From contig CAJJAP010000007.1 in NCBI GenBank assembly GCA_905182185.1, forward strand, positions 122,524 through 186,523: DNA of 64,000 nt, in the 5' to 3' direction. This document shows, in pieces, positions 1 to 64,000 of the stretch. The notes beneath the pieces were generated by a model. The model was not told where the DNA came from, made no database searches, and was given only the letters and a program-made list of their open reading frames with translations. Origin of the DNA: an uncultured Candidatus Poseidoniales archaeon (GTDB lineage Archaea; Thermoplasmatota; Poseidoniia; Poseidoniales; Poseidoniaceae). The stretch's first letter is position 1; each line of letters begins with the position of its first letter. The position numbers and the translations under genes are program-made.

Positions 1-437
1 GCCCTGTAATGATTCACAGAGCACCATTCGGTAGCATGGAAAGGTTCGTCGGAGTTCTGATTGAACACTTTGCTGGAAAATTCCCTACTTGGTTAACACC
101 GACTCAATGCCATATTATTACAATCTCAGAGAAGCATAAGCAATATGCGCAGGAAGTTGCAGATCTGCTTAAAGAAAAAGAAATTCGTGTATTGGTTGAT
201 GATGGAGACGATACAATTGGTAAGAAGATTCGTACCCACAGGAAAATGCAACCTGCCTACATGGTAATCCTCGGAGAAGGTGAGGCAGAGAACAGAACTG
301 TAAGTCTAAGGGCGAGAAATGGTGACCAGATCTCCGATTTACCTCTAGACCAGTTCATAGAGGACCTAATGGCAGAGATTTCTAACAAAGAATCACAGCC
401 ATGCTTGGTTCCTAGCCAGCTGCAATCTGAAGATTGA
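1..437 (+). CDS. thrS: Threonyl-tRNA synthetase, C-terminal anticodon-binding part (truncated by window start)
   Basis: HRAPFGSMERFVGVLIEHFAGKFPTWLTPTQ... is typical of the end of the class II ThrRS catalytic core plus anticodon-binding domain. Confidence 0.9.
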   Translation, partial: PVMIHRAPFGSMERFVGVLIEHFAGKFPTWLTPTQCHIITISEKHKQYAQEVADLLKEKEIRVLVDDGDDTIGKKIRTHRKMQPAYMVILGEGEAENRTVSLRARNGDQISDLPLDQFIEDLMAEISNKESQPCLVPSQLQSED

Positions 438-522
438 TGGCCAAATAATAATCGCTTTGAAAATCTCCTTTTTGCATTATTGCAAACCATAAGGTGAAAT
501 GCAAAAAGAATGAGCAGAGATT

Positions 523-3072
523 ATGAGCGCACCTCCTATCATCACTGAGTTTTCAGTGGAGGCTCTAGTGCCCTTGTTTTTTGCAATATCTACGGCTCTA
601 TTATTTTGGAATAGAATCGTTCCAAGACAACTACGAGGTTTACAAGTTGCCTTTGAAACTGGTGACAAGAGATATGAAGTTCACAAAGTCACACAATCCC
701 TGCAGGATGCCAAAGATTTACTCACTAGCAAATACATGAGGTTCGGAGTTTCTTCATATCTATTCGCATTGACAGGGACTCTTCTGCTCTTTTTTGAATA
801 TCTTATGATTCATTTTGGTATTTATTCGGGCTATCATGCACAAACATTAGCCTTGGCACTACTGATGATAATCTGGCCTGCTGTTGTATCAAGTGGTGCA
901 TCTCTTGGCGCACAAGTCATCAAACCTCTCGGCAACACGAGAGCGACTTTACAAGATTCTTCAATTTGGAGAACATATTCATATTTGTTATTAGCAATAA
1001 TTTGGTTCGGTTTGGTTGCAATTATCTCCTTGACATTGGAGATCAATGATGTTCCACAGGATCGAATTTTCTCTATCGCAGCATTTACTGCTTTCGCACC
1101 AGCGATATTAGCCTACGGCAGAATACTAGGTTCTTCTTGGCAAGCGCTACATCAATCTAGCAAAAAAATTGCTGCCGGAGAACCTTCACCCTTCCACAAT
1201 CACATTCCATCTACAAAACAAATCGCTGTTGCTTCAATTGTAAAATGGAATCTAATAGCAATGCCGTTTGTCGCAATTAATACTGTTATTTCTCTAATTG
1301 CATTAGTTTATGACCCAACACTATTTGTTCACTCCGATAGGGTAATCGGACTTCCAGAGTACAGTATTCAATCAACAATAATGGAGGAAGGAGGTTTACT
1401 CGGTTTTGGATTGATTGAACTGTTCTCACATATTCCTCAAGCCGGCATTAGAGTTCCAATTGTCACTGCATTGCTGCTTTTCCTTCTTCTCAACGTAGCG
1501 TTAATCGGTTTCCTATTCATCTATGAAGTTGCAAGGATTCTTTTCCTCGATATCCATGATGTGTCGGGGAGAGGGGGCATAAGATTAGCAGATTCAAGAC
1601 TACTGAGAGCCGAAATATCAGTTCAAGCAAAGGTTCTAAATTTTTGTTTCACCGGATTTGCTGGACAAAGTATGCTATTGCTATCGCTGGCAATGATCAC
1701 ATTCTGGGATTCAAGTTTTCTACCTCAAGGTGAAACTTGTGGCTCTTGGGAGAATAGCGTTTGCGGGATACTAACGAAGGATGGTTTAGAAGAATTAACA
1801 TGGATGTTAGCCGCAGGAGGTCAAGTTTCCTTCCTCTTTGTATGGGCAGGTTCTATCAATCGAGGTAGTAAATTAGAAGATATTAATTTTGATGCTTCAA
1901 TGAGTGAAAACAGAGAGATGTTAACTCAATTAGAAGATAAAATATACCTCAAGCAAAAACCAATTTCGCAACTTATCGCCGATGATGAATGGGATCGACT
2001 ATTCAAACAATTAGACATTATTTTAGAAGGCCATGGAGAAGAACTAGAGGGCCTTGACCTAGTTAGAAGAATTAGTGCTAAAATGACCATCTATTGTAGT
2101 CTTGGGCGATGGGATGAGGCTGAAGAGGACGCAATTTCATTACTGGCCATGCGCGGTGGTAGAGAAGCTCAAATCGCAAGAATGGTGCTAACTGCTGCTA
2201 GCCTTGCTCAGAGAGATTTAGCCGAAGCCAAGCCTCGCTTGGCATTCTTATCCGATGATGATATTGAAGGTGCTAGATTACAATGGTTTGCCAGTATTCT
2301 AAGCCCTAAATCAAGAAAATTATCACCAGATTTTCATGCAATGCTCGCAGTAGATCCACTGACCAAGAGAAATATGGACCTGATAAAGAGAATGATTACT
2401 GGAACATCTGTTAGTAAATTGAAACCACATAATAATCCTGCGGGAAGGATGCAGTTCTTAGGAGATATTGCTAGACTAAGGTTGGAAGGGCAATTTGAAA
2501 CAGCAATCAATTTAATTGAAGGATTTATTGAGGAAAATGATATCAAAGAATGGCCACATGGTAACTTAGTTCGTGCTTTAATTAACTATGATGAAGGTCG
2601 AATAAACACCGCTGCGGATATGACTGAGAAATTGTTTGATACAAATTCACGCCATCCGCATATCCGAACATTTATTCGCCATTTATCCACTATTGGCCAT
2701 ACTGAATATTCATTGTATGAGGAAACTGGAATGGAATGGTGCATTGATTCTGAATTGGATTGGGTCAGTGCTTGGGAAAATATGCACAATGTTGCACCAG
2801 CACCCGAACTCATCAACAATAAATTGAAGAAACATGCTTGGAAGGCAAATGCCTGGATTGCTCATGATGCAGGAAATGGCTTACAATCGGCTCTAGCAAA
2901 GAAAGGAAAAGCTTGGAAAACTTTGAATGGCGATAATTCACTCCTTCCGATTTGCCTATACACCCATCTAACTGGAATTGTTGTTACCTTGGGTGGTATG
3001 CCGGTCGATTTAGGATTACCTGGCGACCTTGATTTGAAGAGTATTGAGGCAAATGGCCTAATCGATTTGTGA
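523..3072 (+). CDS. Multi-pass membrane protein with long soluble TPR-like C-terminal half
   Basis: 849-aa ORF; several hydrophobic segments in the first ~450 aa, helical-repeat-like C-terminus. Confidence 0.75.
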   Translation: MSAPPIITEFSVEALVPLFFAISTALLFWNRIVPRQLRGLQVAFETGDKRYEVHKVTQSLQDAKDLLTSKYMRFGVSSYLFALTGTLLLFFEYLMIHFGIYSGYHAQTLALALLMIIWPAVVSSGASLGAQVIKPLGNTRATLQDSSIWRTYSYLLLAIIWFGLVAIISLTLEINDVPQDRIFSIAAFTAFAPAILAYGRILGSSWQALHQSSKKIAAGEPSPFHNHIPSTKQIAVASIVKWNLIAMPFVAINTVISLIALVYDPTLFVHSDRVIGLPEYSIQSTIMEEGGLLGFGLIELFSHIPQAGIRVPIVTALLLFLLLNVALIGFLFIYEVARILFLDIHDVSGRGGIRLADSRLLRAEISVQAKVLNFCFTGFAGQSMLLLSLAMITFWDSSFLPQGETCGSWENSVCGILTKDGLEELTWMLAAGGQVSFLFVWAGSINRGSKLEDINFDASMSENREMLTQLEDKIYLKQKPISQLIADDEWDRLFKQLDIILEGHGEELEGLDLVRRISAKMTIYCSLGRWDEAEEDAISLLAMRGGREAQIARMVLTAASLAQRDLAEAKPRLAFLSDDDIEGARLQWFASILSPKSRKLSPDFHAMLAVDPLTKRNMDLIKRMITGTSVSKLKPHNNPAGRMQFLGDIARLRLEGQFETAINLIEGFIEENDIKEWPHGNLVRALINYDEGRINTAADMTEKLFDTNSRHPHIRTFIRHLSTIGHTEYSLYEETGMEWCIDSELDWVSAWENMHNVAPAPELINNKLKKHAWKANAWIAHDAGNGLQSALAKKGKAWKTLNGDNSLLPICLYTHLTGIVVTLGGMPVDLGLPGDLDLKSIEANGLIDL

Positions 3073-3077
3073 TTAAT

Positions 3078-3554
3078 TCACAAAACGTTCTTGATCAATT
3101 CATCCAAGTCCTGTGGTCGACCACAATAATGGCAACGTATGTGTAATGGGTCTCTACCAATAACCTTGAGACGGTGTGGTAGAGGTTCACGCAAATTGGT
3201 TGTAATACAATTAGAGAATGTGCAGCGAACAACATTCAAAACCTCAGTTCCGAGGTTGATAGTCAATTTTTCTGCTACAGAGTACGCTCTAATAATCGCC
3301 ACATGTGCATCTGGTGCGACTAAAGCAAGACGGTCTAATTCTGTTTGAGTCAATTCTCGGTCTTCGACCTTGATGATATCCTTGGCACCCATTTTCTTGG
3401 ATGGAACATTCATGACCAAAGAAACTGGTACCGATGATTTACCGCCGATTCCGAGCATCTCAAGAACTCTGAGTGCTTGACCGGATGGGATATGATCAAC
3501 AACAGTACCGTTACGAATTGCAGTCACACGGCGCATGCTATGTTCATTTGGCAT
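3078..3554 (-). CDS. pyrI: Aspartate carbamoyltransferase regulatory subunit
   Basis: VTAIRNGTVVDHIPSGQALRVLEMLGI and C-terminal zinc site CxxxxC...CHYCGRP; adjacent to pyrB. Confidence 0.95.
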   Translation of the reverse strand: MPNEHSMRRVTAIRNGTVVDHIPSGQALRVLEMLGIGGKSSVPVSLVMNVPSKKMGAKDIIKVEDRELTQTELDRLALVAPDAHVAIIRAYSVAEKLTINLGTEVLNVVRCTFSNCITTNLREPLPHRLKVIGRDPLHIRCHYCGRPQDLDELIKNVL

Positions 3555-4525
3555 CAGAGTGCACCCCCTTCGGATTCAACATCCACGGGAACTGTAACAC
3601 CTAGAAGATAACAAATCAATGCCATTCTAGCAACAACTCCATTGAATGCTTGATTGAAATAGCAAGCATGGCGGGTTGAATCTACACTTGCATGTATTTC
3701 ATCAACTCTTGGCAATGGATGCATAATAATCATTTCAGACTTTACATCTGCGAGATTGTCTGCATGTAATTTGTATCCCCCTGCGCAACGGGCATATTCA
3801 TCCTCATCGACAAATCTTTCCTTCTGAATACGAGTCATATATACTACATCTGCATCGTTAATTGAACCCAATAAATCCTCAGTTTCAACCACATTTGCAC
3901 CACTCTCTCTAAGGTCTGATACAATTTCTGTTGGCATCTTCAATAATTTAGGGCTAGCAAAAATCAATTGACAGCCGAATCTGGTTAATGCGTGTGATAA
4001 GGAGTGAACTGTTCTTCCATATCTCAAATCACCTGCTAGGACAACCTTCAATCCCTCTAGAGTTCCATGTGCTTGCCTAATAGTAAACAAATCGAGCATG
4101 GTTTGAGTTGGATGGTGTCCGGCGCCATCTCCACCGTTCATAATTGGTACACGGGCTGAGTCTTGCGCATATTGTGCAGCACCTTGACGTGGGTGTCGCA
4201 TAGCGATTATGTCAGTATAGCCATCGACCATTTGAATGGTATCGAAAAGAGTCTCCCCCTTTACCACCGAGGAGTTTTTAATGTCTCCAAGATTTACTAC
4301 TTCGCCACCTAAACGCTTCATTGCAGTCTCAAATGACATACGAGTTCTGGTGCTTGGTTCAAAAAACAGATTGCCCAGAATTCTTCCTTGTAACAGTGGC
4401 AAAAAGAGTTCACCTTTAGCCACTGGAAGTAATCTTGTAGCATCATCTAAAATCTTGATGATCTGTTCATTTGTTAGGTCGTCCATCGTGATGAGTCCCG
4501 CCATATTCTTCCCTCTCCTCAGCAA
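3554..4525 (-). CDS. pyrB: Aspartate carbamoyltransferase catalytic subunit (start may be internal, e.g. MAGLITMDDLT)
   Basis: FFEPSTRTRMSFETAMKRLGG, HPTQTMLDLFTI, HPLPRVDEI motifs. Confidence 0.96.
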   Translation of the reverse strand: MLRRGKNMAGLITMDDLTNEQIIKILDDATRLLPVAKGELFLPLLQGRILGNLFFEPSTRTRMSFETAMKRLGGEVVNLGDIKNSSVVKGETLFDTIQMVDGYTDIIAMRHPRQGAAQYAQDSARVPIMNGGDGAGHHPTQTMLDLFTIRQAHGTLEGLKVVLAGDLRYGRTVHSLSHALTRFGCQLIFASPKLLKMPTEIVSDLRESGANVVETEDLLGSINDADVVYMTRIQKERFVDEDEYARCAGGYKLHADNLADVKSEMIIMHPLPRVDEIHASVDSTRHACYFNQAFNGVVARMALICYLLGVTVPVDVESEGGAL

Positions 4526-4542
4526 GCCGGCGCGAGTCGGTA

Positions 4543-6366
4543 TTGAACATTGCCACTAAGCAAGGTAGGGTGATTGTTATGGCTGGTTGCTTGCCAGCGT
4601 TTTCTATGCAAGCATGGGCTGATGTCGAAAAGGCAATTCAAGCCGAGAAATTAATGCGCAATAAGAAGATGGATAACCTTGTTAATTTCAGTGCTTTTTC
4701 ACTATTGGCTGCTGCAATATGGTTAGCATGGCCGGCACTTAATTCTGCAATAGAAGGAGAGAGTGGAATCATTTCAGGATTGGGACTACCAATCATAGTT
4801 TTGGTATGGGGAGTAATAATTCAAGATATAGTTGTTGATGACGCTAAGGCACGTTCGAGAGTGGGTGGTGGCGCAAGTATTATTTGGCCAATATTGTTGA
4901 TGATCGCAGCGTTAAATGTAGATTTTACTCTTTCAACTGCGAGTTTAGGTAGCATCCTAGTAGCAATAGTCGCATTCTTTTGCTACAAATCAGCCGCAAA
5001 TACTCTACAAGGTAACCTTGGAGTACTTCGCTTTCGCTCTTTGATGACCGCTGTTGGCTGTTTGACATCTTTTTCACTATTTATCGGTAAAATACCTGAT
5101 AGTATGTCTAAACATTGGTTTTTAACAATTTCAATCTTATTAATTTCATTCGCTGAAGTAACCTATACCTGGGTAAAAGGTGATGACCAGAAAGAGATTA
5201 GAAAAAGGTTTAGAAAAATATTAGACCAAGTTGAAAACCAATTATTAGAATTGAAAGCCAAGGGTGCAGCTGTTGACCAAGCCAGTAGTTTGGTGACAAC
5301 TGCTCAAGAGGAAGGTCATATTGACCCAGTTTATGGAATGAGGCTACTAGATGATGCTCAAGAGGAGATTAAACGCTCAATATCTCTTGCAGGTGATGTG
5401 AAAGTCATTATGCAAGATGCAAAATCTGCAGTTGAGGCTGCTGAGGATATAGCACCAATTGCAAAGCGTCCAAGAAAGTCCTTCAATGCTGGAGTTAGAG
5501 AAGTTGAATTAGGTTCATTGCGTGATGGAGAGTTACTATTTAGGCAAGCCAAGAAATCTGCAAATGAGATTATTGAATGGTGGCGTCCTGCTGAAAATGC
5601 GATAACTGAAGCCTCACGCCAATTAAGTGGAAAAAGCGGAGATGCTGTTGAGCATTTGCTAGAAATGTTAACCGATGCCAAGAAAAAACTCTCCGCTGAA
5701 AAACCAAAAGAGGCTTTTGAATATGCTGTAGTAATTCCTCAGCAATTGGCAGCAGATGGTGATGCGCAAGCCAAAGCAGAGAAATCTGTCAATGAAGCCG
5801 AAAGACAACTCAAGCAAATCGATGGATTGGATACCTCTGATATGGAGAAACGATTATCTCGAGCAAAAGAAGAAATGGAAAAGGGCAATGCAAGTCAAGC
5901 GATGGGATTAGCAGATGGAGTTGTAAGGACAATTATTGCTGAACGTGCTGCAATGGATGATGTTCGTAAAGCACTACGTCAACGCAAGAAATTGAAAAAG
6001 CAATTTGAAACGAGAGAAGATATAGAAATGTGGCAATCTAAACTTGATGAGATTGATGCTGCTGCGGATGAAAAACAATGGACTCATGCTGCCACTCTTC
6101 TCGAAAGGATGACCAAAGAACTCGATAAAGAAGGTCGTGCAAGTGATGATGCTCTAGAACTATATGATTTCGTAATGGATGAATGGAGAATTCTTCGCAA
6201 TCAATGTGAAGCTGCATTCATCAAAGTTACTGATGATGACCGCCGTGACTGTGAACAAGCAATTGCTCTTGCAGAAGAACAACTTGGGATTGGTAAAATC
6301 CCCGAATGTTTAGAGCTATTATCCAAGGCAGATTCGGCAATGGAAAAATTACGAAGAAGGATCTAA
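4543..6366 (+). CDS. Membrane protein with long coiled-coil cytoplasmic region
   Basis: 607-aa ORF; N-terminal hydrophobic segments, then extended Ala/Glu/Lys coiled coil. Confidence 0.75.
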   Translation: MNIATKQGRVIVMAGCLPAFSMQAWADVEKAIQAEKLMRNKKMDNLVNFSAFSLLAAAIWLAWPALNSAIEGESGIISGLGLPIIVLVWGVIIQDIVVDDAKARSRVGGGASIIWPILLMIAALNVDFTLSTASLGSILVAIVAFFCYKSAANTLQGNLGVLRFRSLMTAVGCLTSFSLFIGKIPDSMSKHWFLTISILLISFAEVTYTWVKGDDQKEIRKRFRKILDQVENQLLELKAKGAAVDQASSLVTTAQEEGHIDPVYGMRLLDDAQEEIKRSISLAGDVKVIMQDAKSAVEAAEDIAPIAKRPRKSFNAGVREVELGSLRDGELLFRQAKKSANEIIEWWRPAENAITEASRQLSGKSGDAVEHLLEMLTDAKKKLSAEKPKEAFEYAVVIPQQLAADGDAQAKAEKSVNEAERQLKQIDGLDTSDMEKRLSRAKEEMEKGNASQAMGLADGVVRTIIAERAAMDDVRKALRQRKKLKKQFETREDIEMWQSKLDEIDAAADEKQWTHAATLLERMTKELDKEGRASDDALELYDFVMDEWRILRNQCEAAFIKVTDDDRRDCEQAIALAEEQLGIGKIPECLELLSKADSAMEKLRRRI

Positions 6367-6371
6367 ACAGT

Positions 6372-7379
6372 TTATTCTTCTTCACTTCTAAGCAAGTCCC
6401 GCATATCACAGGCTTTACATTGCTCTCCAGAAGTGACATTGCCACAAATAGGGCATGATTTTGCCGATGCTGGGGGATTCTTTCTCCCACCTAATTGTTC
6501 AATCTCATCACGAAGACCTTTGATTTGGTCGGCCATATGCAATAGTGAATGGCGTGTTCCCGGAGTATCTGCTTCCATTTGCGCAACCAATTCTCTATGG
6601 CGCCATCTCAAAGCACCTTTAGCGTTAGGACATTCTTCATGATGAAGAGGTAATTCTCGATGCAGAGCATAAAGATGCACTTCTTGTTCTGGCACCCAAC
6701 GAAGAGGTACAATCCTAGGTGCCAATCCTTCAACCAGTGATGCTGCATGAGGGGCTAAGCGAAGAGTTCTCTCCAAATCACCATTTGACATATTCATCAT
6801 TACTGTTTGTGCCATATCATCCAAATTATGCCCTAGTGCGATAACATCTGCACCAACACTCGCAGCCAAGTGATTAATTCCTTGACGGCGGAAAACTCCG
6901 CAATATGAACAAGCTAGTCTCGGAGCACTGCTATTTTTCTTGGCCACCATTGGCAGACGTCGAACAACCTCATCCATTTCATGGAATGATAATTCTGGAT
7001 ATGAAACTCTGATGTATTCAACACCAAGTCTGTCACATAACTCTTGAGCACAAATAATCGATGGAGGCCTATATCCTTCAATTCCTTCATCAACAGTACC
7101 TGCCACAATTCGGACATCTGGGTTTTTTCCAAGTAAATCAACTAATGAATCCAGTAATACCGCCGAATCTTTACCGCCTGAAATAGCCACGAAAATAGTT
7201 GTTTTCTTCCCTTTAGGCAATGTTAATTGTAGTCTTAATTCTTTACTGATCTTCTTACGGACAGATTTTGCTAAATGTTTACTGCAAAGAATCCTACCTG
7301 AATAAGCCTGTTCAACAACCGCAGGGTGCTCACAAGCATCGCATTGTGGCACAGTAAAGGCTGAACTCCCTCCGGTCAT
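6372..7379 (-). CDS. TtuA/Ncs6-family tRNA 2-thiolation enzyme (ORF extends to 7442; start set at MTGGSS)
   Basis: Zn-finger CDACEHPAV, PP-loop AISGGKDSAVLLDSL, ACSYCGVFRRQGIN, ALGHNLDDMAQT, C-terminal CPICGNVTSGEQCKAC. Confidence 0.9.
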   Translation of the reverse strand: MTGGSSAFTVPQCDACEHPAVVEQAYSGRILCSKHLAKSVRKKISKELRLQLTLPKGKKTTIFVAISGGKDSAVLLDSLVDLLGKNPDVRIVAGTVDEGIEGYRPPSIICAQELCDRLGVEYIRVSYPELSFHEMDEVVRRLPMVAKKNSSAPRLACSYCGVFRRQGINHLAASVGADVIALGHNLDDMAQTVMMNMSNGDLERTLRLAPHAASLVEGLAPRIVPLRWVPEQEVHLYALHRELPLHHEECPNAKGALRWRHRELVAQMEADTPGTRHSLLHMADQIKGLRDEIEQLGGRKNPPASAKSCPICGNVTSGEQCKACDMRDLLRSEEE

Positions 7380-7414
7380 AACACAAGGCGATGCTTCGCC
7401 TTTTTTCAAGGTAG

Positions 7415-7627
7415 TTACTCGTCTGGTGATGTCCAAGTACATACTTCATTGGTGGTATAGCATCTATCTTCACAATCTTCACATACCCACTCATAGTCAT
7501 GCTTGCATTTGAATCCGCATCCGTCTTTAGGGCAACATGGCCCACAAAGACATTCCAACCATCTAGCTTTGGCTCCCGCTTCACGGGGAGTGGTATTACA
7601 ATGAATACAAGGTGAGTTTTCAGCCAT
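7415..7627 (-). CDS. Small Cys-rich (12 Cys in 70 aa) putative zinc-binding protein
   Basis: MAENSPCIHCNTT...CLCGPCCPKDGCGFKCKHDYEWVCEDCEDRC; immediately upstream of the TtuA-like gene on the same strand. Confidence 0.6.
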   Translation of the reverse strand: MAENSPCIHCNTTPREAGAKARWLECLCGPCCPKDGCGFKCKHDYEWVCEDCEDRCYTTNEVCTWTSPDE

Positions 7628-7831
7628 AATATACCGTCAATGCTGCAATACTTAGAACTTAGCAAGTATATGCTGAAATCTGTTGGTCAAGATTAAACTA
7701 TTAACAATCAACTTAAACATAATTATTTGCATCGTAATTTCCAATTGCAATATCAATTTTTCAATTGAAATAATTAGAGTAGAATATAGGGGTGTTTTGA
7801 AAAAAATCTACCTCCAAAAGAGAGATTATTC

Positions 7832-7974
7832 AAGCGAAATAACTGGGTTTATTGGACTCATTAGACCTCCACTTTACGCGGAAAATAAGCCATTCTTACC
7901 GTTCCGCGATTGAATTTCGCTTATTTTGCAGTTGGAGATTTAATTTGGGTCTGTAAATCCCCCTTTAGGGGGAT
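7832..7974 (+). promoter_or_regulatory. Structured leader: nested inverted repeats followed by an 18-nt palindrome
   Basis: AAGCGAAAT(7832-7840)/ATTTCGCTT(7914-7922), CGCGGAA(7877-7883)/TTCCGCG(7902-7908), ATCCCCCTTTAGGGGGAT(7957-7974), all read directly. Confidence 0.5.
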
Positions 7975-8027
7975 GGAAACGCAAAGGTTCTTGAAGGCTA
8001 CAACGCTGACAACGAAATTGAGCACAC

Positions 8028-8369
8028 ATGCTACAACGAATTCTTGCCGGTTTACTTCGAATTGAAGGGGTTGATCAGGCTATGTTAATTGATGATAACG
8101 GCCGATTATTGGCAAGTGTCGGAAATGAAGGGATATTGCCACCTTTGGACAAGGCGATTAAGATTACAACTGCTGCATTAGAATGCGCATACGCCACTGA
8201 AATTGGCGACGTGTTTGAAATTTGGTGCGAGGGGAGTGAGAGAATGATGATAGACATCGCATCTCCAAACCGCATCGTAGTGCTAAGTGGAAAGGGTGGC
8301 CGCCTTGCTAGATGGCGCCATGCTTTGGACCGAGACCGTCGTATTATTGCGACAACACAAATGAGTTGA
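8028..8369 (+). CDS. Roadblock/LC7-like small protein
   Basis: LLRIEGVDQAMLIDDNGRLLASVGNEG...DVFEIWCEGSERMMIDIASPNRIVVLSGKGG matches the Roadblock fold pattern. Confidence 0.65.
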   Translation: MLQRILAGLLRIEGVDQAMLIDDNGRLLASVGNEGILPPLDKAIKITTAALECAYATEIGDVFEIWCEGSERMMIDIASPNRIVVLSGKGGRLARWRHALDRDRRIIATTQMS

Positions 8370-8374
8370 TACCT

Positions 8375-11300
8375 ATGTTTGACCTACCAATTGGAAAGCC
8401 TATCAAAGAACAAATATCTGTTGAGGCAGGTTCTATACAACCATTTGACCATGGTATAATCACTACATGGCTAGGAAAAAGGAAAACTCCGTCTGGACAT
8501 CGCTTAATCCGTGCTGGAAGAATCGTTGCATGGATTTGTGAAAATGAAACTGGAAAGTACCTACTTGCTGGCAATGAGGCGAAAGATAGACTGGAGGAAA
8601 TCGAAAGTGCTGGTGCCAGATTAGAAGCCAGCCAATACTCCATGGCAGGGTTGGGCTGCGTCGCAGAAATTATTCCCGAATCTTTTGAATTCAATGCCGA
8701 TCGCCAAGGATTGATTCATCGCGGAAATTCTGTTGAACGGCTACTATCACGGGACCTTTCATCCGTTCTGCGCATAATTTGTGAAAATATCACGGTTCGT
8801 GGCGCTATTGCAGTTGATTCTGGTATGTTGATCGATAGTGTTGGTGAATTACCTGGAGAAGCAGAGGAACTTGCCGTCCAAGTAGGAGTTGCAAGGTATG
8901 GTTCATTATCTAATAATCTAGGCTTAGCCAATGAAGGTCATTGGACACTTCGCACAGTCGATGGAGCCCTATTAATCGCTCAAACTGGTGAAATAGCAAT
9001 AGCTGTTTGGACTGAGGTAAATTCTGACCATTCAAGAATAATTACTGCTGCAACTGCTGCTCTTGATGGAGAGGTAGGAAGTATTGGCGCTATGGGTTCT
9101 AAATTACCAGACGGTTTTGTACTGCGTGAAGGAAAAGGAGGTCCTGACGCAGTAATTTCAATGCTTGGGGCCGCGGTCAGTGAACAAGTAACTGGCCATC
9201 TCAAATCGGGAATTACCGAAAACACTGCTGTATCTATTGTACTTAGGAATGGTATGCCTGTAGCAATTTCTGCACCAGATAATACTTCTTTCGAAGAAGC
9301 GATGTTGAATTTAACCGACTCCAAGCGAGTCCTAAAACTGCACAGATTACCCACTGGAACAATAGTATCAAGGGAAAGTGGTAACATTGATGATTTTGCT
9401 CTCGACGATTTTAGAGATTTAGTCGCTACAATCAGAACTCGTACTAAATCAAGAAAAGAGTTATTGATGCAGAAAATCAATCTTCTAATCGGATTTGAGA
9501 TAGGTGTAGAAAAATTGCGTAAGTCGAGAGCAAATGCCAAATTTAAAGCGACTATTGATCACATTTCACAGGGTCTGCCTGAGATTGAATCAGAACCTAC
9601 TCTAGCCATAGATGCTGGATTGAGAAGAAGGTTAGAGGCTGCGGAAATTGAAATTGATGAGTTGTCCAAGGGTAATGCTTCCTTGAATGCCAAATTAAAG
9701 GAGGCGGAAATTACAAAAACTGCTGCTCAAAGTCTTGCTAGACATGCCAATGAAAGTATTGGTGAACAGGTATCTGCTTTGGAATCTGCCAACTCTTCTC
9801 TTAATTACATGCAAGTCGATCTATCTCAAGCTGTATCCAAGAGCGAGGACGCAGAATCGAGAGCGCTTCGTTTGGTAAAGAGGGTAAATGAACTAGAGCA
9901 CCAAGTTAGTGAAAGAGCAAGTCAATTAGCTAAAGCACTAGGGGATTCCAAATCTAGCGAGTCTCTTAGAGACGCAATTCAAGAGATGGCTCTAAAGGAG
10001 GCTGAATTGAATTCTTCATTAGATGAAGGTAGCGAAAGATTGTCAACAATCCGCCAACAGGCAGACGATGATGAACGCCGCCTTCGTGTATTACAAGAGC
10101 AAGTTGAGACCACGCGTGAGCGCCATGCAAGGGCTCAGGCCGAAGTGATGCAATTAGAAGAGAGAATCCATGTTGCAAATACAACCCTCGATGAAATTGA
10201 TGGTGAGGCTAAGGCCAGCAGACGCAGAACTGATGAGAGTAGAAACCGTCTCGCTCAAGATGAAGCACGCTATAATCAAGTGCAAGCAGAACTACGAGAA
10301 TTAATGGAAGAGCGCCGCCAAATATTACGAGAACTAGGCGACCTTGGAGGCCGTAAAGGTCAGAGTGAAGCCGAATTGCTGTCATTGATAGATAAGGCTG
10401 AAGATTTAAGTCAAGCACACGAAGAAGCATTGCTGGATATTCAGGAAGCAGAGAGAATCCGTGCCCGTCTTGCTGATGAACCACTGGCTCAAGCATTATT
10501 GGATGATGCTTCAACCTTTGAGGGACTAGGCCCTGTGCTTTCACGCCTTGAAACCGCACGTGGACTCGGGTATTCCGTGACATTGCTCGATAGAGCAGTA
10601 GAACGTTCACTACAAGTAATTCAGTCAACCGTTGACCATGTAGCAACTACTCCGAGACATCTACTTTCGAATGAAGTAATGTCTCTGCTTGAAAGACAAG
10701 TTCCCCAAACAGCTGGGGCTGTAAGAGGCTTAGCACGTTGGTCAGTACAACAGAGATTAGAACATCAATTGGGAGATACAGTTGGCCATCTAATTGTTGA
10801 TTTAGAGAATCTACTGGAAGATTTCGACCGCTCTATCACAATGTTGCGACGTCTACGCAATGTCCTTGAACAATTAGCCAAACTTGGCGCACCTATCGAT
10901 GAAATCGAAGCACTGTTAGCAAATTGTAATCGCCCTGAAGCATTACCAAGTATTGCAAAGGCGACTCACAAATTGATTCGTGTCGCATTGGATGATATTT
11001 ACTTAGAGGCTGATCAAAGAGATGCTGGTGAATCAATAGCGTTAGAAGAAACTGCGATAGTTCTTGAGGAATTGATTACTCAACTCGATGCTAGTGGTTT
11101 AGCCGATGGTACGCCGAATGGTATTATGTGGGAGTTCCAAAGAGATGGATTACTACCTTATGAGAGAAATAACATGCCTGCTGCACAGCGTCTTGGTGTC
11201 AATGAGGAAATGATTTCTCACATGGAACCATCATTAGCAGGAGAAGTTCCTGTCTCATTGGATAAAGTAGTCAATGCTGATGATTCAGATACTTCATCGC

Positions 11301-11560
11301 AAGGCGCTGAAGATGGGTGGGAGCAAATGCCCACTCCAAGCGATTCAACAGAAAGTACCGCTGCAACATATATTGCTGCATCTGAAACACCCGCTATGCC
11401 TCAACCAGGAACTGTCAATGAAGATGATGAAAGAGCCTTACTGGATGAAGAATTAGCACGCCTAGATGCTGCATGGGATCACAGAAATGAACCAAAGGTG
11501 ATTGCAATGGACCCAGCATTATCTGCATTAGAGGCAAAACTTAGCGGATTAGACATGTGA
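8375..11560 (+). CDS. Large protein with N-terminal Roadblock-like region and long SMC-like coiled coil (ORF opens at 8312)
   Basis: MFDLPIGKPIKEQ start; Roadblock-like segment LRIICENITVRGAIAVDSGMLIDSVGELPGEAEELAV...; ~400-aa heptad-rich coiled coil. Confidence 0.7.
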   Translation: MFDLPIGKPIKEQISVEAGSIQPFDHGIITTWLGKRKTPSGHRLIRAGRIVAWICENETGKYLLAGNEAKDRLEEIESAGARLEASQYSMAGLGCVAEIIPESFEFNADRQGLIHRGNSVERLLSRDLSSVLRIICENITVRGAIAVDSGMLIDSVGELPGEAEELAVQVGVARYGSLSNNLGLANEGHWTLRTVDGALLIAQTGEIAIAVWTEVNSDHSRIITAATAALDGEVGSIGAMGSKLPDGFVLREGKGGPDAVISMLGAAVSEQVTGHLKSGITENTAVSIVLRNGMPVAISAPDNTSFEEAMLNLTDSKRVLKLHRLPTGTIVSRESGNIDDFALDDFRDLVATIRTRTKSRKELLMQKINLLIGFEIGVEKLRKSRANAKFKATIDHISQGLPEIESEPTLAIDAGLRRRLEAAEIEIDELSKGNASLNAKLKEAEITKTAAQSLARHANESIGEQVSALESANSSLNYMQVDLSQAVSKSEDAESRALRLVKRVNELEHQVSERASQLAKALGDSKSSESLRDAIQEMALKEAELNSSLDEGSERLSTIRQQADDDERRLRVLQEQVETTRERHARAQAEVMQLEERIHVANTTLDEIDGEAKASRRRTDESRNRLAQDEARYNQVQAELRELMEERRQILRELGDLGGRKGQSEAELLSLIDKAEDLSQAHEEALLDIQEAERIRARLADEPLAQALLDDASTFEGLGPVLSRLETARGLGYSVTLLDRAVERSLQVIQSTVDHVATTPRHLLSNEVMSLLERQVPQTAGAVRGLARWSVQQRLEHQLGDTVGHLIVDLENLLEDFDRSITMLRRLRNVLEQLAKLGAPIDEIEALLANCNRPEALPSIAKATHKLIRVALDDIYLEADQRDAGESIALEETAIVLEELITQLDASGLADGTPNGIMWEFQRDGLLPYERNNMPAAQRLGVNEEMISHMEPSLAGEVPVSLDKVVNADDSDTSSQGAEDGWEQMPTPSDSTESTAATYIAASETPAMPQPGTVNEDDERALLDEELARLDAAWDHRNEPKVIAMDPALSALEAKLSGLDM

Positions 11561-11594
11561 CCAGAACTTTGGTCGTAATCAAGGAGGGATTGTA

Positions 11595-11843
11595 TTGAGC
11601 GAAACACTTGTTGGCCGTCAAGAAAAGCAAGGCCGATACTTCCCAATGTGGATAGAAAGGCTACTACTTGTTTCGGCTATTTTTGCAATGTATCTATTTC
11701 ATTCAGATGTTGGTGATTTTTTCCAATCCCAAGGCACTCCGACTTGGTTAACTTTTATTATTGAATGGTGTTTATTACCAATTTTATTACTAGTGCTATC
11801 TGAATTGATTAGCAGAATAATGCAAGCGATTCACAGCGATTGA
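11595..11843 (+). CDS. Small membrane protein (2 TM)
   Basis: 82-aa ORF with two hydrophobic stretches, Shine-Dalgarno-like aaggagg upstream. Confidence 0.6.
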   Translation: MSETLVGRQEKQGRYFPMWIERLLLVSAIFAMYLFHSDVGDFFQSQGTPTWLTFIIEWCLLPILLLVLSELISRIMQAIHSD

Positions 11844-11845
11844 GA

Positions 11846-13073
11846 TCAAGCATCAATTTGTATGAAGTCTTTGTCGTTCTCTTGTCCTGTTTCATTACTT
11901 GGCATACGTGATTGGATTAGACCCCATACTCTCTGCCAAGGGATGAAGAAACGCAGCACTGCCATCAATGATAAGAACATCAGTGCTGAAATAACCAGCC
12001 CATAGGTTAGCGACAATTCTATCGATTCACTAACTTGACCTGCCCATTGTGAACCTGTAGTTTTGCTAACAACTTCCAATAGAACACTGTGGAATCCTAA
12101 TGCTATCATCGTTGCAATCGCAGTCAATCCTAAGAATCCAATCGTGTGACGCAGATGACCGTTTAGCATATTGTCCATCTGACGAACATATTCAGGGTCT
12201 CTTTTACAGGACTCAGGTAGGCGGTAAGCATACTCAAGATAACGAATTACTCCGTAGGATGATTCTTGGAAGACCATTATTAGAATTGCAATTGCTATCA
12301 AATTGAACTGCTCTTGAGTAACCAATTTGAAACCGAGTAAGTCCAATTGTTGGAGAGCCCACCTGACTTTCAAGTGATATGATTTGGGCACCATAAGAAC
12401 CGAGTTGTCCTTTGATAAGCGGGAATGTCAGAATTGCATGTATTCCCAAGAAGATCAAAGTGAACCCTATTGCCCAAGCAACAGAGCGACGACTTAATCC
12501 CCAAATTCCTCTGGTTCCCATAATAACTGGTAGAAGATAAATGAAGAGAATAATTAGTGACATAATCATCAATAATGGCCATTGGAGAGTTTGTAGTTCT
12601 GAATCGTTTGGCAGGCGCAAATCAAAGGAAAACAACATTCCAGTTAACCAAGTGAGGATTAGGCGTCCCACTAGCATTACAATTAAGGTAATAATAAATC
12701 CAAGTTTTATTCTCTGCTGTATTTGTGGCGTTTGGAATGCTAAGAAGGCCATTCCGCCTCCAATCGTCATTCCCAATACAAGAGGGACAAAGAAGCGACC
12801 TAAACCGTCTCTACCTTCACCTGTTAGCCAATCTCCTAATGGCAGTTGGTCGCCAATTAGTAACTCAATTGAATCAAATAACATTGTGTGGTCAATAGAG
12901 CCAACAACATATGTTGAGACAACTTCGAGATACATCGCTACCAGAGCAACTGTTGCCAGGATTTGCAAAGTGAGAATTTGCCATTGCTTTCTCAGCAATT
13001 TTAGGTGAAGGGTGCGAGCACCAATCCCATCTGTCATTGTGACATCTGACTGAACATCGACTTCACTTGCCAT
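11846..13073 (-). CDS. Multi-pass membrane protein, split by an apparent +1 frameshift near 12358 (ORFs 12234-13073 and 11846-12394)
   Basis: Removing one G from GTGGGCT joins ...LESQVALQQLDLLGFKL...; both halves membrane-like; sits in a DUF58/DUF4350 operon. Confidence 0.65.
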
Positions 13074-13074
13074 T

Positions 13075-14328
13075 TCAGTACCCCCTAACCTGCATTAATG
13101 CCTGTGACAAATCCATGTCTGGCATCCAATCGATAACCTGTGCACCAGAACCTGCTAATGTCGTTAAACGGTTCTGCCTTTCTAATTTTAGAACTTCGTA
13201 TGACATTCTTGGAATTCTTGAGACCAATCTTTCAAAGTCGATACTAGATGGGCTTAGAACTGTTACTTCGTGTCCTCGCCCAACCAAATCACGCACTGCT
13301 GCAGGAACTGTTCCATCCCCTTCACAACTTGAAATGATGAATACAGGAGATCCTCTACTGAACCTACCACTAAGAGAATTAGTAACCGCTTGTAAAGGCA
13401 TATTTCCTTTTGGAGTTACACCCGCAAGTGCGCTCAAGAGCTTGAAATATTGCTTATCACCTGTGTCTGGCGGCAAGTAGGAAAGTTCATCACCATATAT
13501 TGCCAAAGCAACTGAATCCCTGCGGTGCAGGAAGAATGAAGCTAGACTGGCGGATGAGACACAACTCATTTCCAATGGATTTTTTAGAACAGTTCCAATT
13601 CGTGCAACATCCCTACTATCGAGTAAGATGTATAGGTCAGTTACAGCATCTCTACATTTTTCATTGACCATTAATTCACCAGTACGAGCATATGCCTTCC
13701 AATTGATGTTTTTGAATGGGTCTCCAGGAACATACTCACGCAATGAGAAGAATTCAGAACCTTGACCCGGAATTCTCAATGTTGTTGCACCAGTATACAT
13801 CTTAGGTGTACGAGAACGAAGGAATGCTTCTTCAATATCTTTTATTTGAGGGAAGATAACTATGTCGGAATGGTGGTCAACATACATTTCTTCAACACCG
13901 AGGTTGAATGTGTTCTTGGCTCTAAGTGAGACTGGACCAATAGAGTAATGCCCACGCAGTGGACATCTTAGGACATAACGAATACGAGCACTTTCACCAG
14001 GGCGTAGGTTCAAACGCATCTGATTCAAGCCACTGCGCAATTTCATTTCATGAGGAATATTATCGTATACTTCTAGCAACTGAGTCTTACGGTTACTACG
14101 GTTGGTGATTAGAAGTTCAACATAGAGATCGTCGCCTTTGTACAAATTGTCGGCACTCAATTTCCTTTGAACTTCGACATCACCATGCCCAGAAATCCAT
14201 GAATTGACAACAATGAATGCTACAAAGGCAAATCCTAAAATCATCATTTGATGATTTGAGATCATCATACCAACCAAAATGAGGGCAATTCCTCCAGTAA
14301 ATGTGAATGCTGCTTTACGAGTCCACAT
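13075..14328 (-). CDS. DUF58-family (vWA-like) protein
   Basis: LREYVPGDPFKNINWKAYARTGELMVNE and DLYILLDS typical of DUF58. Confidence 0.9.
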   Translation of the reverse strand: MWTRKAAFTFTGGIALILVGMMISNHQMMILGFAFVAFIVVNSWISGHGDVEVQRKLSADNLYKGDDLYVELLITNRSNRKTQLLEVYDNIPHEMKLRSGLNQMRLNLRPGESARIRYVLRCPLRGHYSIGPVSLRAKNTFNLGVEEMYVDHHSDIVIFPQIKDIEEAFLRSRTPKMYTGATTLRIPGQGSEFFSLREYVPGDPFKNINWKAYARTGELMVNEKCRDAVTDLYILLDSRDVARIGTVLKNPLEMSCVSSASLASFFLHRRDSVALAIYGDELSYLPPDTGDKQYFKLLSALAGVTPKGNMPLQAVTNSLSGRFSRGSPVFIISSCEGDGTVPAAVRDLVGRGHEVTVLSPSSIDFERLVSRIPRMSYEVLKLERQNRLTTLAGSGAQVIDWMPDMDLSQALMQVRGY

Positions 14329-15948
14329 TCAAATCACCTCAGTCCTGCCCCAAGCCTTGATTCTTTTAACCAAAGCAACGGTTTGTTCTAATGAGTATTT
14401 ACTATTCGAGTCAATTGCAAATTTAGCAAGCACAGGGTCATTGATTAGACCCACTAATTCTCTTGCGGGCAAAGAATGGAACTCCTCCCTCGTCAATCCA
14501 TTTTGATTACGTATTTTTGACAAGAAAACTTGATGTATCTTTTCTACTTTAGAATAATAGACATACCGATTAGCATCTCCAAAGCCGTAGTAAATAATAC
14601 TGAATACGTGTCTCCATGGCTCAGGGTCACGCTTTTTGATAAGTACTGCTTCAAATGCTACAAACAATAACAGGAATAGAATTAGCATAGCCAATCCTTC
14701 ACCTGTAAAGTATACAAGTAAGAAATAAACGGTGTTATATGAATCTGCGATAAGGGCATTTTGAGGGTGTCTTGATTCATCGAAGATTACCATAGCATTG
14801 TCTGAAGCCTGACCCTCTTCGCCAATTTTTGTACTCATTAGAGACTCTGCAATTACATCCAATGCCCACTTACGGTTGTCATTTTCTGGAATGAAATTAC
14901 TCACATCCCCATACTTGCCATCATTGAACCCTTGATAGTCATACATTGCATTCATCAGGGCTGAACCGTCAGCGACAAAGATGATTTTTCCACCATCATT
15001 TGGATCACAAGTCGAACGAGCACATGCTTCTATGCTGAGATTGAATTGACCCCATAAATCAGGTGTTTCAGTTGTAACTTCACTACCAACCCAAATATCC
15101 CCATCTCCATTTACGTCAACTGTTGCCTCATTACTCGTAACAGCACGAATAGCAACTTCTGGAAGTGCCCCTTGAACACCAGGTATTATTTCCAATCCAG
15201 TGATATTGTTTAGAATTAGTTTGTAAGATGGGTCGAAATTTACAACACCATTATCCCAGTGTTGACCACAAATTCCGGCAGCCTCTAAAGTCATTGAATT
15301 TCCATCCAGTGATTTACAAGGATGTGAACCTTCTCCGTTTTCATCACCCCACCTTTCGTGTTGTGTAACGGTGTCAAGATCGATTTCAGTACCATTCATT
15401 CCACACGGATTTGCCTGTACACACATCCAAATAAAATTGAAATCAAGTTCGGTTGCATAAGTTGTATCAAATAACTGGTAACCATTGTAGCGCACTCCGA
15501 ATGCCTCAGCTATAGTTCCTGCAAACCCGAAGTCTTCGAAAATTAATGCAGTTCCTCCGGCTTCAACAAATTCTACTATTGCTACCACTTCAGAAGGAGA
15601 ATAACCATCATCGGTTGAGATTGTGATAAATCCATCATCATCAAATTGAGGTAGCGAGAGTGTGTCTCTTTCTACACCAGCGACGATGAATGTAGTATTT
15701 CTTGGATCTTCAATATCCGCTAGTAACAATGGCGATGAGACCAATGAGCGTGTTTCTATTCCAACGTCATTCAAATCTTCCCTAAAGGCCGACAAGTCAT
15801 TCCAATCATCATCATATGCCGATAATTGATTTGTATTTGAGATGTTAACGAAATTTAGTAATATAGTCATCAATAGCATAGAAAGAACAAACCAAAAAGC
15901 GGCTTGTAATCCGAGTCTTCGATAATTCAATTTGCTAAGTTCAACCAT
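14329..15948 (-). CDS. DUF4350-like membrane protein (ORF opens at 15993)
   Basis: N-terminal TM, DUF4350-like core VGIETRSLVSSPLL...FVEAGGTALIFEDFGFAG, C-terminal TM; next to DUF58 gene. Confidence 0.75.
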   Translation of the reverse strand: MVELSKLNYRRLGLQAAFWFVLSMLLMTILLNFVNISNTNQLSAYDDDWNDLSAFREDLNDVGIETRSLVSSPLLLADIEDPRNTTFIVAGVERDTLSLPQFDDDGFITISTDDGYSPSEVVAIVEFVEAGGTALIFEDFGFAGTIAEAFGVRYNGYQLFDTTYATELDFNFIWMCVQANPCGMNGTEIDLDTVTQHERWGDENGEGSHPCKSLDGNSMTLEAAGICGQHWDNGVVNFDPSYKLILNNITGLEIIPGVQGALPEVAIRAVTSNEATVDVNGDGDIWVGSEVTTETPDLWGQFNLSIEACARSTCDPNDGGKIIFVADGSALMNAMYDYQGFNDGKYGDVSNFIPENDNRKWALDVIAESLMSTKIGEEGQASDNAMVIFDESRHPQNALIADSYNTVYFLLVYFTGEGLAMLILFLLLFVAFEAVLIKKRDPEPWRHVFSIIYYGFGDANRYVYYSKVEKIHQVFLSKIRNQNGLTREEFHSLPARELVGLINDPVLAKFAIDSNSKYSLEQTVALVKRIKAWGRTEVI

Positions 15949-16105
15949 AATCTCACCTACTAGAGCATAATTCCGACAATGCCACGCAACCATATTGGTT
16001 TAGAAGGTTGCCCACACTTGAGAAAATAATGCTCAACTCAACCATTCACTCACAACATTGTAAAAGTGTTAAAAAACATATTTAAGCGACCTTTTCAGGG
16101 ATGTT

Positions 16106-16345
16106 TCAGCGAGTAAGGTGAACTTTGGTTGCAATCCTTGAAACTTCAGCCACAGGCACACTTACAATTCCATCCTTGGCAAGCCAAGGCAGTAAATTAG
16201 CATCAAGATCCATGCCAATTTTTACTAGAAATTCTGTTATCGCCCCTAACTGATTATCAAAAACAATATCAATTAATTGTCCAAGAACTTCGCCGTGAGA
16301 ATCGACAACTTCCCTTCCAATTAACTCTCGACCAAAGATTGCCAT
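16106..16345 (-). CDS. PRC-barrel domain protein
   Basis: MAIFGRELIGREVVDSHGEVLGQLIDIVFDNQLGAITEFLV. Confidence 0.85.
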   Translation of the reverse strand: MAIFGRELIGREVVDSHGEVLGQLIDIVFDNQLGAITEFLVKIGMDLDANLLPWLAKDGIVSVPVAEVSRIATKVHLTR

Positions 16346-16417
16346 GTACCTCACTTGCTCCGTAATATCTCAACGAGGGGATGAACTCCTTCAATGCGTC
16401 GCCACCAAGTGGCCAAA

Positions 16418-18643
16418 TCACATGCTTTCCATGCCGAATCCATCTTCACGATTACGCTTGATATTAGATAATCCAGAAGTAAGACGCTCTTCCATCTTTT
16501 GATAATATTGTAGCATCTCATGAGTAACAGTTGGACGGACACGGGAAATCGCTTCCTCGAAGTGTGCTTTGGTTACCTTCTTCTTGTTGGCTCGCATAGT
16601 AATCAATGCTGCTTCGCGGCATACTGCCTCTATGTCAGCACCAGTGAATCCATCTAATCCACCAATAATATCCTTCAAAGAGAACTTACTCAAGGGCATC
16701 CCACTGATGTGGATATTGAAGATTTTCTCTCTTGCCTCAGCATCCGGTGGAGGGATATGCAATACACGCTCAAAGCGACCACTGCGAAGTAATGCAGGGT
16801 CGATCATCTCCGGCCTATTTGTTGCAGCGATGACGATAACACCATCCAATGAGTCAACACCGTCCATGCTGGCCAATAATTGATTGACCACGCGATTTGA
16901 AACGTCGCTTCCTTCCGAAGATGAGCCCGAGCGCATGCTGGCAATGGATTCAAATTCATCCAAGAAGATAATTGCCGGTGCTGATTGCTTTGCTTTCTTG
17001 AAAATTTCGCGAATTGCACGCTCAGATTCTCCGACCCACTTAGAAATCATTTCAGGACCTTTAATACTGATGAAATTGGCTTGGGCTTCATTTGCAACAG
17101 CCTTGGCAAGCAATGTTTTCCCAGTCCCTGGCGCACCGAATAGCACGATTCCTCGAGGTGGTTTTATTCCGAAATGTTTGAATTGCTCTGGCTTGGTCAG
17201 TGGCCATTCAACCGATTCCTTGAGCCTGTCCTTAACCTCTTCGAGGCCGCCGACTTCTTCCCAAGTAATCTTAGGAATTTCAACATATATCTCACGCAAT
17301 GCAGAAGGTTCTATGTCTTTGATTGCGCCTTTGAAATCGTCCATTCTAACTTCCATCTTTTCCAAAACCTCTGGTGGAATAGTCTCTTCTTCTAAATCCA
17401 TTTCTGGCAAATAGCGACGTAGTGCAAGCATTGCTGATTCGCGAACTAAAGCTGCAAGATCTGCTCCAACGAAGCCATATGTATTGTCTAGAATCCAATT
17501 GACATCAAAGTCTTCTGAAATTGGCATTCCACGAATATGAACGTCCATTATTTCGTTTCGACCTTCTCTATCCGGTACTCCAATCTCAATCTCTCTGTCA
17601 AAACGCCCCGGCCTCCTAAGAGCAGGGTCCAATGAATCTCTACGATTTGTGGCACCAATAACGACGACATTGTCTCGTCCTTGCATACCATCCATTAGAG
17701 TTAGCATCTGAGCAACGACTCTTCTTTCCACTTCACCGCTAACCTCTTCTCTCTTAGGACAGATTGAATCAATTTCATCAATGAAAATAATTGCTGGTGC
17801 ATTTTCACTTGCTTCATCAAATATCTCACGTAATTGTTTCTCAGATTCACCGTAGTACTTGGAAATAATTTCAGGACCGTTAATAATCTTGAAATGGGCG
17901 TTTACTTCGGTAGCAACCGCCTTTGCAATCATGGTTTTTCCTGTACCAGGTGGCCCGTGTAATAGGACTCCTTTAGGAGGGTCAATTCCCAAACGACGGA
18001 ATAATTCAGGGTGCTTTAGAGGCAATTCAATCATCTCTCTAACCTTCAGTAATTGTTGGCCAATACCTCCAACATCCTCATAGGTGATTCCACCGGTCTG
18101 GCCCACATCTTCAGATTCTAACGGTTCATCTTTGATGACAATATCAGTTTCGAGGGTTACCTTAACAATACCTTTTGGAGTTGTACTCAATACTGCAAAG
18201 GGGAGTGCTTCTGCGAACATTGTCATTCCAGGAATAAAAATTCTATCACCTTTAACCACTGGGCGCTTGGATAATCCTCTACGAGCAAAACCTTCAATTC
18301 CATGGCCGAATTTAACCTTCTGTTTATTCGCCATCACTGGAGAAAGAGTCAATTTAATGCATTCCTTTGCCTCGACTTTGGTAACTGTTACCGCATCGCC
18401 CAAACTGACTCCTGCATTTTTTCTAACCATTCCATCGACACGAATTAAATCCATCTTTTCATCTTCAGGTCTGCTTCTCCAGTAAATTGCACCAGTAGAG
18501 CGTTCTTCACCCTTAATTTCAACGATATCGCCTGGTTTTAATCCAAGTGCGTTTCCACCAGAAATACGAGCTCTACCGTGTGCAACATCAGATGGTATTG
18601 CTTTTGAAACGCGTAATGTAATTGAATCTTTTTTATCCGCCAT
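16418..18643 (-). CDS. cdc48: CDC48/VAT AAA+ ATPase with two AAA modules
   Basis: Two Walker A ([26 protein letters not shown]), two Walker B, N-terminal double-psi-barrel region. Confidence 0.97.
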
Positions 18644-18816
18644 AGTTAATCACCATACTGTTTCAAGCACGCCGACAGTATACAAAGACACTTCCGACCG
18701 CCCTCAACAAACCTCTCTGTTTCTGCGAACCACCTTAAACTCTCACATTCTCCACTTTGCTTTTTTAGCCTCAAAATATTGCAAAACACATAGTCATATT
18801 CAATAAGCCATCGCCG

Positions 18817-20458
18817 ATGGCCAACAATATGGTTCATGTATTAGAAACCGGATTGGAGATTTTATCAACTGAAAACCCTCATGGAAAACCTATGATAAAG
18901 GGATATAACATCATCAATGGACAATTAACCTTAGCAAGTGATGGAGCAACTTTCGCTTCCACTAACCCAGCGATATTGGCAGATACTCTTGGAGAGTTCC
19001 CTCTATCGACTAAAGCTGATGTAAACGCTGCTTTGGATGCTGCACATGCTGCCTTCCCTGGATGGGCGGCAACTCCTGCACCTACCCGTGGCCAAATAAT
19101 TGGTAACATGGGAAGACTGCTAATGGAACACAAAGATGCTATTGTTGCACTTGAAACTAGAGAGATCGGAAAAACATTGAAAGAAGCCGCTGGTTCAGTC
19201 CAAGAAGCGATTGATACCTGTCATTTTTTCCAATCCGAAGGAAGAAGATTATACGGCCAAACCGTCAATTCAGAATTACCTGACAAAGAATTGTTCACCT
19301 ACCGAAGACCACTTGGAGTTTGTGGAATTATCAATGCTTGCAATTTCCCAGCAGCCGTTCCTTTCTGGAAAATGATACCTGCTATCATGTGCGGCAATAC
19401 CTGTGTTTGGAAGAGTCCACAAGATGCACCACTACTTTCATTCGCATTAGCCCGCATTATGCATGAATCTGGATTGCCGGATGGAGTTATCAATTTAGTT
19501 CATGGCAAGGGTTCAACAACTGGCCAATATTTAGTCGATGCAGTAGATGAAGGAAGGGTTAACAAAATCTCATTCACAGGTTCAACTGCTGTTGGAAAGA
19601 TGATCGGCGAAGTATGTGGACGCAATCTAGTATCTGCATCTCTTGAATTAGGTGGAAAGAATCCACTTGTCGTTATGCCTAGTGCAAATATTGACAATGC
19701 TGTTGAAGGTGCATATTGGGGTGGATTTGGAACCGCTGGACAAAGATGTACAAGTCTTGGAAATCTGATTCTGCACAAGGATATTTACGATGAATTTATG
19801 GAAAAATTCATGGCCAAGGTAAAGAGTACTAAAATCGGCGATTCCCTTCATCAAGAAGGAGTATTGTACGGACCTATGTTATCTGAAAAATATGCTAAGG
19901 ATTTCCTAACTGGAGTTGAGATGTGTAATGCATCAGGAGCCCGCCAAATCTGGGGCAAAGGTAGAATCACTAACGATAACAAGCCTGAAAACTTCCTTGG
20001 AGATGCTACTGAGGGTGTTTTCATGTGGCCACACGTTTTTGATAATGTTACAGAAGGCATGGAATGTTTCAACGAAGAGGTCTTCGGACCTGCGGTTACA
20101 ATCTGTAAAGCTGATGATTTCGAGCATGGATTACATTTGGCAAACGCTAGCCCATACGGTCTATCTTCTGCAATTTACACCAATGACAGATTAGAAGCAT
20201 ACCGCTTCAAGACTGGAATTAAAGCTGGAATGACCGGAATTAACAATTCAACTACTGGGGCAGAAGCACACTTGCCTTTCGGTGGTGTAAAGGGTAGCGG
20301 TAATGGAACTCGTGAATCTGGAATTTGGGTTATCGAAGCATACTCATACTGGCATGCGGTCAATGACGAATTATCTGGAAAGTTACAACTGGCTCAAATG
20401 GATGTTGAAGAAATCGAGATTGGTCGAGGCCGATGTCGACTACTCCGCTCTCGGTTGA
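18817..20458 (+). CDS. NAD(P)-dependent aldehyde dehydrogenase, ALDH7-like; the ORF continues out of frame to 20523
   Basis: SLELGGKNPLVVMPSANID, FGTAGQRCTSLGNLI catalytic Cys, FNEEVFGPAVTI. Confidence 0.93.
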
Positions 20459-20545
20459 GAGTCTTAACTGCCAACCTATGTCCTCATGGACGTAAGCATA
20501 TTATCAAAAGCCTAAGGCTCTAGGACCACGCATAGGGGAATTATT

Positions 20546-21406
20546 GTGGTTGAAGCAAGACATCTACCAATGGAAAGAGGATTAGGAAAAACAGATCGTA
20601 TTGACGATTGGTGGAAGTCTCCGCTGGCAATGGGAATCTATCTCGGGATTGCTGTCATGTATGCTACATGGCGCGGATTCATGGAAGCAGATTTCTGGAT
20701 TTTTGAAGAGTTCGGAAGATCTGCTGGAAACCAAACAATGGCTATTGAGTCCAATGGCAGCCATGTTCTTTCACCTTTGTTTTCTCCGCTGGTAGTTCCT
20801 GGCCAAGATGGTCTTGGTTCTTGGGTTCCTGAAAGCCTTTGGTGGATGAGTCCGGCAATGTTCATATTGTTCATTCCGGCTGGATTCCGTGGTACTTGCT
20901 ACTATTACCGCAAGGCATACTACCGTTCATTTATGGTAAGCCCTGCAGCATGTTCAGTAAGTACACCATTTGGTGACTACAAAGGAGAGAGTAGACTCTT
21001 TTTATTCCAGAATATTCATCGCTACTTCATGTATCTTGCAGTAGCATATCTCTTCGTTCTAGCATACGATGTATTATTGGCAACACAATTCCATGTTACT
21101 GGAAGTAATGCTACTTCCTACGGAGTGTCGGTAGGAACTCTTGTTCTCATGGGGAATGTAATAATGCTTGGAGGATATACCCTTGGTTGTCATTCATTCC
21201 GCCACGCAATCGGTGGAATTAGAAACCGTTTCCGCAATGGAGGCGGTGCTGTTGCAGAAGCATGCTGGAAGAGTTGTACTAAACTAAACAAGAACCATGG
21301 CAATTGGGCTATTTATTCCCTATTCTGGGTTATGTTCTCCGATTTCTACATCTATGCTTGTACAGAAGGCTGGTGGACTGATATCGTTCTTTTGGGAGGT
21401 CTTTGA
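20546..21406 (+). CDS. sdhC: Succinate dehydrogenase/fumarate reductase membrane-anchor subunit (GTG start)
   Basis: Multi-TM protein directly followed by sdhA and sdhB; HSFRHAIGG. Confidence 0.85.
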   Translation: MVEARHLPMERGLGKTDRIDDWWKSPLAMGIYLGIAVMYATWRGFMEADFWIFEEFGRSAGNQTMAIESNGSHVLSPLFSPLVVPGQDGLGSWVPESLWWMSPAMFILFIPAGFRGTCYYYRKAYYRSFMVSPAACSVSTPFGDYKGESRLFLFQNIHRYFMYLAVAYLFVLAYDVLLATQFHVTGSNATSYGVSVGTLVLMGNVIMLGGYTLGCHSFRHAIGGIRNRFRNGGGAVAEACWKSCTKLNKNHGNWAIYSLFWVMFSDFYIYACTEGWWTDIVLLGGL

Positions 21407-23230
21407 ATGAGTGATTACGAGACACATGATTACGATGTAATCGTCATAGGTGCTGGAGGTGCTGGATTAAGAGCTGCAATTGAAGCGGCTCGTAGTGGTG
21501 CTAAAACTGCAATCATTTGCAAGTCCCTATTGGGTAAGGCACACACTGTTATGGCTGAAGGTGGTGCTGCTGCTGCCCTAGGAAATGCGGATGACCGTGA
21601 TGGTTGGAAAGTCCACTTCAAAGATACGATGAAGGGTGGAAAATACCTCAACAACTGGCGTATGGCACAAATTCATGCTCAAGAGTCTGCTGATCGAATT
21701 CGTGAACTTGAACAATGGGGCGCTGTCTTTGATAGAACTCCAGCTGGACTAATCAATCAGAGAAACTTTGGTGGACATACTTACCCACGTTTAGCCCACG
21801 TTGCTGATTCAACTGGGTTGGAAATAATTAGGACCCTACAAGAAAAGGGGATTCATTCCGGTATTGACATCTTCATGGAATATACTGTAAGCCATCTAAT
21901 GCAAGATGATGACGGAACCTGTATCGGTTGTGTTGCTTACAATAGAGTTGATGGAGCAATGCATGCTTACTCTGCAAAGTCAACTGTTTTGGCTACAGGT
22001 GGAATTACTCGATGCTGGTCTGTTTGTTCAGGTTCTTGGGAATATACTGGAGATGGACACGCCCTTGCTCTCAATGCCGGAGCCGAATTAATCGATATGG
22101 AATTCGTTCAATTCCATCCAACTGGAATGGTTTGGCCTCCGAGTGTAAGAGGCATATTGGTCACGGAAGGTGTTCGTGGCGAAGGTGGTGTTCTGCGTAA
22201 TTCTGAAGGAAAGAGATTCATGTTTGACAATGTCCCTGATATGTTCAAGGGTGACCACGCTGAAACTGAAGAAGAGGCTACAGAATGGGTCAGACAAGTT
22301 GTTGCTGGTGAAAAGGCAACTGTAAGACGCCCTCCAGAATTACTAACCCGTGACGTTGTTGCTAAGGCGATTAACAAAGAGGTTGCTGAAGGTCGAGGTT
22401 CAACTCATGGCGGAGCATATCTAGACATTTCAAAGCAACGTACTGCTGAAGAAATCATCGAAAAACTTCCAAGTATGCACCACCAATTTAGAGAACTTGC
22501 TGGTGTTGACATCACCAAGGAACCGATGGAAGTTGGTCCAACTGCACACTATGTAATGGGTGGAGTTAGAGTTGATGCTGAATCTCAAGAATCAACAATT
22601 AGCGGATTATACGCTGCTGGTGAAGTCGCGAGCGGTTTGCATGGTGCAAACCGTCTTGGTGGAAACTCCCTTTCAGACCTAATCGTATTTGGTAAGAGAG
22701 CTGGAGAATATGCTGCAAAGCGTTCAACTGATATCGAGCAACCTAAACTTGATACAAAGCAAATAGAAGATTCTATCAAAGCCAACTTAGAACCTTTGAA
22801 TAGGGAAGAAGGTGAAAACCCAGGTCGCGTATATGATGAATTACGAGATATGATGCAAGCTAAGGTTGGCATCATTAGAACTGAATCCGAGTTGAAAAGC
22901 GCATTAACAGATCTCAATGATTTCAGAACGAGAATTCAAAATACAAGCTCTGGAAAATCAATGGTTTACAATTCGGGATGGCATCAAGCCTTAGATTTAC
23001 AAAATATGGTCGATATTTCTTCGGTTTGTACACTCGCTGCCCTAACTCGTACTGAAAGCCGTGGCGGACATACTCGTGATGATTTCCCAGAACCTGATAG
23101 CGGTATGTGGAGTCACACAACAAATGTAGTTTGGAAAGATGGTGCTGAAATAAAAATCCGTCAAGAAGAGTTATCCCAACCACCTGAAGAATTAGAGCAA
23201 TTACTTGACCGTTCAAAGAAGGAGGCCTGA
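21407..23230 (+). CDS. sdhA: Succinate dehydrogenase/fumarate reductase flavoprotein subunit
   Basis: DVIVIGAGGAGLRAAIEAA, RNFGGHTYPR, EFVQFHPTGM, GANRLGGNSLSD. Confidence 0.97.
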   Translation: MSDYETHDYDVIVIGAGGAGLRAAIEAARSGAKTAIICKSLLGKAHTVMAEGGAAAALGNADDRDGWKVHFKDTMKGGKYLNNWRMAQIHAQESADRIRELEQWGAVFDRTPAGLINQRNFGGHTYPRLAHVADSTGLEIIRTLQEKGIHSGIDIFMEYTVSHLMQDDDGTCIGCVAYNRVDGAMHAYSAKSTVLATGGITRCWSVCSGSWEYTGDGHALALNAGAELIDMEFVQFHPTGMVWPPSVRGILVTEGVRGEGGVLRNSEGKRFMFDNVPDMFKGDHAETEEEATEWVRQVVAGEKATVRRPPELLTRDVVAKAINKEVAEGRGSTHGGAYLDISKQRTAEEIIEKLPSMHHQFRELAGVDITKEPMEVGPTAHYVMGGVRVDAESQESTISGLYAAGEVASGLHGANRLGGNSLSDLIVFGKRAGEYAAKRSTDIEQPKLDTKQIEDSIKANLEPLNREEGENPGRVYDELRDMMQAKVGIIRTESELKSALTDLNDFRTRIQNTSSGKSMVYNSGWHQALDLQNMVDISSVCTLAALTRTESRGGHTRDDFPEPDSGMWSHTTNVVWKDGAEIKIRQEELSQPPEELEQLLDRSKKEA

Positions 23231-23232
23231 TT

Positions 23233-24000
23233 ATGAGCGATATAAAATTAAGAATTTTCCGAGGCGAAGAAGGCGAAGGCGAATTAAAAGAATATGAAAT
23301 TGAATTGGATGAAGGCATGGTTCTTCTCGATTGTATTCACCGTATTCAACATGAGCAAGAGCCTGATCTTTCATGCCGCTGGAATTGTAAAGCGGGCAAG
23401 TGTGGTTCATGTAGTGCTGAAATCAATGGTAAAGCAAAATTGATGTGTATGACTAGAATGAGCGACATAATCGAAGAAACTCCAGAAGATGAAGTAATTA
23501 CTGTACGGCCAATGAAAACATTCCCACATGTCAAGGATTTAGTGACCGATGTTTCTTGGAATTATGAGATGGCTAAAGCGGTGGCTCCTATCAAAGGACC
23601 AGATGAACTTGATTGGAAATTCAGTCAATTCGAAGCAAAGCGTGCTCAAGAATTTAGAATGTGTATTGAATGTTATATCTGCCAAGACACCTGTCACGTA
23701 CTCAGAGAATACAAAAAATTCGATGTCTTTGGAGGACCGAGAACAATGGTTCGTCTGGCTAACTTTGAGATGCATCCAATGGACCAAGAAGACCGTGTTC
23801 CAGAAATCAAGGATGATTTTGGTATTGCTTACTGTAATATCACAAAGTGTTGTACAGATGTTTGTCCAGCAGGAATCAACATCACAGACAATGCTATCAT
23901 TCCTCTAAAGGAAAGAGTTGTTGACCGTTATTATGACCCACTAAAGAGAATCTGGAGAACAATAACAGACAAGGCTAGTGGAAATACTACAAGATATTGA
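23233..24000 (+). CDS. sdhB: Succinate dehydrogenase/fumarate reductase iron-sulfur subunit
   Basis: CRWNCKAGKCGSCSAEINGKAKLMC, CIECYICQDTC, CNITKCCTDVCPAGI. Confidence 0.96.
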   Translation: MSDIKLRIFRGEEGEGELKEYEIELDEGMVLLDCIHRIQHEQEPDLSCRWNCKAGKCGSCSAEINGKAKLMCMTRMSDIIEETPEDEVITVRPMKTFPHVKDLVTDVSWNYEMAKAVAPIKGPDELDWKFSQFEAKRAQEFRMCIECYICQDTCHVLREYKKFDVFGGPRTMVRLANFEMHPMDQEDRVPEIKDDFGIAYCNITKCCTDVCPAGINITDNAIIPLKERVVDRYYDPLKRIWRTITDKASGNTTRY

Positions 24001-24011
24001 TTATCAATCTC

Positions 24012-25592
24012 TTATTCCATCTCAACTTTGCGTTCATTAGGTCTGCTCTGCTCTGCTAGTAGTGTTACAGGTTTATCGTCAAGAGAAACTGATTCAGAAG
24101 TAAGATCGCTCAAGTCACCATTGCTCAAGTATAGACTCGGGCCCGAATTCAAGAAGTAAACAGAACCTCGCCCTGCTCTAGAATCTGCAGGTTGAGGGTC
24201 AGGACTTGTTGCACAGCCATCGATACAACCATCGGCAAATGCGATGTAAACTCGTCCCTCTAAGTCAATCGTTAGGTCATTGAAATCCAATAGATTACGA
24301 TTAGAACCCCCTTCATCAGTGCGACAATCTCCACTGTTAAGACACATAGCACCGATTTGTACTGGGTCATCAGAGATTCTTTGAGTATGGAAAGTTGGAG
24401 TCTCATCTAGTGCATTTAGACTGTATGTTACGTAGAGGTGATAGTGAACGCCAGCAGGAGCAGTATGCCCATTACCAGACCAATTGTTTCCATCAATATC
24501 TGCTGAATCTAATAATGAACCATTTTCACTTCCTAGATAAGTTACCGCTATTCTTCCAGGGTCTCCAGCATCTGTTTGTGGGAAGGCTGTCGAAATAACT
24601 TCTATTGGGCTAACTCGAATACTTTCAGAATCCCATGAGTCTCCCGAATCAATACTTCTAGACATGTATATTCCTTGGTCATTTCCAGTCCAAATATGAT
24701 ATGCATTGGATTCACTATCTGTTGCAACTTCAGAGTTTTTACGAGGATTAGGTGTGCCGACATCAGCCCCCATTTCTCTTTCGTCCCAAGTTACTCCGTT
24801 GTCTTTAGAGAAAATCAGTGTTGGAGTTTCTACTCGTGGTGTGACATAAACTGTACCATCGGGTGCGGTTGTAATCGCTCCATGCAATCCTCCATTGGTA
24901 GATGCAAGACCGACTATATTCCCTCCAACTTCAAATGATGCTCCACCATCAAAACTAGTGAAGCAGGAAATTCCTACAAGTTTGTTAAAACAAAAATAAA
25001 CAGCGGTTTCGTATGTTGGATTTAGTTGTCCAATGACACCATAGCCTTCGTCAACCCAAGGACCTGTTGCTAATTTGATGTGGTCGTTGAGTGGAGTTGT
25101 TCCTGAATCGTGAGGGTTACCCAGCCATGATTCTCCATCATTATCCGACCATCCAATCCAAGTAGACTCCAAACCCATCATATGAATATTGAAAATACGA
25201 TCTGTAACAGGGTCGACCCATCCATATGGGTCGCTAGTGAATGGTGCCTGAGTAATATCGGCGACATTGGTCCAACTTTCACCATGGTCACATGAGCGCA
25301 TTGGTTTTTCCATGGCGATGAAGAACATACAGCCGCTTGATGTAATTCCAATACTAGGCTCCTTACCAGTTTCACCTACGTCACTGAATGTGAAATTAAG
25401 ATTTAATGGCTCTTCATCAACAGCCATTCCATCCGGCCCTGTTACGAAAGTTCTACCATCGCCTTCCGGCTCTTCAGTAGGTTGAATCGCAGGGTCATCT
25501 CCCTGCAAACATCCAGCCAATGTGAACGAAATCATCAGGGTGCTGAGAAGCAAAGCCATTACACGCATATTTCGCCCACTTTGCGATAGCAC
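24012..25592 (-). CDS. Secreted lipoprotein with BNR/sialidase-type beta-propeller repeats
   Basis: Signal peptide with lipobox LAGC; repeated SxDxGxxW motifs (SRSIDSGDSWDSE, SKDNGVTWDE, WSDNDGESWLG). Confidence 0.8.
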   Translation of the reverse strand: MLSQSGRNMRVMALLLSTLMISFTLAGCLQGDDPAIQPTEEPEGDGRTFVTGPDGMAVDEEPLNLNFTFSDVGETGKEPSIGITSSGCMFFIAMEKPMRSCDHGESWTNVADITQAPFTSDPYGWVDPVTDRIFNIHMMGLESTWIGWSDNDGESWLGNPHDSGTTPLNDHIKLATGPWVDEGYGVIGQLNPTYETAVYFCFNKLVGISCFTSFDGGASFEVGGNIVGLASTNGGLHGAITTAPDGTVYVTPRVETPTLIFSKDNGVTWDEREMGADVGTPNPRKNSEVATDSESNAYHIWTGNDQGIYMSRSIDSGDSWDSESIRVSPIEVISTAFPQTDAGDPGRIAVTYLGSENGSLLDSADIDGNNWSGNGHTAPAGVHYHLYVTYSLNALDETPTFHTQRISDDPVQIGAMCLNSGDCRTDEGGSNRNLLDFNDLTIDLEGRVYIAFADGCIDGCATSPDPQPADSRAGRGSVYFLNSGPSLYLSNGDLSDLTSESVSLDDKPVTLLAEQSRPNERKVEME

Positions 25593-25635
25593 AATTATCT
25601 ATCGCCCGCTTGATGGATAATAATTTTCATATTTA

Positions 25636-25861
25636 CTACCCCAAACCGTGAAAATTACCGGCACCAGATGAATAAATATGTGAGAAACTATGGCCCTGGA
25701 TTAATTATTTGGGGTAAACCCTTCTCCCAAGAGTGGAATGATGCAACGAAAGGTGCAGTACAGCACATAAAAGTTTGAAAGAGTTTGGAGCCCATTCCTC
25801 GGCCGCGACCTCGGATGGGCGGATCGTCTTTCGACGAAAACTTGACGCATCAAGTTTTTTT
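25636..25861 (+). ncRNA. Candidate structured non-coding RNA with terminator-like 3' hairpin plus T-run
   Basis: Long-range pair TACCCCAAA(25636-25644)/TTTGGGGTA(25707-25715); hairpins 25790-25820, 25824-25837, 25837-25858; T-run to 25861. Confidence 0.45.
25837..25861 (+). terminator. Perfect 9-bp hairpin with T-run
   Basis: AAAACTTGA-CGCA-TCAAGTTTT followed by TTT. Confidence 0.55.
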
Positions 25862-25896
25862 CTTGAATAGCAAGAGCTAGTACGAAAATCTAACAC

Positions 25897-26160
25897 TCAA
25901 AGGTGTTCGATTCCGATCTTCTTGACATTTGCCTTCTTAATCTTGTCAGGCAGCCAAGCAGGACCGTTCGCAGGCTTTGCAACCATTGCGATACTGCCGG
26001 TGAAGACGTGTACACGCTTGGTGCCACGCTCACGTAGGCGGATGTTCGTTTTTCCACGTGTTGCTGCTTTTAGAGCTGCACCGCGCGGTTGCTTACTAGC
26101 AAATACTTGGCTTGTGTCGTTTCCGCCCTCCATGAGGACGAAGTACTTTTTATCAGACAT
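25897..26160 (-). CDS. Archaeal non-histone chromosomal protein MC1
   Basis: KYFVLMEGGNDTSQVFASKQPRGAALKAATRGKTNIRLRERGTKRVHVFTGSIAMV...PAWLPDKI closely resembles Methanosarcina MC1; GGAGGT before ATG. Confidence 0.92.
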   Translation of the reverse strand: MSDKKYFVLMEGGNDTSQVFASKQPRGAALKAATRGKTNIRLRERGTKRVHVFTGSIAMVAKPANGPAWLPDKIKKANVKKIGIEHL

Positions 26161-26381
26161 TAGGATAACCTCCAATCTCCCACTTCACAGGTTAGCACTT
26201 AAACCTTTTGCCGAAAAAAGGCATTACTGCGCTGTATAGGGACCGCAGTACCCCTCTCCGCTAGCGAAATTGACATAATGTGGCGCAGCACCACGGTTTC
26301 AAAAACAACTAATTGGAGCAACTAAGATTGTAAAATAAAACCCCATGTGGTTGAATTAAGAAAAGTAACAAAATACTAAGA

Positions 26382-26624
26382 TTATAATTCTGCGCCTGCT
26401 AGAGTTTTGGTATCTATAACCCCTGGAACTTGTCGAATGGTTTCTACGACCGCCTTTGCGATTATAGCCAAACTATCTGCCTCTAACTTGACGATTAAAT
26501 CATGATCACCGAACAATAATGTTGCATCTACGACATACTGTAAATCCTTTACTGCCAAGTAAGCTTGGTGCTCTTTACCTGGTGCAACATTGATGAGAAC
26601 ATATCCGACTGCCATTTGACTCAT
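26382..26624 (-). CDS. Stand-alone Lrp/AsnC ligand-binding (RAM) domain protein
   Basis: MAVGYVLINVAPGKEHQAYLAVKDLQYVVDATLLFGDHDLIVKLEADSLAIIAKAVVETIRQVPGVIDTKTL. Confidence 0.85.
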   Translation of the reverse strand: MSQMAVGYVLINVAPGKEHQAYLAVKDLQYVVDATLLFGDHDLIVKLEADSLAIIAKAVVETIRQVPGVIDTKTLAGAEL

Positions 26625-26675
26625 ACTAGACCAACAGCAGGGAGAACATGAAGACTTCTGTCTATTGCTCCATAA

Positions 26676-29600
26676 TCACAACATTTCTTGTGATTCAATA
26701 ATCTCTAATTGTTCTCTGCTGAATTGTTGCCATTGGTCTTCGACCCATCCCTCTGGAATTGAACCCTCTAACCATTCAGAATACACCTCTACTGTCCAAC
26801 CATCAGGTAATTCAAGTTCACCAGCTTGTAGGTGGTGTAGTAGTTCTTCATCTTCCGACTGACCCTCAAATAACTCATCGACATCAGACTCAGGAATTTC
26901 CACAACCGATTTTTCAGATTGTTGGTTTTCATCTAATGCACCCCAATCAATTTCCTCATTTGTTGTATCTTTCTCCTTATTGAAGAATAATAGCAGAGAC
27001 ACTATCAGTGTAATTATTACGATTAAGATTACCAAGTATAATGAAAATGGTTCTTCTACGGAATCACTTTGGTTTTGATTCGGATGGATATCATCACTGC
27101 AATTTAGGCATGGAATAGGTGCTAAAATACTTATTTCGATTGTCAGATTATCATAACCACCATTGGAATCTACACAGGAGTAAGATACATTGAGCGATTG
27201 GTTTGCCAACCCAATAGGGACTGGATATACAAATTCATCACCATAATCATCTAGTGGATAACCCAAAAATAATGATTGGATAATTGCCAAACTTTGGTTG
27301 CCTTTTACCACATAGTAAAAACAGGTTACATCTGACAACCCGTCAGCATCGCTAACGGAACCATTGACATGGAGGTCTTCTCCTGCAGCAACCTCATCAT
27401 CACCAACTATCATAACAGACGGTGGTGAATGAATAAATTCAAGAGCGATTTGTCCGGAGTTAGATAAACCATCAATGGTTTTAACAGTGAATATCAATGT
27501 GCCACCATCGTCTGAAAATGATGAATCTAATTTGACTCTGAAATATATTACTTCGCCTTCAGCACTAGAATTAAGACAATTCTCATTTGGTTGAGTCCAA
27601 ACAGGCTGATCTATTAGAGGTGCAGGAACGCCCCAGTTCTCCTGATAGAGTGATGCTGTAACGGATTGTATTGGCCGTTGACTCTCCAAAACAAGAGTCA
27701 GGGTCGCTGTTTGGCCAAACATTAACTCTTCGATCGGGCCTGAACTATCACAAATGGAAGATTCAACTATATTCGGTAAAGTTAGAATTAAAGGAATATC
27801 AAATTGTTTGCTCTGACTTGCGCCATGTTTTCCAGTGATACTGGAATATACAATCAAATCTCCAGATTCTAATGGCACTTCTACAACTGGCAATTCTACA
27901 AGCATTGTATTGTCACCTTGTAGAATGTCAATCGGATAGGTTAGTGTTTCAGCACCTGGCCATGTAATGTCAAGGTCGCCGATGATTGGAGATAGTGGGT
28001 CATCGTCATCTGTAATGACTATCTTAACAAATTCACCGCCACCACCCAGAACTCTACTCAAAGTTTCACCTTCTGAATCAACTACAGAGATATCAATTTC
28101 AGGATCTCTATCGAAAACCTCAATTTGGCGATGATTCAATAGTTGACCATCAAACGAATATAGATAAAATGTCAAATCGGTTAACGGTTGGCCAATTTCC
28201 AAAGAATAATTACCGACATAACAATGATGATTGGCATCATTTTGAGATACGGATGTAAGGTTGCTCACAGTACCACTTGAGACTTGTATAGTGGGGATTT
28301 CCGATTCAACAAATAAATCTGCATCCAAGACACAACTGCGCAAAGTGATGTTCTCTCCGCGATAAATACCTTGTGCTGGGTGATTCGGAAGCGGAGTTGC
28401 TCCAACCCATTGCTCATCATCTACTCCATCTAAATGTGGTCCAAACCACATGGCACTAGCATTGACAACTTGACTTATGTTGTATTCGACCATTGTTGTG
28501 ACTTGTCCACTTTCATCTTCTGCAAATGCTTGTAATGCCAAGTATCCTAAATTAGAGCCTGTTGAAAGAATAATCGAGGTTTGCCATCTGTTCTGATCAA
28601 CTCTACCTGGGTTTTGCGAAACCCAATATCCGGTTTCATGGGTTATACCTTCCCCAATTACCAACCAACGGATTTCAACTGATGTGACATTGACATCATC
28701 ACTTGCCGTTACAGTACAAATGAAATTGTCTCCACGTGAATATACTGTAGAATCGCAACTAATAGCATCTATTACTGGTGCGGCATTTACCCAAACTCGT
28801 AATTGCTTCATATTATTCAGCGTATTCCTTTCCGGATAATTAGAACTAATATTTTGATAAATAACCCTAATATCAGTCCAACCTGTGTTTTCTGGATAGT
28901 AGGTTAAATTAAGCAAAATACGCGAACCGGCTTCATCTCCTTTCGGCATAGTGAGATTATAGGTTGAAAGAATATTATTACCTTGGACGTCCTGAATTAC
29001 CAATGTCCCATTGGCTTCTGACATCCCCCTATTTTCAACTGCGATTTGAATGATGGTCATCTCACCAAGACTAGCATTGTTCATTTGTCTGGCATCTAAG
29101 ATTGACACATCGTGATAAATATCTGCATAAGCAGCCATCTTAGGGTCGCCAACTACAACTCCCATCCAACTGGTTAGACGATTGGCTGCTGCTTGTGATT
29201 CTGCTAGATTATAGCCCATTGCATAAGATGACAATAGGACAGATGGAGAACCTACTGCTGAAAGATATGGCTCGTAGACATAGCCTTTGACTCCACTTGC
29301 GCCATCTTCAAGAATATCTGCGACAAGTGATTGCCCGTATGTAGTCCCCCAATTGAAAGAGCGCCCACCTGTACTAACCGCAGTTTCTACAATTGAACCA
29401 TTGACCCAAGTCATGTGTGGTCTAATCACTCGCAATATAGTTGAATCGATGAATAAAGAGCCATCTGCCGATGTAGGGACAATATCCAATGAGATTTTGA
29501 TTCGTAATGATGTTGCATCGGAATGTGGTCTAAACCTCATTGATGCTGAATTCCAATTTGTAGTGAAATCTTTGTTCGAAGACGTGTTGGTATTGATCAA

Positions 29601-32004
29601 TGTACCATTTATATCCAAAGAAGATACTGCAATATTGTATTGTCCAAATACATCGCCAGTTCTTTTTCCATAACTGTATACTGACCATGCGTGATTAGTA
29701 AAATTGGAAGGAATATCATAAGTTGTTTCCAAATAAGCAACACCTTGTCCATTTCCGGAATATGCAGAACAGTTGTTGACAATATCTCGGTTCAGAGCAG
29801 TTACTGAACCATGGCTCAAGGAAGTATTCCAAATCATTAGATTGTCTATCATCCCCTCAAAATATGAATTATCTGCCCGATTAACCCCTAATTTGTATAA
29901 ATCAAAATTATTGACTGAACCATTTGGAAATACATTGCTATTTACTAAAACGCCATCCATGTATTGTCTCGTCTCTCCAGTATCATATACGGTTACTAAA
30001 TGAGTCCAATGTTGTGGAGTAACATCTCCAAACACCTTTGATTGATTGTTATGTAATTTCCATTGATTACTCGAAATCATATGTTGGAAGGATTGGTTAG
30101 AGCCTGCATTATCATCTATTGCGAAAGTTGCTGCATAGTTCGTTTGGTTGGAAACATTGGCCCATACCCATTGGCTAACAGTGAAATTACCAAGCCAGTC
30201 ATTTACATTGACTTTCGCATAATCATCAGTACCATCATACCACAAACAATTACCATCGATGCAATTTCTCCAATTGCTTGAATCCATGCCATATAACGAG
30301 AAATCGTTTCCATTAGGTACACTATCATTAGTTTGATTGCCTGAACCTTCTTCAAAGTCCCAGTGGTGAATTAGATTGTCTGACTGTGGTGTATAATCTC
30401 CAGCCACATAGAAAGCCGACGGAGGTATTGTAGATTTAGACACGTTTGGGCCTTGCCAAGATAATAGCAACCCATGAGGCCCTCCGCCTTGGAAAAATTC
30501 AATCCTGAAATCATGACTATCCTGCAGACAGATTCATTGCTGACTGAATTTTCCCTCATCCCGTGCGACCCATAATTCTGGATTGCGCTAACCCCGTCAA
30601 TCCACAATTCGGAACCATCATCGGAATTGAGGTACAGTGTCCAATTTCCGGTTTCTGGAATCTCGATTAACCCACTGAATCTCGCACCCCAATTATTCTT
30701 AAATCGGTCATCTAGACCAGAATATGGATTATTTGATGAAGAGTATGCTAGGCTAGTTTCAGTACGTATGTGGTCTGGCACTCTATCGATTAAATCTGGC
30801 ATCGTAGCTGTATTGAAACTGACACCTTCATTATCGAAATATTCAGCATAGATCCCAGGCAATGAATCACCAGATTCCTGTGTACATTCAGTTGAGATTT
30901 GTGCCTCTACTGCCCCATTTCCACCTTGCTTTGTACTATTCTGATAGCCCCAACTAAATTCATCACCTGTTGAGATAGGTTGGTGATGATGCGTTCCAAT
31001 ATCTGGACCCACTGGACCAAGATTCATCTGCAGTGTCAAATCCCCCATTGGGTAAGTAATTCTTATTCCAGTTGCCGTCATTACTGCCCCATGAAGCATA
31101 ACCCATCACATTGCTAATATTGGTGATGAATTCTGTCTCTTCATCGAATATCACTGGAAGTCCTAAACTACCATTCAAGGTTGTATTTGCAGTATACAAG
31201 TCATCATTCCAATATTTATATCCAGAATCGTTTCGGTTAGTAGCCAAATCCAAAACAAATGTTCCTCTTTGGCCAAGTGAATTATTTGCTTTTTCTATTA
31301 AGCCAAGAGCGGTTTCAACTGTATATCCAGTTAGTCTGGTAACCAAATAAAACCCATATTCTTGCCTAGTAAAAACTTCCATCTCTTTTCCCGCCAATGG
31401 TCCATATTGGTGAGCACCCCACGAATCAGCCCCAATACTGCCATTATACTGGCCACCTAGCAAACTAAATTCTTGGTCAAAACTGGCTTTGTCAGCACCT
31501 CCATTAATGCGAAGGGGGATTCCTTTGGTTGTTACCAAATAATTGAGCGAATTACCTAGAGACCTGATTGTTTAACATTTCAAAGAATGGTAGCATGAAA
31601 TAACTTTCAAATTGTTCTCGATTAATCGTTTCACCCGTTGGAGTATCGCTATCATTGAAGATAAAGACTCTATCAGTAGAAATATTTCTTGCGTTAACAA
31701 AGGCCCAGCCGATTGTTTTGCTAGCCTCAGATTTATTATTTATCAAAACACCAACATCAGAATAATCTATCACCGTCAGTAAATCAAACCCAGAGGAAAT
31801 AGCAATGTTTTGCCATGGCGTTTGATTCCAAATATCGCTACCAGTACTAGCATGAAACCCGCTAAATACTTTCTTTAGAGTCCAGGGGTTTTCTTCAGTT
31901 ACAATTTCTACCTTTTCGCTAACAACATTATCCAACACTGGCACCAGTACAGAATTCGCAATCAAAATGATTGCGAACAATATAGCACTGCGCATTAGAC
32001 TCAC
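26676..32004 (-). CDS. Giant secreted TIGR03790-like surface protein with internal PA14 and LamG-like domains, split over four ORFs by three apparent frameshifts
   Basis: ORFs 31552-32004, 30963-31538, 30371-31099, 26676-30470 join into one reading (NYLVTTKGIPLRI; LYLNSDDGSELWIDG; LIHHWDFEEGSG; VGDPKMAAY); C-terminal TM. Confidence 0.7.
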
Positions 32005-32163
32005 ATTTATCGGATGTATTTCATTGGTTTAGCCCTATCGGGCAAAGGATTGTAAAAAAGGACTCTCGGCGTAAGATTTAATTGATGAAAAACAGCGATA
32101 TTGTGTTGATTAATTCATTATATTGCGAACTTAATATGTAGGGATGCCTCTCCTGCTTGAACC

Positions 32164-32790
32164 ATGGCAGAACTGTATATGTCCAGAACCTGCAAATGGG
32201 GAATTCTGAAAGTCGTTGGTGGCGAGGTGTGGAATTACACTGCTGATGCACTTATCACTCCTGCAAATAACCGGTTATCTGGACGTGAAGGAATGGATGC
32301 TTTGATTCATGCAAAAGCAGGGCAAGATTTAACCGATTTTACCCGTGATATTTGTTTAGAGAAGAGGAAAACCAACGAACCACCATGTGTTGTTACCCAA
32401 AATGTTGTTTCAGAACCATACGGTTTATCTGCTAATTATAAGCATATTATTCACGTCGTTGGCCCAGATTGCAGAAGACCGAATCAAGATGAGTCCCGAA
32501 GAGAACTTCTCCCAGAGACTTATGTCAACTTATTCATCACTCTAAAGGAAATGAAATCGATCAAGTCAATCGTATCACCTCCTGTCTCAATGGGAATCTT
32601 CTCATACCCTCACCGAGAAGGTGCGCGTAAAACACTAGAGATGATACTGAATGCATTAGATGGTGAAGAAGATCCTGGTTTTAATGAATTTACTCTCGTT
32701 GTTAAAGAAAAGAATTTTATCAATAATTTGCGTACTGTATATCGTGAAGGCGAAGACCAAATGCCAGGAATAGATACAACCAGCGAATGA
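32164..32790 (+). CDS. Macro-domain (ADP-ribose-binding-like) protein
   Basis: LKVVGGEVWNYTADALITPANNRLSGREGMDALIHAKAG...IIHVVGPD...SPPVSMGIFSYPHREGARKTLEMI. Confidence 0.8.
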   Translation: MAELYMSRTCKWGILKVVGGEVWNYTADALITPANNRLSGREGMDALIHAKAGQDLTDFTRDICLEKRKTNEPPCVVTQNVVSEPYGLSANYKHIIHVVGPDCRRPNQDESRRELLPETYVNLFITLKEMKSIKSIVSPPVSMGIFSYPHREGARKTLEMILNALDGEEDPGFNEFTLVVKEKNFINNLRTVYREGEDQMPGIDTTSE

Positions 32791-32799
32791 GGGTTGTTG

Positions 32800-33648
32800 A
32801 TGGTCGACCTCCCCTCTTTGGTCAAAAGTACCCTCGAAGGTGATAAACGTAGTTTTGATGCTGTCATGATGGTGACCGCTAGTGCTCGTAAAGCCAAAAG
32901 CGTCGTTGAAGTATTGCCAAAGGAATTACCATTGACCGTATTGACCAACCAATCAAAAATTAAAAAAACCCTTACTGAGGCAGGGATTGAAACGACGAAA
33001 ATGGAAGAAAACCTTTCGGCTCAAGGACTGGGTGTGTTGAATCATGTTCACGATTTGATTTTACAAGGCATGGGAGAAGGTCGAATCTCGAGAGGCGAGA
33101 GATTGTTAGTAGTACTAGCAGAACCTATTGAGGGAGTTATCGTAATCGACACAAATGTTCTCAGCACCAACAGATTTGCTAATATCTCTCACGAATTTAA
33201 CATTGAACTGGCTATTTTGACCAAATTGATGGAGTTGGCAAGACATATTGGAAGTCGTGGTAGGGAAGGTCATTCGGTTGGAGCATTATTCGCAATTGGA
33301 CCTTTACCAGCGTTGAGAAAGTATTCCACTGCTTTAGTTCTAAACCCATTCAAAGGACATTCTACTGAAAAGAGATATATTGGAGATTACGCAAACCATG
33401 AGTCAATGGCTGAATTCGCTTGGTTAGATGGTGCTATTCTATTTAATAAAGAAGGGATTGCAAGTGATGCTGGAAGATATATCCAAGTTCCTGCAGGAGT
33501 TGTACCAAAACCTGGTGAAGGAGGGCGGCATCTCGCTGCTAGGGCTATTTCTCAACTAGCAGAATGTATTGCGATATGTGTTTCTTCAAATGGTTCAATC
33601 ACATTATATGCTAATGGAAAAGACCGTTACAAAGTAAAATTGAGTTGA
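32800..33648 (+). CDS. dacZ: Diadenylate cyclase (DisA_N/DAC domain), archaeal DacZ type
   Basis: GREGHSVGALFAIG, NPFKGHSTEKR, MAEFAWLDGAILFNKEGIASDAGRYIQVPAG, GEGGRHLAARAISQLAECIAICVSS. Confidence 0.88.
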   Translation: MVDLPSLVKSTLEGDKRSFDAVMMVTASARKAKSVVEVLPKELPLTVLTNQSKIKKTLTEAGIETTKMEENLSAQGLGVLNHVHDLILQGMGEGRISRGERLLVVLAEPIEGVIVIDTNVLSTNRFANISHEFNIELAILTKLMELARHIGSRGREGHSVGALFAIGPLPALRKYSTALVLNPFKGHSTEKRYIGDYANHESMAEFAWLDGAILFNKEGIASDAGRYIQVPAGVVPKPGEGGRHLAARAISQLAECIAICVSSNGSITLYANGKDRYKVKLS

Positions 33649-33651
33649 AGT

Positions 33652-34185
33652 TCAAACCTTAGTTCTTCCTTCCAGTAGTCTTTCGGCTGATGCGATTGCG
33701 ATCTTGGCCAATTCTAAATTGGTTAGACTTGATTGCAAGGATGCAGATTTAAGATTGCGCTCGATACTTAGTTTACTTCTTTTAATTGCAGCAATCCTTG
33801 CTGAATTCTCTTTGGGACGAATTGATTCTCCGCGCTGAGACATCAACCATTCTTCAAGGAGCGCTTTACCCCATTCAGGGGCTCTAAGTCTTGCTGAAAG
33901 TAACATTTCAGATTGCCGATGTCTAAATCGAACCAAACCCTCTTGGGTTCTGTGAACTTGAATTGAGCCAGGATTCCAACGATCAAGCGGTATATGTAAA
34001 TGCTCTTGGCAAATCAAATCACCATCATCATCAACTACAAAATCAACTATTACCACTCCTTGTGCTAATCTGAGGAATACTTGAGACATATCATCATCGG
34101 CGACCCATTCGGAAATCTCTTCAGGTGTTTGCCCCCAATTCTCCTCACACCAGACTTCGATTGCTGCCTTGTAAGATACCATCAT
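33652..34185 (-). CDS. Conserved hypothetical protein
   Basis: 177-aa ORF with natural codon and amino-acid composition; no recognised family. Confidence 0.6.
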   Translation of the reverse strand: MMVSYKAAIEVWCEENWGQTPEEISEWVADDDMSQVFLRLAQGVVIVDFVVDDDGDLICQEHLHIPLDRWNPGSIQVHRTQEGLVRFRHRQSEMLLSARLRAPEWGKALLEEWLMSQRGESIRPKENSARIAAIKRSKLSIERNLKSASLQSSLTNLELAKIAIASAERLLEGRTKV

Positions 34186-34299
34186 TTAGTGCTCAAGCCG
34201 AGTGCACATGAACTTTCCCACATTTTGTGATTGGTAATTAGAGAGTTATTCAATAGATTTGGTGTGAGCATTGAAGGAGGAAGAGGGTTTGGCAAGTCT

Positions 34300-35760
34300 A
34301 TGGATGTCGATGACTTCATGGCAATAGATGCCGACTGGACAATGGTATGGGTTGCCATTATCGTCTGGGCCATCATAATACGGTCGTGGGAAAAAAGCGG
34401 TATTTTAGACCGCTGGAACTCTTCTAGAGTTTTCAAGGTCATTTTGATGATCAGGGGAAAACAAGGATTGAAAATCTTGGAAAAGATTTCCAAACCACGA
34501 AGGTTTTGGAGAGCATATGGAGAAGTGTCCCTTTGGTTATGCAGCCTTGCCCTATTTGCAGTTACTTTAGTTGTAATATTATCATTCATCGGCGCATTAC
34601 TATCACCTCCGGCAATGGACCCGCCAAGTGTTAGCGAAATGGTTGCAATTCCAGGTCTAAACCCTATTATTCCGCTGGGATGGGGTGTAATCGCATTCGT
34701 TATTTCTTTAGTAATTCATGAATTCGGGCACGGACTAATAGCAAGAGCTCATGGAATGAGAGTCCGTTCTTTTGGCCTGTTAATGCTAGGACCCCTTCCA
34801 TTAGGCGCATTTGCTGAACCTCAGTATCAAGAATTAATGCGCGCTCCAAGGCGTGAAAGATTGCGAATGTTTGCTGCTGGTCCCGCAACCAATCTCTTTG
34901 CTGCATTTGTTTTGATGATAATGATGGGAATGCTGGCATCTCAAGTGGTAGCCGTAAATGACCACATCCATGTAAGAGAAATCGTCAAAGATTCTGGTGC
35001 AGATTTAGGTGGTATGCAACCTTGGGACACATTAGTTTCAATCGATGGGCAAGAAATTATCGGCATCGATGGATTTCGTGATACACTCAGTAATTATTCA
35101 TCTGGTGAGCGAATAGATATCGTGGTACGTAGAGAGAGCGGGCTTAGAGATACTATTACAGTAAATCTAACTGATAAACATCAATATTATTCAGAACTCG
35201 GATGGAGTAATGAAAGTCTTGTAAATCTTGGAGTTGAAGTTGGCGATCCATTTTTGGGGGTAGTGGGGATGTCTGAAGGCACTGCTGGGATTGATCGGTT
35301 AGCTGGTCCATTCTCACCACGCTGGCAAGGAAATTCCGTGGAAACTGCTATTTCAGTCCCTATTCATTCGCTTACAATAATGCTGACTCCTTTCCAGATG
35401 AATGGAGTAGCGATACATCCATTTGAACAATCATTGCTACAAACTGGTGATGGAATGGTGGCATCACTAATAGGAATTGATGGAATTGTGTTCTTAGTTA
35501 ATTTGTTTTTCTGGCTAATGTGGGTCAACATATTATTAGGATTTACCAACCTAATACCAATGGTTCCTTTTGATGGTGGACATATGTTTAGAGATTTACT
35601 CCACGGTAGTATTTCTGGGGTCAAGAAAATCGGTAAGAAATTGAGACTATGGGATATACATGCGCTAAAAGTAGATCACTTTGCCAGTAAAGCCTCTTCG
35701 ATGTCGTCGTTGTTTTTCTTTATTATTCTAGTATTCCTTATGGTAATACCTTACTTCTAA
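34300..35760 (+). CDS. Site-2 protease (M50) family intramembrane metalloprotease with PDZ domain (ORF opens at 34231)
   Basis: SLVIHEFGHGLIARAHGMRVRSFGLLMLGPLPLGAFAEP, PDZ-like VREIVKDSGADLGGMQPWDTLVSIDGQEI, NLIPMVPFDGGHMFRD. Confidence 0.92.
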   Translation: MDVDDFMAIDADWTMVWVAIIVWAIIIRSWEKSGILDRWNSSRVFKVILMIRGKQGLKILEKISKPRRFWRAYGEVSLWLCSLALFAVTLVVILSFIGALLSPPAMDPPSVSEMVAIPGLNPIIPLGWGVIAFVISLVIHEFGHGLIARAHGMRVRSFGLLMLGPLPLGAFAEPQYQELMRAPRRERLRMFAAGPATNLFAAFVLMIMMGMLASQVVAVNDHIHVREIVKDSGADLGGMQPWDTLVSIDGQEIIGIDGFRDTLSNYSSGERIDIVVRRESGLRDTITVNLTDKHQYYSELGWSNESLVNLGVEVGDPFLGVVGMSEGTAGIDRLAGPFSPRWQGNSVETAISVPIHSLTIMLTPFQMNGVAIHPFEQSLLQTGDGMVASLIGIDGIVFLVNLFFWLMWVNILLGFTNLIPMVPFDGGHMFRDLLHGSISGVKKIGKKLRLWDIHALKVDHFASKASSMSSLFFFIILVFLMVIPYF

Positions 35761-36441
35761 TCAACGACTACGACGTCTTGCTAATTCAGCAAATATTTCA
35801 GTTTGATTTTTTATTTCATCTAATCCTGAAATTTGCTCTTCTACAATTTTGCTAATATCCAATTGGGCTGCAACATCTGTTCTTATTGCCCTAACTTCCA
35901 AATTATGCAATGTTTGGTTTTGTTCAGCAGCATTTGAACAAACTAATGCAATGAACTTGTGCAGGGGCATTCCATCGTCCCAATTGAGATAAGGCGTCCC
36001 ATTTCTATTGAGCGGAAATGGTGGTATTGATTTTGCTAATTGTCTCAATCGGCCTTTGAGATTATTGGTTTCAACTCTAAATATCATCCACGAATCTCCT
36101 CTAATGCCTTTTCTTCTATGAGCATATAATGGCATTAAGTTGCATCTTTGGCCTTCATTTACCATCGCTAAATATTGTGCCATTGTTCTACCTGAGAGAT
36201 ATAATTTACTTGCTTTTGTGGTTTTGACTTCGATCGGAAAGCAAATATCACCTCTAAGTGCTAATAAATCACCTGAACCTTCCATTCCTGAACCTGCTGC
36301 TCTAACAACCAAAAATGGGCGGGTTATTGCCAATCTCATTTTCTCTTTTTGTTGTTCTGTGCAGGACTTAATTACAGCCTCAACACCTGCAGGAACCCCC
36401 GCAATAACTTGCCGCAATTCCCGTTCATACTGACTCGACAC
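35761..36441 (-). CDS. Hjc-like Holliday junction resolvase / PD-(D/E)XK nuclease
   Basis: YERELRQVI...VVRAAGSGMEGSGDLLALRGDICFPIEVKTTKASKLYLS. Confidence 0.8.
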   Translation of the reverse strand: MSSQYERELRQVIAGVPAGVEAVIKSCTEQQKEKMRLAITRPFLVVRAAGSGMEGSGDLLALRGDICFPIEVKTTKASKLYLSGRTMAQYLAMVNEGQRCNLMPLYAHRRKGIRGDSWMIFRVETNNLKGRLRQLAKSIPPFPLNRNGTPYLNWDDGMPLHKFIALVCSNAAEQNQTLHNLEVRAIRTDVAAQLDISKIVEEQISGLDEIKNQTEIFAELARRRSR

Positions 36442-36563
36442 ATTTTGTCAACACTGTCAATCGTTATTGATAACTTCTATTGCAAAGGAGATTACTGCGG
36501 CGATTTGAGTGGAATCATTGCCGCACCACCAATCAATAACTTTGTGACCTTCCTTCATAAGCA

Positions 36564-37310
36564 TTGTTTGTGGCTAAGGTAGTTATCAGGTGCGCCGATT
36601 TCAAATTGGCCTTTCGCTTGATGGAAACACTACGCAAAAAAGGCCTACCATTTACTCAACTTGAAATCGGACAAAGTTTGCCAAGTAAAGATACGATTTG
36701 GTTTGGCAGTGAAGAAGAAGTTGAGAATGCGATGGATGAAGGTCGAGGAATTGCTTGTAACATCAATTGTTGTGAATTGGCAGTCACTCAAGCAATGATT
36801 TTGAGAAACGGCCTATCGATAATAGAAAATATCTCTATCGGAATTGACCCAGGTCCACGCCCAGGTTTAGCATGGTTAGCAGATGGAGTGCTGATGGGAG
36901 TTGCACAACTTGAAGGGATTGATTTTGTTGTTGAACATATTAATTCCATTATCAATGCTGCTGAATTCAAAAATATGACTTTGCGAATTGGTGATGGTGC
37001 GCCATTATTACGAGATAGAATTATCAATAAATGTTTAGAACATCAATGGAATATTGAAGAGGTAGATGAGGCAAAAACCTCTCGTGGTCTATTACGACAT
37101 AACCACTCGACCTCTGCTATTAGAATCGCATTATTACGTGGCAAACATGTTTGGCAACAACGTGTGATAAAACCTACTGATGGCCAAATACGCTATATCC
37201 AAAATCAAAGCCGAACCGATAGTTCTGGTGCCAAGACCATTTCCAAAGAATTAGCCGCAAAGGTTGGAACTGGTGATTTGACGATGCCTCAGGCATTGAA
37301 TCTGATGTGA
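36564..37310 (+). CDS. RuvC-like RNase H-fold predicted nuclease
   Basis: ISIGIDPGPRPGLAWLADGVLMG resembles the RuvC/RNase H-fold motif I; later RIGDGAPLLRD and EVDEAKTSRG acidic motifs. Confidence 0.65.
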   Translation: MFVAKVVIRCADFKLAFRLMETLRKKGLPFTQLEIGQSLPSKDTIWFGSEEEVENAMDEGRGIACNINCCELAVTQAMILRNGLSIIENISIGIDPGPRPGLAWLADGVLMGVAQLEGIDFVVEHINSIINAAEFKNMTLRIGDGAPLLRDRIINKCLEHQWNIEEVDEAKTSRGLLRHNHSTSAIRIALLRGKHVWQQRVIKPTDGQIRYIQNQSRTDSSGAKTISKELAAKVGTGDLTMPQALNLM

Positions 37311-37313
37311 TGA

Positions 37314-40300
37314 TCACTCTGTGTCTTCATCGTAGTCATCTTCGTCGTCTTCGTCATCTTCGTCATCTTCGTCATCTTCCCAGCCTGATTCTTCTTCATC
37401 AAAGGCCCCTCCACCATAATCGATAGAGGTTCTTGAAGCAATAGAAATTACAGAAATTACAACAAGTATTGAAACTAATGCAAATATCCACTGTAACGGG
37501 TTTTCCCTAAGATTATCCAGTCCTCCCAAATACTTGGCATAAGCAATATCTACGCTGTGAGTTGCTGAGTTATCATCATCATTTACTTCTGCGATTAAAT
37601 TACCATAGTCAACTTCCACACGAATATACAAAACATCTTCTGCTGACCATGTAGTGGTCACTTCTCGTGTTTCACCGCTACCAATTCCTAAGATTGTCAT
37701 TACCTTGAATGGTTTCTCTGAATCTCCAGCAAAGAATGCAACCTTGAATGCTGCAGGTGTTTCTCCACCGTTGTTAATGACCTCGGTTGTAATCTCAATC
37801 TTTGATGATGGAGCAACGTGGTCATCTGAAAGTGTAATTGATTTAACACGTAATTCAGGGCCAACTGCTCCTAATCTAATCCATTGCCTTTCAAAGTCGG
37901 TATCATCGCTTGCCAATTCTGGAATTGGGCTTGCTTCGGAATTAGAAACTACTGGGAATTGATTTCCAGCAGCATCCCAACCAGTGATATAAAATCCAAC
38001 GAAATCTCCAACCTTAGGAATTATTCTTCCTTCATCAGTCAAATCAACTGTTCCAGTCCAAATGACGTTTTGTTCATCTTGTTGCATCCCCAGTACTGCA
38101 GAACCTGCACCGATTGTCATTGTTCTTGTTGAATCTCGCATAACCCAGTGCACCAATTGCTCTGAGCCCGTTAGATCTGCATCTTCAGTTCCTTGGAATT
38201 CAATTGCGATGTTGGTCAAATCATTATTAGCTGAAATGTCAATCACATTCAATGGAGATATACGGCGTGTTACACGCGGTGAAGCGTCATCCACTACAAC
38301 TCTCAAAGTTGTTGAAACCAATGCCCCGGTCATGTCTTCTCCACGGCCTGGAATATTTGTTATTGAAATCAAACAAGTTCTTGTTGGTGATGATTGCAAT
38401 GTCAATGCTGCTGAAAGCGGAACCTCAACAGAGTATTCTCCAGCAGATGTCAAAGAACCATCAGACCAAACCTTCTCACCATCAAATACTTCGACAAGAA
38501 TACCAACATCTCGTGGTGCAGCAACATCGCTACCTTCGTAAACAACAGTTCCTGTAAAGGCTAATCTGTCATCCTTGCGAACTCTTGAACCATCAGCAAT
38601 ATGGCCAGTTCTTGGTTCACTGATATCATCTACGTTGAAGTTGGATGGAGCGAGCATCAAATCATTTTCAACTCTAAAGGTATGCTCTAACAGAAGTATT
38701 CGTGAATCATCAGCAGTGCCTCTCTCCTTGTATAGCAGTGCAACATCACCCATTTCTTCATCAGGCCAATCCCAGCCGACTACGAAGTCAAAGGTTAGCA
38801 TAATCCATGGCAATCCGGAATCGTTGGTTGTTTCGTACATGTTACTGCTCTGAAGAATAGTCAAATATTGGCTTTCAGACCAGAATGTATTGTTAATTCC
38901 AGAATATGAGATCCTTTGAATATCTCGGATAGGGTTAGGACCTTCAAAGTCAAATACCAAAGAAATGTGTTCAAAGTCAATAACTGTATTTGCATCAATG
39001 AAACCTAGAGTAATTGTTTGCTTCATGCCTGAAAAGACTGCACCATTATCTTCATGGCCCATCCAATCTAATCCAGTGAAAACTGCGCTTGAGTCTTTTC
39101 TTGTCCTAAATGTAGCATCATCATGGTCAAATCCTGTTTCAGATTCAAATTTCAATATCTCATCATCTTCATCAATATATGTGTAATGAAGAGGGTTTCC
39201 TGCTTCATCGCCACCATCCCAGAAGTAAGAAACACGACCCATGTTAGCATTACGGGAATGGTCGATTGTAGTCATGAACCACTTGCTCTTAGAAACGGTA
39301 TTATTGTAAACAACCTTGGAAGCGTACTCATTTGAATCCGCTTCTCCATTACGATTCATGTCATGGTCTGCTTCAACCCAATACATCAATTTCAATGACA
39401 TTGGATGTCCAACTTCATCATTGACTAATACCTTGATTTCTTGATCTTTACTAGCGGCTTCATATCCATCATTCTTAGGAGAAATATCTAGCCTCTCAGG
39501 TGCAGTAGCATCAACCTTGAATGTTCTTCTCCAATCCGCATTCGGTTGCATTGTATGAGTTGGGTCTTTCTCGTTATAAGTTTGAACTTCATATGTCATT
39601 CCAGTTGGAACATCAATATTGGGTAAATCTATTGTGATAAAGAATGAACCATTTGAATTGGTAGTATCTCTTGCAGTACTCTCAACCCAGCCATTACGTG
39701 AAATTCTAACGTCAAATGCACTATCCTTTGGTGCATCATCAGTATCAGCGAACCACATTGCGCCTTGGAAGTGGATTTGCTCTCCAGCAGCAACCCATGA
39801 GTTATCTAGAACGTCATCAGAAGTGAATCCTCCATCATTATCTCTGACCTTCAACCATCCTAATCCGAATGTCCTATTGACTGCTAAGCCAGTAGATGAG
39901 ATTAAATCTAGAGGTGCAAAACCAGCAGAACCAGAATCATCTAGACATCCTGTCTTGAATTTTACTTCCGCTTGATCTGGGAACTCGCTTGTGACATGGA
40001 ATATCCAATGTACCTCCAAAATACCATTACTTTCAACGCTCCAAGAACTTCCATCGATTTCAATGTAGTTCTCTGGGTCATTTGGTGCAGGGAATACATC
40101 GCCATTCTGCCAAGTCATAGTAGGGTTCTTGGCCATTGAATTAGTCATTAAAGTTAGAGTTGCGCTAGTCATCGATGTTGCAGCTTCACCTATCACGTGT
40201 CTTGTTACGACTTCATATGGCTCAACTCTCTCATGCAATACTTCGCCTACCGGTATTGAAATATCAAGATTAACTGTTTGCATTGTATATGTGACAGAAA

Positions 40301-42366
40301 ATGAATCAAGAATTAGTTTTCCACTTGAAGAAGAAGCTAAATCAACTTGAATATGTTTTATTCCCGCCCCAGTATCTGGAATCAAATCATTGAATTTCTT
40401 AACCATTTTATCACTCTGACTATTTTCAAAAATAGTAACCGGTCCTATCAATGCTCCATCATTTGCTGGGCGTTTCCATGCTGAAGAATTATCTAGAAGG
40501 ATTTCAGCCTCCATCGGTGCATCACTATGTCGTTGGATACTCAAATTTGTAATCGATGGTGAATTTCCTGTACTCGAGGTTGATAACATCACTCTAACAC
40601 ACATGTAGTAACCAGTGCTGCTAATTGTTTTTGTCTGGCCTGGGGAAGTGAATGTATCAATTGTTGAACCAGAACAGGTGCTTGAAGAGTCAAAGCCGAA
40701 TTTTACGCTTATGCTAGTTCCAAATGGTCTAGTTTCATTCCAATTAATCGTTGCAGCAACCACATTATTAACTGTACCACTAGTATATTGATAATTATAC
40801 AGATAACCATTCCTTTGGTAACTTGCAGTATATTGAATTGCCAAATCACCCTAATATTGGTGTTTTGGATGTTGTTCCATTCAAATGCGCTCTCCACTTG
40901 AGCATTGAACCTGCTGTTGCAAATGTTACCATTTGACCAGCATTAGCGTGCATCCAAGTAACCCCGCCATCGTTTGAAATATCAATATTGATTGAAGTTC
41001 CTGTTGGCTCATATGCCAATACTGAAGTCAATTTCAATGAAGTGATAGACTTTCCAACCGAGAAGGTAGTTCCAATTACAGTCGCAGAAGTCGTTGTAGA
41101 TGAGCGTGAATCAAATAAATCTCCATCGCCCATGAAATTAATCTTTCTTGACTGGGATGTGGGGCAGTATGCAGAATAATAATGGCATGTAAAGGCTACT
41201 TTACCTGTGCCATCATCAACTAATCCATAGTGGCCACCACCATCGATCTCAACTTCACCCATCGAGTCCAACCATAAACCATTGAATGCATATTGATGAT
41301 GAGTGCTCTTGTATCCTTGATTGCTGTAAAGGTTGTATGTTACCATTGGATAATTAACAACCAATCCTGCACCATAGTAGTAATACATTGAAGGATAAGT
41401 ACCCAACAACCACGAGCCATTTATCGAAGTTGGAGATGCTGGGTTAACCTCTTTGAGATAATGAGACTGACCTTGATAATCATAAGTTGAAATATACATC
41501 TTTCCTGTATCATCATCAAAATCAACTCCAGTTATGTATTGGCTATAGCTCCATACTTGAGAACATTTCCAAGTTGTACTAGTGACTGTCCACTTTACAA
41601 CATCATTATAAGAATATGATGCTGTATATACATCTCCATTGTAGACAGTTGCATCATGCATGTAATAATTTGAAGAAGCGGTACATCCATTGGTGGAACT
41701 GCTTTGGAATGAGGCAGTACCCAAATAGGCACCAGTGCTCTTGTTAATTCGCAGAATAGTAGGGGTACTAGACAAATAGGTTTGAGAGTATTTCATAACG
41801 TGAAGTTCATATTCTGAAATAGGAACTACCACTCCCATATATGTCCACGAAGCACTACTTGAAACGGCTAAATCGGGGTGTTTTAGACCTGGGCTATTGT
41901 AGCCTTGGTCTGAAAGTGCAATGAATCCACCAGTGGTGTTTTGATGTGCGCCACCAAGAGACTGGACTGTGGATGTTCTTGTGAAATCAGCATGATTGGT
42001 TGAAGGTATGCCTTTCAGAGTCATTGTCTCAGAATTTACATCCATATTGGAACGGCTTCCGTAAGTGAATGGAGATGGAGGGCTACTTTGCCAATTTCCA
42101 TCACCAGCACCACCATAATGAGCATTGGATGAATAATTTGTGTATGCTGTATTTGATGCCTCTCCAGTTAATCTAAATTCAGCAGCGGTAACTTCGGCAC
42201 CATAAGGGATAGAAATCACACCTGCAGTTCCTGTCCCACTACCAGTAAATGTGGTTTCATATGATGTTGAACCATCATTAAACTGCGTTTCTGTTGTTGC
42301 TGAAGTTGCAAACGGAGCAAGTGTAGAGGTTATGAAAATTAGAGTCAAAAATATTGCAAGTCGCAT
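37314..42366 (-). CDS. Giant secreted/surface protein with C-terminal TM and Asp/Glu tail, split by one frameshift at ~40850 (ORFs 40846-42414 and 37314-40844)
   Basis: Removing one G from TTAGGGTGA gives ...TPILGDLAIQYTASYQRNG...; signal peptide MRLAIFLTLIFITSTLA; CARDB-like SITLSDDHVAPSSKIEITTEVINNGGETPAAFKVAFFAGD. Confidence 0.75.
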
Positions 42367-42488
42367 CAGAATCACCGTCGCTCCTGTCAAGGGCCTATGG
42401 CCCTCAGCGTACAAAGCATTTCAAGCATCCCCCTCTGCGTCAAATCACAGATGCGCTGTTGTGTAACCTTCAATAACAAAACTGTTCT

Positions 42489-42896
42489 GTGCCAAACAGG
42501 CGAGATGCAATGATAATACGATTATTTACAAAATGGTGGGTAGGGCAACATGGAAAACATTTATCGATTACTACCACGGTCTGTTTTTCATCTATAATCA
42601 TCCTACTACTCTGCCTCTACCAGATCTTAACCTTGCAAGATCATCCTGATTGGGGACAACGCACTGGGTTGGCGATTGTCTTGGCAGTTGTTTCATTTAT
42701 GTTCATGATTGTATCAGGACCTGAAATGCTTGTACTACGTGGCCATGTCAACACTCTTGAGGAAATAAAACAAATTGATTCCATCTCGGAATTACGCCGA
42801 CAAAAGAGTGATGGAAACTTTTCCGCTTCAGTACTAGGAGCCGGCCATGATGTCGCATGGGGAGAATTCCTTCAAAGCAAAGGACTTCGCCGCTAA
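42489..42896 (+). CDS. Small membrane protein, overlapping start with the signal peptidase-like gene (TAATG)
   Basis: 135 aa, two TM segments; same strand and overlapping stop/start. Confidence 0.65.
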   Translation: MPNRRDAMIIRLFTKWWVGQHGKHLSITTTVCFSSIIILLLCLYQILTLQDHPDWGQRTGLAIVLAVVSFMFMIVSGPEMLVLRGHVNTLEEIKQIDSISELRRQKSDGNFSASVLGAGHDVAWGEFLQSKGLRR

Positions 42897-43945
42897 TGGT
42901 GGAGGAAACACCCGTGGCAGACCAAGACCCGTTCAAATCCTTGATTAGAGAATTGATTCTTGCTGGTGCAATGATTGCCATTCTTATTCTTGGACTGTGG
43001 GCACATACCGGTTCAATGCCACCATTGGTTGTGGTTGAATCATCATCTATGATTCACGACATTGAAGGCGAAGTGGGCAGTATTGATGCTGGAGATTTAA
43101 TCCTAGTCCACAATCAACCATATGATACGATTGTGACCTTCGCTGAAGCCAGTCAAGTAGGTTCAAAAAACCATGGCTATGCATCGCATGGCATGGCGGG
43201 TGATGTAATAATTTATGAGAAAAATGGCGATGTTGGCACCCCTATTATCCATCGGTCAATTCTCCGAGTTACCCCGCACGATACTTATTCACCTTCGCGT
43301 GATAACGACAGCAACTCTTCAAATCAAGATTATTGCCCTAATGGGGGGACATATGACCAATACTCCACAGATGTGCTTGAAGGAATTGCCGGAACTTGTG
43401 TTGTAAATTGGGATGTTCCGGGAACTGACCAAATGGCTGTTGAATCGATCACTGTTAAATTTGATGGAATTAATGCAGGGTTATATGATTGCAAAAGGCC
43501 AACTCATGCCAATGTTGAATCTCACCTAGTGGTTTGGCAATGGCAACCAAAACACGCAGGAATGTTAACATTAGGAGATAATAACAAATGTTCAGTGGAC
43601 CAAGGTAATTCTGCCGTAAATGGTTCATCTGGAGTCCATAGCCAAAGTGGTTTGGTTGGTCCTGTAGCAAGTGATTGGGTCATAGGAGTCGCTGGCGGAG
43701 AACTACCTTGGCTAGGTACTGTAAAACTAATGGTCAGTGGAGAAGGTTCACCTGGAACAGCATATGTACCGACAACATCATTTTATTGGCTATTCACTTT
43801 AATCGCATCAGTTTTGATAGCACCAATGGTTATTGAACCACTCATTAACAAATTGATGCAACGCTCACCTGAATTGGCTCAAGCCAATAAAGAATCTAAG
43901 AAACTTGAACCCGATAAAGATTATGCTGCATTCGAAGAAGAGTGA
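42896..43945 (+). CDS. S26-type signal peptidase I-like membrane protein
   Basis: N-terminal TM, PPLVVVESSSMIHD...GSIDAGDLILV, DVIIYEKNGD..IIHRSI, LTLGDNN, C-terminal TM. Confidence 0.82.
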   Translation: MVEETPVADQDPFKSLIRELILAGAMIAILILGLWAHTGSMPPLVVVESSSMIHDIEGEVGSIDAGDLILVHNQPYDTIVTFAEASQVGSKNHGYASHGMAGDVIIYEKNGDVGTPIIHRSILRVTPHDTYSPSRDNDSNSSNQDYCPNGGTYDQYSTDVLEGIAGTCVVNWDVPGTDQMAVESITVKFDGINAGLYDCKRPTHANVESHLVVWQWQPKHAGMLTLGDNNKCSVDQGNSAVNGSSGVHSQSGLVGPVASDWVIGVAGGELPWLGTVKLMVSGEGSPGTAYVPTTSFYWLFTLIASVLIAPMVIEPLINKLMQRSPELAQANKESKKLEPDKDYAAFEEE

Positions 43946-44029
43946 TTTTTGTTTCATTTTGTCGGTTTTTTACAACGATTTGTTCAAGAAGGGTAGGCCC
44001 TGAGACCATTCCGTAGGGGTGGGGAGAGT

Positions 44030-47000
44030 ATGTCAAATGTATTTTCCACCTTACATCCGAAATTGGTAGAGGCACTGAAAACCAGGAGTTGGAAACCAAC
44101 CCCAGTACAACAGATAGCGATACCGGAACTGATTACGGGTAATGATAGAATTATTATCGCACCTACTGGTTCAGGGAAAACACTGTCAGCAGTATTACCG
44201 ATTTTGCATCGCTGCCTAGAAGAAGAGTGGGATCCTTTAGCAATAATCTACATCACACCATTGCGAGCCTTGAATCGGGACGTAGACCGAAGATTGGGTG
44301 AAATCGCAGATGCTGTTGGACTCAGAATCGGTTTAAGACATGGCGATACAACTCAAAATGAAAGAGCAAAGCAAGTTCGTAATCCACCACATCTATTGGT
44401 GACAACCCCCGAAACATTCCAATTGATGTTTACTGGCAAGAATTTGAGAAAGTTATTGACCAGTGTCAAGGCAGTAATCATAGATGAAGTTCATGATTTG
44501 GCGGCCAGTGAAAGAGGTTGGCAATTGAATATTGGACTATCTAGATTGGAGATGATGACGGGCCAACCGGTTCAGAGAATCGGTCTATCCGCTACCGTTG
44601 GCAACCCTCAGCAAGTTGCTGAATGGCTTTCACCAAAAAGAGGTAAAGCGGTTGTTGCCATGGGTCATAGAGATACAAAATTGACTGTAGAAGCAGAACC
44701 TCCAACCGCTGAAGATGAAATCGGCTGCATGGAGTTAGCAATTCAATCCCCAAGAGAGCACTCGACATATCGCAGATTGAATGAAATTTTGAGAAAGGAC
44801 CCTCCTTGTTTGGTATTCGTCAACTCTAGAAACGATGCTGAAACTATTGCCAGTAGATTATCGAGTATGGCACCCGACCTATCGATTGGAGTTCATCATG
44901 GCTCCTTAGCTGCTGCAACACGACAGAAAATGGAAGATGATTTACGGGAAGGAAAACTATCTGGTTTGGTTTGTACATCCAGTTTGGAATTAGGAATAGA
45001 TGTTGGAAAAATCAATCGTATTGTGCAGATTAAAAGTCCACGTTCTGTTGATTCAATGTTACAGCGTGTTGGTCGAGCAGACCATCGTTTAGATGGACTG
45101 GGCCGGGGTCATTTATTGTCTTGGAATGCAGATGATGTGGCAGAGGCTGCTGTCATTGCTAGGCGAGCGATGGAAGGAAAAATTGAGCCTGTTGAATGGA
45201 GAGATATGCCCTACTCAGTTGCTGCTAATCAAATCGTTTTAATGGCTCATTCTTTCGGAGCAGTACCTATTTCAGAGATGACTGAAAGTATTGCCAATAG
45301 TAGTCAATTTGAGCGATGGCGGCAAGAGGATACAGAAAATATTGCAACTATCTTATCGGAAGGATGGGTTGTAAGAATCTGTAACGATCCTGTTGAAATC
45401 CCTTGGTATCGATGGCCAAAAACAGTGTATGAACTCGCTCGCATCGAGGCATTGGCAAAAGGTAAGGAATTGCCTGAAGAAAGACCACTATTCTCAATAC
45501 CGGAAGATGAAATTCCAGTTGCGATAAAGAACATTAAGGTCATAGTTCCAAAACGATTCTCTAAAGGTTGGATTTCAACTGCTGGAAGAACTAGACAATG
45601 GGTTACAAACCATCTTTCAATGATACCTGATAAGCAGAAATATCGTGTTAGAGATGCTGTGACACGTTCTACTTTAGGAAGCGTCGATGAGGCTTTCGTA
45701 CTGAGTCTGAACGATTCGGGTGAAGATGATGATGGTTCTCCAAGACGTTTCGTCATGGCTGGGAGAACTTGGTTGATCATAGACGCAGACTCTGAAAAAT
45801 CAGAATTGCTGGTAACTCCGGTTACCGACCAAGCCCATGCACCTCAATGGACTGGAGAATTACCACCGGTGCCAAAGGAAGTTGCAAGAGATATTGGCCG
45901 GCTTCGCCAATTGGTTGCAGAAGACATGAATTTACTTGAAGGATTAGAAGATGAAGGCGATGATGAAGAGAGTGAAAATCAAGTTGGTCTAGACGTCGGC
46001 GGAATCTTTGCTGAACGAGACTCAAAATTATCAGACCATCCGATAGATGGTGAGGCGATGAGTTTGCTCAGTGAAGCGATTCGCAGTCATATTGAAGCAA
46101 CTGGTCATCTTCCTACAGACCGTAAAATAACCATTGAAGAAAGAGATGATGCAGTAGTAATCAATTCATGTAATGGTTCAAGAATCAATGAAGCAATCGG
46201 TCAATTCCTACTAGCGATGGCCAGTACAAAATCAGGTGGCTGGGGAAGATTAGTGGTTGAACCGACAAGAATTTCTCTCCAAGTTTCAGGTGTTAACGGT
46301 CGTGATTTCCTAAATTGGTTGATGGATACGCCACCCGATGCAATCACTGGACTGCTAAGCGTAACACTGCCAAATTCTCGTCAGGTTAGATGGAGATTTG
46401 CTCAAGTTGCCAAAACTTTCGCGATACTAAGGCATGGCGTTGACCCGAGAAAAATAAATCTCCAATCGTTATTGAAAAAATACCGTGGTACCGTGGTTAT
46501 GGAAGAAGTTCTTGCAAAGTTATTCCACGAAAGAATGGATGTCGGTGGTGCAACAGATATAGTCCATGCAATCCAATCTGGCTTAATTGATATTGAAATA
46601 ACCGCAACTGGTCCTTTGGGCATCTCAAACCACAATAGCCGCGATATGCTATTGCCAAATTGGGATAATGCTGCAGTAAGAGCAAGATTGAAACTAAGAC
46701 TGGAGAATGAAAGAGCCGTATTATGTTGCTTAAAGTGTAAAGCGACTAGAAGATTTAGAGTTGCTAGATACAAAGAGATGGATGATATCAAAAAATGCCT
46801 AAAATGCAAAGGCCTGATGATGGCATGTGCCAGAGAAGGAATGCAGAAAATGCTCGTAGAATGGGTTAATTCAACCGATCCTAAGGATGAGGGCCGCATG
46901 ATGAAGAACGCAACCACTGTGGCCAACAGGGGCTATGATGCGGTTCTATGTTTGATGGGAAGAGGAATCGGAGAAGCTACCGCTCAACGAGTATTGAGAA

Positions 47001-47089
47001 AGGTCACTCCAAATGACGAAGATTCGCTATTACATACGATTCATAAAGCAGAAGTTGAATATGCAAGAACCCGTCGTTTTTGGCAATGA
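44030..47089 (+). CDS. lhr: Lhr-type large DEAD/DEAH helicase
   Basis: PTPVQQIAIPELITGNDRIIIAPTGSGKT, IIDEVHDLAASERGWQL, LGIDVGKINRIVQIKSPRSVDSMLQRVGRADHR. Confidence 0.93.
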   Translation: MSNVFSTLHPKLVEALKTRSWKPTPVQQIAIPELITGNDRIIIAPTGSGKTLSAVLPILHRCLEEEWDPLAIIYITPLRALNRDVDRRLGEIADAVGLRIGLRHGDTTQNERAKQVRNPPHLLVTTPETFQLMFTGKNLRKLLTSVKAVIIDEVHDLAASERGWQLNIGLSRLEMMTGQPVQRIGLSATVGNPQQVAEWLSPKRGKAVVAMGHRDTKLTVEAEPPTAEDEIGCMELAIQSPREHSTYRRLNEILRKDPPCLVFVNSRNDAETIASRLSSMAPDLSIGVHHGSLAAATRQKMEDDLREGKLSGLVCTSSLELGIDVGKINRIVQIKSPRSVDSMLQRVGRADHRLDGLGRGHLLSWNADDVAEAAVIARRAMEGKIEPVEWRDMPYSVAANQIVLMAHSFGAVPISEMTESIANSSQFERWRQEDTENIATILSEGWVVRICNDPVEIPWYRWPKTVYELARIEALAKGKELPEERPLFSIPEDEIPVAIKNIKVIVPKRFSKGWISTAGRTRQWVTNHLSMIPDKQKYRVRDAVTRSTLGSVDEAFVLSLNDSGEDDDGSPRRFVMAGRTWLIIDADSEKSELLVTPVTDQAHAPQWTGELPPVPKEVARDIGRLRQLVAEDMNLLEGLEDEGDDEESENQVGLDVGGIFAERDSKLSDHPIDGEAMSLLSEAIRSHIEATGHLPTDRKITIEERDDAVVINSCNGSRINEAIGQFLLAMASTKSGGWGRLVVEPTRISLQVSGVNGRDFLNWLMDTPPDAITGLLSVTLPNSRQVRWRFAQVAKTFAILRHGVDPRKINLQSLLKKYRGTVVMEEVLAKLFHERMDVGGATDIVHAIQSGLIDIEITATGPLGISNHNSRDMLLPNWDNAAVRARLKLRLENERAVLCCLKCKATRRFRVARYKEMDDIKKCLKCKGLMMACAREGMQKMLVEWVNSTDPKDEGRMMKNATTVANRGYDAVLCLMGRGIGEATAQRVLRKVTPNDEDSLLHTIHKAEVEYARTRRFWQ

Positions 47090-47196
47090 AAGTCCAATTG
47101 CAGAATTGATTTTCCAATTGAGAAATACTTTACCTTGATTTGTAATAATTTCAGCCATTTAAGGATTTTTGGCCAAAGATGCTATGAGATATACCC

Positions 47197-48504
47197 GTGA
47201 GCCTTGACATAGGGCAGACTATGGAAGATGTTCGCCAATGGCTAAATTCCTCCAAGTCGAAAGGGATGGCTTTGGGTTTGCCCAATACCAAACAGGCACT
47301 CGATAGATTGAACCTAAAATTCGATAATACTCATATTTTCCATGTAGCAGGAAGTAATGGAAAAGGCACAACTTGTGCAATATTAGCCGCTTCAGTACAA
47401 CTCTCTGGCCATTCAGCCGTATTATTCTCATCACCGCATGTTAGTAGAATTGAAGAAAGAATTAGAATTGATGGAGTGCCAATTGCTAGTGATTTATTTG
47501 ATAGCGCATTAGCAGAAGTTAAGCAAATTAGTGAAGAAATTCCTATTATTGACTTGACTTTTTTTGAAATCACATATCTTTGTGCGATGGTTACGGCATC
47601 TAGTCACAATAGCGACGTATTAATTTTAGAAACTGGATTAGGCGGAAGACTAGATGCCACTAGAACTGCTCCGGCCGACACCTGCATCATCACTTCTATT
47701 TCGGCGGAGCACACCGAAATCTTAGGAGATGATATCTGCAAAATTGCACAGGAAAAGATTGCTATTGCAAGACCTGGCGTCAAAGTGATTATTCGCGACC
47801 CTGAAAATGAGGACATCAAAGCGGCAATGCGTGAGGAATGTCAAGCCGCTGGAAACATTGAACTTGGTGAAATACCGCTTCCAGCTCAACCTATTTTTGT
47901 TGAGATTCCACAGATGGTTACCACCCGACAAGAGGCCGCAATCCTTGTCGATCAGACATTGAAGAGAACCGGAATGGACACATCAACGGTATGGCAGGCA
48001 AAGAACTCAATTCGGTGGCCTGCTCGTATGCAATTTATTCCTGCTGGAAAAACAGGTGGCCATGAATTCTTGCTCGATGGAGCCCACAACCCAAGCGGCA
48101 TGGCTAGAGTAATGCCAGAGGTTGCAAATATGATTGAAAGTTACAAAATTCAAGCATGGTCGCTAGTTTTTGCAGCATCACCTCAGCAAGAAATGGACGC
48201 ATTCGTCGCCCCATTGCTTGAATATTGCCAAACAAACCCACCTCGTCAAATAATCATCACCGCTCCGCAAGGAGGGAGATATCCTGGCATTGAACCTCAA
48301 CAATTGATGAATCACTTCATGGCAATCGATTGTGAAATATCCGCAGTAGAATATCCCGAGAGTGCATTATCCATAATAGAGGACAAAGAACCGTATGAAG
48401 TTGGACTAATCGTCAGCCTTGGCTCTATGTATTTACAAGGAAATATACTCGGTTTGTTATACCTTGATAGCGATGAGGACCTAAGTTTGCTAGCGAAGAG
48501 ATGA
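47197..48504 (+). CDS. folC: Folylpolyglutamate synthase / Mur-ligase family protein (GTG start)
   Basis: FHVAGSNGKGTTCAILAASVQLSGHSAVLFSSPHV, ILETGLGGRLDATR, LDGAHNPSGM. Confidence 0.92.
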   Translation: MSLDIGQTMEDVRQWLNSSKSKGMALGLPNTKQALDRLNLKFDNTHIFHVAGSNGKGTTCAILAASVQLSGHSAVLFSSPHVSRIEERIRIDGVPIASDLFDSALAEVKQISEEIPIIDLTFFEITYLCAMVTASSHNSDVLILETGLGGRLDATRTAPADTCIITSISAEHTEILGDDICKIAQEKIAIARPGVKVIIRDPENEDIKAAMREECQAAGNIELGEIPLPAQPIFVEIPQMVTTRQEAAILVDQTLKRTGMDTSTVWQAKNSIRWPARMQFIPAGKTGGHEFLLDGAHNPSGMARVMPEVANMIESYKIQAWSLVFAASPQQEMDAFVAPLLEYCQTNPPRQIIITAPQGGRYPGIEPQQLMNHFMAIDCEISAVEYPESALSIIEDKEPYEVGLIVSLGSMYLQGNILGLLYLDSDEDLSLLAKR

Positions 48505-48539
48505 AACAAGGACAGGGTTAGCAAGGATCGGGTGAGGAC

Positions 48540-49016
48540 ATGAAAGACAAGCATTTGGCAATCCGGATTCAACAATGCTTAGCTTTGGCAGAGGCTTCTA
48601 ATTGCCCTCGCAGGAAATTCGGCGCACTATTGGTTGATCCGGCGAGAAATGTAATCTTGATGGATGGCTACAATGGTGGACCAAGAGGTGGAGGACGCCT
48701 TTGTGGTGGTGAAGAATGTTTGAGAGATAGCCAAAGCGTAGTATCTGGCACACGGGTTGAAATCGGTTGCCACCATGCTGAAATGAATTTGATTTGTAAT
48801 GCTGCAGCTAATGGAGTATCTACCAATGGTGCATGGCTAATCGTTACCGGCGAGCCTTGTATGATGTGCGCTAAACTAATACACCATTCTGGGATTTCAA
48901 AGGTTGTTATCGTCGATGGCGGTTTCATGGGAGAAAATGGTGTAGGCTATCTAGGCGAACATGGTATTGAGATTCAAAGTGTTGATGGACCAAAAGACCC
49001 TAGAGGACAGGATTAG
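48540..49016 (+). CDS. dCMP deaminase family protein
   Basis: CPRRKFGALLVDP, HHAEMNLICNAA, GEPCMMCAKLIHHSGISKVV. Confidence 0.92.
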   Translation: MKDKHLAIRIQQCLALAEASNCPRRKFGALLVDPARNVILMDGYNGGPRGGGRLCGGEECLRDSQSVVSGTRVEIGCHHAEMNLICNAAANGVSTNGAWLIVTGEPCMMCAKLIHHSGISKVVIVDGGFMGENGVGYLGEHGIEIQSVDGPKDPRGQD

Positions 49017-49054
49017 TATTTTAATAATATTTTAAATTCATAAAGCATACGATT

Positions 49055-49072
49055 TTCCCCCTTTAGGGGGAA
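49055..49072 (+). promoter_or_regulatory. 18-nt palindrome, second copy of the 7957-7974 element
   Basis: TTCCCCCTTTAGGGGGAA, upstream of the GxGD protease gene. Confidence 0.5.
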
Positions 49073-49118
49073 TGGTATGGGCGTGACAGTCATATGCAAG
49101 CCCCAACTCGCATCTGTT

Positions 49119-51308
49119 ATGAGCGACGATGATGAGTCCGGTAATACGGACCGCGATATTTCCGATAAATTCGCTGCAATCGAAAGAGAACTTCGTGCTG
49201 AATCGTTTTTTGATTCAATAAAAGATCAGTTACCCGGAATGTTTGGAATGGCATTTATGTTCGTCATTACCATTCTAATAGCCCTTTTTATCAGACCTTG
49301 GTATGATATTGCCGGCCTACATGCATTTGGAGAAGAAGGTGCCACTCAAGTCAAATATATCGCAATGGAATTGTCTTTTATCTTTATTTTTACCGGAGTG
49401 ATTTTACTTTTGGCCAAATACAAAAAAGACTGGATTATCAAATATGGAATAATGGGAATTTTAGCAATGGCATTGATGTACTCAACAGTACCTCTCGCTC
49501 ATATGATGGTAATCGATTTTGATGCTGAACCGTTTGAATACGATGCTGCATCAACCCATACCAGTGAATCATATCTTGTAAATTATGGAATGGAAGGCTT
49601 ACTGACAGCGGAATTGACTGGAGAAGCCGATGGTCCTTGGAACGATTCTGTAAGTTATTGGCATGGTCAGCCGTTTGATGGCGAACCTGTATGGCAGATT
49701 GACCAGCAACGCAGCCCTGGAAACGACCTAGGCGATACAAGAGTTGTACTAAATGGTAATATTGCAACATTTACAAACGGTGTTTGGATTTGGACTATCG
49801 ATATTGATAGTGGTGAAAAATTGAACACATATGCTTGTCACGAAATAGATGAGGTTCAAGGATTAATCCCCCTACCAAATATGCACACTGCTTGTTCTTT
49901 AGCAGTTCTAATCGATGATTCAATGTATGTGGTTTCCACCGATGACTCCCTATTCCATTACAAGGTTTTTGAAGAACAATTAATGGTATATCAAGCAGCA
50001 TGGGCATTACCAACTAACATTGGCATTACAGAAGGAGTCCTATATTCTGAAGTCATTTCTGAGAACAGATTACTAATCACCACTCCAACACAAGTATGTA
50101 TTGTTGAATTAGAAGAAACAAATAAAGCACTATTATCTCTACTCGAGATTGAACCTGCTACAACTGCATTCGTAAGAAATTCTACCGGATATTATGTAAG
50201 TTCTGATTTCGGGCATTCACCATGGTCTGACGTTACAATGGAAAATGCTAGTGCAGATACAGGATTTATCCTACTTGGAGAAAATAATGGCAATGTTCTT
50301 GGGTTTGAATGGAATCAATCCGCTGAAGTTGAGGTCGTGGAACAAACAAAAATGCATTTGATGGATTTTGCTGAAACTATTCAATCTGCTAGATTAACCG
50401 ACTTGGATGTTTCTGGTATGACTGACATGCTCATCACCACAGGTGATACAGCGCACTGGCTTCATGGCCAGGCACTGGTTAACAGAATTTCATTCCCTGT
50501 TGATGATAATTTCGCAACTGGTTATTTTGTTGAAGATTCAAACACCAGTTCTCAATTTGTAGCAATTTACGATGATGATGGTTCTACTGCTAAACATGGA
50601 GAAGTAACAGGTGAAATGATGACAATATCCGGATTACAATTGTATGATGGACCATTTCTGGTTGGAGTTATCGTTGCTATTGCATTAATGATTTTACTAT
50701 ATGTTCACAGTGAATGGTATGTGGTCAACACAGTTGGAGTATTGGTTGGCTCAGGGGTCATAGTAATGCTCGGTGTTGCTTTCGTTCCTTCACTGATTAT
50801 CATCTTCATGGTAGTGGCAGCGATATATGATGCATGGGCGGTTTACAAGTCCAAACATATGCTCGCCTTAGCCGATACGATGATTAATTTACGATTACCA
50901 ATTCTGCTAGTTGCTCCTCAAAGCAAAGGATATTCATTCAAGGAAGGTCAAACATCAATTAGCGATAAAGGTGAAGAAATGCCTGCTCAGTCATCTGCTC
51001 AAACAACTACTAAAAAAGCCAAGAAAAATGGTGGAGAAGCGATGTTTATGGGACTTGGAGATGTCATATTCCCTGGAATATTAGTCCTTTCATGCGCTCA
51101 ATGGCTCGATGAGTCAGTGGCAATACCTGTCGCAATGGGAGCATTGGTCGGTGGCCTATGTGGATATGCAGCACTGATGTATTTCGTTGCCCAAGGGAAA
51201 GCACAAGCAGGATTACCTCTGCTCAATGGTGGGGCAATCTTAGGATACTTAATCACAGGATTATTCTTCATTGGAACATCGTTACTAGATTTCGGAATTA
51301 GTTGGTGA
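49119..51308 (+). CDS. Presenilin/SPP-like GxGD intramembrane aspartyl protease homologue with large ectodomain (ORF opens at 49077)
   Basis: YD motif AAIYDAWAVYKSKHM (codons 50826-50831), GLGD motif MGLGDVIFPGI (51051-51062), terminal AGLPLLNGGAILGYL; multiple TMs. Confidence 0.75.
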   Translation: MSDDDESGNTDRDISDKFAAIERELRAESFFDSIKDQLPGMFGMAFMFVITILIALFIRPWYDIAGLHAFGEEGATQVKYIAMELSFIFIFTGVILLLAKYKKDWIIKYGIMGILAMALMYSTVPLAHMMVIDFDAEPFEYDAASTHTSESYLVNYGMEGLLTAELTGEADGPWNDSVSYWHGQPFDGEPVWQIDQQRSPGNDLGDTRVVLNGNIATFTNGVWIWTIDIDSGEKLNTYACHEIDEVQGLIPLPNMHTACSLAVLIDDSMYVVSTDDSLFHYKVFEEQLMVYQAAWALPTNIGITEGVLYSEVISENRLLITTPTQVCIVELEETNKALLSLLEIEPATTAFVRNSTGYYVSSDFGHSPWSDVTMENASADTGFILLGENNGNVLGFEWNQSAEVEVVEQTKMHLMDFAETIQSARLTDLDVSGMTDMLITTGDTAHWLHGQALVNRISFPVDDNFATGYFVEDSNTSSQFVAIYDDDGSTAKHGEVTGEMMTISGLQLYDGPFLVGVIVAIALMILLYVHSEWYVVNTVGVLVGSGVIVMLGVAFVPSLIIIFMVVAAIYDAWAVYKSKHMLALADTMINLRLPILLVAPQSKGYSFKEGQTSISDKGEEMPAQSSAQTTTKKAKKNGGEAMFMGLGDVIFPGILVLSCAQWLDESVAIPVAMGALVGGLCGYAALMYFVAQGKAQAGLPLLNGGAILGYLITGLFFIGTSLLDFGISW

Positions 51309-51313
51309 AAATA

Positions 51314-52603
51314 ATGCTTGATATTACTTTGTTTAGAGAAAACCCGCAGGTGATATTTGCGGATCACGATAAGCGTGGTATCGTACATGATAAAGTTCAA
51401 CAAGTGATTGACCTGGACCTTAAGTGGAGAGATTTACAACATCAAACCAACCAACTGAGGCAACAAAAGAATGCCGCTGCTCGGGGCATTGGAGAAGCGA
51501 TGAAATCGGGAAACCGTGATGAAGCAGAGAAGATTAAGGCTCAAGTTGCAGATTTAGGAACAAAAATTAGTGCAGCAGAAAGTGCAACCGATGAAGCTCT
51601 TGCTCAAAGGGATAAGATTAGGATGACAATTCCAAATATTCTTCATCCAGATGTACCAGTAGGTGATGACGAAGGCGGTAATACACAACACAGCGTTCAT
51701 GGTCAAAAACCAATTTTTGATTTTGAACCTCGCACTCATAACGAATTAATTGAACTCAATAAATGGGTTGATTTGAAACGAGCAGCAAAGATTGTTGGTT
51801 CACGTTTCTTCTTCCTAAAGGGCGACTTGGCTCGCTTAGAATTCGCATTACAACAATACTCAGTCGAGTTCATTCGCCAAAGGGGCTTCACTTTCGTTCA
51901 GCCCCCTGCTATGATGAATAGAGAAGCCTACGAAGGTGTTACTGACTTGGCTGACTTTGAGACTGTGATGTATGGAGTTGAACCTGAACAATTCTACATG
52001 ATAGCAACCGCAGAACACCCATTAACAGCGATGTTCATGAATGAGACTATCCCTGAAGAACAATTACCATTGAAAATAGTTGCTGTTTCTCCATGTTTCC
52101 GCAGGGAAGTAGGTTCACACGGTCAATCCGATTTAGGGATTTGGCGAGTCCATCAATTCACAAAAGTTGAGCAAATCGTTTTCGCAACACCAGAGCAATC
52201 ATGGCAAATTCAAGAAGAATTATTACAAAATTGTGTCGACTTGTGGGATAGTTTGTCGATTCATTACGAAGTGGTCAATATCTGCACCGGCGATATGGGG
52301 ACTGTTGCGGCAAGAAAGTACGATCTTGAAGCATGGATTCCAGGTGCTAACCAATACAAAGAAATCGTCTCTTGTTCAAACTGTACCGATTATCAAGCCA
52401 ATAGATTGAACATTCGCTATGGCCAACCAGGCCATGCTGGACAACCTATTGCACATACTCTAAATTCTACTGCTGTGGCTACTAGTCGCGCATTAGTTGC
52501 AATAATGGAACAGAATCAACTTGAAGATGGTAGTGTTAAAGTTCCTGAATGCTTAGTACCATTGATGGGTGGTAAAACCCATCTAGAACCTTGCCAATGG
52601 TGA
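51314..52603 (+). CDS. serS: Seryl-tRNA synthetase
   Basis: N-terminal coiled-coil arm, TAEHPLTAMFMNETI, SPCFRREVGSHGQSDLGIWRVHQFTKVEQ. Confidence 0.96.
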   Translation: MLDITLFRENPQVIFADHDKRGIVHDKVQQVIDLDLKWRDLQHQTNQLRQQKNAAARGIGEAMKSGNRDEAEKIKAQVADLGTKISAAESATDEALAQRDKIRMTIPNILHPDVPVGDDEGGNTQHSVHGQKPIFDFEPRTHNELIELNKWVDLKRAAKIVGSRFFFLKGDLARLEFALQQYSVEFIRQRGFTFVQPPAMMNREAYEGVTDLADFETVMYGVEPEQFYMIATAEHPLTAMFMNETIPEEQLPLKIVAVSPCFRREVGSHGQSDLGIWRVHQFTKVEQIVFATPEQSWQIQEELLQNCVDLWDSLSIHYEVVNICTGDMGTVAARKYDLEAWIPGANQYKEIVSCSNCTDYQANRLNIRYGQPGHAGQPIAHTLNSTAVATSRALVAIMEQNQLEDGSVKVPECLVPLMGGKTHLEPCQW

Positions 52604-52607
52604 TTAT

Positions 52608-53960
52608 ATGCGTTGTCTTTTCCTATCTTTATTGCTTGTACTCGCCCCTTTGAGTGGGTGCTTCGGAGAAGATGCTGGAGATGATGTTGCGCCAACTCTG
52701 AGTGTCGCTGATGTTTCCATGGCTATTCGTGGACAATACATGACTATCGAAGTGGATTCGAATGTGGATTGGACATTCAATCGATCTGCAGGATTGTTCT
52801 ATGTAGATGAGTTTGGTGTACTAAGAGACCCTTTGACAACTACATTCCCTGCAGAAAAGAAATCACTTGAATTATTGATACTGGACAGTGAGAGAGAATC
52901 TGTTGACATTTCAGTTACTGCAGGTGACGAATTCTGGAATGCAACCCTAATGCTTGAAGATAGTCAAGAAATGATGCTTGTAGATGGTAGGCGTGCTTAC
53001 GATACTATCGATATGTTAACCAGTTCACACAACAACAGATGGTGTGCTAGTGCATCGGTTCACGAAGGTGGTTCTGCATACGAAGCTGCGGCTGAAGCAA
53101 TGGCTGAAGATATGAGGGAAATGGGATTCGATTTCGTTGAAGTAACTCGATACGATGATGACCCTGACCAATTGAATGTTGTTGGCTACAATTGGGGTAG
53201 AACAAATCCTGACGAATACATAGTCGTAGGAGGTCATTTCGATATTGCTTACTTATTCACGCCACCAGGAGGAGGTACAAACGAAGGCGCAAATGATGAC
53301 ACTTCAGGATCTACTGTGTCCTTAGAAATGGCTCAAGCATTGGCCAAGATGGAGTTCGATCATACTGTTGTTGCAGCATTGTGGGCATGTGAAGAGGAAG
53401 GGCTTCTAGGCTCTTCGGCATATGTTAACCACTTACCTGAAAATGTGACAGTAAAGTCGTACCTGAACTTCGACATGGTTTCTCTGAACTACCCAATCAT
53501 ACCTGCATCAGAACCAATTATCGGCCCGGGTGGAGAAGTTTTCTCTGCAACAAAATACGAATGGCAGATTAGTATTGCTGGTGCAAGTGAGAGCAATATG
53601 CAGACAATGTACGAGTGGGTTGGAACTACAATAGAAGATGACCTTTCATACAGACCAACAGAGGCAAATCCGATTAATTGGCTGATTGCAGAATCATGTG
53701 CTTCAGACCACTGTGCGTTCTTTTCTGCTGACTTCCCTACTTTCAACTTCTTCAGCCCTGGCGGAGAAATTTCATTCTGGCAAGAATGGCACTCGCCATC
53801 AGATACACTAGATTTCATGACTGCTAAAGCTGGTGGGCAAGAAGGAATGTCGAGTGGTTTCAACAGTCTTGTTTGGTCATCACTCGACCTCTTCGTACGA
53901 ATTGATAATTCTGATGATTCATTCCAAGGTCGTTGGTATTCAGCCCCTGCTGAAGAATAA
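52608..53960 (+). CDS. Secreted M28-family metallopeptidase (lipoprotein)
   Basis: Lipobox LSGC; VVGGHFDIAY...GANDDTSGSTVSLEMAQAL, ALWACEEEGLLGSSAYV. Confidence 0.9.
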   Translation: MRCLFLSLLLVLAPLSGCFGEDAGDDVAPTLSVADVSMAIRGQYMTIEVDSNVDWTFNRSAGLFYVDEFGVLRDPLTTTFPAEKKSLELLILDSERESVDISVTAGDEFWNATLMLEDSQEMMLVDGRRAYDTIDMLTSSHNNRWCASASVHEGGSAYEAAAEAMAEDMREMGFDFVEVTRYDDDPDQLNVVGYNWGRTNPDEYIVVGGHFDIAYLFTPPGGGTNEGANDDTSGSTVSLEMAQALAKMEFDHTVVAALWACEEEGLLGSSAYVNHLPENVTVKSYLNFDMVSLNYPIIPASEPIIGPGGEVFSATKYEWQISIAGASESNMQTMYEWVGTTIEDDLSYRPTEANPINWLIAESCASDHCAFFSADFPTFNFFSPGGEISFWQEWHSPSDTLDFMTAKAGGQEGMSSGFNSLVWSSLDLFVRIDNSDDSFQGRWYSAPAEE

Positions 53961-53979
53961 TTGTAAAGACTTTATTTAA

Positions 53980-54702
53980 TTACAACGAACTTTGTTCAAT
54001 CCATTCGTTGACTAGTTTTGGAAGGATTTTTCCTGCACTGCCAAAATGAGTTTCATCAAACATAAAAGAATTCAAAGGTTCCTCGAGATTGATTAGTATT
54101 GTCTGCGCATTAGACTGTTTGGCGAAATTAACGAGACCTGCTGCCGGATATACATGACCAGAACTTCCCACCACAATGAAGACATCACAGGTCTCAATTT
54201 TATTGTAGATTTCAACCATATTCATTGGCTGTTCTCCAAACCAAACGATGTCAGGTCGAAGGCGACTTGCAGTTTCGCAGCATGTACAGAACTGAAAGTC
54301 ACTTTCAAGGTCGCTTGGCTCCATTCGCTCTTCGCTTTTTCCACTTAGCTCGCACCTAAGCATCCTCAATTGTCCGTGCATGTGGACGACATCCATGATA
54401 CCAGATCTTTCATGTAAATCGTCAACATTTTGAGTGATAAGGAAAAAATCTTTTGCGTATTCTGCTAACTTAGATAATGCAAAGTGGGCAGGATTAGGTT
54501 CCACTTCGGATAGTTGCCGGCGACGTGATTGATAGAATCCCCAAACCATGCTCGGATTACGTTGCCATGCTTGGGGAGTTGCTACTTCTTCCACTGGGTG
54601 CTCCTCCCAAAGTCCGCCATTATCTCGAAAGGTCCGAAGACCTGATTCTGCGGAAATTCCGGCACCGGTCAGTACCACGATGTTTAACTGATTAATCTTC
54701 AT
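53980..54702 (-). CDS. Sir2-family NAD-dependent protein deacylase (ORF opens at 54756)
   Basis: VVLTGAGISAESGLRTFRDNGGLWEE, TQNVDDLHERSG, VHMHGQL, VVGSSGHVYPA. Confidence 0.95.
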   Translation of the reverse strand: MKINQLNIVVLTGAGISAESGLRTFRDNGGLWEEHPVEEVATPQAWQRNPSMVWGFYQSRRRQLSEVEPNPAHFALSKLAEYAKDFFLITQNVDDLHERSGIMDVVHMHGQLRMLRCELSGKSEERMEPSDLESDFQFCTCCETASRLRPDIVWFGEQPMNMVEIYNKIETCDVFIVVGSSGHVYPAAGLVNFAKQSNAQTILINLEEPLNSFMFDETHFGSAGKILPKLVNEWIEQSSL

Positions 54703-54752
54703 CAGTAATGTCGCCGAGTAGTTCTTTGTAAACCTTCGCAGTGACACCAGTT

Positions 54753-57374
54753 TCAAGCACGGTTTCTACGGCTACCTATCATTGCTGCTCCAAGTAGAGC
54801 CACAATGCCAAGTGCTGCTGTGAATCCTGGTAGGAATCCATCACCATCTGCTGAAATGTCATCATCATTGCTTCCATCACCTAGACCGATTATAGTTAGA
54901 TTACCAGATTCAACGTGATAGCCATCTGTCCATGTAACATCAAAGACATAGGTACCATCATAACCAGCAGGAACAGAAAGCATGAGACTTGCTTCTGCGG
55001 TTGCAGTTGAGGTATATGTGGAGGTTAGATTCAAATCAGCGTTAGCGATTGTTACAGTCATGTCGTCTCCTTCAGGATCACTACAGACGACAGAAATCAT
55101 GTATTTAGCGCCATCAACAAGGTCGATAATGTAATCTCCACTCTCAGGTGCAGCTCCAATGCCCACTCTCACATCGAATTCACCATCAGGTAGCATCATT
55201 GCATATGCATAAGCACAAATTGGGAATCTGTTTGTATCAAGATCTTCCCAATCATTATCTTCGGTAGCATCAGGTAGTTCTCCACCATCAGTCTTTACTA
55301 GATTGAAAGTGACAGTTCCACTGTCATCAGGACAGTCTTCAGTGAACCAAGCATTATTGAATTCTTCATATGCGAATGACATATTGTTAGCTGAATCACT
55401 AACACTGGATACACTCCAAGTATCACTGTTATGAATCCAAATGGAATCTACATCGCATCCTTCATCATCAGATATATTATCTTCACTTGAATCACCATCT
55501 TCGATCGTCCCCAATAGTGAAGAGTATGTGTTGTTGAATCATGCATATGCTGTTGTATCGAATGCGACAACCTCTACCATTATCATGACTATTTCACTTT
55601 CATTTACATTGCTCTCATCAATGCCAACCAGGCCTTCAATTTCCATCCATTGATCAACTCGTGTACCATTCTGGCCGTCTAATTTCATCATAGTGCCATT
55701 TGGCTCATCGGAACCATCTTCACAGTCAGCCTCACCATCATCGTACCATGACATTGGAATTTCTGCTCCGGATCCTTGAACATGTCCTCATCCTCATCCT
55801 CAATCACCGTCACCTTCACCTTCTGCTTCATCATCTCAATAAAGGAGTCCACTTCATCTTGTGAAACTTCACCATCATTATTGCCCAAGAACATATCAGC
55901 CATCATTGCATACATTGCAATTCGCTTCAGAATCGTCAGTAACCATTGTACTCATTGACCATGACAAACTCCATCGATGGTCGTCATCCCATTGCTCGAA
56001 CCAGATGTCGAAGCCTTGCGAAACGAACTCCATATCTTCGCCTTCTTCATTATCAGTACCATATGACTCATCCCCACCATCGTAAGGACAATCATCGTAT
56101 CCATCGTTTACTTGATGAATCCAAATTTCGCTTCCATCAGAACATTCAAACCAGTTTATTTCGTTTCCATCAACATCATACTGTTGCTCATCGGAACCAT
56201 CATCACAATCTTCTTCGCCGTCATTTACCCACTCTAGTGGAATTTCTTCACCATTGTCACAAATGAACGTGTCTTCACTACCGGTGCCATTTGGCTCATC
56301 TGAACCATCTTCACAGTCAGCCTCACCATCATCGTACCATGACATTGGAATTTCTTCACCATTGTCACAAATGAACGTGTCTTCTACTTCTTCGCACTGC
56401 ATATAGTCTCCATAACAGAAAAAGGTTCCGTCATAGGCAAGATAGTTTGTTGTGCTACTCTCGATTAACACCGATGCCCAGTAGTCTCCATATGATTGAT
56501 TATTGCTAGAAAGAATCTCGTCAATATCAAAACCTATTGAAGTAGTGTTTGAATCAATCGTGCCATTATCCCATGTTTCAAAACTGGTAAAGTCACCAAA
56601 ATCTGTTCCAATGGTTGCAGAGTAATGGAGTGTTGAATTATCTGGCATATCATAAAGGTCAACTGTCATCATCATTGTAGTGTTATTATAAAAAATATAG
56701 ATACTAGGTTCTACTGGCTCTTCTCCAATTTGGATACAGATCTCATCAGAATCTATTTCGAAACCATCAGCAGTTTCAGCGATTAAGAATAAGCAAAAGT
56801 ATCCATCGCCTTGTCCTCCAATATCAATCGTATCTCCATTGGAGACATTATACAATACTTGTTCATTTCCTGTCCATTCATCGAAAAGCGAAGCGGTGAT
56901 TGTTTCATTGCTTACATTAATTCCTGTAACAAGTAATGTAGCAACCATGGTAGTCTCGTCATATATGATATCAACTTGAGTTTCTGAACAGTTCAGGCCC
57001 ATGCAGATAGTTCCATCTACAGAGCCATAATAGTAATCATTCCAAACCGATATACTCAACATGTAATATCCGTCGCTAAGATTGGTGGTGAGTGAGACAT
57101 TCGCGGTAGGAATATCGAAACCTTCGACATAGAATTGTTCATTCCAATCATAATCCATTATTGAAACAGCATAATCGAATGTTGTTGTATTGAGTAAAGG
57201 TGTTGGAATAATGGTCACAGTTCCTGTTTCGTTGTCCCAATTCCAATCAAAACCATGTTCCTCGTCATGGTCGGCGGAGGAGATTCCAGCAAAAGTTGTG
57301 GTAATTAATGCAAGAGCCAAAAAGATGGCACCAGCAGGCTTTCGTATTGACATAGTGATTTGTGTCATAATCAA
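54753..57374 (-). CDS. Secreted Asp-rich surface protein with LDLa-like repeats, EF-hand-like segment and PGF-CTERM-like tail; broken into four ORFs
   Basis: ORFs 55896-57374, 55688-55915, 55539-55754, 54753-55514; signal peptide; FICDNGEEIP..W..DGE.DC.DGSDE repeats; FLPGFTAALGIVALLGAAMIGSRRNRA C-terminus. Confidence 0.65.
55693..55764. repeat. 72-bp near-identical repeat, copy 1
   Basis: 71/72 identity by eye to 56284-56355 (single mismatch tcatcG/tcatcT). Confidence 0.9.
56284..56355. repeat. 72-bp near-identical repeat, copy 2
   Basis: See 55693-55764; encodes SWYDDGEADCEDGSDEPNG. Confidence 0.9.
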
Positions 57375-57560
57375 TAATTTTTGGGTTTAGCATATAAATA
57401 TTTAGCCGGCAATAAAGAATTAATCTGTTTTCTTGTAATTATTCTTCAGCAGGAGCTGAATACCAACGCCCTTGGAATTAATTTATTAGATTACAGCATA
57501 CTTTGTTCAATCCATTGCATGTCTCTGAAAAGATAGGCTTCGGTTATAGGGTTAGATTAT

Positions 57561-58016
57561 ATGCAATATGTTGGAGGCAAATACATGAACTGGAGTTTAT
57601 TTGCCATATTCCTAATTTTAGGTTTTACATTTTCAACTTCAGGTTGTCTTGGAACGAGTGAGGTTCGTTACACTTACTCGATGGAAGATTCAACAGATAA
57701 TACAAACTCGGATGATACCTCCGATCTCCTGTTCACACTTACTTTAAACAGTGGAATGGATATGGCAATTTCCGAATTAGATATAATTGTCAAGCAAAGG
57801 GGCACCTCTCACGTCTGTGCAACCTCTGGTGGTGAAGGAAACTGCACTATAGTACAGTTATTTGATTCAGATGAATCACTATGGGAAATTGGCGAAACTT
57901 TGATGATCAATGAAAATGGTGTTGATATCTGTTCGAATGATTGCATCATCACACTCGCTATCTCTGGTCCGAAAGATGCCAAGATAATTGGCCCGACCAT
58001 CATCAGCACTTCATGA
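57561..58016 (+). CDS. Small secreted lipoprotein
   Basis: MNWSLFAIFLILGFTFSTSGCLG lipobox; Asp/Asn/Thr-rich linker. Confidence 0.7.
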   Translation: MQYVGGKYMNWSLFAIFLILGFTFSTSGCLGTSEVRYTYSMEDSTDNTNSDDTSDLLFTLTLNSGMDMAISELDIIVKQRGTSHVCATSGGEGNCTIVQLFDSDESLWEIGETLMINENGVDICSNDCIITLAISGPKDAKIIGPTIISTS

Positions 58017-58130
58017 AAGTGATTCGGCGTCTATTGAAATCAATCAACAAGGTTTGCGCCATCTCATCTGAAGATACCTCCTGAGTTATCCCCAAAATCA
58101 ATCTAATCATAAAGACAAATCCACTGATGT

Positions 58131-59670
58131 TCAAACCAACCACAAACCTATAGAATTATACCAAGATTGGTAGGAATAGCAATTCGCATCGGCCGAGTAT
58201 ATCATCAGATAACTGCTCCCAGTGAAAATAGTAGAATCCCACTCAAGGTCGATAGTGAAAGTTCCATCTGCATTTGCAGTATAACAAGTGTAAACCCATT
58301 GGGAATCTTCGACATCGTATTGAGCGACTCCAAACCTTTGTTGTGGGCTAAAGGTTTGCCCAGTTAAGACATAGACTCTATCCAATTCTGCTACAGAGCA
58401 GGGAATAGAAGAATTCAACTGGATTCCCATCGTAATGAATTGATTACTTTGGCATGATGAATAATCAAATGTTAATCCTGAATTGACATATATATTTTCA
58501 GATGTAGCACTAACTCCCCAAAATGGTGAGCCTCCACTAATATTTTCAAATTCGTAAAACAATAATGGCATTGAATGACCTGACAAATCTTTAATCTCAA
58601 AGTGAAGATGTGGCCCTGTACTCCAACCCGTATTTCCACTCAAAGCGATGTTTTGTCCAGCATCGACACTATCGCCAACTTCGACAAGTGATCCATTTAC
58701 AGTCAAATGTGCATACATAGCAAAAGTGGAATCTCCATGGTCAATAATGACGAAATTTGATTCGTTTTCACAGGCTGATGTGGGGACATCCAGTGGAAAA
58801 GTTCTCCACTACTTGAATTACAATTCCCGATATGGCCGCAACTATAGTAGTGTTTTCTGGGATAGGGAAATCAACAGCATTTAGCATGTGATCATTGTGG
58901 CTGACAAAACCGTTTGAGGCCTGAGATACTGTAATATTAAATCCATACTGAAAGGGTAAGTACGTCCAAACGATATCCTTAGAGATACACTTGCCATTCA
59001 TTTCTTTTGTGTTGCTTGAACATGTAAGTTGCCCATTCTCAAGTTGCTCTATCTGCTCCTCAAGGACCGTTATATTACCAGATAAAGTAGTAGTGAGATT
59101 TTGATAATAATCGCTTTGAGATTGTAAAACAGCGATAGCAGCATTATTATCAGACAATTGTTGTTGGAAATCTGCGATGGTAGCATTATTATCAGATAAT
59201 TGTTGTTGTAAATCTAGTAGTGAACTATTGAGCGAAACGATAGTCGCATTCAATGAGGTCATGTCGTTTTGCAAACTTTCAATCGATGCGTTCAAAGCAT
59301 CACTTTGCTCACCAGAAGTTGAAAGAGAATCATTCAAATCCATTTGCAATTGACTTAAAGCAGTTAAATTATCTGATAATTGTATTTTAATCTCATCTAT
59401 CTGCAAGTTTAATCCGCTGGCATTTACTTCCGATTGGTTGTACTCCATCCGCCAATAGCGAAGTACAATCAAAATATCTTCTCTCTCATCTTGCAAAGAT
59501 TTTATGTCGTCATTTAATTGCTGATTGATATCATCAACTGTCGATTTGTCCTGGTCTAATTGAGTATATTCATCTTCAATTTGCATATTATTGGAAACCG
59601 TCAAAACATTTCCGATTCCACTCAAGCCGATAACTAGAATCATTACCAGTGTCAAATTATTTGTCGCCAT
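58131..59670 (-). CDS. Coiled-coil + M23 (LytM-like) peptidase-domain protein, split by a frameshift at ~58790
   Basis: TM anchor, heptad coiled coil, then [88 protein letters not shown] after removing one G. Confidence 0.8.
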
Positions 59671-59754
59671 AACTAAAGCACAAATTAATTCTTATTTCAA
59701 ACGATGCTGCTTTAATGTAAGTCAATTGAATCATAAAGACAATTGCATTTACCA

Positions 59755-60216
59755 TTATTCTTCCAAGTCAAGAAGATTTACACCTTGTTCTACTTGGTCA
59801 CCAGCATTGAAATTAATCGCAGTAACTGTACCATCTGTTGATGCAACGATTTTATGCTCCATCTTCATCGCTTCTAAGATCATCAAAGTAGTCCCAGCAC
59901 TCACTTCTTGACCAACTGAAACCATTACTTCGAGAACTTTTCCTGGCATTGGTGCTGTCAATCCACCTTGTTCTTCACTGGCATTAGCCCCTGGTTCAAT
60001 TCTTTCCAGTTTGAAAGTGTGGCCACTGAGATGAATCCACCAAACATCACCAACCTTGGCTGCTCTTGCAAGATGCACTGAACCATCTGCAGTTGTTACT
60101 TGCAATCTGCCATCATTGAGAATCTGGCAAGATTGGCCTTCATACAACCATGAATCTCCTTGCTTAGAGATATTGACTTCAACTAATCCATCTGCACTTT
60201 TGAACTGGTTCTGCAT
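59755..60216 (-). CDS. Biotin carboxyl carrier protein
   Basis: GLTAPMPGKVLEVMVSVGQEVSAGTTLMILEAMKMEHKI. Confidence 0.93.
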   Translation of the reverse strand: MQNQFKSADGLVEVNISKQGDSWLYEGQSCQILNDGRLQVTTADGSVHLARAAKVGDVWWIHLSGHTFKLERIEPGANASEEQGGLTAPMPGKVLEVMVSVGQEVSAGTTLMILEAMKMEHKIVASTDGTVTAINFNAGDQVEQGVNLLDLEE

Positions 60217-61805
60217 CAAGGAAACCTCCTGTTCAAAGTGTGGAATGGGCTGACTGGACCATCGGATATGACTTGATTGGAATTGGAAGAAGTTCTGCGC
60301 TGTAGCCCATTCACCTCTGCACAAGAAGCAACTAATAGTGCAGCACTTTGAATTGATTGAGAAACATTAGGCGACCAGCCATTAGGCCAAAGTCTGTCGA
60401 TTGTGGTAGTATCGGTTGTTCCGTTAATCACCTCTGATTGGTCGCACAATTCTCGCAAGAATCTGATATTGGTAGTAGTTCCTAGAACTACAAATTCGTC
60501 CAGTGCTCTTCTCATTCGCTGTAATGCTTCAGGGCGACTTGGTGCCCAAACGATTAGTTTTGCAAGCATTGGGTCATAATTTGGTGTGACTTCGTCTCCC
60601 TCTCTAACGCCGGTATCCAAACGGACACCTGGGCCTTCAGGGGGTGAGAATACTGCTAATTTTCCAATTGCTGGAAGGAAGTTATTGGCTGCATCTTCTG
60701 CATATAATCGCACTTCAATAGAGTGACCGCGTATCATCAAATCTCCACATGACATCGGTTCACCGGCTGCGATTCTCAATTGCTCTCTAACCAAGTCAAC
60801 GCCTGTAACCAATTCTGTAACCGGATGTTCAACTTGAATTCGCGTATTCATTTCAAGGAAAAAGAATTCACCATTAGGCGCTAATAAGAACTCAACAGTC
60901 CCCGCACCTTCGTAATCAACTGCTTGTGCTGCTGCAACAGCAGCACTTCCCATAGCGTCTCTTATTTGTGCAGTCATCGTTGCACATGGCGCTTCTTCGA
61001 ATACTTTCTGATGTCTTCTTTGAACACTGCACTCTCGCTCTCCAAGGTGAATAGTTCTGCCATGCCTATCGGCAAGAATTTGAATTTCAACGTGCTTAGA
61101 ACCGGTTAGTAATCTCTCAATATAGACTCGGCCATCACCGAATGCTGCAATCGCTTCTCGGCGAGCGCCTTGGGCAGATGAAATCAATTCGCTTGGATCA
61201 TGAACTGCCCGCATTCCTTTACCACCACCGCCACTTGATGCTTTGAGAAGAAGTGGATATCCGACTCTATGGCTGGCATTTTCAATTGCGATAAGCGCAG
61301 CCTCTTCTTCAACCTCTTCGATTTCTTCACCAGGAATTACAGGAACTCCAGCATTACGCATGGTGATTCTGGCAGTCATCTTATCGCCCATTTGAGTGAT
61401 TGCAGCCGGACTTGGTCCGACCCATTGGATTCCCGCATCCCCTACTGCTTGAGCAAAGTCTGCTCTTTCTGATAAGAATCCAAAACCAGGATGAATTGCA
61501 TCGGAGCCTGTTGCTGCTGCGATTCGTAAAATCTGTTGTTGGTCGAGATAGGTTTGTGCAATCGTATCTCCACTGAGTTGTACCGCTTCATCAGCTAATT
61601 CAACGAACAGTGATTTTGCATCATTGCTTGCGTATATTGCCACTGATGCAATTCCAGCCTCACTACAAGCACGGAGAATTCGGCAAGCGATTTCACCACG
61701 GTTTGCCACCAGAACTTTAGTCAGTTTGTTGGCCATAATCTCACCTCTTACAATTTGAAATCGCTTATTCGCTTTCTGGCTTCCAATTGGCTGGGCGCTT
61801 GTCAA
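60216..61805 (-). CDS. Biotin carboxylase (acyl-CoA carboxylase alpha chain; start probably MANKLTKVL)
   Basis: VLVANRGEIACRILRAC, KASSGGGGKGMR, ERECSVQRRHQKVFEEAP, FFLEMNTRIQVEHPVTE. Confidence 0.96.
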   Translation of the reverse strand: MTSAQPIGSQKANKRFQIVRGEIMANKLTKVLVANRGEIACRILRACSEAGIASVAIYASNDAKSLFVELADEAVQLSGDTIAQTYLDQQQILRIAAATGSDAIHPGFGFLSERADFAQAVGDAGIQWVGPSPAAITQMGDKMTARITMRNAGVPVIPGEEIEEVEEEAALIAIENASHRVGYPLLLKASSGGGGKGMRAVHDPSELISSAQGARREAIAAFGDGRVYIERLLTGSKHVEIQILADRHGRTIHLGERECSVQRRHQKVFEEAPCATMTAQIRDAMGSAAVAAAQAVDYEGAGTVEFLLAPNGEFFFLEMNTRIQVEHPVTELVTGVDLVREQLRIAAGEPMSCGDLMIRGHSIEVRLYAEDAANNFLPAIGKLAVFSPPEGPGVRLDTGVREGDEVTPNYDPMLAKLIVWAPSRPEALQRMRRALDEFVVLGTTTNIRFLRELCDQSEVINGTTDTTTIDRLWPNGWSPNVSQSIQSAALLVASCAEVNGLQRRTSSNSNQVISDGPVSPFHTLNRRFP

Positions 61806-62628
61806 GGAATGAAGAAAGGCCTTCCTGTCCTTCGTTTGATGCGCGCATTTTGCTAGTGAAGTTAAGAGTCCAATCTCTCAATTCAGCATCACTCTCGGTA
61901 AATCTATCAAACTCTAGTGTCAATTGTTTTGCTAATGTTACAGCACATGGCCCTGTGGTTAAGACTTCAGCGATTACTTTGTCAACCTCTGCAATCATTT
62001 GCTCTTCGCTCTCTACCAACTTTTCAATAAATCCAGTGCGCAACGCTTCTTCACCATCTATACGACTGGCCATCATCGCTAGTCTTCGGAAGCAAGCAGA
62101 ACCTAATCTTCTGTAGACATAAGGTCCTATCACCGCTGGGAGAATTCCCAATTTCCCTTCCGACAAAGCGATTTTGATATTTTCGTTAGCGATTACGTGG
62201 TCACAGCAAGCGATCAATCCAGCGCCGCCGCCGAGTGCGACTCCTTGAACTGCGGCGATGGTAAAACAAGGGTGAGACCAAAGTCCGTTGAATAAACTGT
62301 CAAGTCTTTCAGAATCTGCACGGTTTTCTTCAGCACTATTAGCGCCAGCATCACGCATCATGTTGATATCTGCGCCTGCACAAAAATGACGCCCTGCACC
62401 TGAGATTACCAGTGTTCTTAGGAAAGGTTGGCCGTTTTCATCAACCAGTGAATCCAAAGCACCAGCGCTTCTTTGTGCTGTCCATTGCAATACTTGACAC
62501 AATTCTGTTATCATTTGAACGTTAAGTGCATTGAACTTGTCTTCACGGTTTAGTGTGATGTGGCAGGCAGAACCTGAAATCTCTACACTAATCAATTGCG
62601 TTTGAGGTGGATTTTGCATATTTACCAT
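61765..62628 (-). CDS. Enoyl-CoA hydratase/isomerase family (methylglutaconyl-CoA hydratase-like)
   Basis: RTLVISGAGRHFCAGADINMMRDAG, AAVQGVALGGGAGLIACCDHVIA; located between carboxylase subunits. Confidence 0.9.
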   Translation of the reverse strand: MVNMQNPPQTQLISVEISGSACHITLNREDKFNALNVQMITELCQVLQWTAQRSAGALDSLVDENGQPFLRTLVISGAGRHFCAGADINMMRDAGANSAEENRADSERLDSLFNGLWSHPCFTIAAVQGVALGGGAGLIACCDHVIANENIKIALSEGKLGILPAVIGPYVYRRLGSACFRRLAMMASRIDGEEALRTGFIEKLVESEEQMIAEVDKVIAEVLTTGPCAVTLAKQLTLEFDRFTESDAELRDWTLNFTSKMRASNEGQEGLSSFLDKRPANWKPESE

Positions 62629-62670
62629 GATTAAAACTCCAATTGCATTTTTAATTTTCTAATTGCATTA

Positions 62671-64000
62671 TCACATTCGGAATACACCGAATTTATCATC
62701 AGGCATTGGTGCATTTCTCGCTGCTGCCAAACACAATCCCAATACATCTCTTGTATCTCTAGGATCGATAATTCCATCATCCCATAATCGGGCTGTTGAA
62801 TAGTATGGTGAACCTTCTGTTTCGTACTTGTCCAATATCGGCTTTCGGAATCCATCTAACTCAAGCCCTTCCATCGGAGGCAATCCTTCTCTGGCCCTCT
62901 GGTCTTGTTTGACCGTAGTCAGTACATCAGCTGCTTGAGGACCGCCCATTACTGAAATACGTGAGTTTGGCCACATGAAGAGGAATCTTGGGTCATAGGC
63001 TCTGCCACACATACCATAGTTGCCAGCACCGTGAGAACCACCGATGATAACTGTGAATTTAGGAACATTAACACAGGATACTGCCGTTACTAATTTTGCA
63101 CCATCCTTAGCAATTCCACCTGCCTTCGTATGCCTTACCGACCATGAAACCAGTTATATTTTGTAAGAATACCAATGGGATTCCTCTTTGACCACACAAC
63201 TCAACAAAGTGAGCACCTTTCAATGATGATTCAGAAAAGAGAATCCCGTTATTGGCGACGATTCCAACTTTGTGGCCATGAATATGAGCAAAGCCACAAA
63301 CCAGTGTTGTTCCATATCTGGCTTTGAATTCATGGAATCTTGAACCATCGACTATTCTCGCGATTACTTCTTTGATAGCCAGTGGGGTACGGTTATCGCT
63401 TGGAATTAGACCTAGTAAGTCATTGACATCGTGTGCTGGCTCTTCAACTTCAGCAAAGGCTGCTGGTGCTAATTGCCTTGGACCGAGATTCTCAACGACA
63501 TTGCGAACCATTCGTAATGCTTCAATCTCATCTTCTGCGAAGTGATCTGCAACACCGGATTGAACCGTATGGACTTCAGCACCACCTAATTCCTCAGCAG
63601 TAACCTCTTCTCCAGTCGCTGCTTTGACCAGTGGAGGGCCAGCAAGGAAAATCGTTCCATTGCCTTTGACTATGATAGATTCATCCGACATTGCTGGAAC
63701 ATATGCCCCTCCAGCAGTACAAGAACCGAGAACTGCTGCAATTTGGGCAATTCCAGTCGCCAGACATCTTGGCTTGATTACGGAAGATTCTACCGAAATG
63801 GCCAATATCTGGAAATACTTCATCTTGCAATGGCAGGAATGCGCCACCTGAATCTACTAAGTAGATACAAGGAAGGTGGTTTTCATGAGCGATTGACTGA
63901 GCACGAATATGCTTTTTAACAGTCATTGGATAGTAACTTCCACCCTTTACAGTTGCATCATTAGCAACGAATAGACATTCTCTCCCATGTATCATTCCAA
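62671..64000 (-). CDS. Acyl-CoA carboxylase beta (carboxyltransferase; methylcrotonyl-CoA carboxylase-like), split by two frameshifts and truncated by window end
   Basis: ORFs 63681-63995, 63107-63847, 62671-63012 join to [21 protein letters not shown]...[27 protein letters not shown]...[19 protein letters not shown]...[22 protein letters not shown]. Confidence 0.9.

Follow-up and report, generated by a model that had tools for sequence, protein, structure and literature searches.

A presenilin-family intramembrane protease of Marine Group II archaea with a predicted beta-propeller between TM3 and TM4

The open reading frame at 49119-51308 of the window (the whole stretch of 64,000 nucleotides analyzed here) is, as judged from its sequence, a true PSH-family GxGD intramembrane protease, and the domain inserted between its third and fourth transmembrane segments (TMs) is probably a seven-bladed beta-propeller with one disulfide. 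The first-pass annotation had described a presenilin/SPP homologue with a large insert between N-terminal and catalytic TMs. Curated family models and the solved structure 4hyc confirmed the homology, and the insert was real, covering about residues 132-508 in the numbering of the 729-residue protein (150-520 in the first-pass annotation). Membership of the PSH family is not new, and NCBI's model would name this protein. A presenilin-family protease with an in-cis TM3-TM4 propeller was undescribed in the full-text literature searched; Raut et al. 2021 was outside the scope of that search, and an earlier notice is possible.

Reading frame and catalytic core

The frame starting at 49119 contained no internal stop and encoded 729 residues. 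The length of 743 residues previously given for it belongs to a version starting at an upstream ATG at 49077. The start at 49119 was favored by the relatives, whose proteins begin there. The motifs IYDAW, MGLGDVIFP, and LPLLNGG and both Asp codons (50829 and 51060) were found where the first-pass annotation had placed them. Positions of all features are listed in Table 1.

Table 1. Positions, in the window, of the PSH gene, its parts, and its conserved neighbors
Feature	Position	Strand	Basis
FolC-like Mur ligase, conserved 5' neighbor of PSH	47197..48504	+	Pfam Mur_ligase; synteny
PSH-family GxGD intramembrane aspartyl protease gene (729 aa plus stop)	49119..51308	+	translation, profile matches, PDB homologue
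TM1-TM3, helices 30-65, 78-100, 104-131	49206..49511	+	AlphaFold model, hydropathy
Inserted, predicted extracytoplasmic beta-propeller, residues 134-506, TM3-TM4 loop	49518..50636	+	AlphaFold, Foldseek, net charge about -50
Cys240, presumed disulfide	49836..49838	+	invariant in 58/58 relatives
Cys259, presumed disulfide	49893..49895	+	invariant in 58/58 relatives
DLDVSG, residues 428-433, FG-GAP-like possible Ca2+ loop	50400..50417	+	pattern in 53/58 Poseidoniaceae ectodomains
TM4-TM6, helices 510-529, 533-552, 557-577	50646..50849	+	AlphaFold model
Catalytic Asp571, YD motif (IYDAW), TM6	50829..50831	+	invariant, 58 relatives
TM7-TM9, helices 646-662, 665-691, 698-717	51054..51269	+	AlphaFold model
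Catalytic Asp648, GLGD motif (MGLGDVIFP), TM7	51060..51062	+	invariant, 58 relatives
LPLLNGG at PAL position, residues 699-705	51213..51233	+	L699-L701 invariant, 58 relatives
Seryl-tRNA synthetase (SerS), conserved 3' neighbor of PSH	51317..52603	+	Pfam tRNA-synt_2b, Seryl_tRNA_N; synteny

The protein scored 223 bits against NCBIfam NF041679 (presenilin family intramembrane aspartyl protease PSH; curated cut-off 125, E = 5e-66). In hmmscan, it matched Pfam SPP (PF06550; 180.6 bits, cut-off 23.9, E = 6e-53) and Peptidase_A22B (E = 3.5e-6), while Presenilin sensu stricto (PF01080) stayed under its cut-off (18.2 vs 34.3 bits). Only PSH entries, 4hyc and its sisters, were matched in the PDB by phmmer, and 4hyc aligned over residues 517-715 with an E-value of 2.3e-33. 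None of the transporter families scored against the frame. The family profile aligned as two segments separated by the insert (profile positions 3-78 and 92-281), indicating that the insert sits within the family's own domain.

The conserved Asp residues of the YD and GxGD motifs were placed in adjacent predicted TMs, with D571 inside helix 557-577 (TM6) and D648 near the start of helix 646-662 (TM7) of the AlphaFold2 model, and a PAL-like motif was present before the last TM. D571, D648, GLGD, and the L-P-L at the PAL position were all invariant among 58 full-length relatives.

Predicted topology and fold

The full-length AlphaFold2 model, built with the 58 aligned relatives, had a mean pLDDT of 80 and a pTM of 0.66. 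It contained nine long helices, with a large beta region between helices 3 and 4. A short helix (580-591) and strands at 596-598 and 643-645 were also modeled, which we take to correspond in place to TM6a and the substrate-pairing strands of presenilin; residues 603-639 were of low confidence. In the fold search with the full-length model, only propeller-type matches were listed, and thus this search has no bearing on the membrane fold.

Across the 58 relatives, the TM2-TM3, TM6-TM7, and TM8-TM9 loops were net positive, and the TM1-TM2 and TM7-TM8 loops and the ectodomain were net negative, the ectodomain reaching about -50. By the positive-inside rule, these charges suggest a cytoplasmic N-terminus and an external insert, which is the orientation of presenilin. 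The N-terminal tail was slightly acidic and gave no help to this reading. C240 and C259 were invariant (58/58) and nearly the only cysteines of the ectodomain, and the pair fits a presumed extracellular disulfide. Location of the ectodomain on the extracytoplasmic side is therefore supported by both the charge and the cysteine pair.

The insert comprised about 375 of the 729 residues. Modeled alone with AlphaFold, the ectodomain was nearly all beta, with a pLDDT of 90.9 and a pTM of 0.90. About 28 strands were present, which suits seven blades of four strands each, with an N-terminal strand completing the closure, the count of seven being assigned from strand order only. The top PDB matches in Foldseek were propellers (WD40 proteins and BamB; E about 7e-9, TM-score about 0.5), with identities of 6-13% among the matches listed. 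The earlier remark on propeller-like blades thus holds at the level of the predicted fold. The ectodomain sequence gave nothing significant against Pfam or the PDB, and known propeller families (WD40, PQQ, FG-GAP) appeared only as sub-threshold Pfam matches in single members.

When the window protein was compared with three close relatives, dN/dS was 0.18-0.26 for the ectodomain and 0.09-0.11 for the catalytic part, and the ectodomain is clearly under purifying selection, though weaker than that on the catalytic part. Its invariant residues were mostly W, G, C, and P. Since these are mainly structural, they mark no enzyme-like active site and no obvious peptide-docking site. A DxDxSG loop, which is typical of Ca2+-binding FG-GAP blades, was found in 53/58 Poseidoniaceae ectodomains (mean of 0.16 after shuffling), and in 0/13 of the ectodomains examined from the sister family, which we take from established taxonomy to be Thalassarchaeaceae.

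Distribution and history of the long and short forms

The named relatives from GTDB genomes belonged to Candidatus Poseidoniaceae and Poseidonia, that is, Marine Group II, and the source genome is itself a member of Candidatus Poseidoniaceae. A PSH match was present in 138 of the 146 Poseidoniaceae genomes sampled; every one of the 21 high-quality genomes had it. With few exceptions, these frames were about 680-1000 aa; the shorter ones resembled gene fragments, and several lay at the ends of contigs. Poseidoniaceae almost always have the long form. Three loci in metagenome-assembled contigs carried frame-broken or stretched PSH genes, probably by assembly or sequencing errors. A record titled Verrucomicrobiales bacterium (NZEQ01000067.1, locus L177, 3501-5696) carried a PSH locus from Poseidoniaceae, flanked by the usual genes, and is a mislabeled or contaminated genome.

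In the sister family, four genera had the long form and the other seven the short form. The length of the TM3-TM4 insert was bimodal: 370-404 residues in Poseidoniaceae and 358-373 in the long form of the sister family, against 2-11 in the short form. Part of one short-form genus had 52 residues in this loop. In three loci, the approximately 52 extra residues were mostly hydrophobic and resembled an added transmembrane hairpin.

The order FolC-PSH-SerS was kept in both families at every locus with enough flank, whether PSH was long or short, so that the two forms are most likely orthologous. In the tree of the membrane part, from which the insert was excluded, the short forms of the sister family made one clade (98/92), and monophyly of the sister family was not rejected (AU p = 0.27). 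The ectodomains of both families were homologous (hhalign probability 99.5, E = 1.5e-22). Taken together, the homologous ectodomains, the single short clade, and the shared locus make an ancestral ectodomain with one loss the simplest history. We concluded that the ectodomain was most likely present in the ancestor of Marine Group II and was lost once in the sister family; taken by itself, the gene tree is compatible also with gain.

A stand-alone propeller was absent from 16 short-form genomes, and all three long-form genomes used as the positive control were matched. A second propeller copy was found nowhere else in the source genome (63% complete). Nothing therefore indicates that the domain has become separated as a gene of its own.

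Some local rearrangement was observed around PSH. FolC and the dCMP-deaminase (47197-49016) were on the same strand as PSH at seven loci of the window's clade, whereas all the other Marine Group II loci had the pair on the opposite strand, which points to a local inversion of two genes. In the window's clade and some Poseidonia, an M28-family peptidase with a lipoprotein-like N-terminus (52608-53957 in the window) lay two genes downstream of PSH. Nicastrin has an M28-like fold. The peptidase was considered as a nicastrin-like partner and set aside as speculative, because it was adjacent in some clades only and several M28 genes were present in the genome.

Elsewhere in Thermoplasmatota, the TM3-TM4 loop had mostly 0-16 residues, and several families had 227-367. 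Inserts of 219-367 residues were seen at eight of our loci, some of them FG-GAP- or propeller-like. Comparison with the Marine Group II ectodomain gave no credible kinship for them (hhalign probability 1.4 or less). One, at L072, was matched by hmmsearch at 3e-4 in a small database, a match that hhalign did not confirm. For the inserts outside Marine Group II, one common origin was neither demonstrated nor rejected (AU p = 0.19); they may be independent insertions or ancient and diverged.

Possible function of the ectodomain and comparison with known systems

The reading that we prefer, at about an even chance, is that the protein would be an active PSH-type protease with nine TMs, whose propeller roofs the active site to recruit substrates or to filter them by size. 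The propeller would hang above the external opening of the active site, where it would select the membrane proteins or remnant TM segments that reach the Asp pair, by docking the extracellular stubs of substrates, by sterically barring large ectodomains, or by both. Anchored through TM3 at one end and TM4 at the other, and predicted to lie on the outer side of the membrane, it is suited to such gating. One chain would then cover the task that falls to nicastrin for presenilin, to the PA domain in SPPL2, and to the PDZ domains in RseP. Nicastrin bars substrates from gamma-secretase if their ectodomains are too large (PMC6551803), the PA domains of SPPL2 proteases help to discriminate substrates by their lumenal part (PMC12043953), and for RseP, a size-exclusion filter formed by the PDZ domains has been discussed (PMC7728848). 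Two points speak against this reading: sister genera manage without the propeller, suggesting that the domain is not needed for catalysis, and the conserved residues of the ectodomain mark no obvious docking site for peptides.

A different role, which we consider doubtful, is that of a ligand sensor, in which an extracellular peptide, glycan, or Ca2+ would switch the protease allosterically through TM3 and TM4. Propellers often bind ligands, both ends of the domain join these two TMs directly, and Poseidoniaceae conserve the DxDxSG loop characteristic of Ca2+-binding FG-GAP blades; however, it is missing from the 13 Thalassarchaeaceae ectodomains, and the invariant residues of the ectodomain show no conserved polar pocket. 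The propeller might instead be a module for adhesion or scaffolding, which binds the S-layer or a partner protein and positions the protease with no part in substrate choice. The Foldseek neighbors are mainly protein-interaction propellers, and propellers are frequent on archaeal surface proteins (PMC10354927, PMC5498576), but mere tethering would not need a domain embedded inside the catalytic core instead of at a terminus, and we hold this role to be still more doubtful. That the membrane part is a dead homologue, or the long frame an assembly or fusion artefact, is highly improbable, because no point in its support was found, the catalytic and PAL-position residues are invariant in the 58 relatives, and the same architecture, here in a frame without internal stops, recurs in many separately named assemblies and throughout Poseidoniaceae.

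The wider proposal, that Marine Group II possesses a single-chain functional counterpart of presenilin-nicastrin in which the propeller gates substrates, and that the TM3-TM4 loop was given different domains several times in Thermoplasmatota, which would make it a place where evolution has repeatedly added control over substrates, is put forward tentatively, at less than even confidence. The role of the presenilin-homologue enzyme of Haloferax was given as unknown in a 2022 review (PMC9263693). Because sister genera carry either a long or a short orthologue at one shared locus, they form a natural and clean comparative system, and with a one-subunit enzyme one can ask whether the ectodomain sets the size and identity of substrates, as proposed for nicastrin and the SPPL2 PA domain.

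Among known systems, the catalytic half of the window protein is homologous to that of the archaeal PSH/MCMJR1 of Methanoculleus marisnigri (PDB 4hyc, 4hyd, 4hyg, 4y6k; 2.3e-33). Both have YD and GxGD, the motif at the PAL position, and the nine-TM layout, but 4hyc has 301 residues and the window protein adds about 375 as the predicted TM3-TM4 propeller. With presenilin-nicastrin in gamma-secretase, it has in common the GxGD chemistry, a presenilin-like predicted topology, and, on that same side of the membrane, a sizeable globular domain predicted to be extracellular. Nicastrin forms a type I subunit of its own, which is neither inserted in presenilin nor a propeller. A widespread marine lineage has a presenilin-family enzyme bearing its own ectodomain, whereas human presenilin, the subunit whose cutting gives rise to the amyloid of Alzheimer's disease, uses a separate partner protein. 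The ectodomain shares its predicted fold with WD40, BamB, and FG-GAP propellers, but by sequence neither Pfam nor the PDB gave a significant match to it. SPPL2, like the window protein, combines a GxGD protease and an extracytoplasmic domain in one chain, and its domain affects substrate choice (PMC12043953); the SPPL2 PA domain, however, is N-terminal, before TM1, and of another fold, and the predicted membrane orientation is opposite to that of the window protein.
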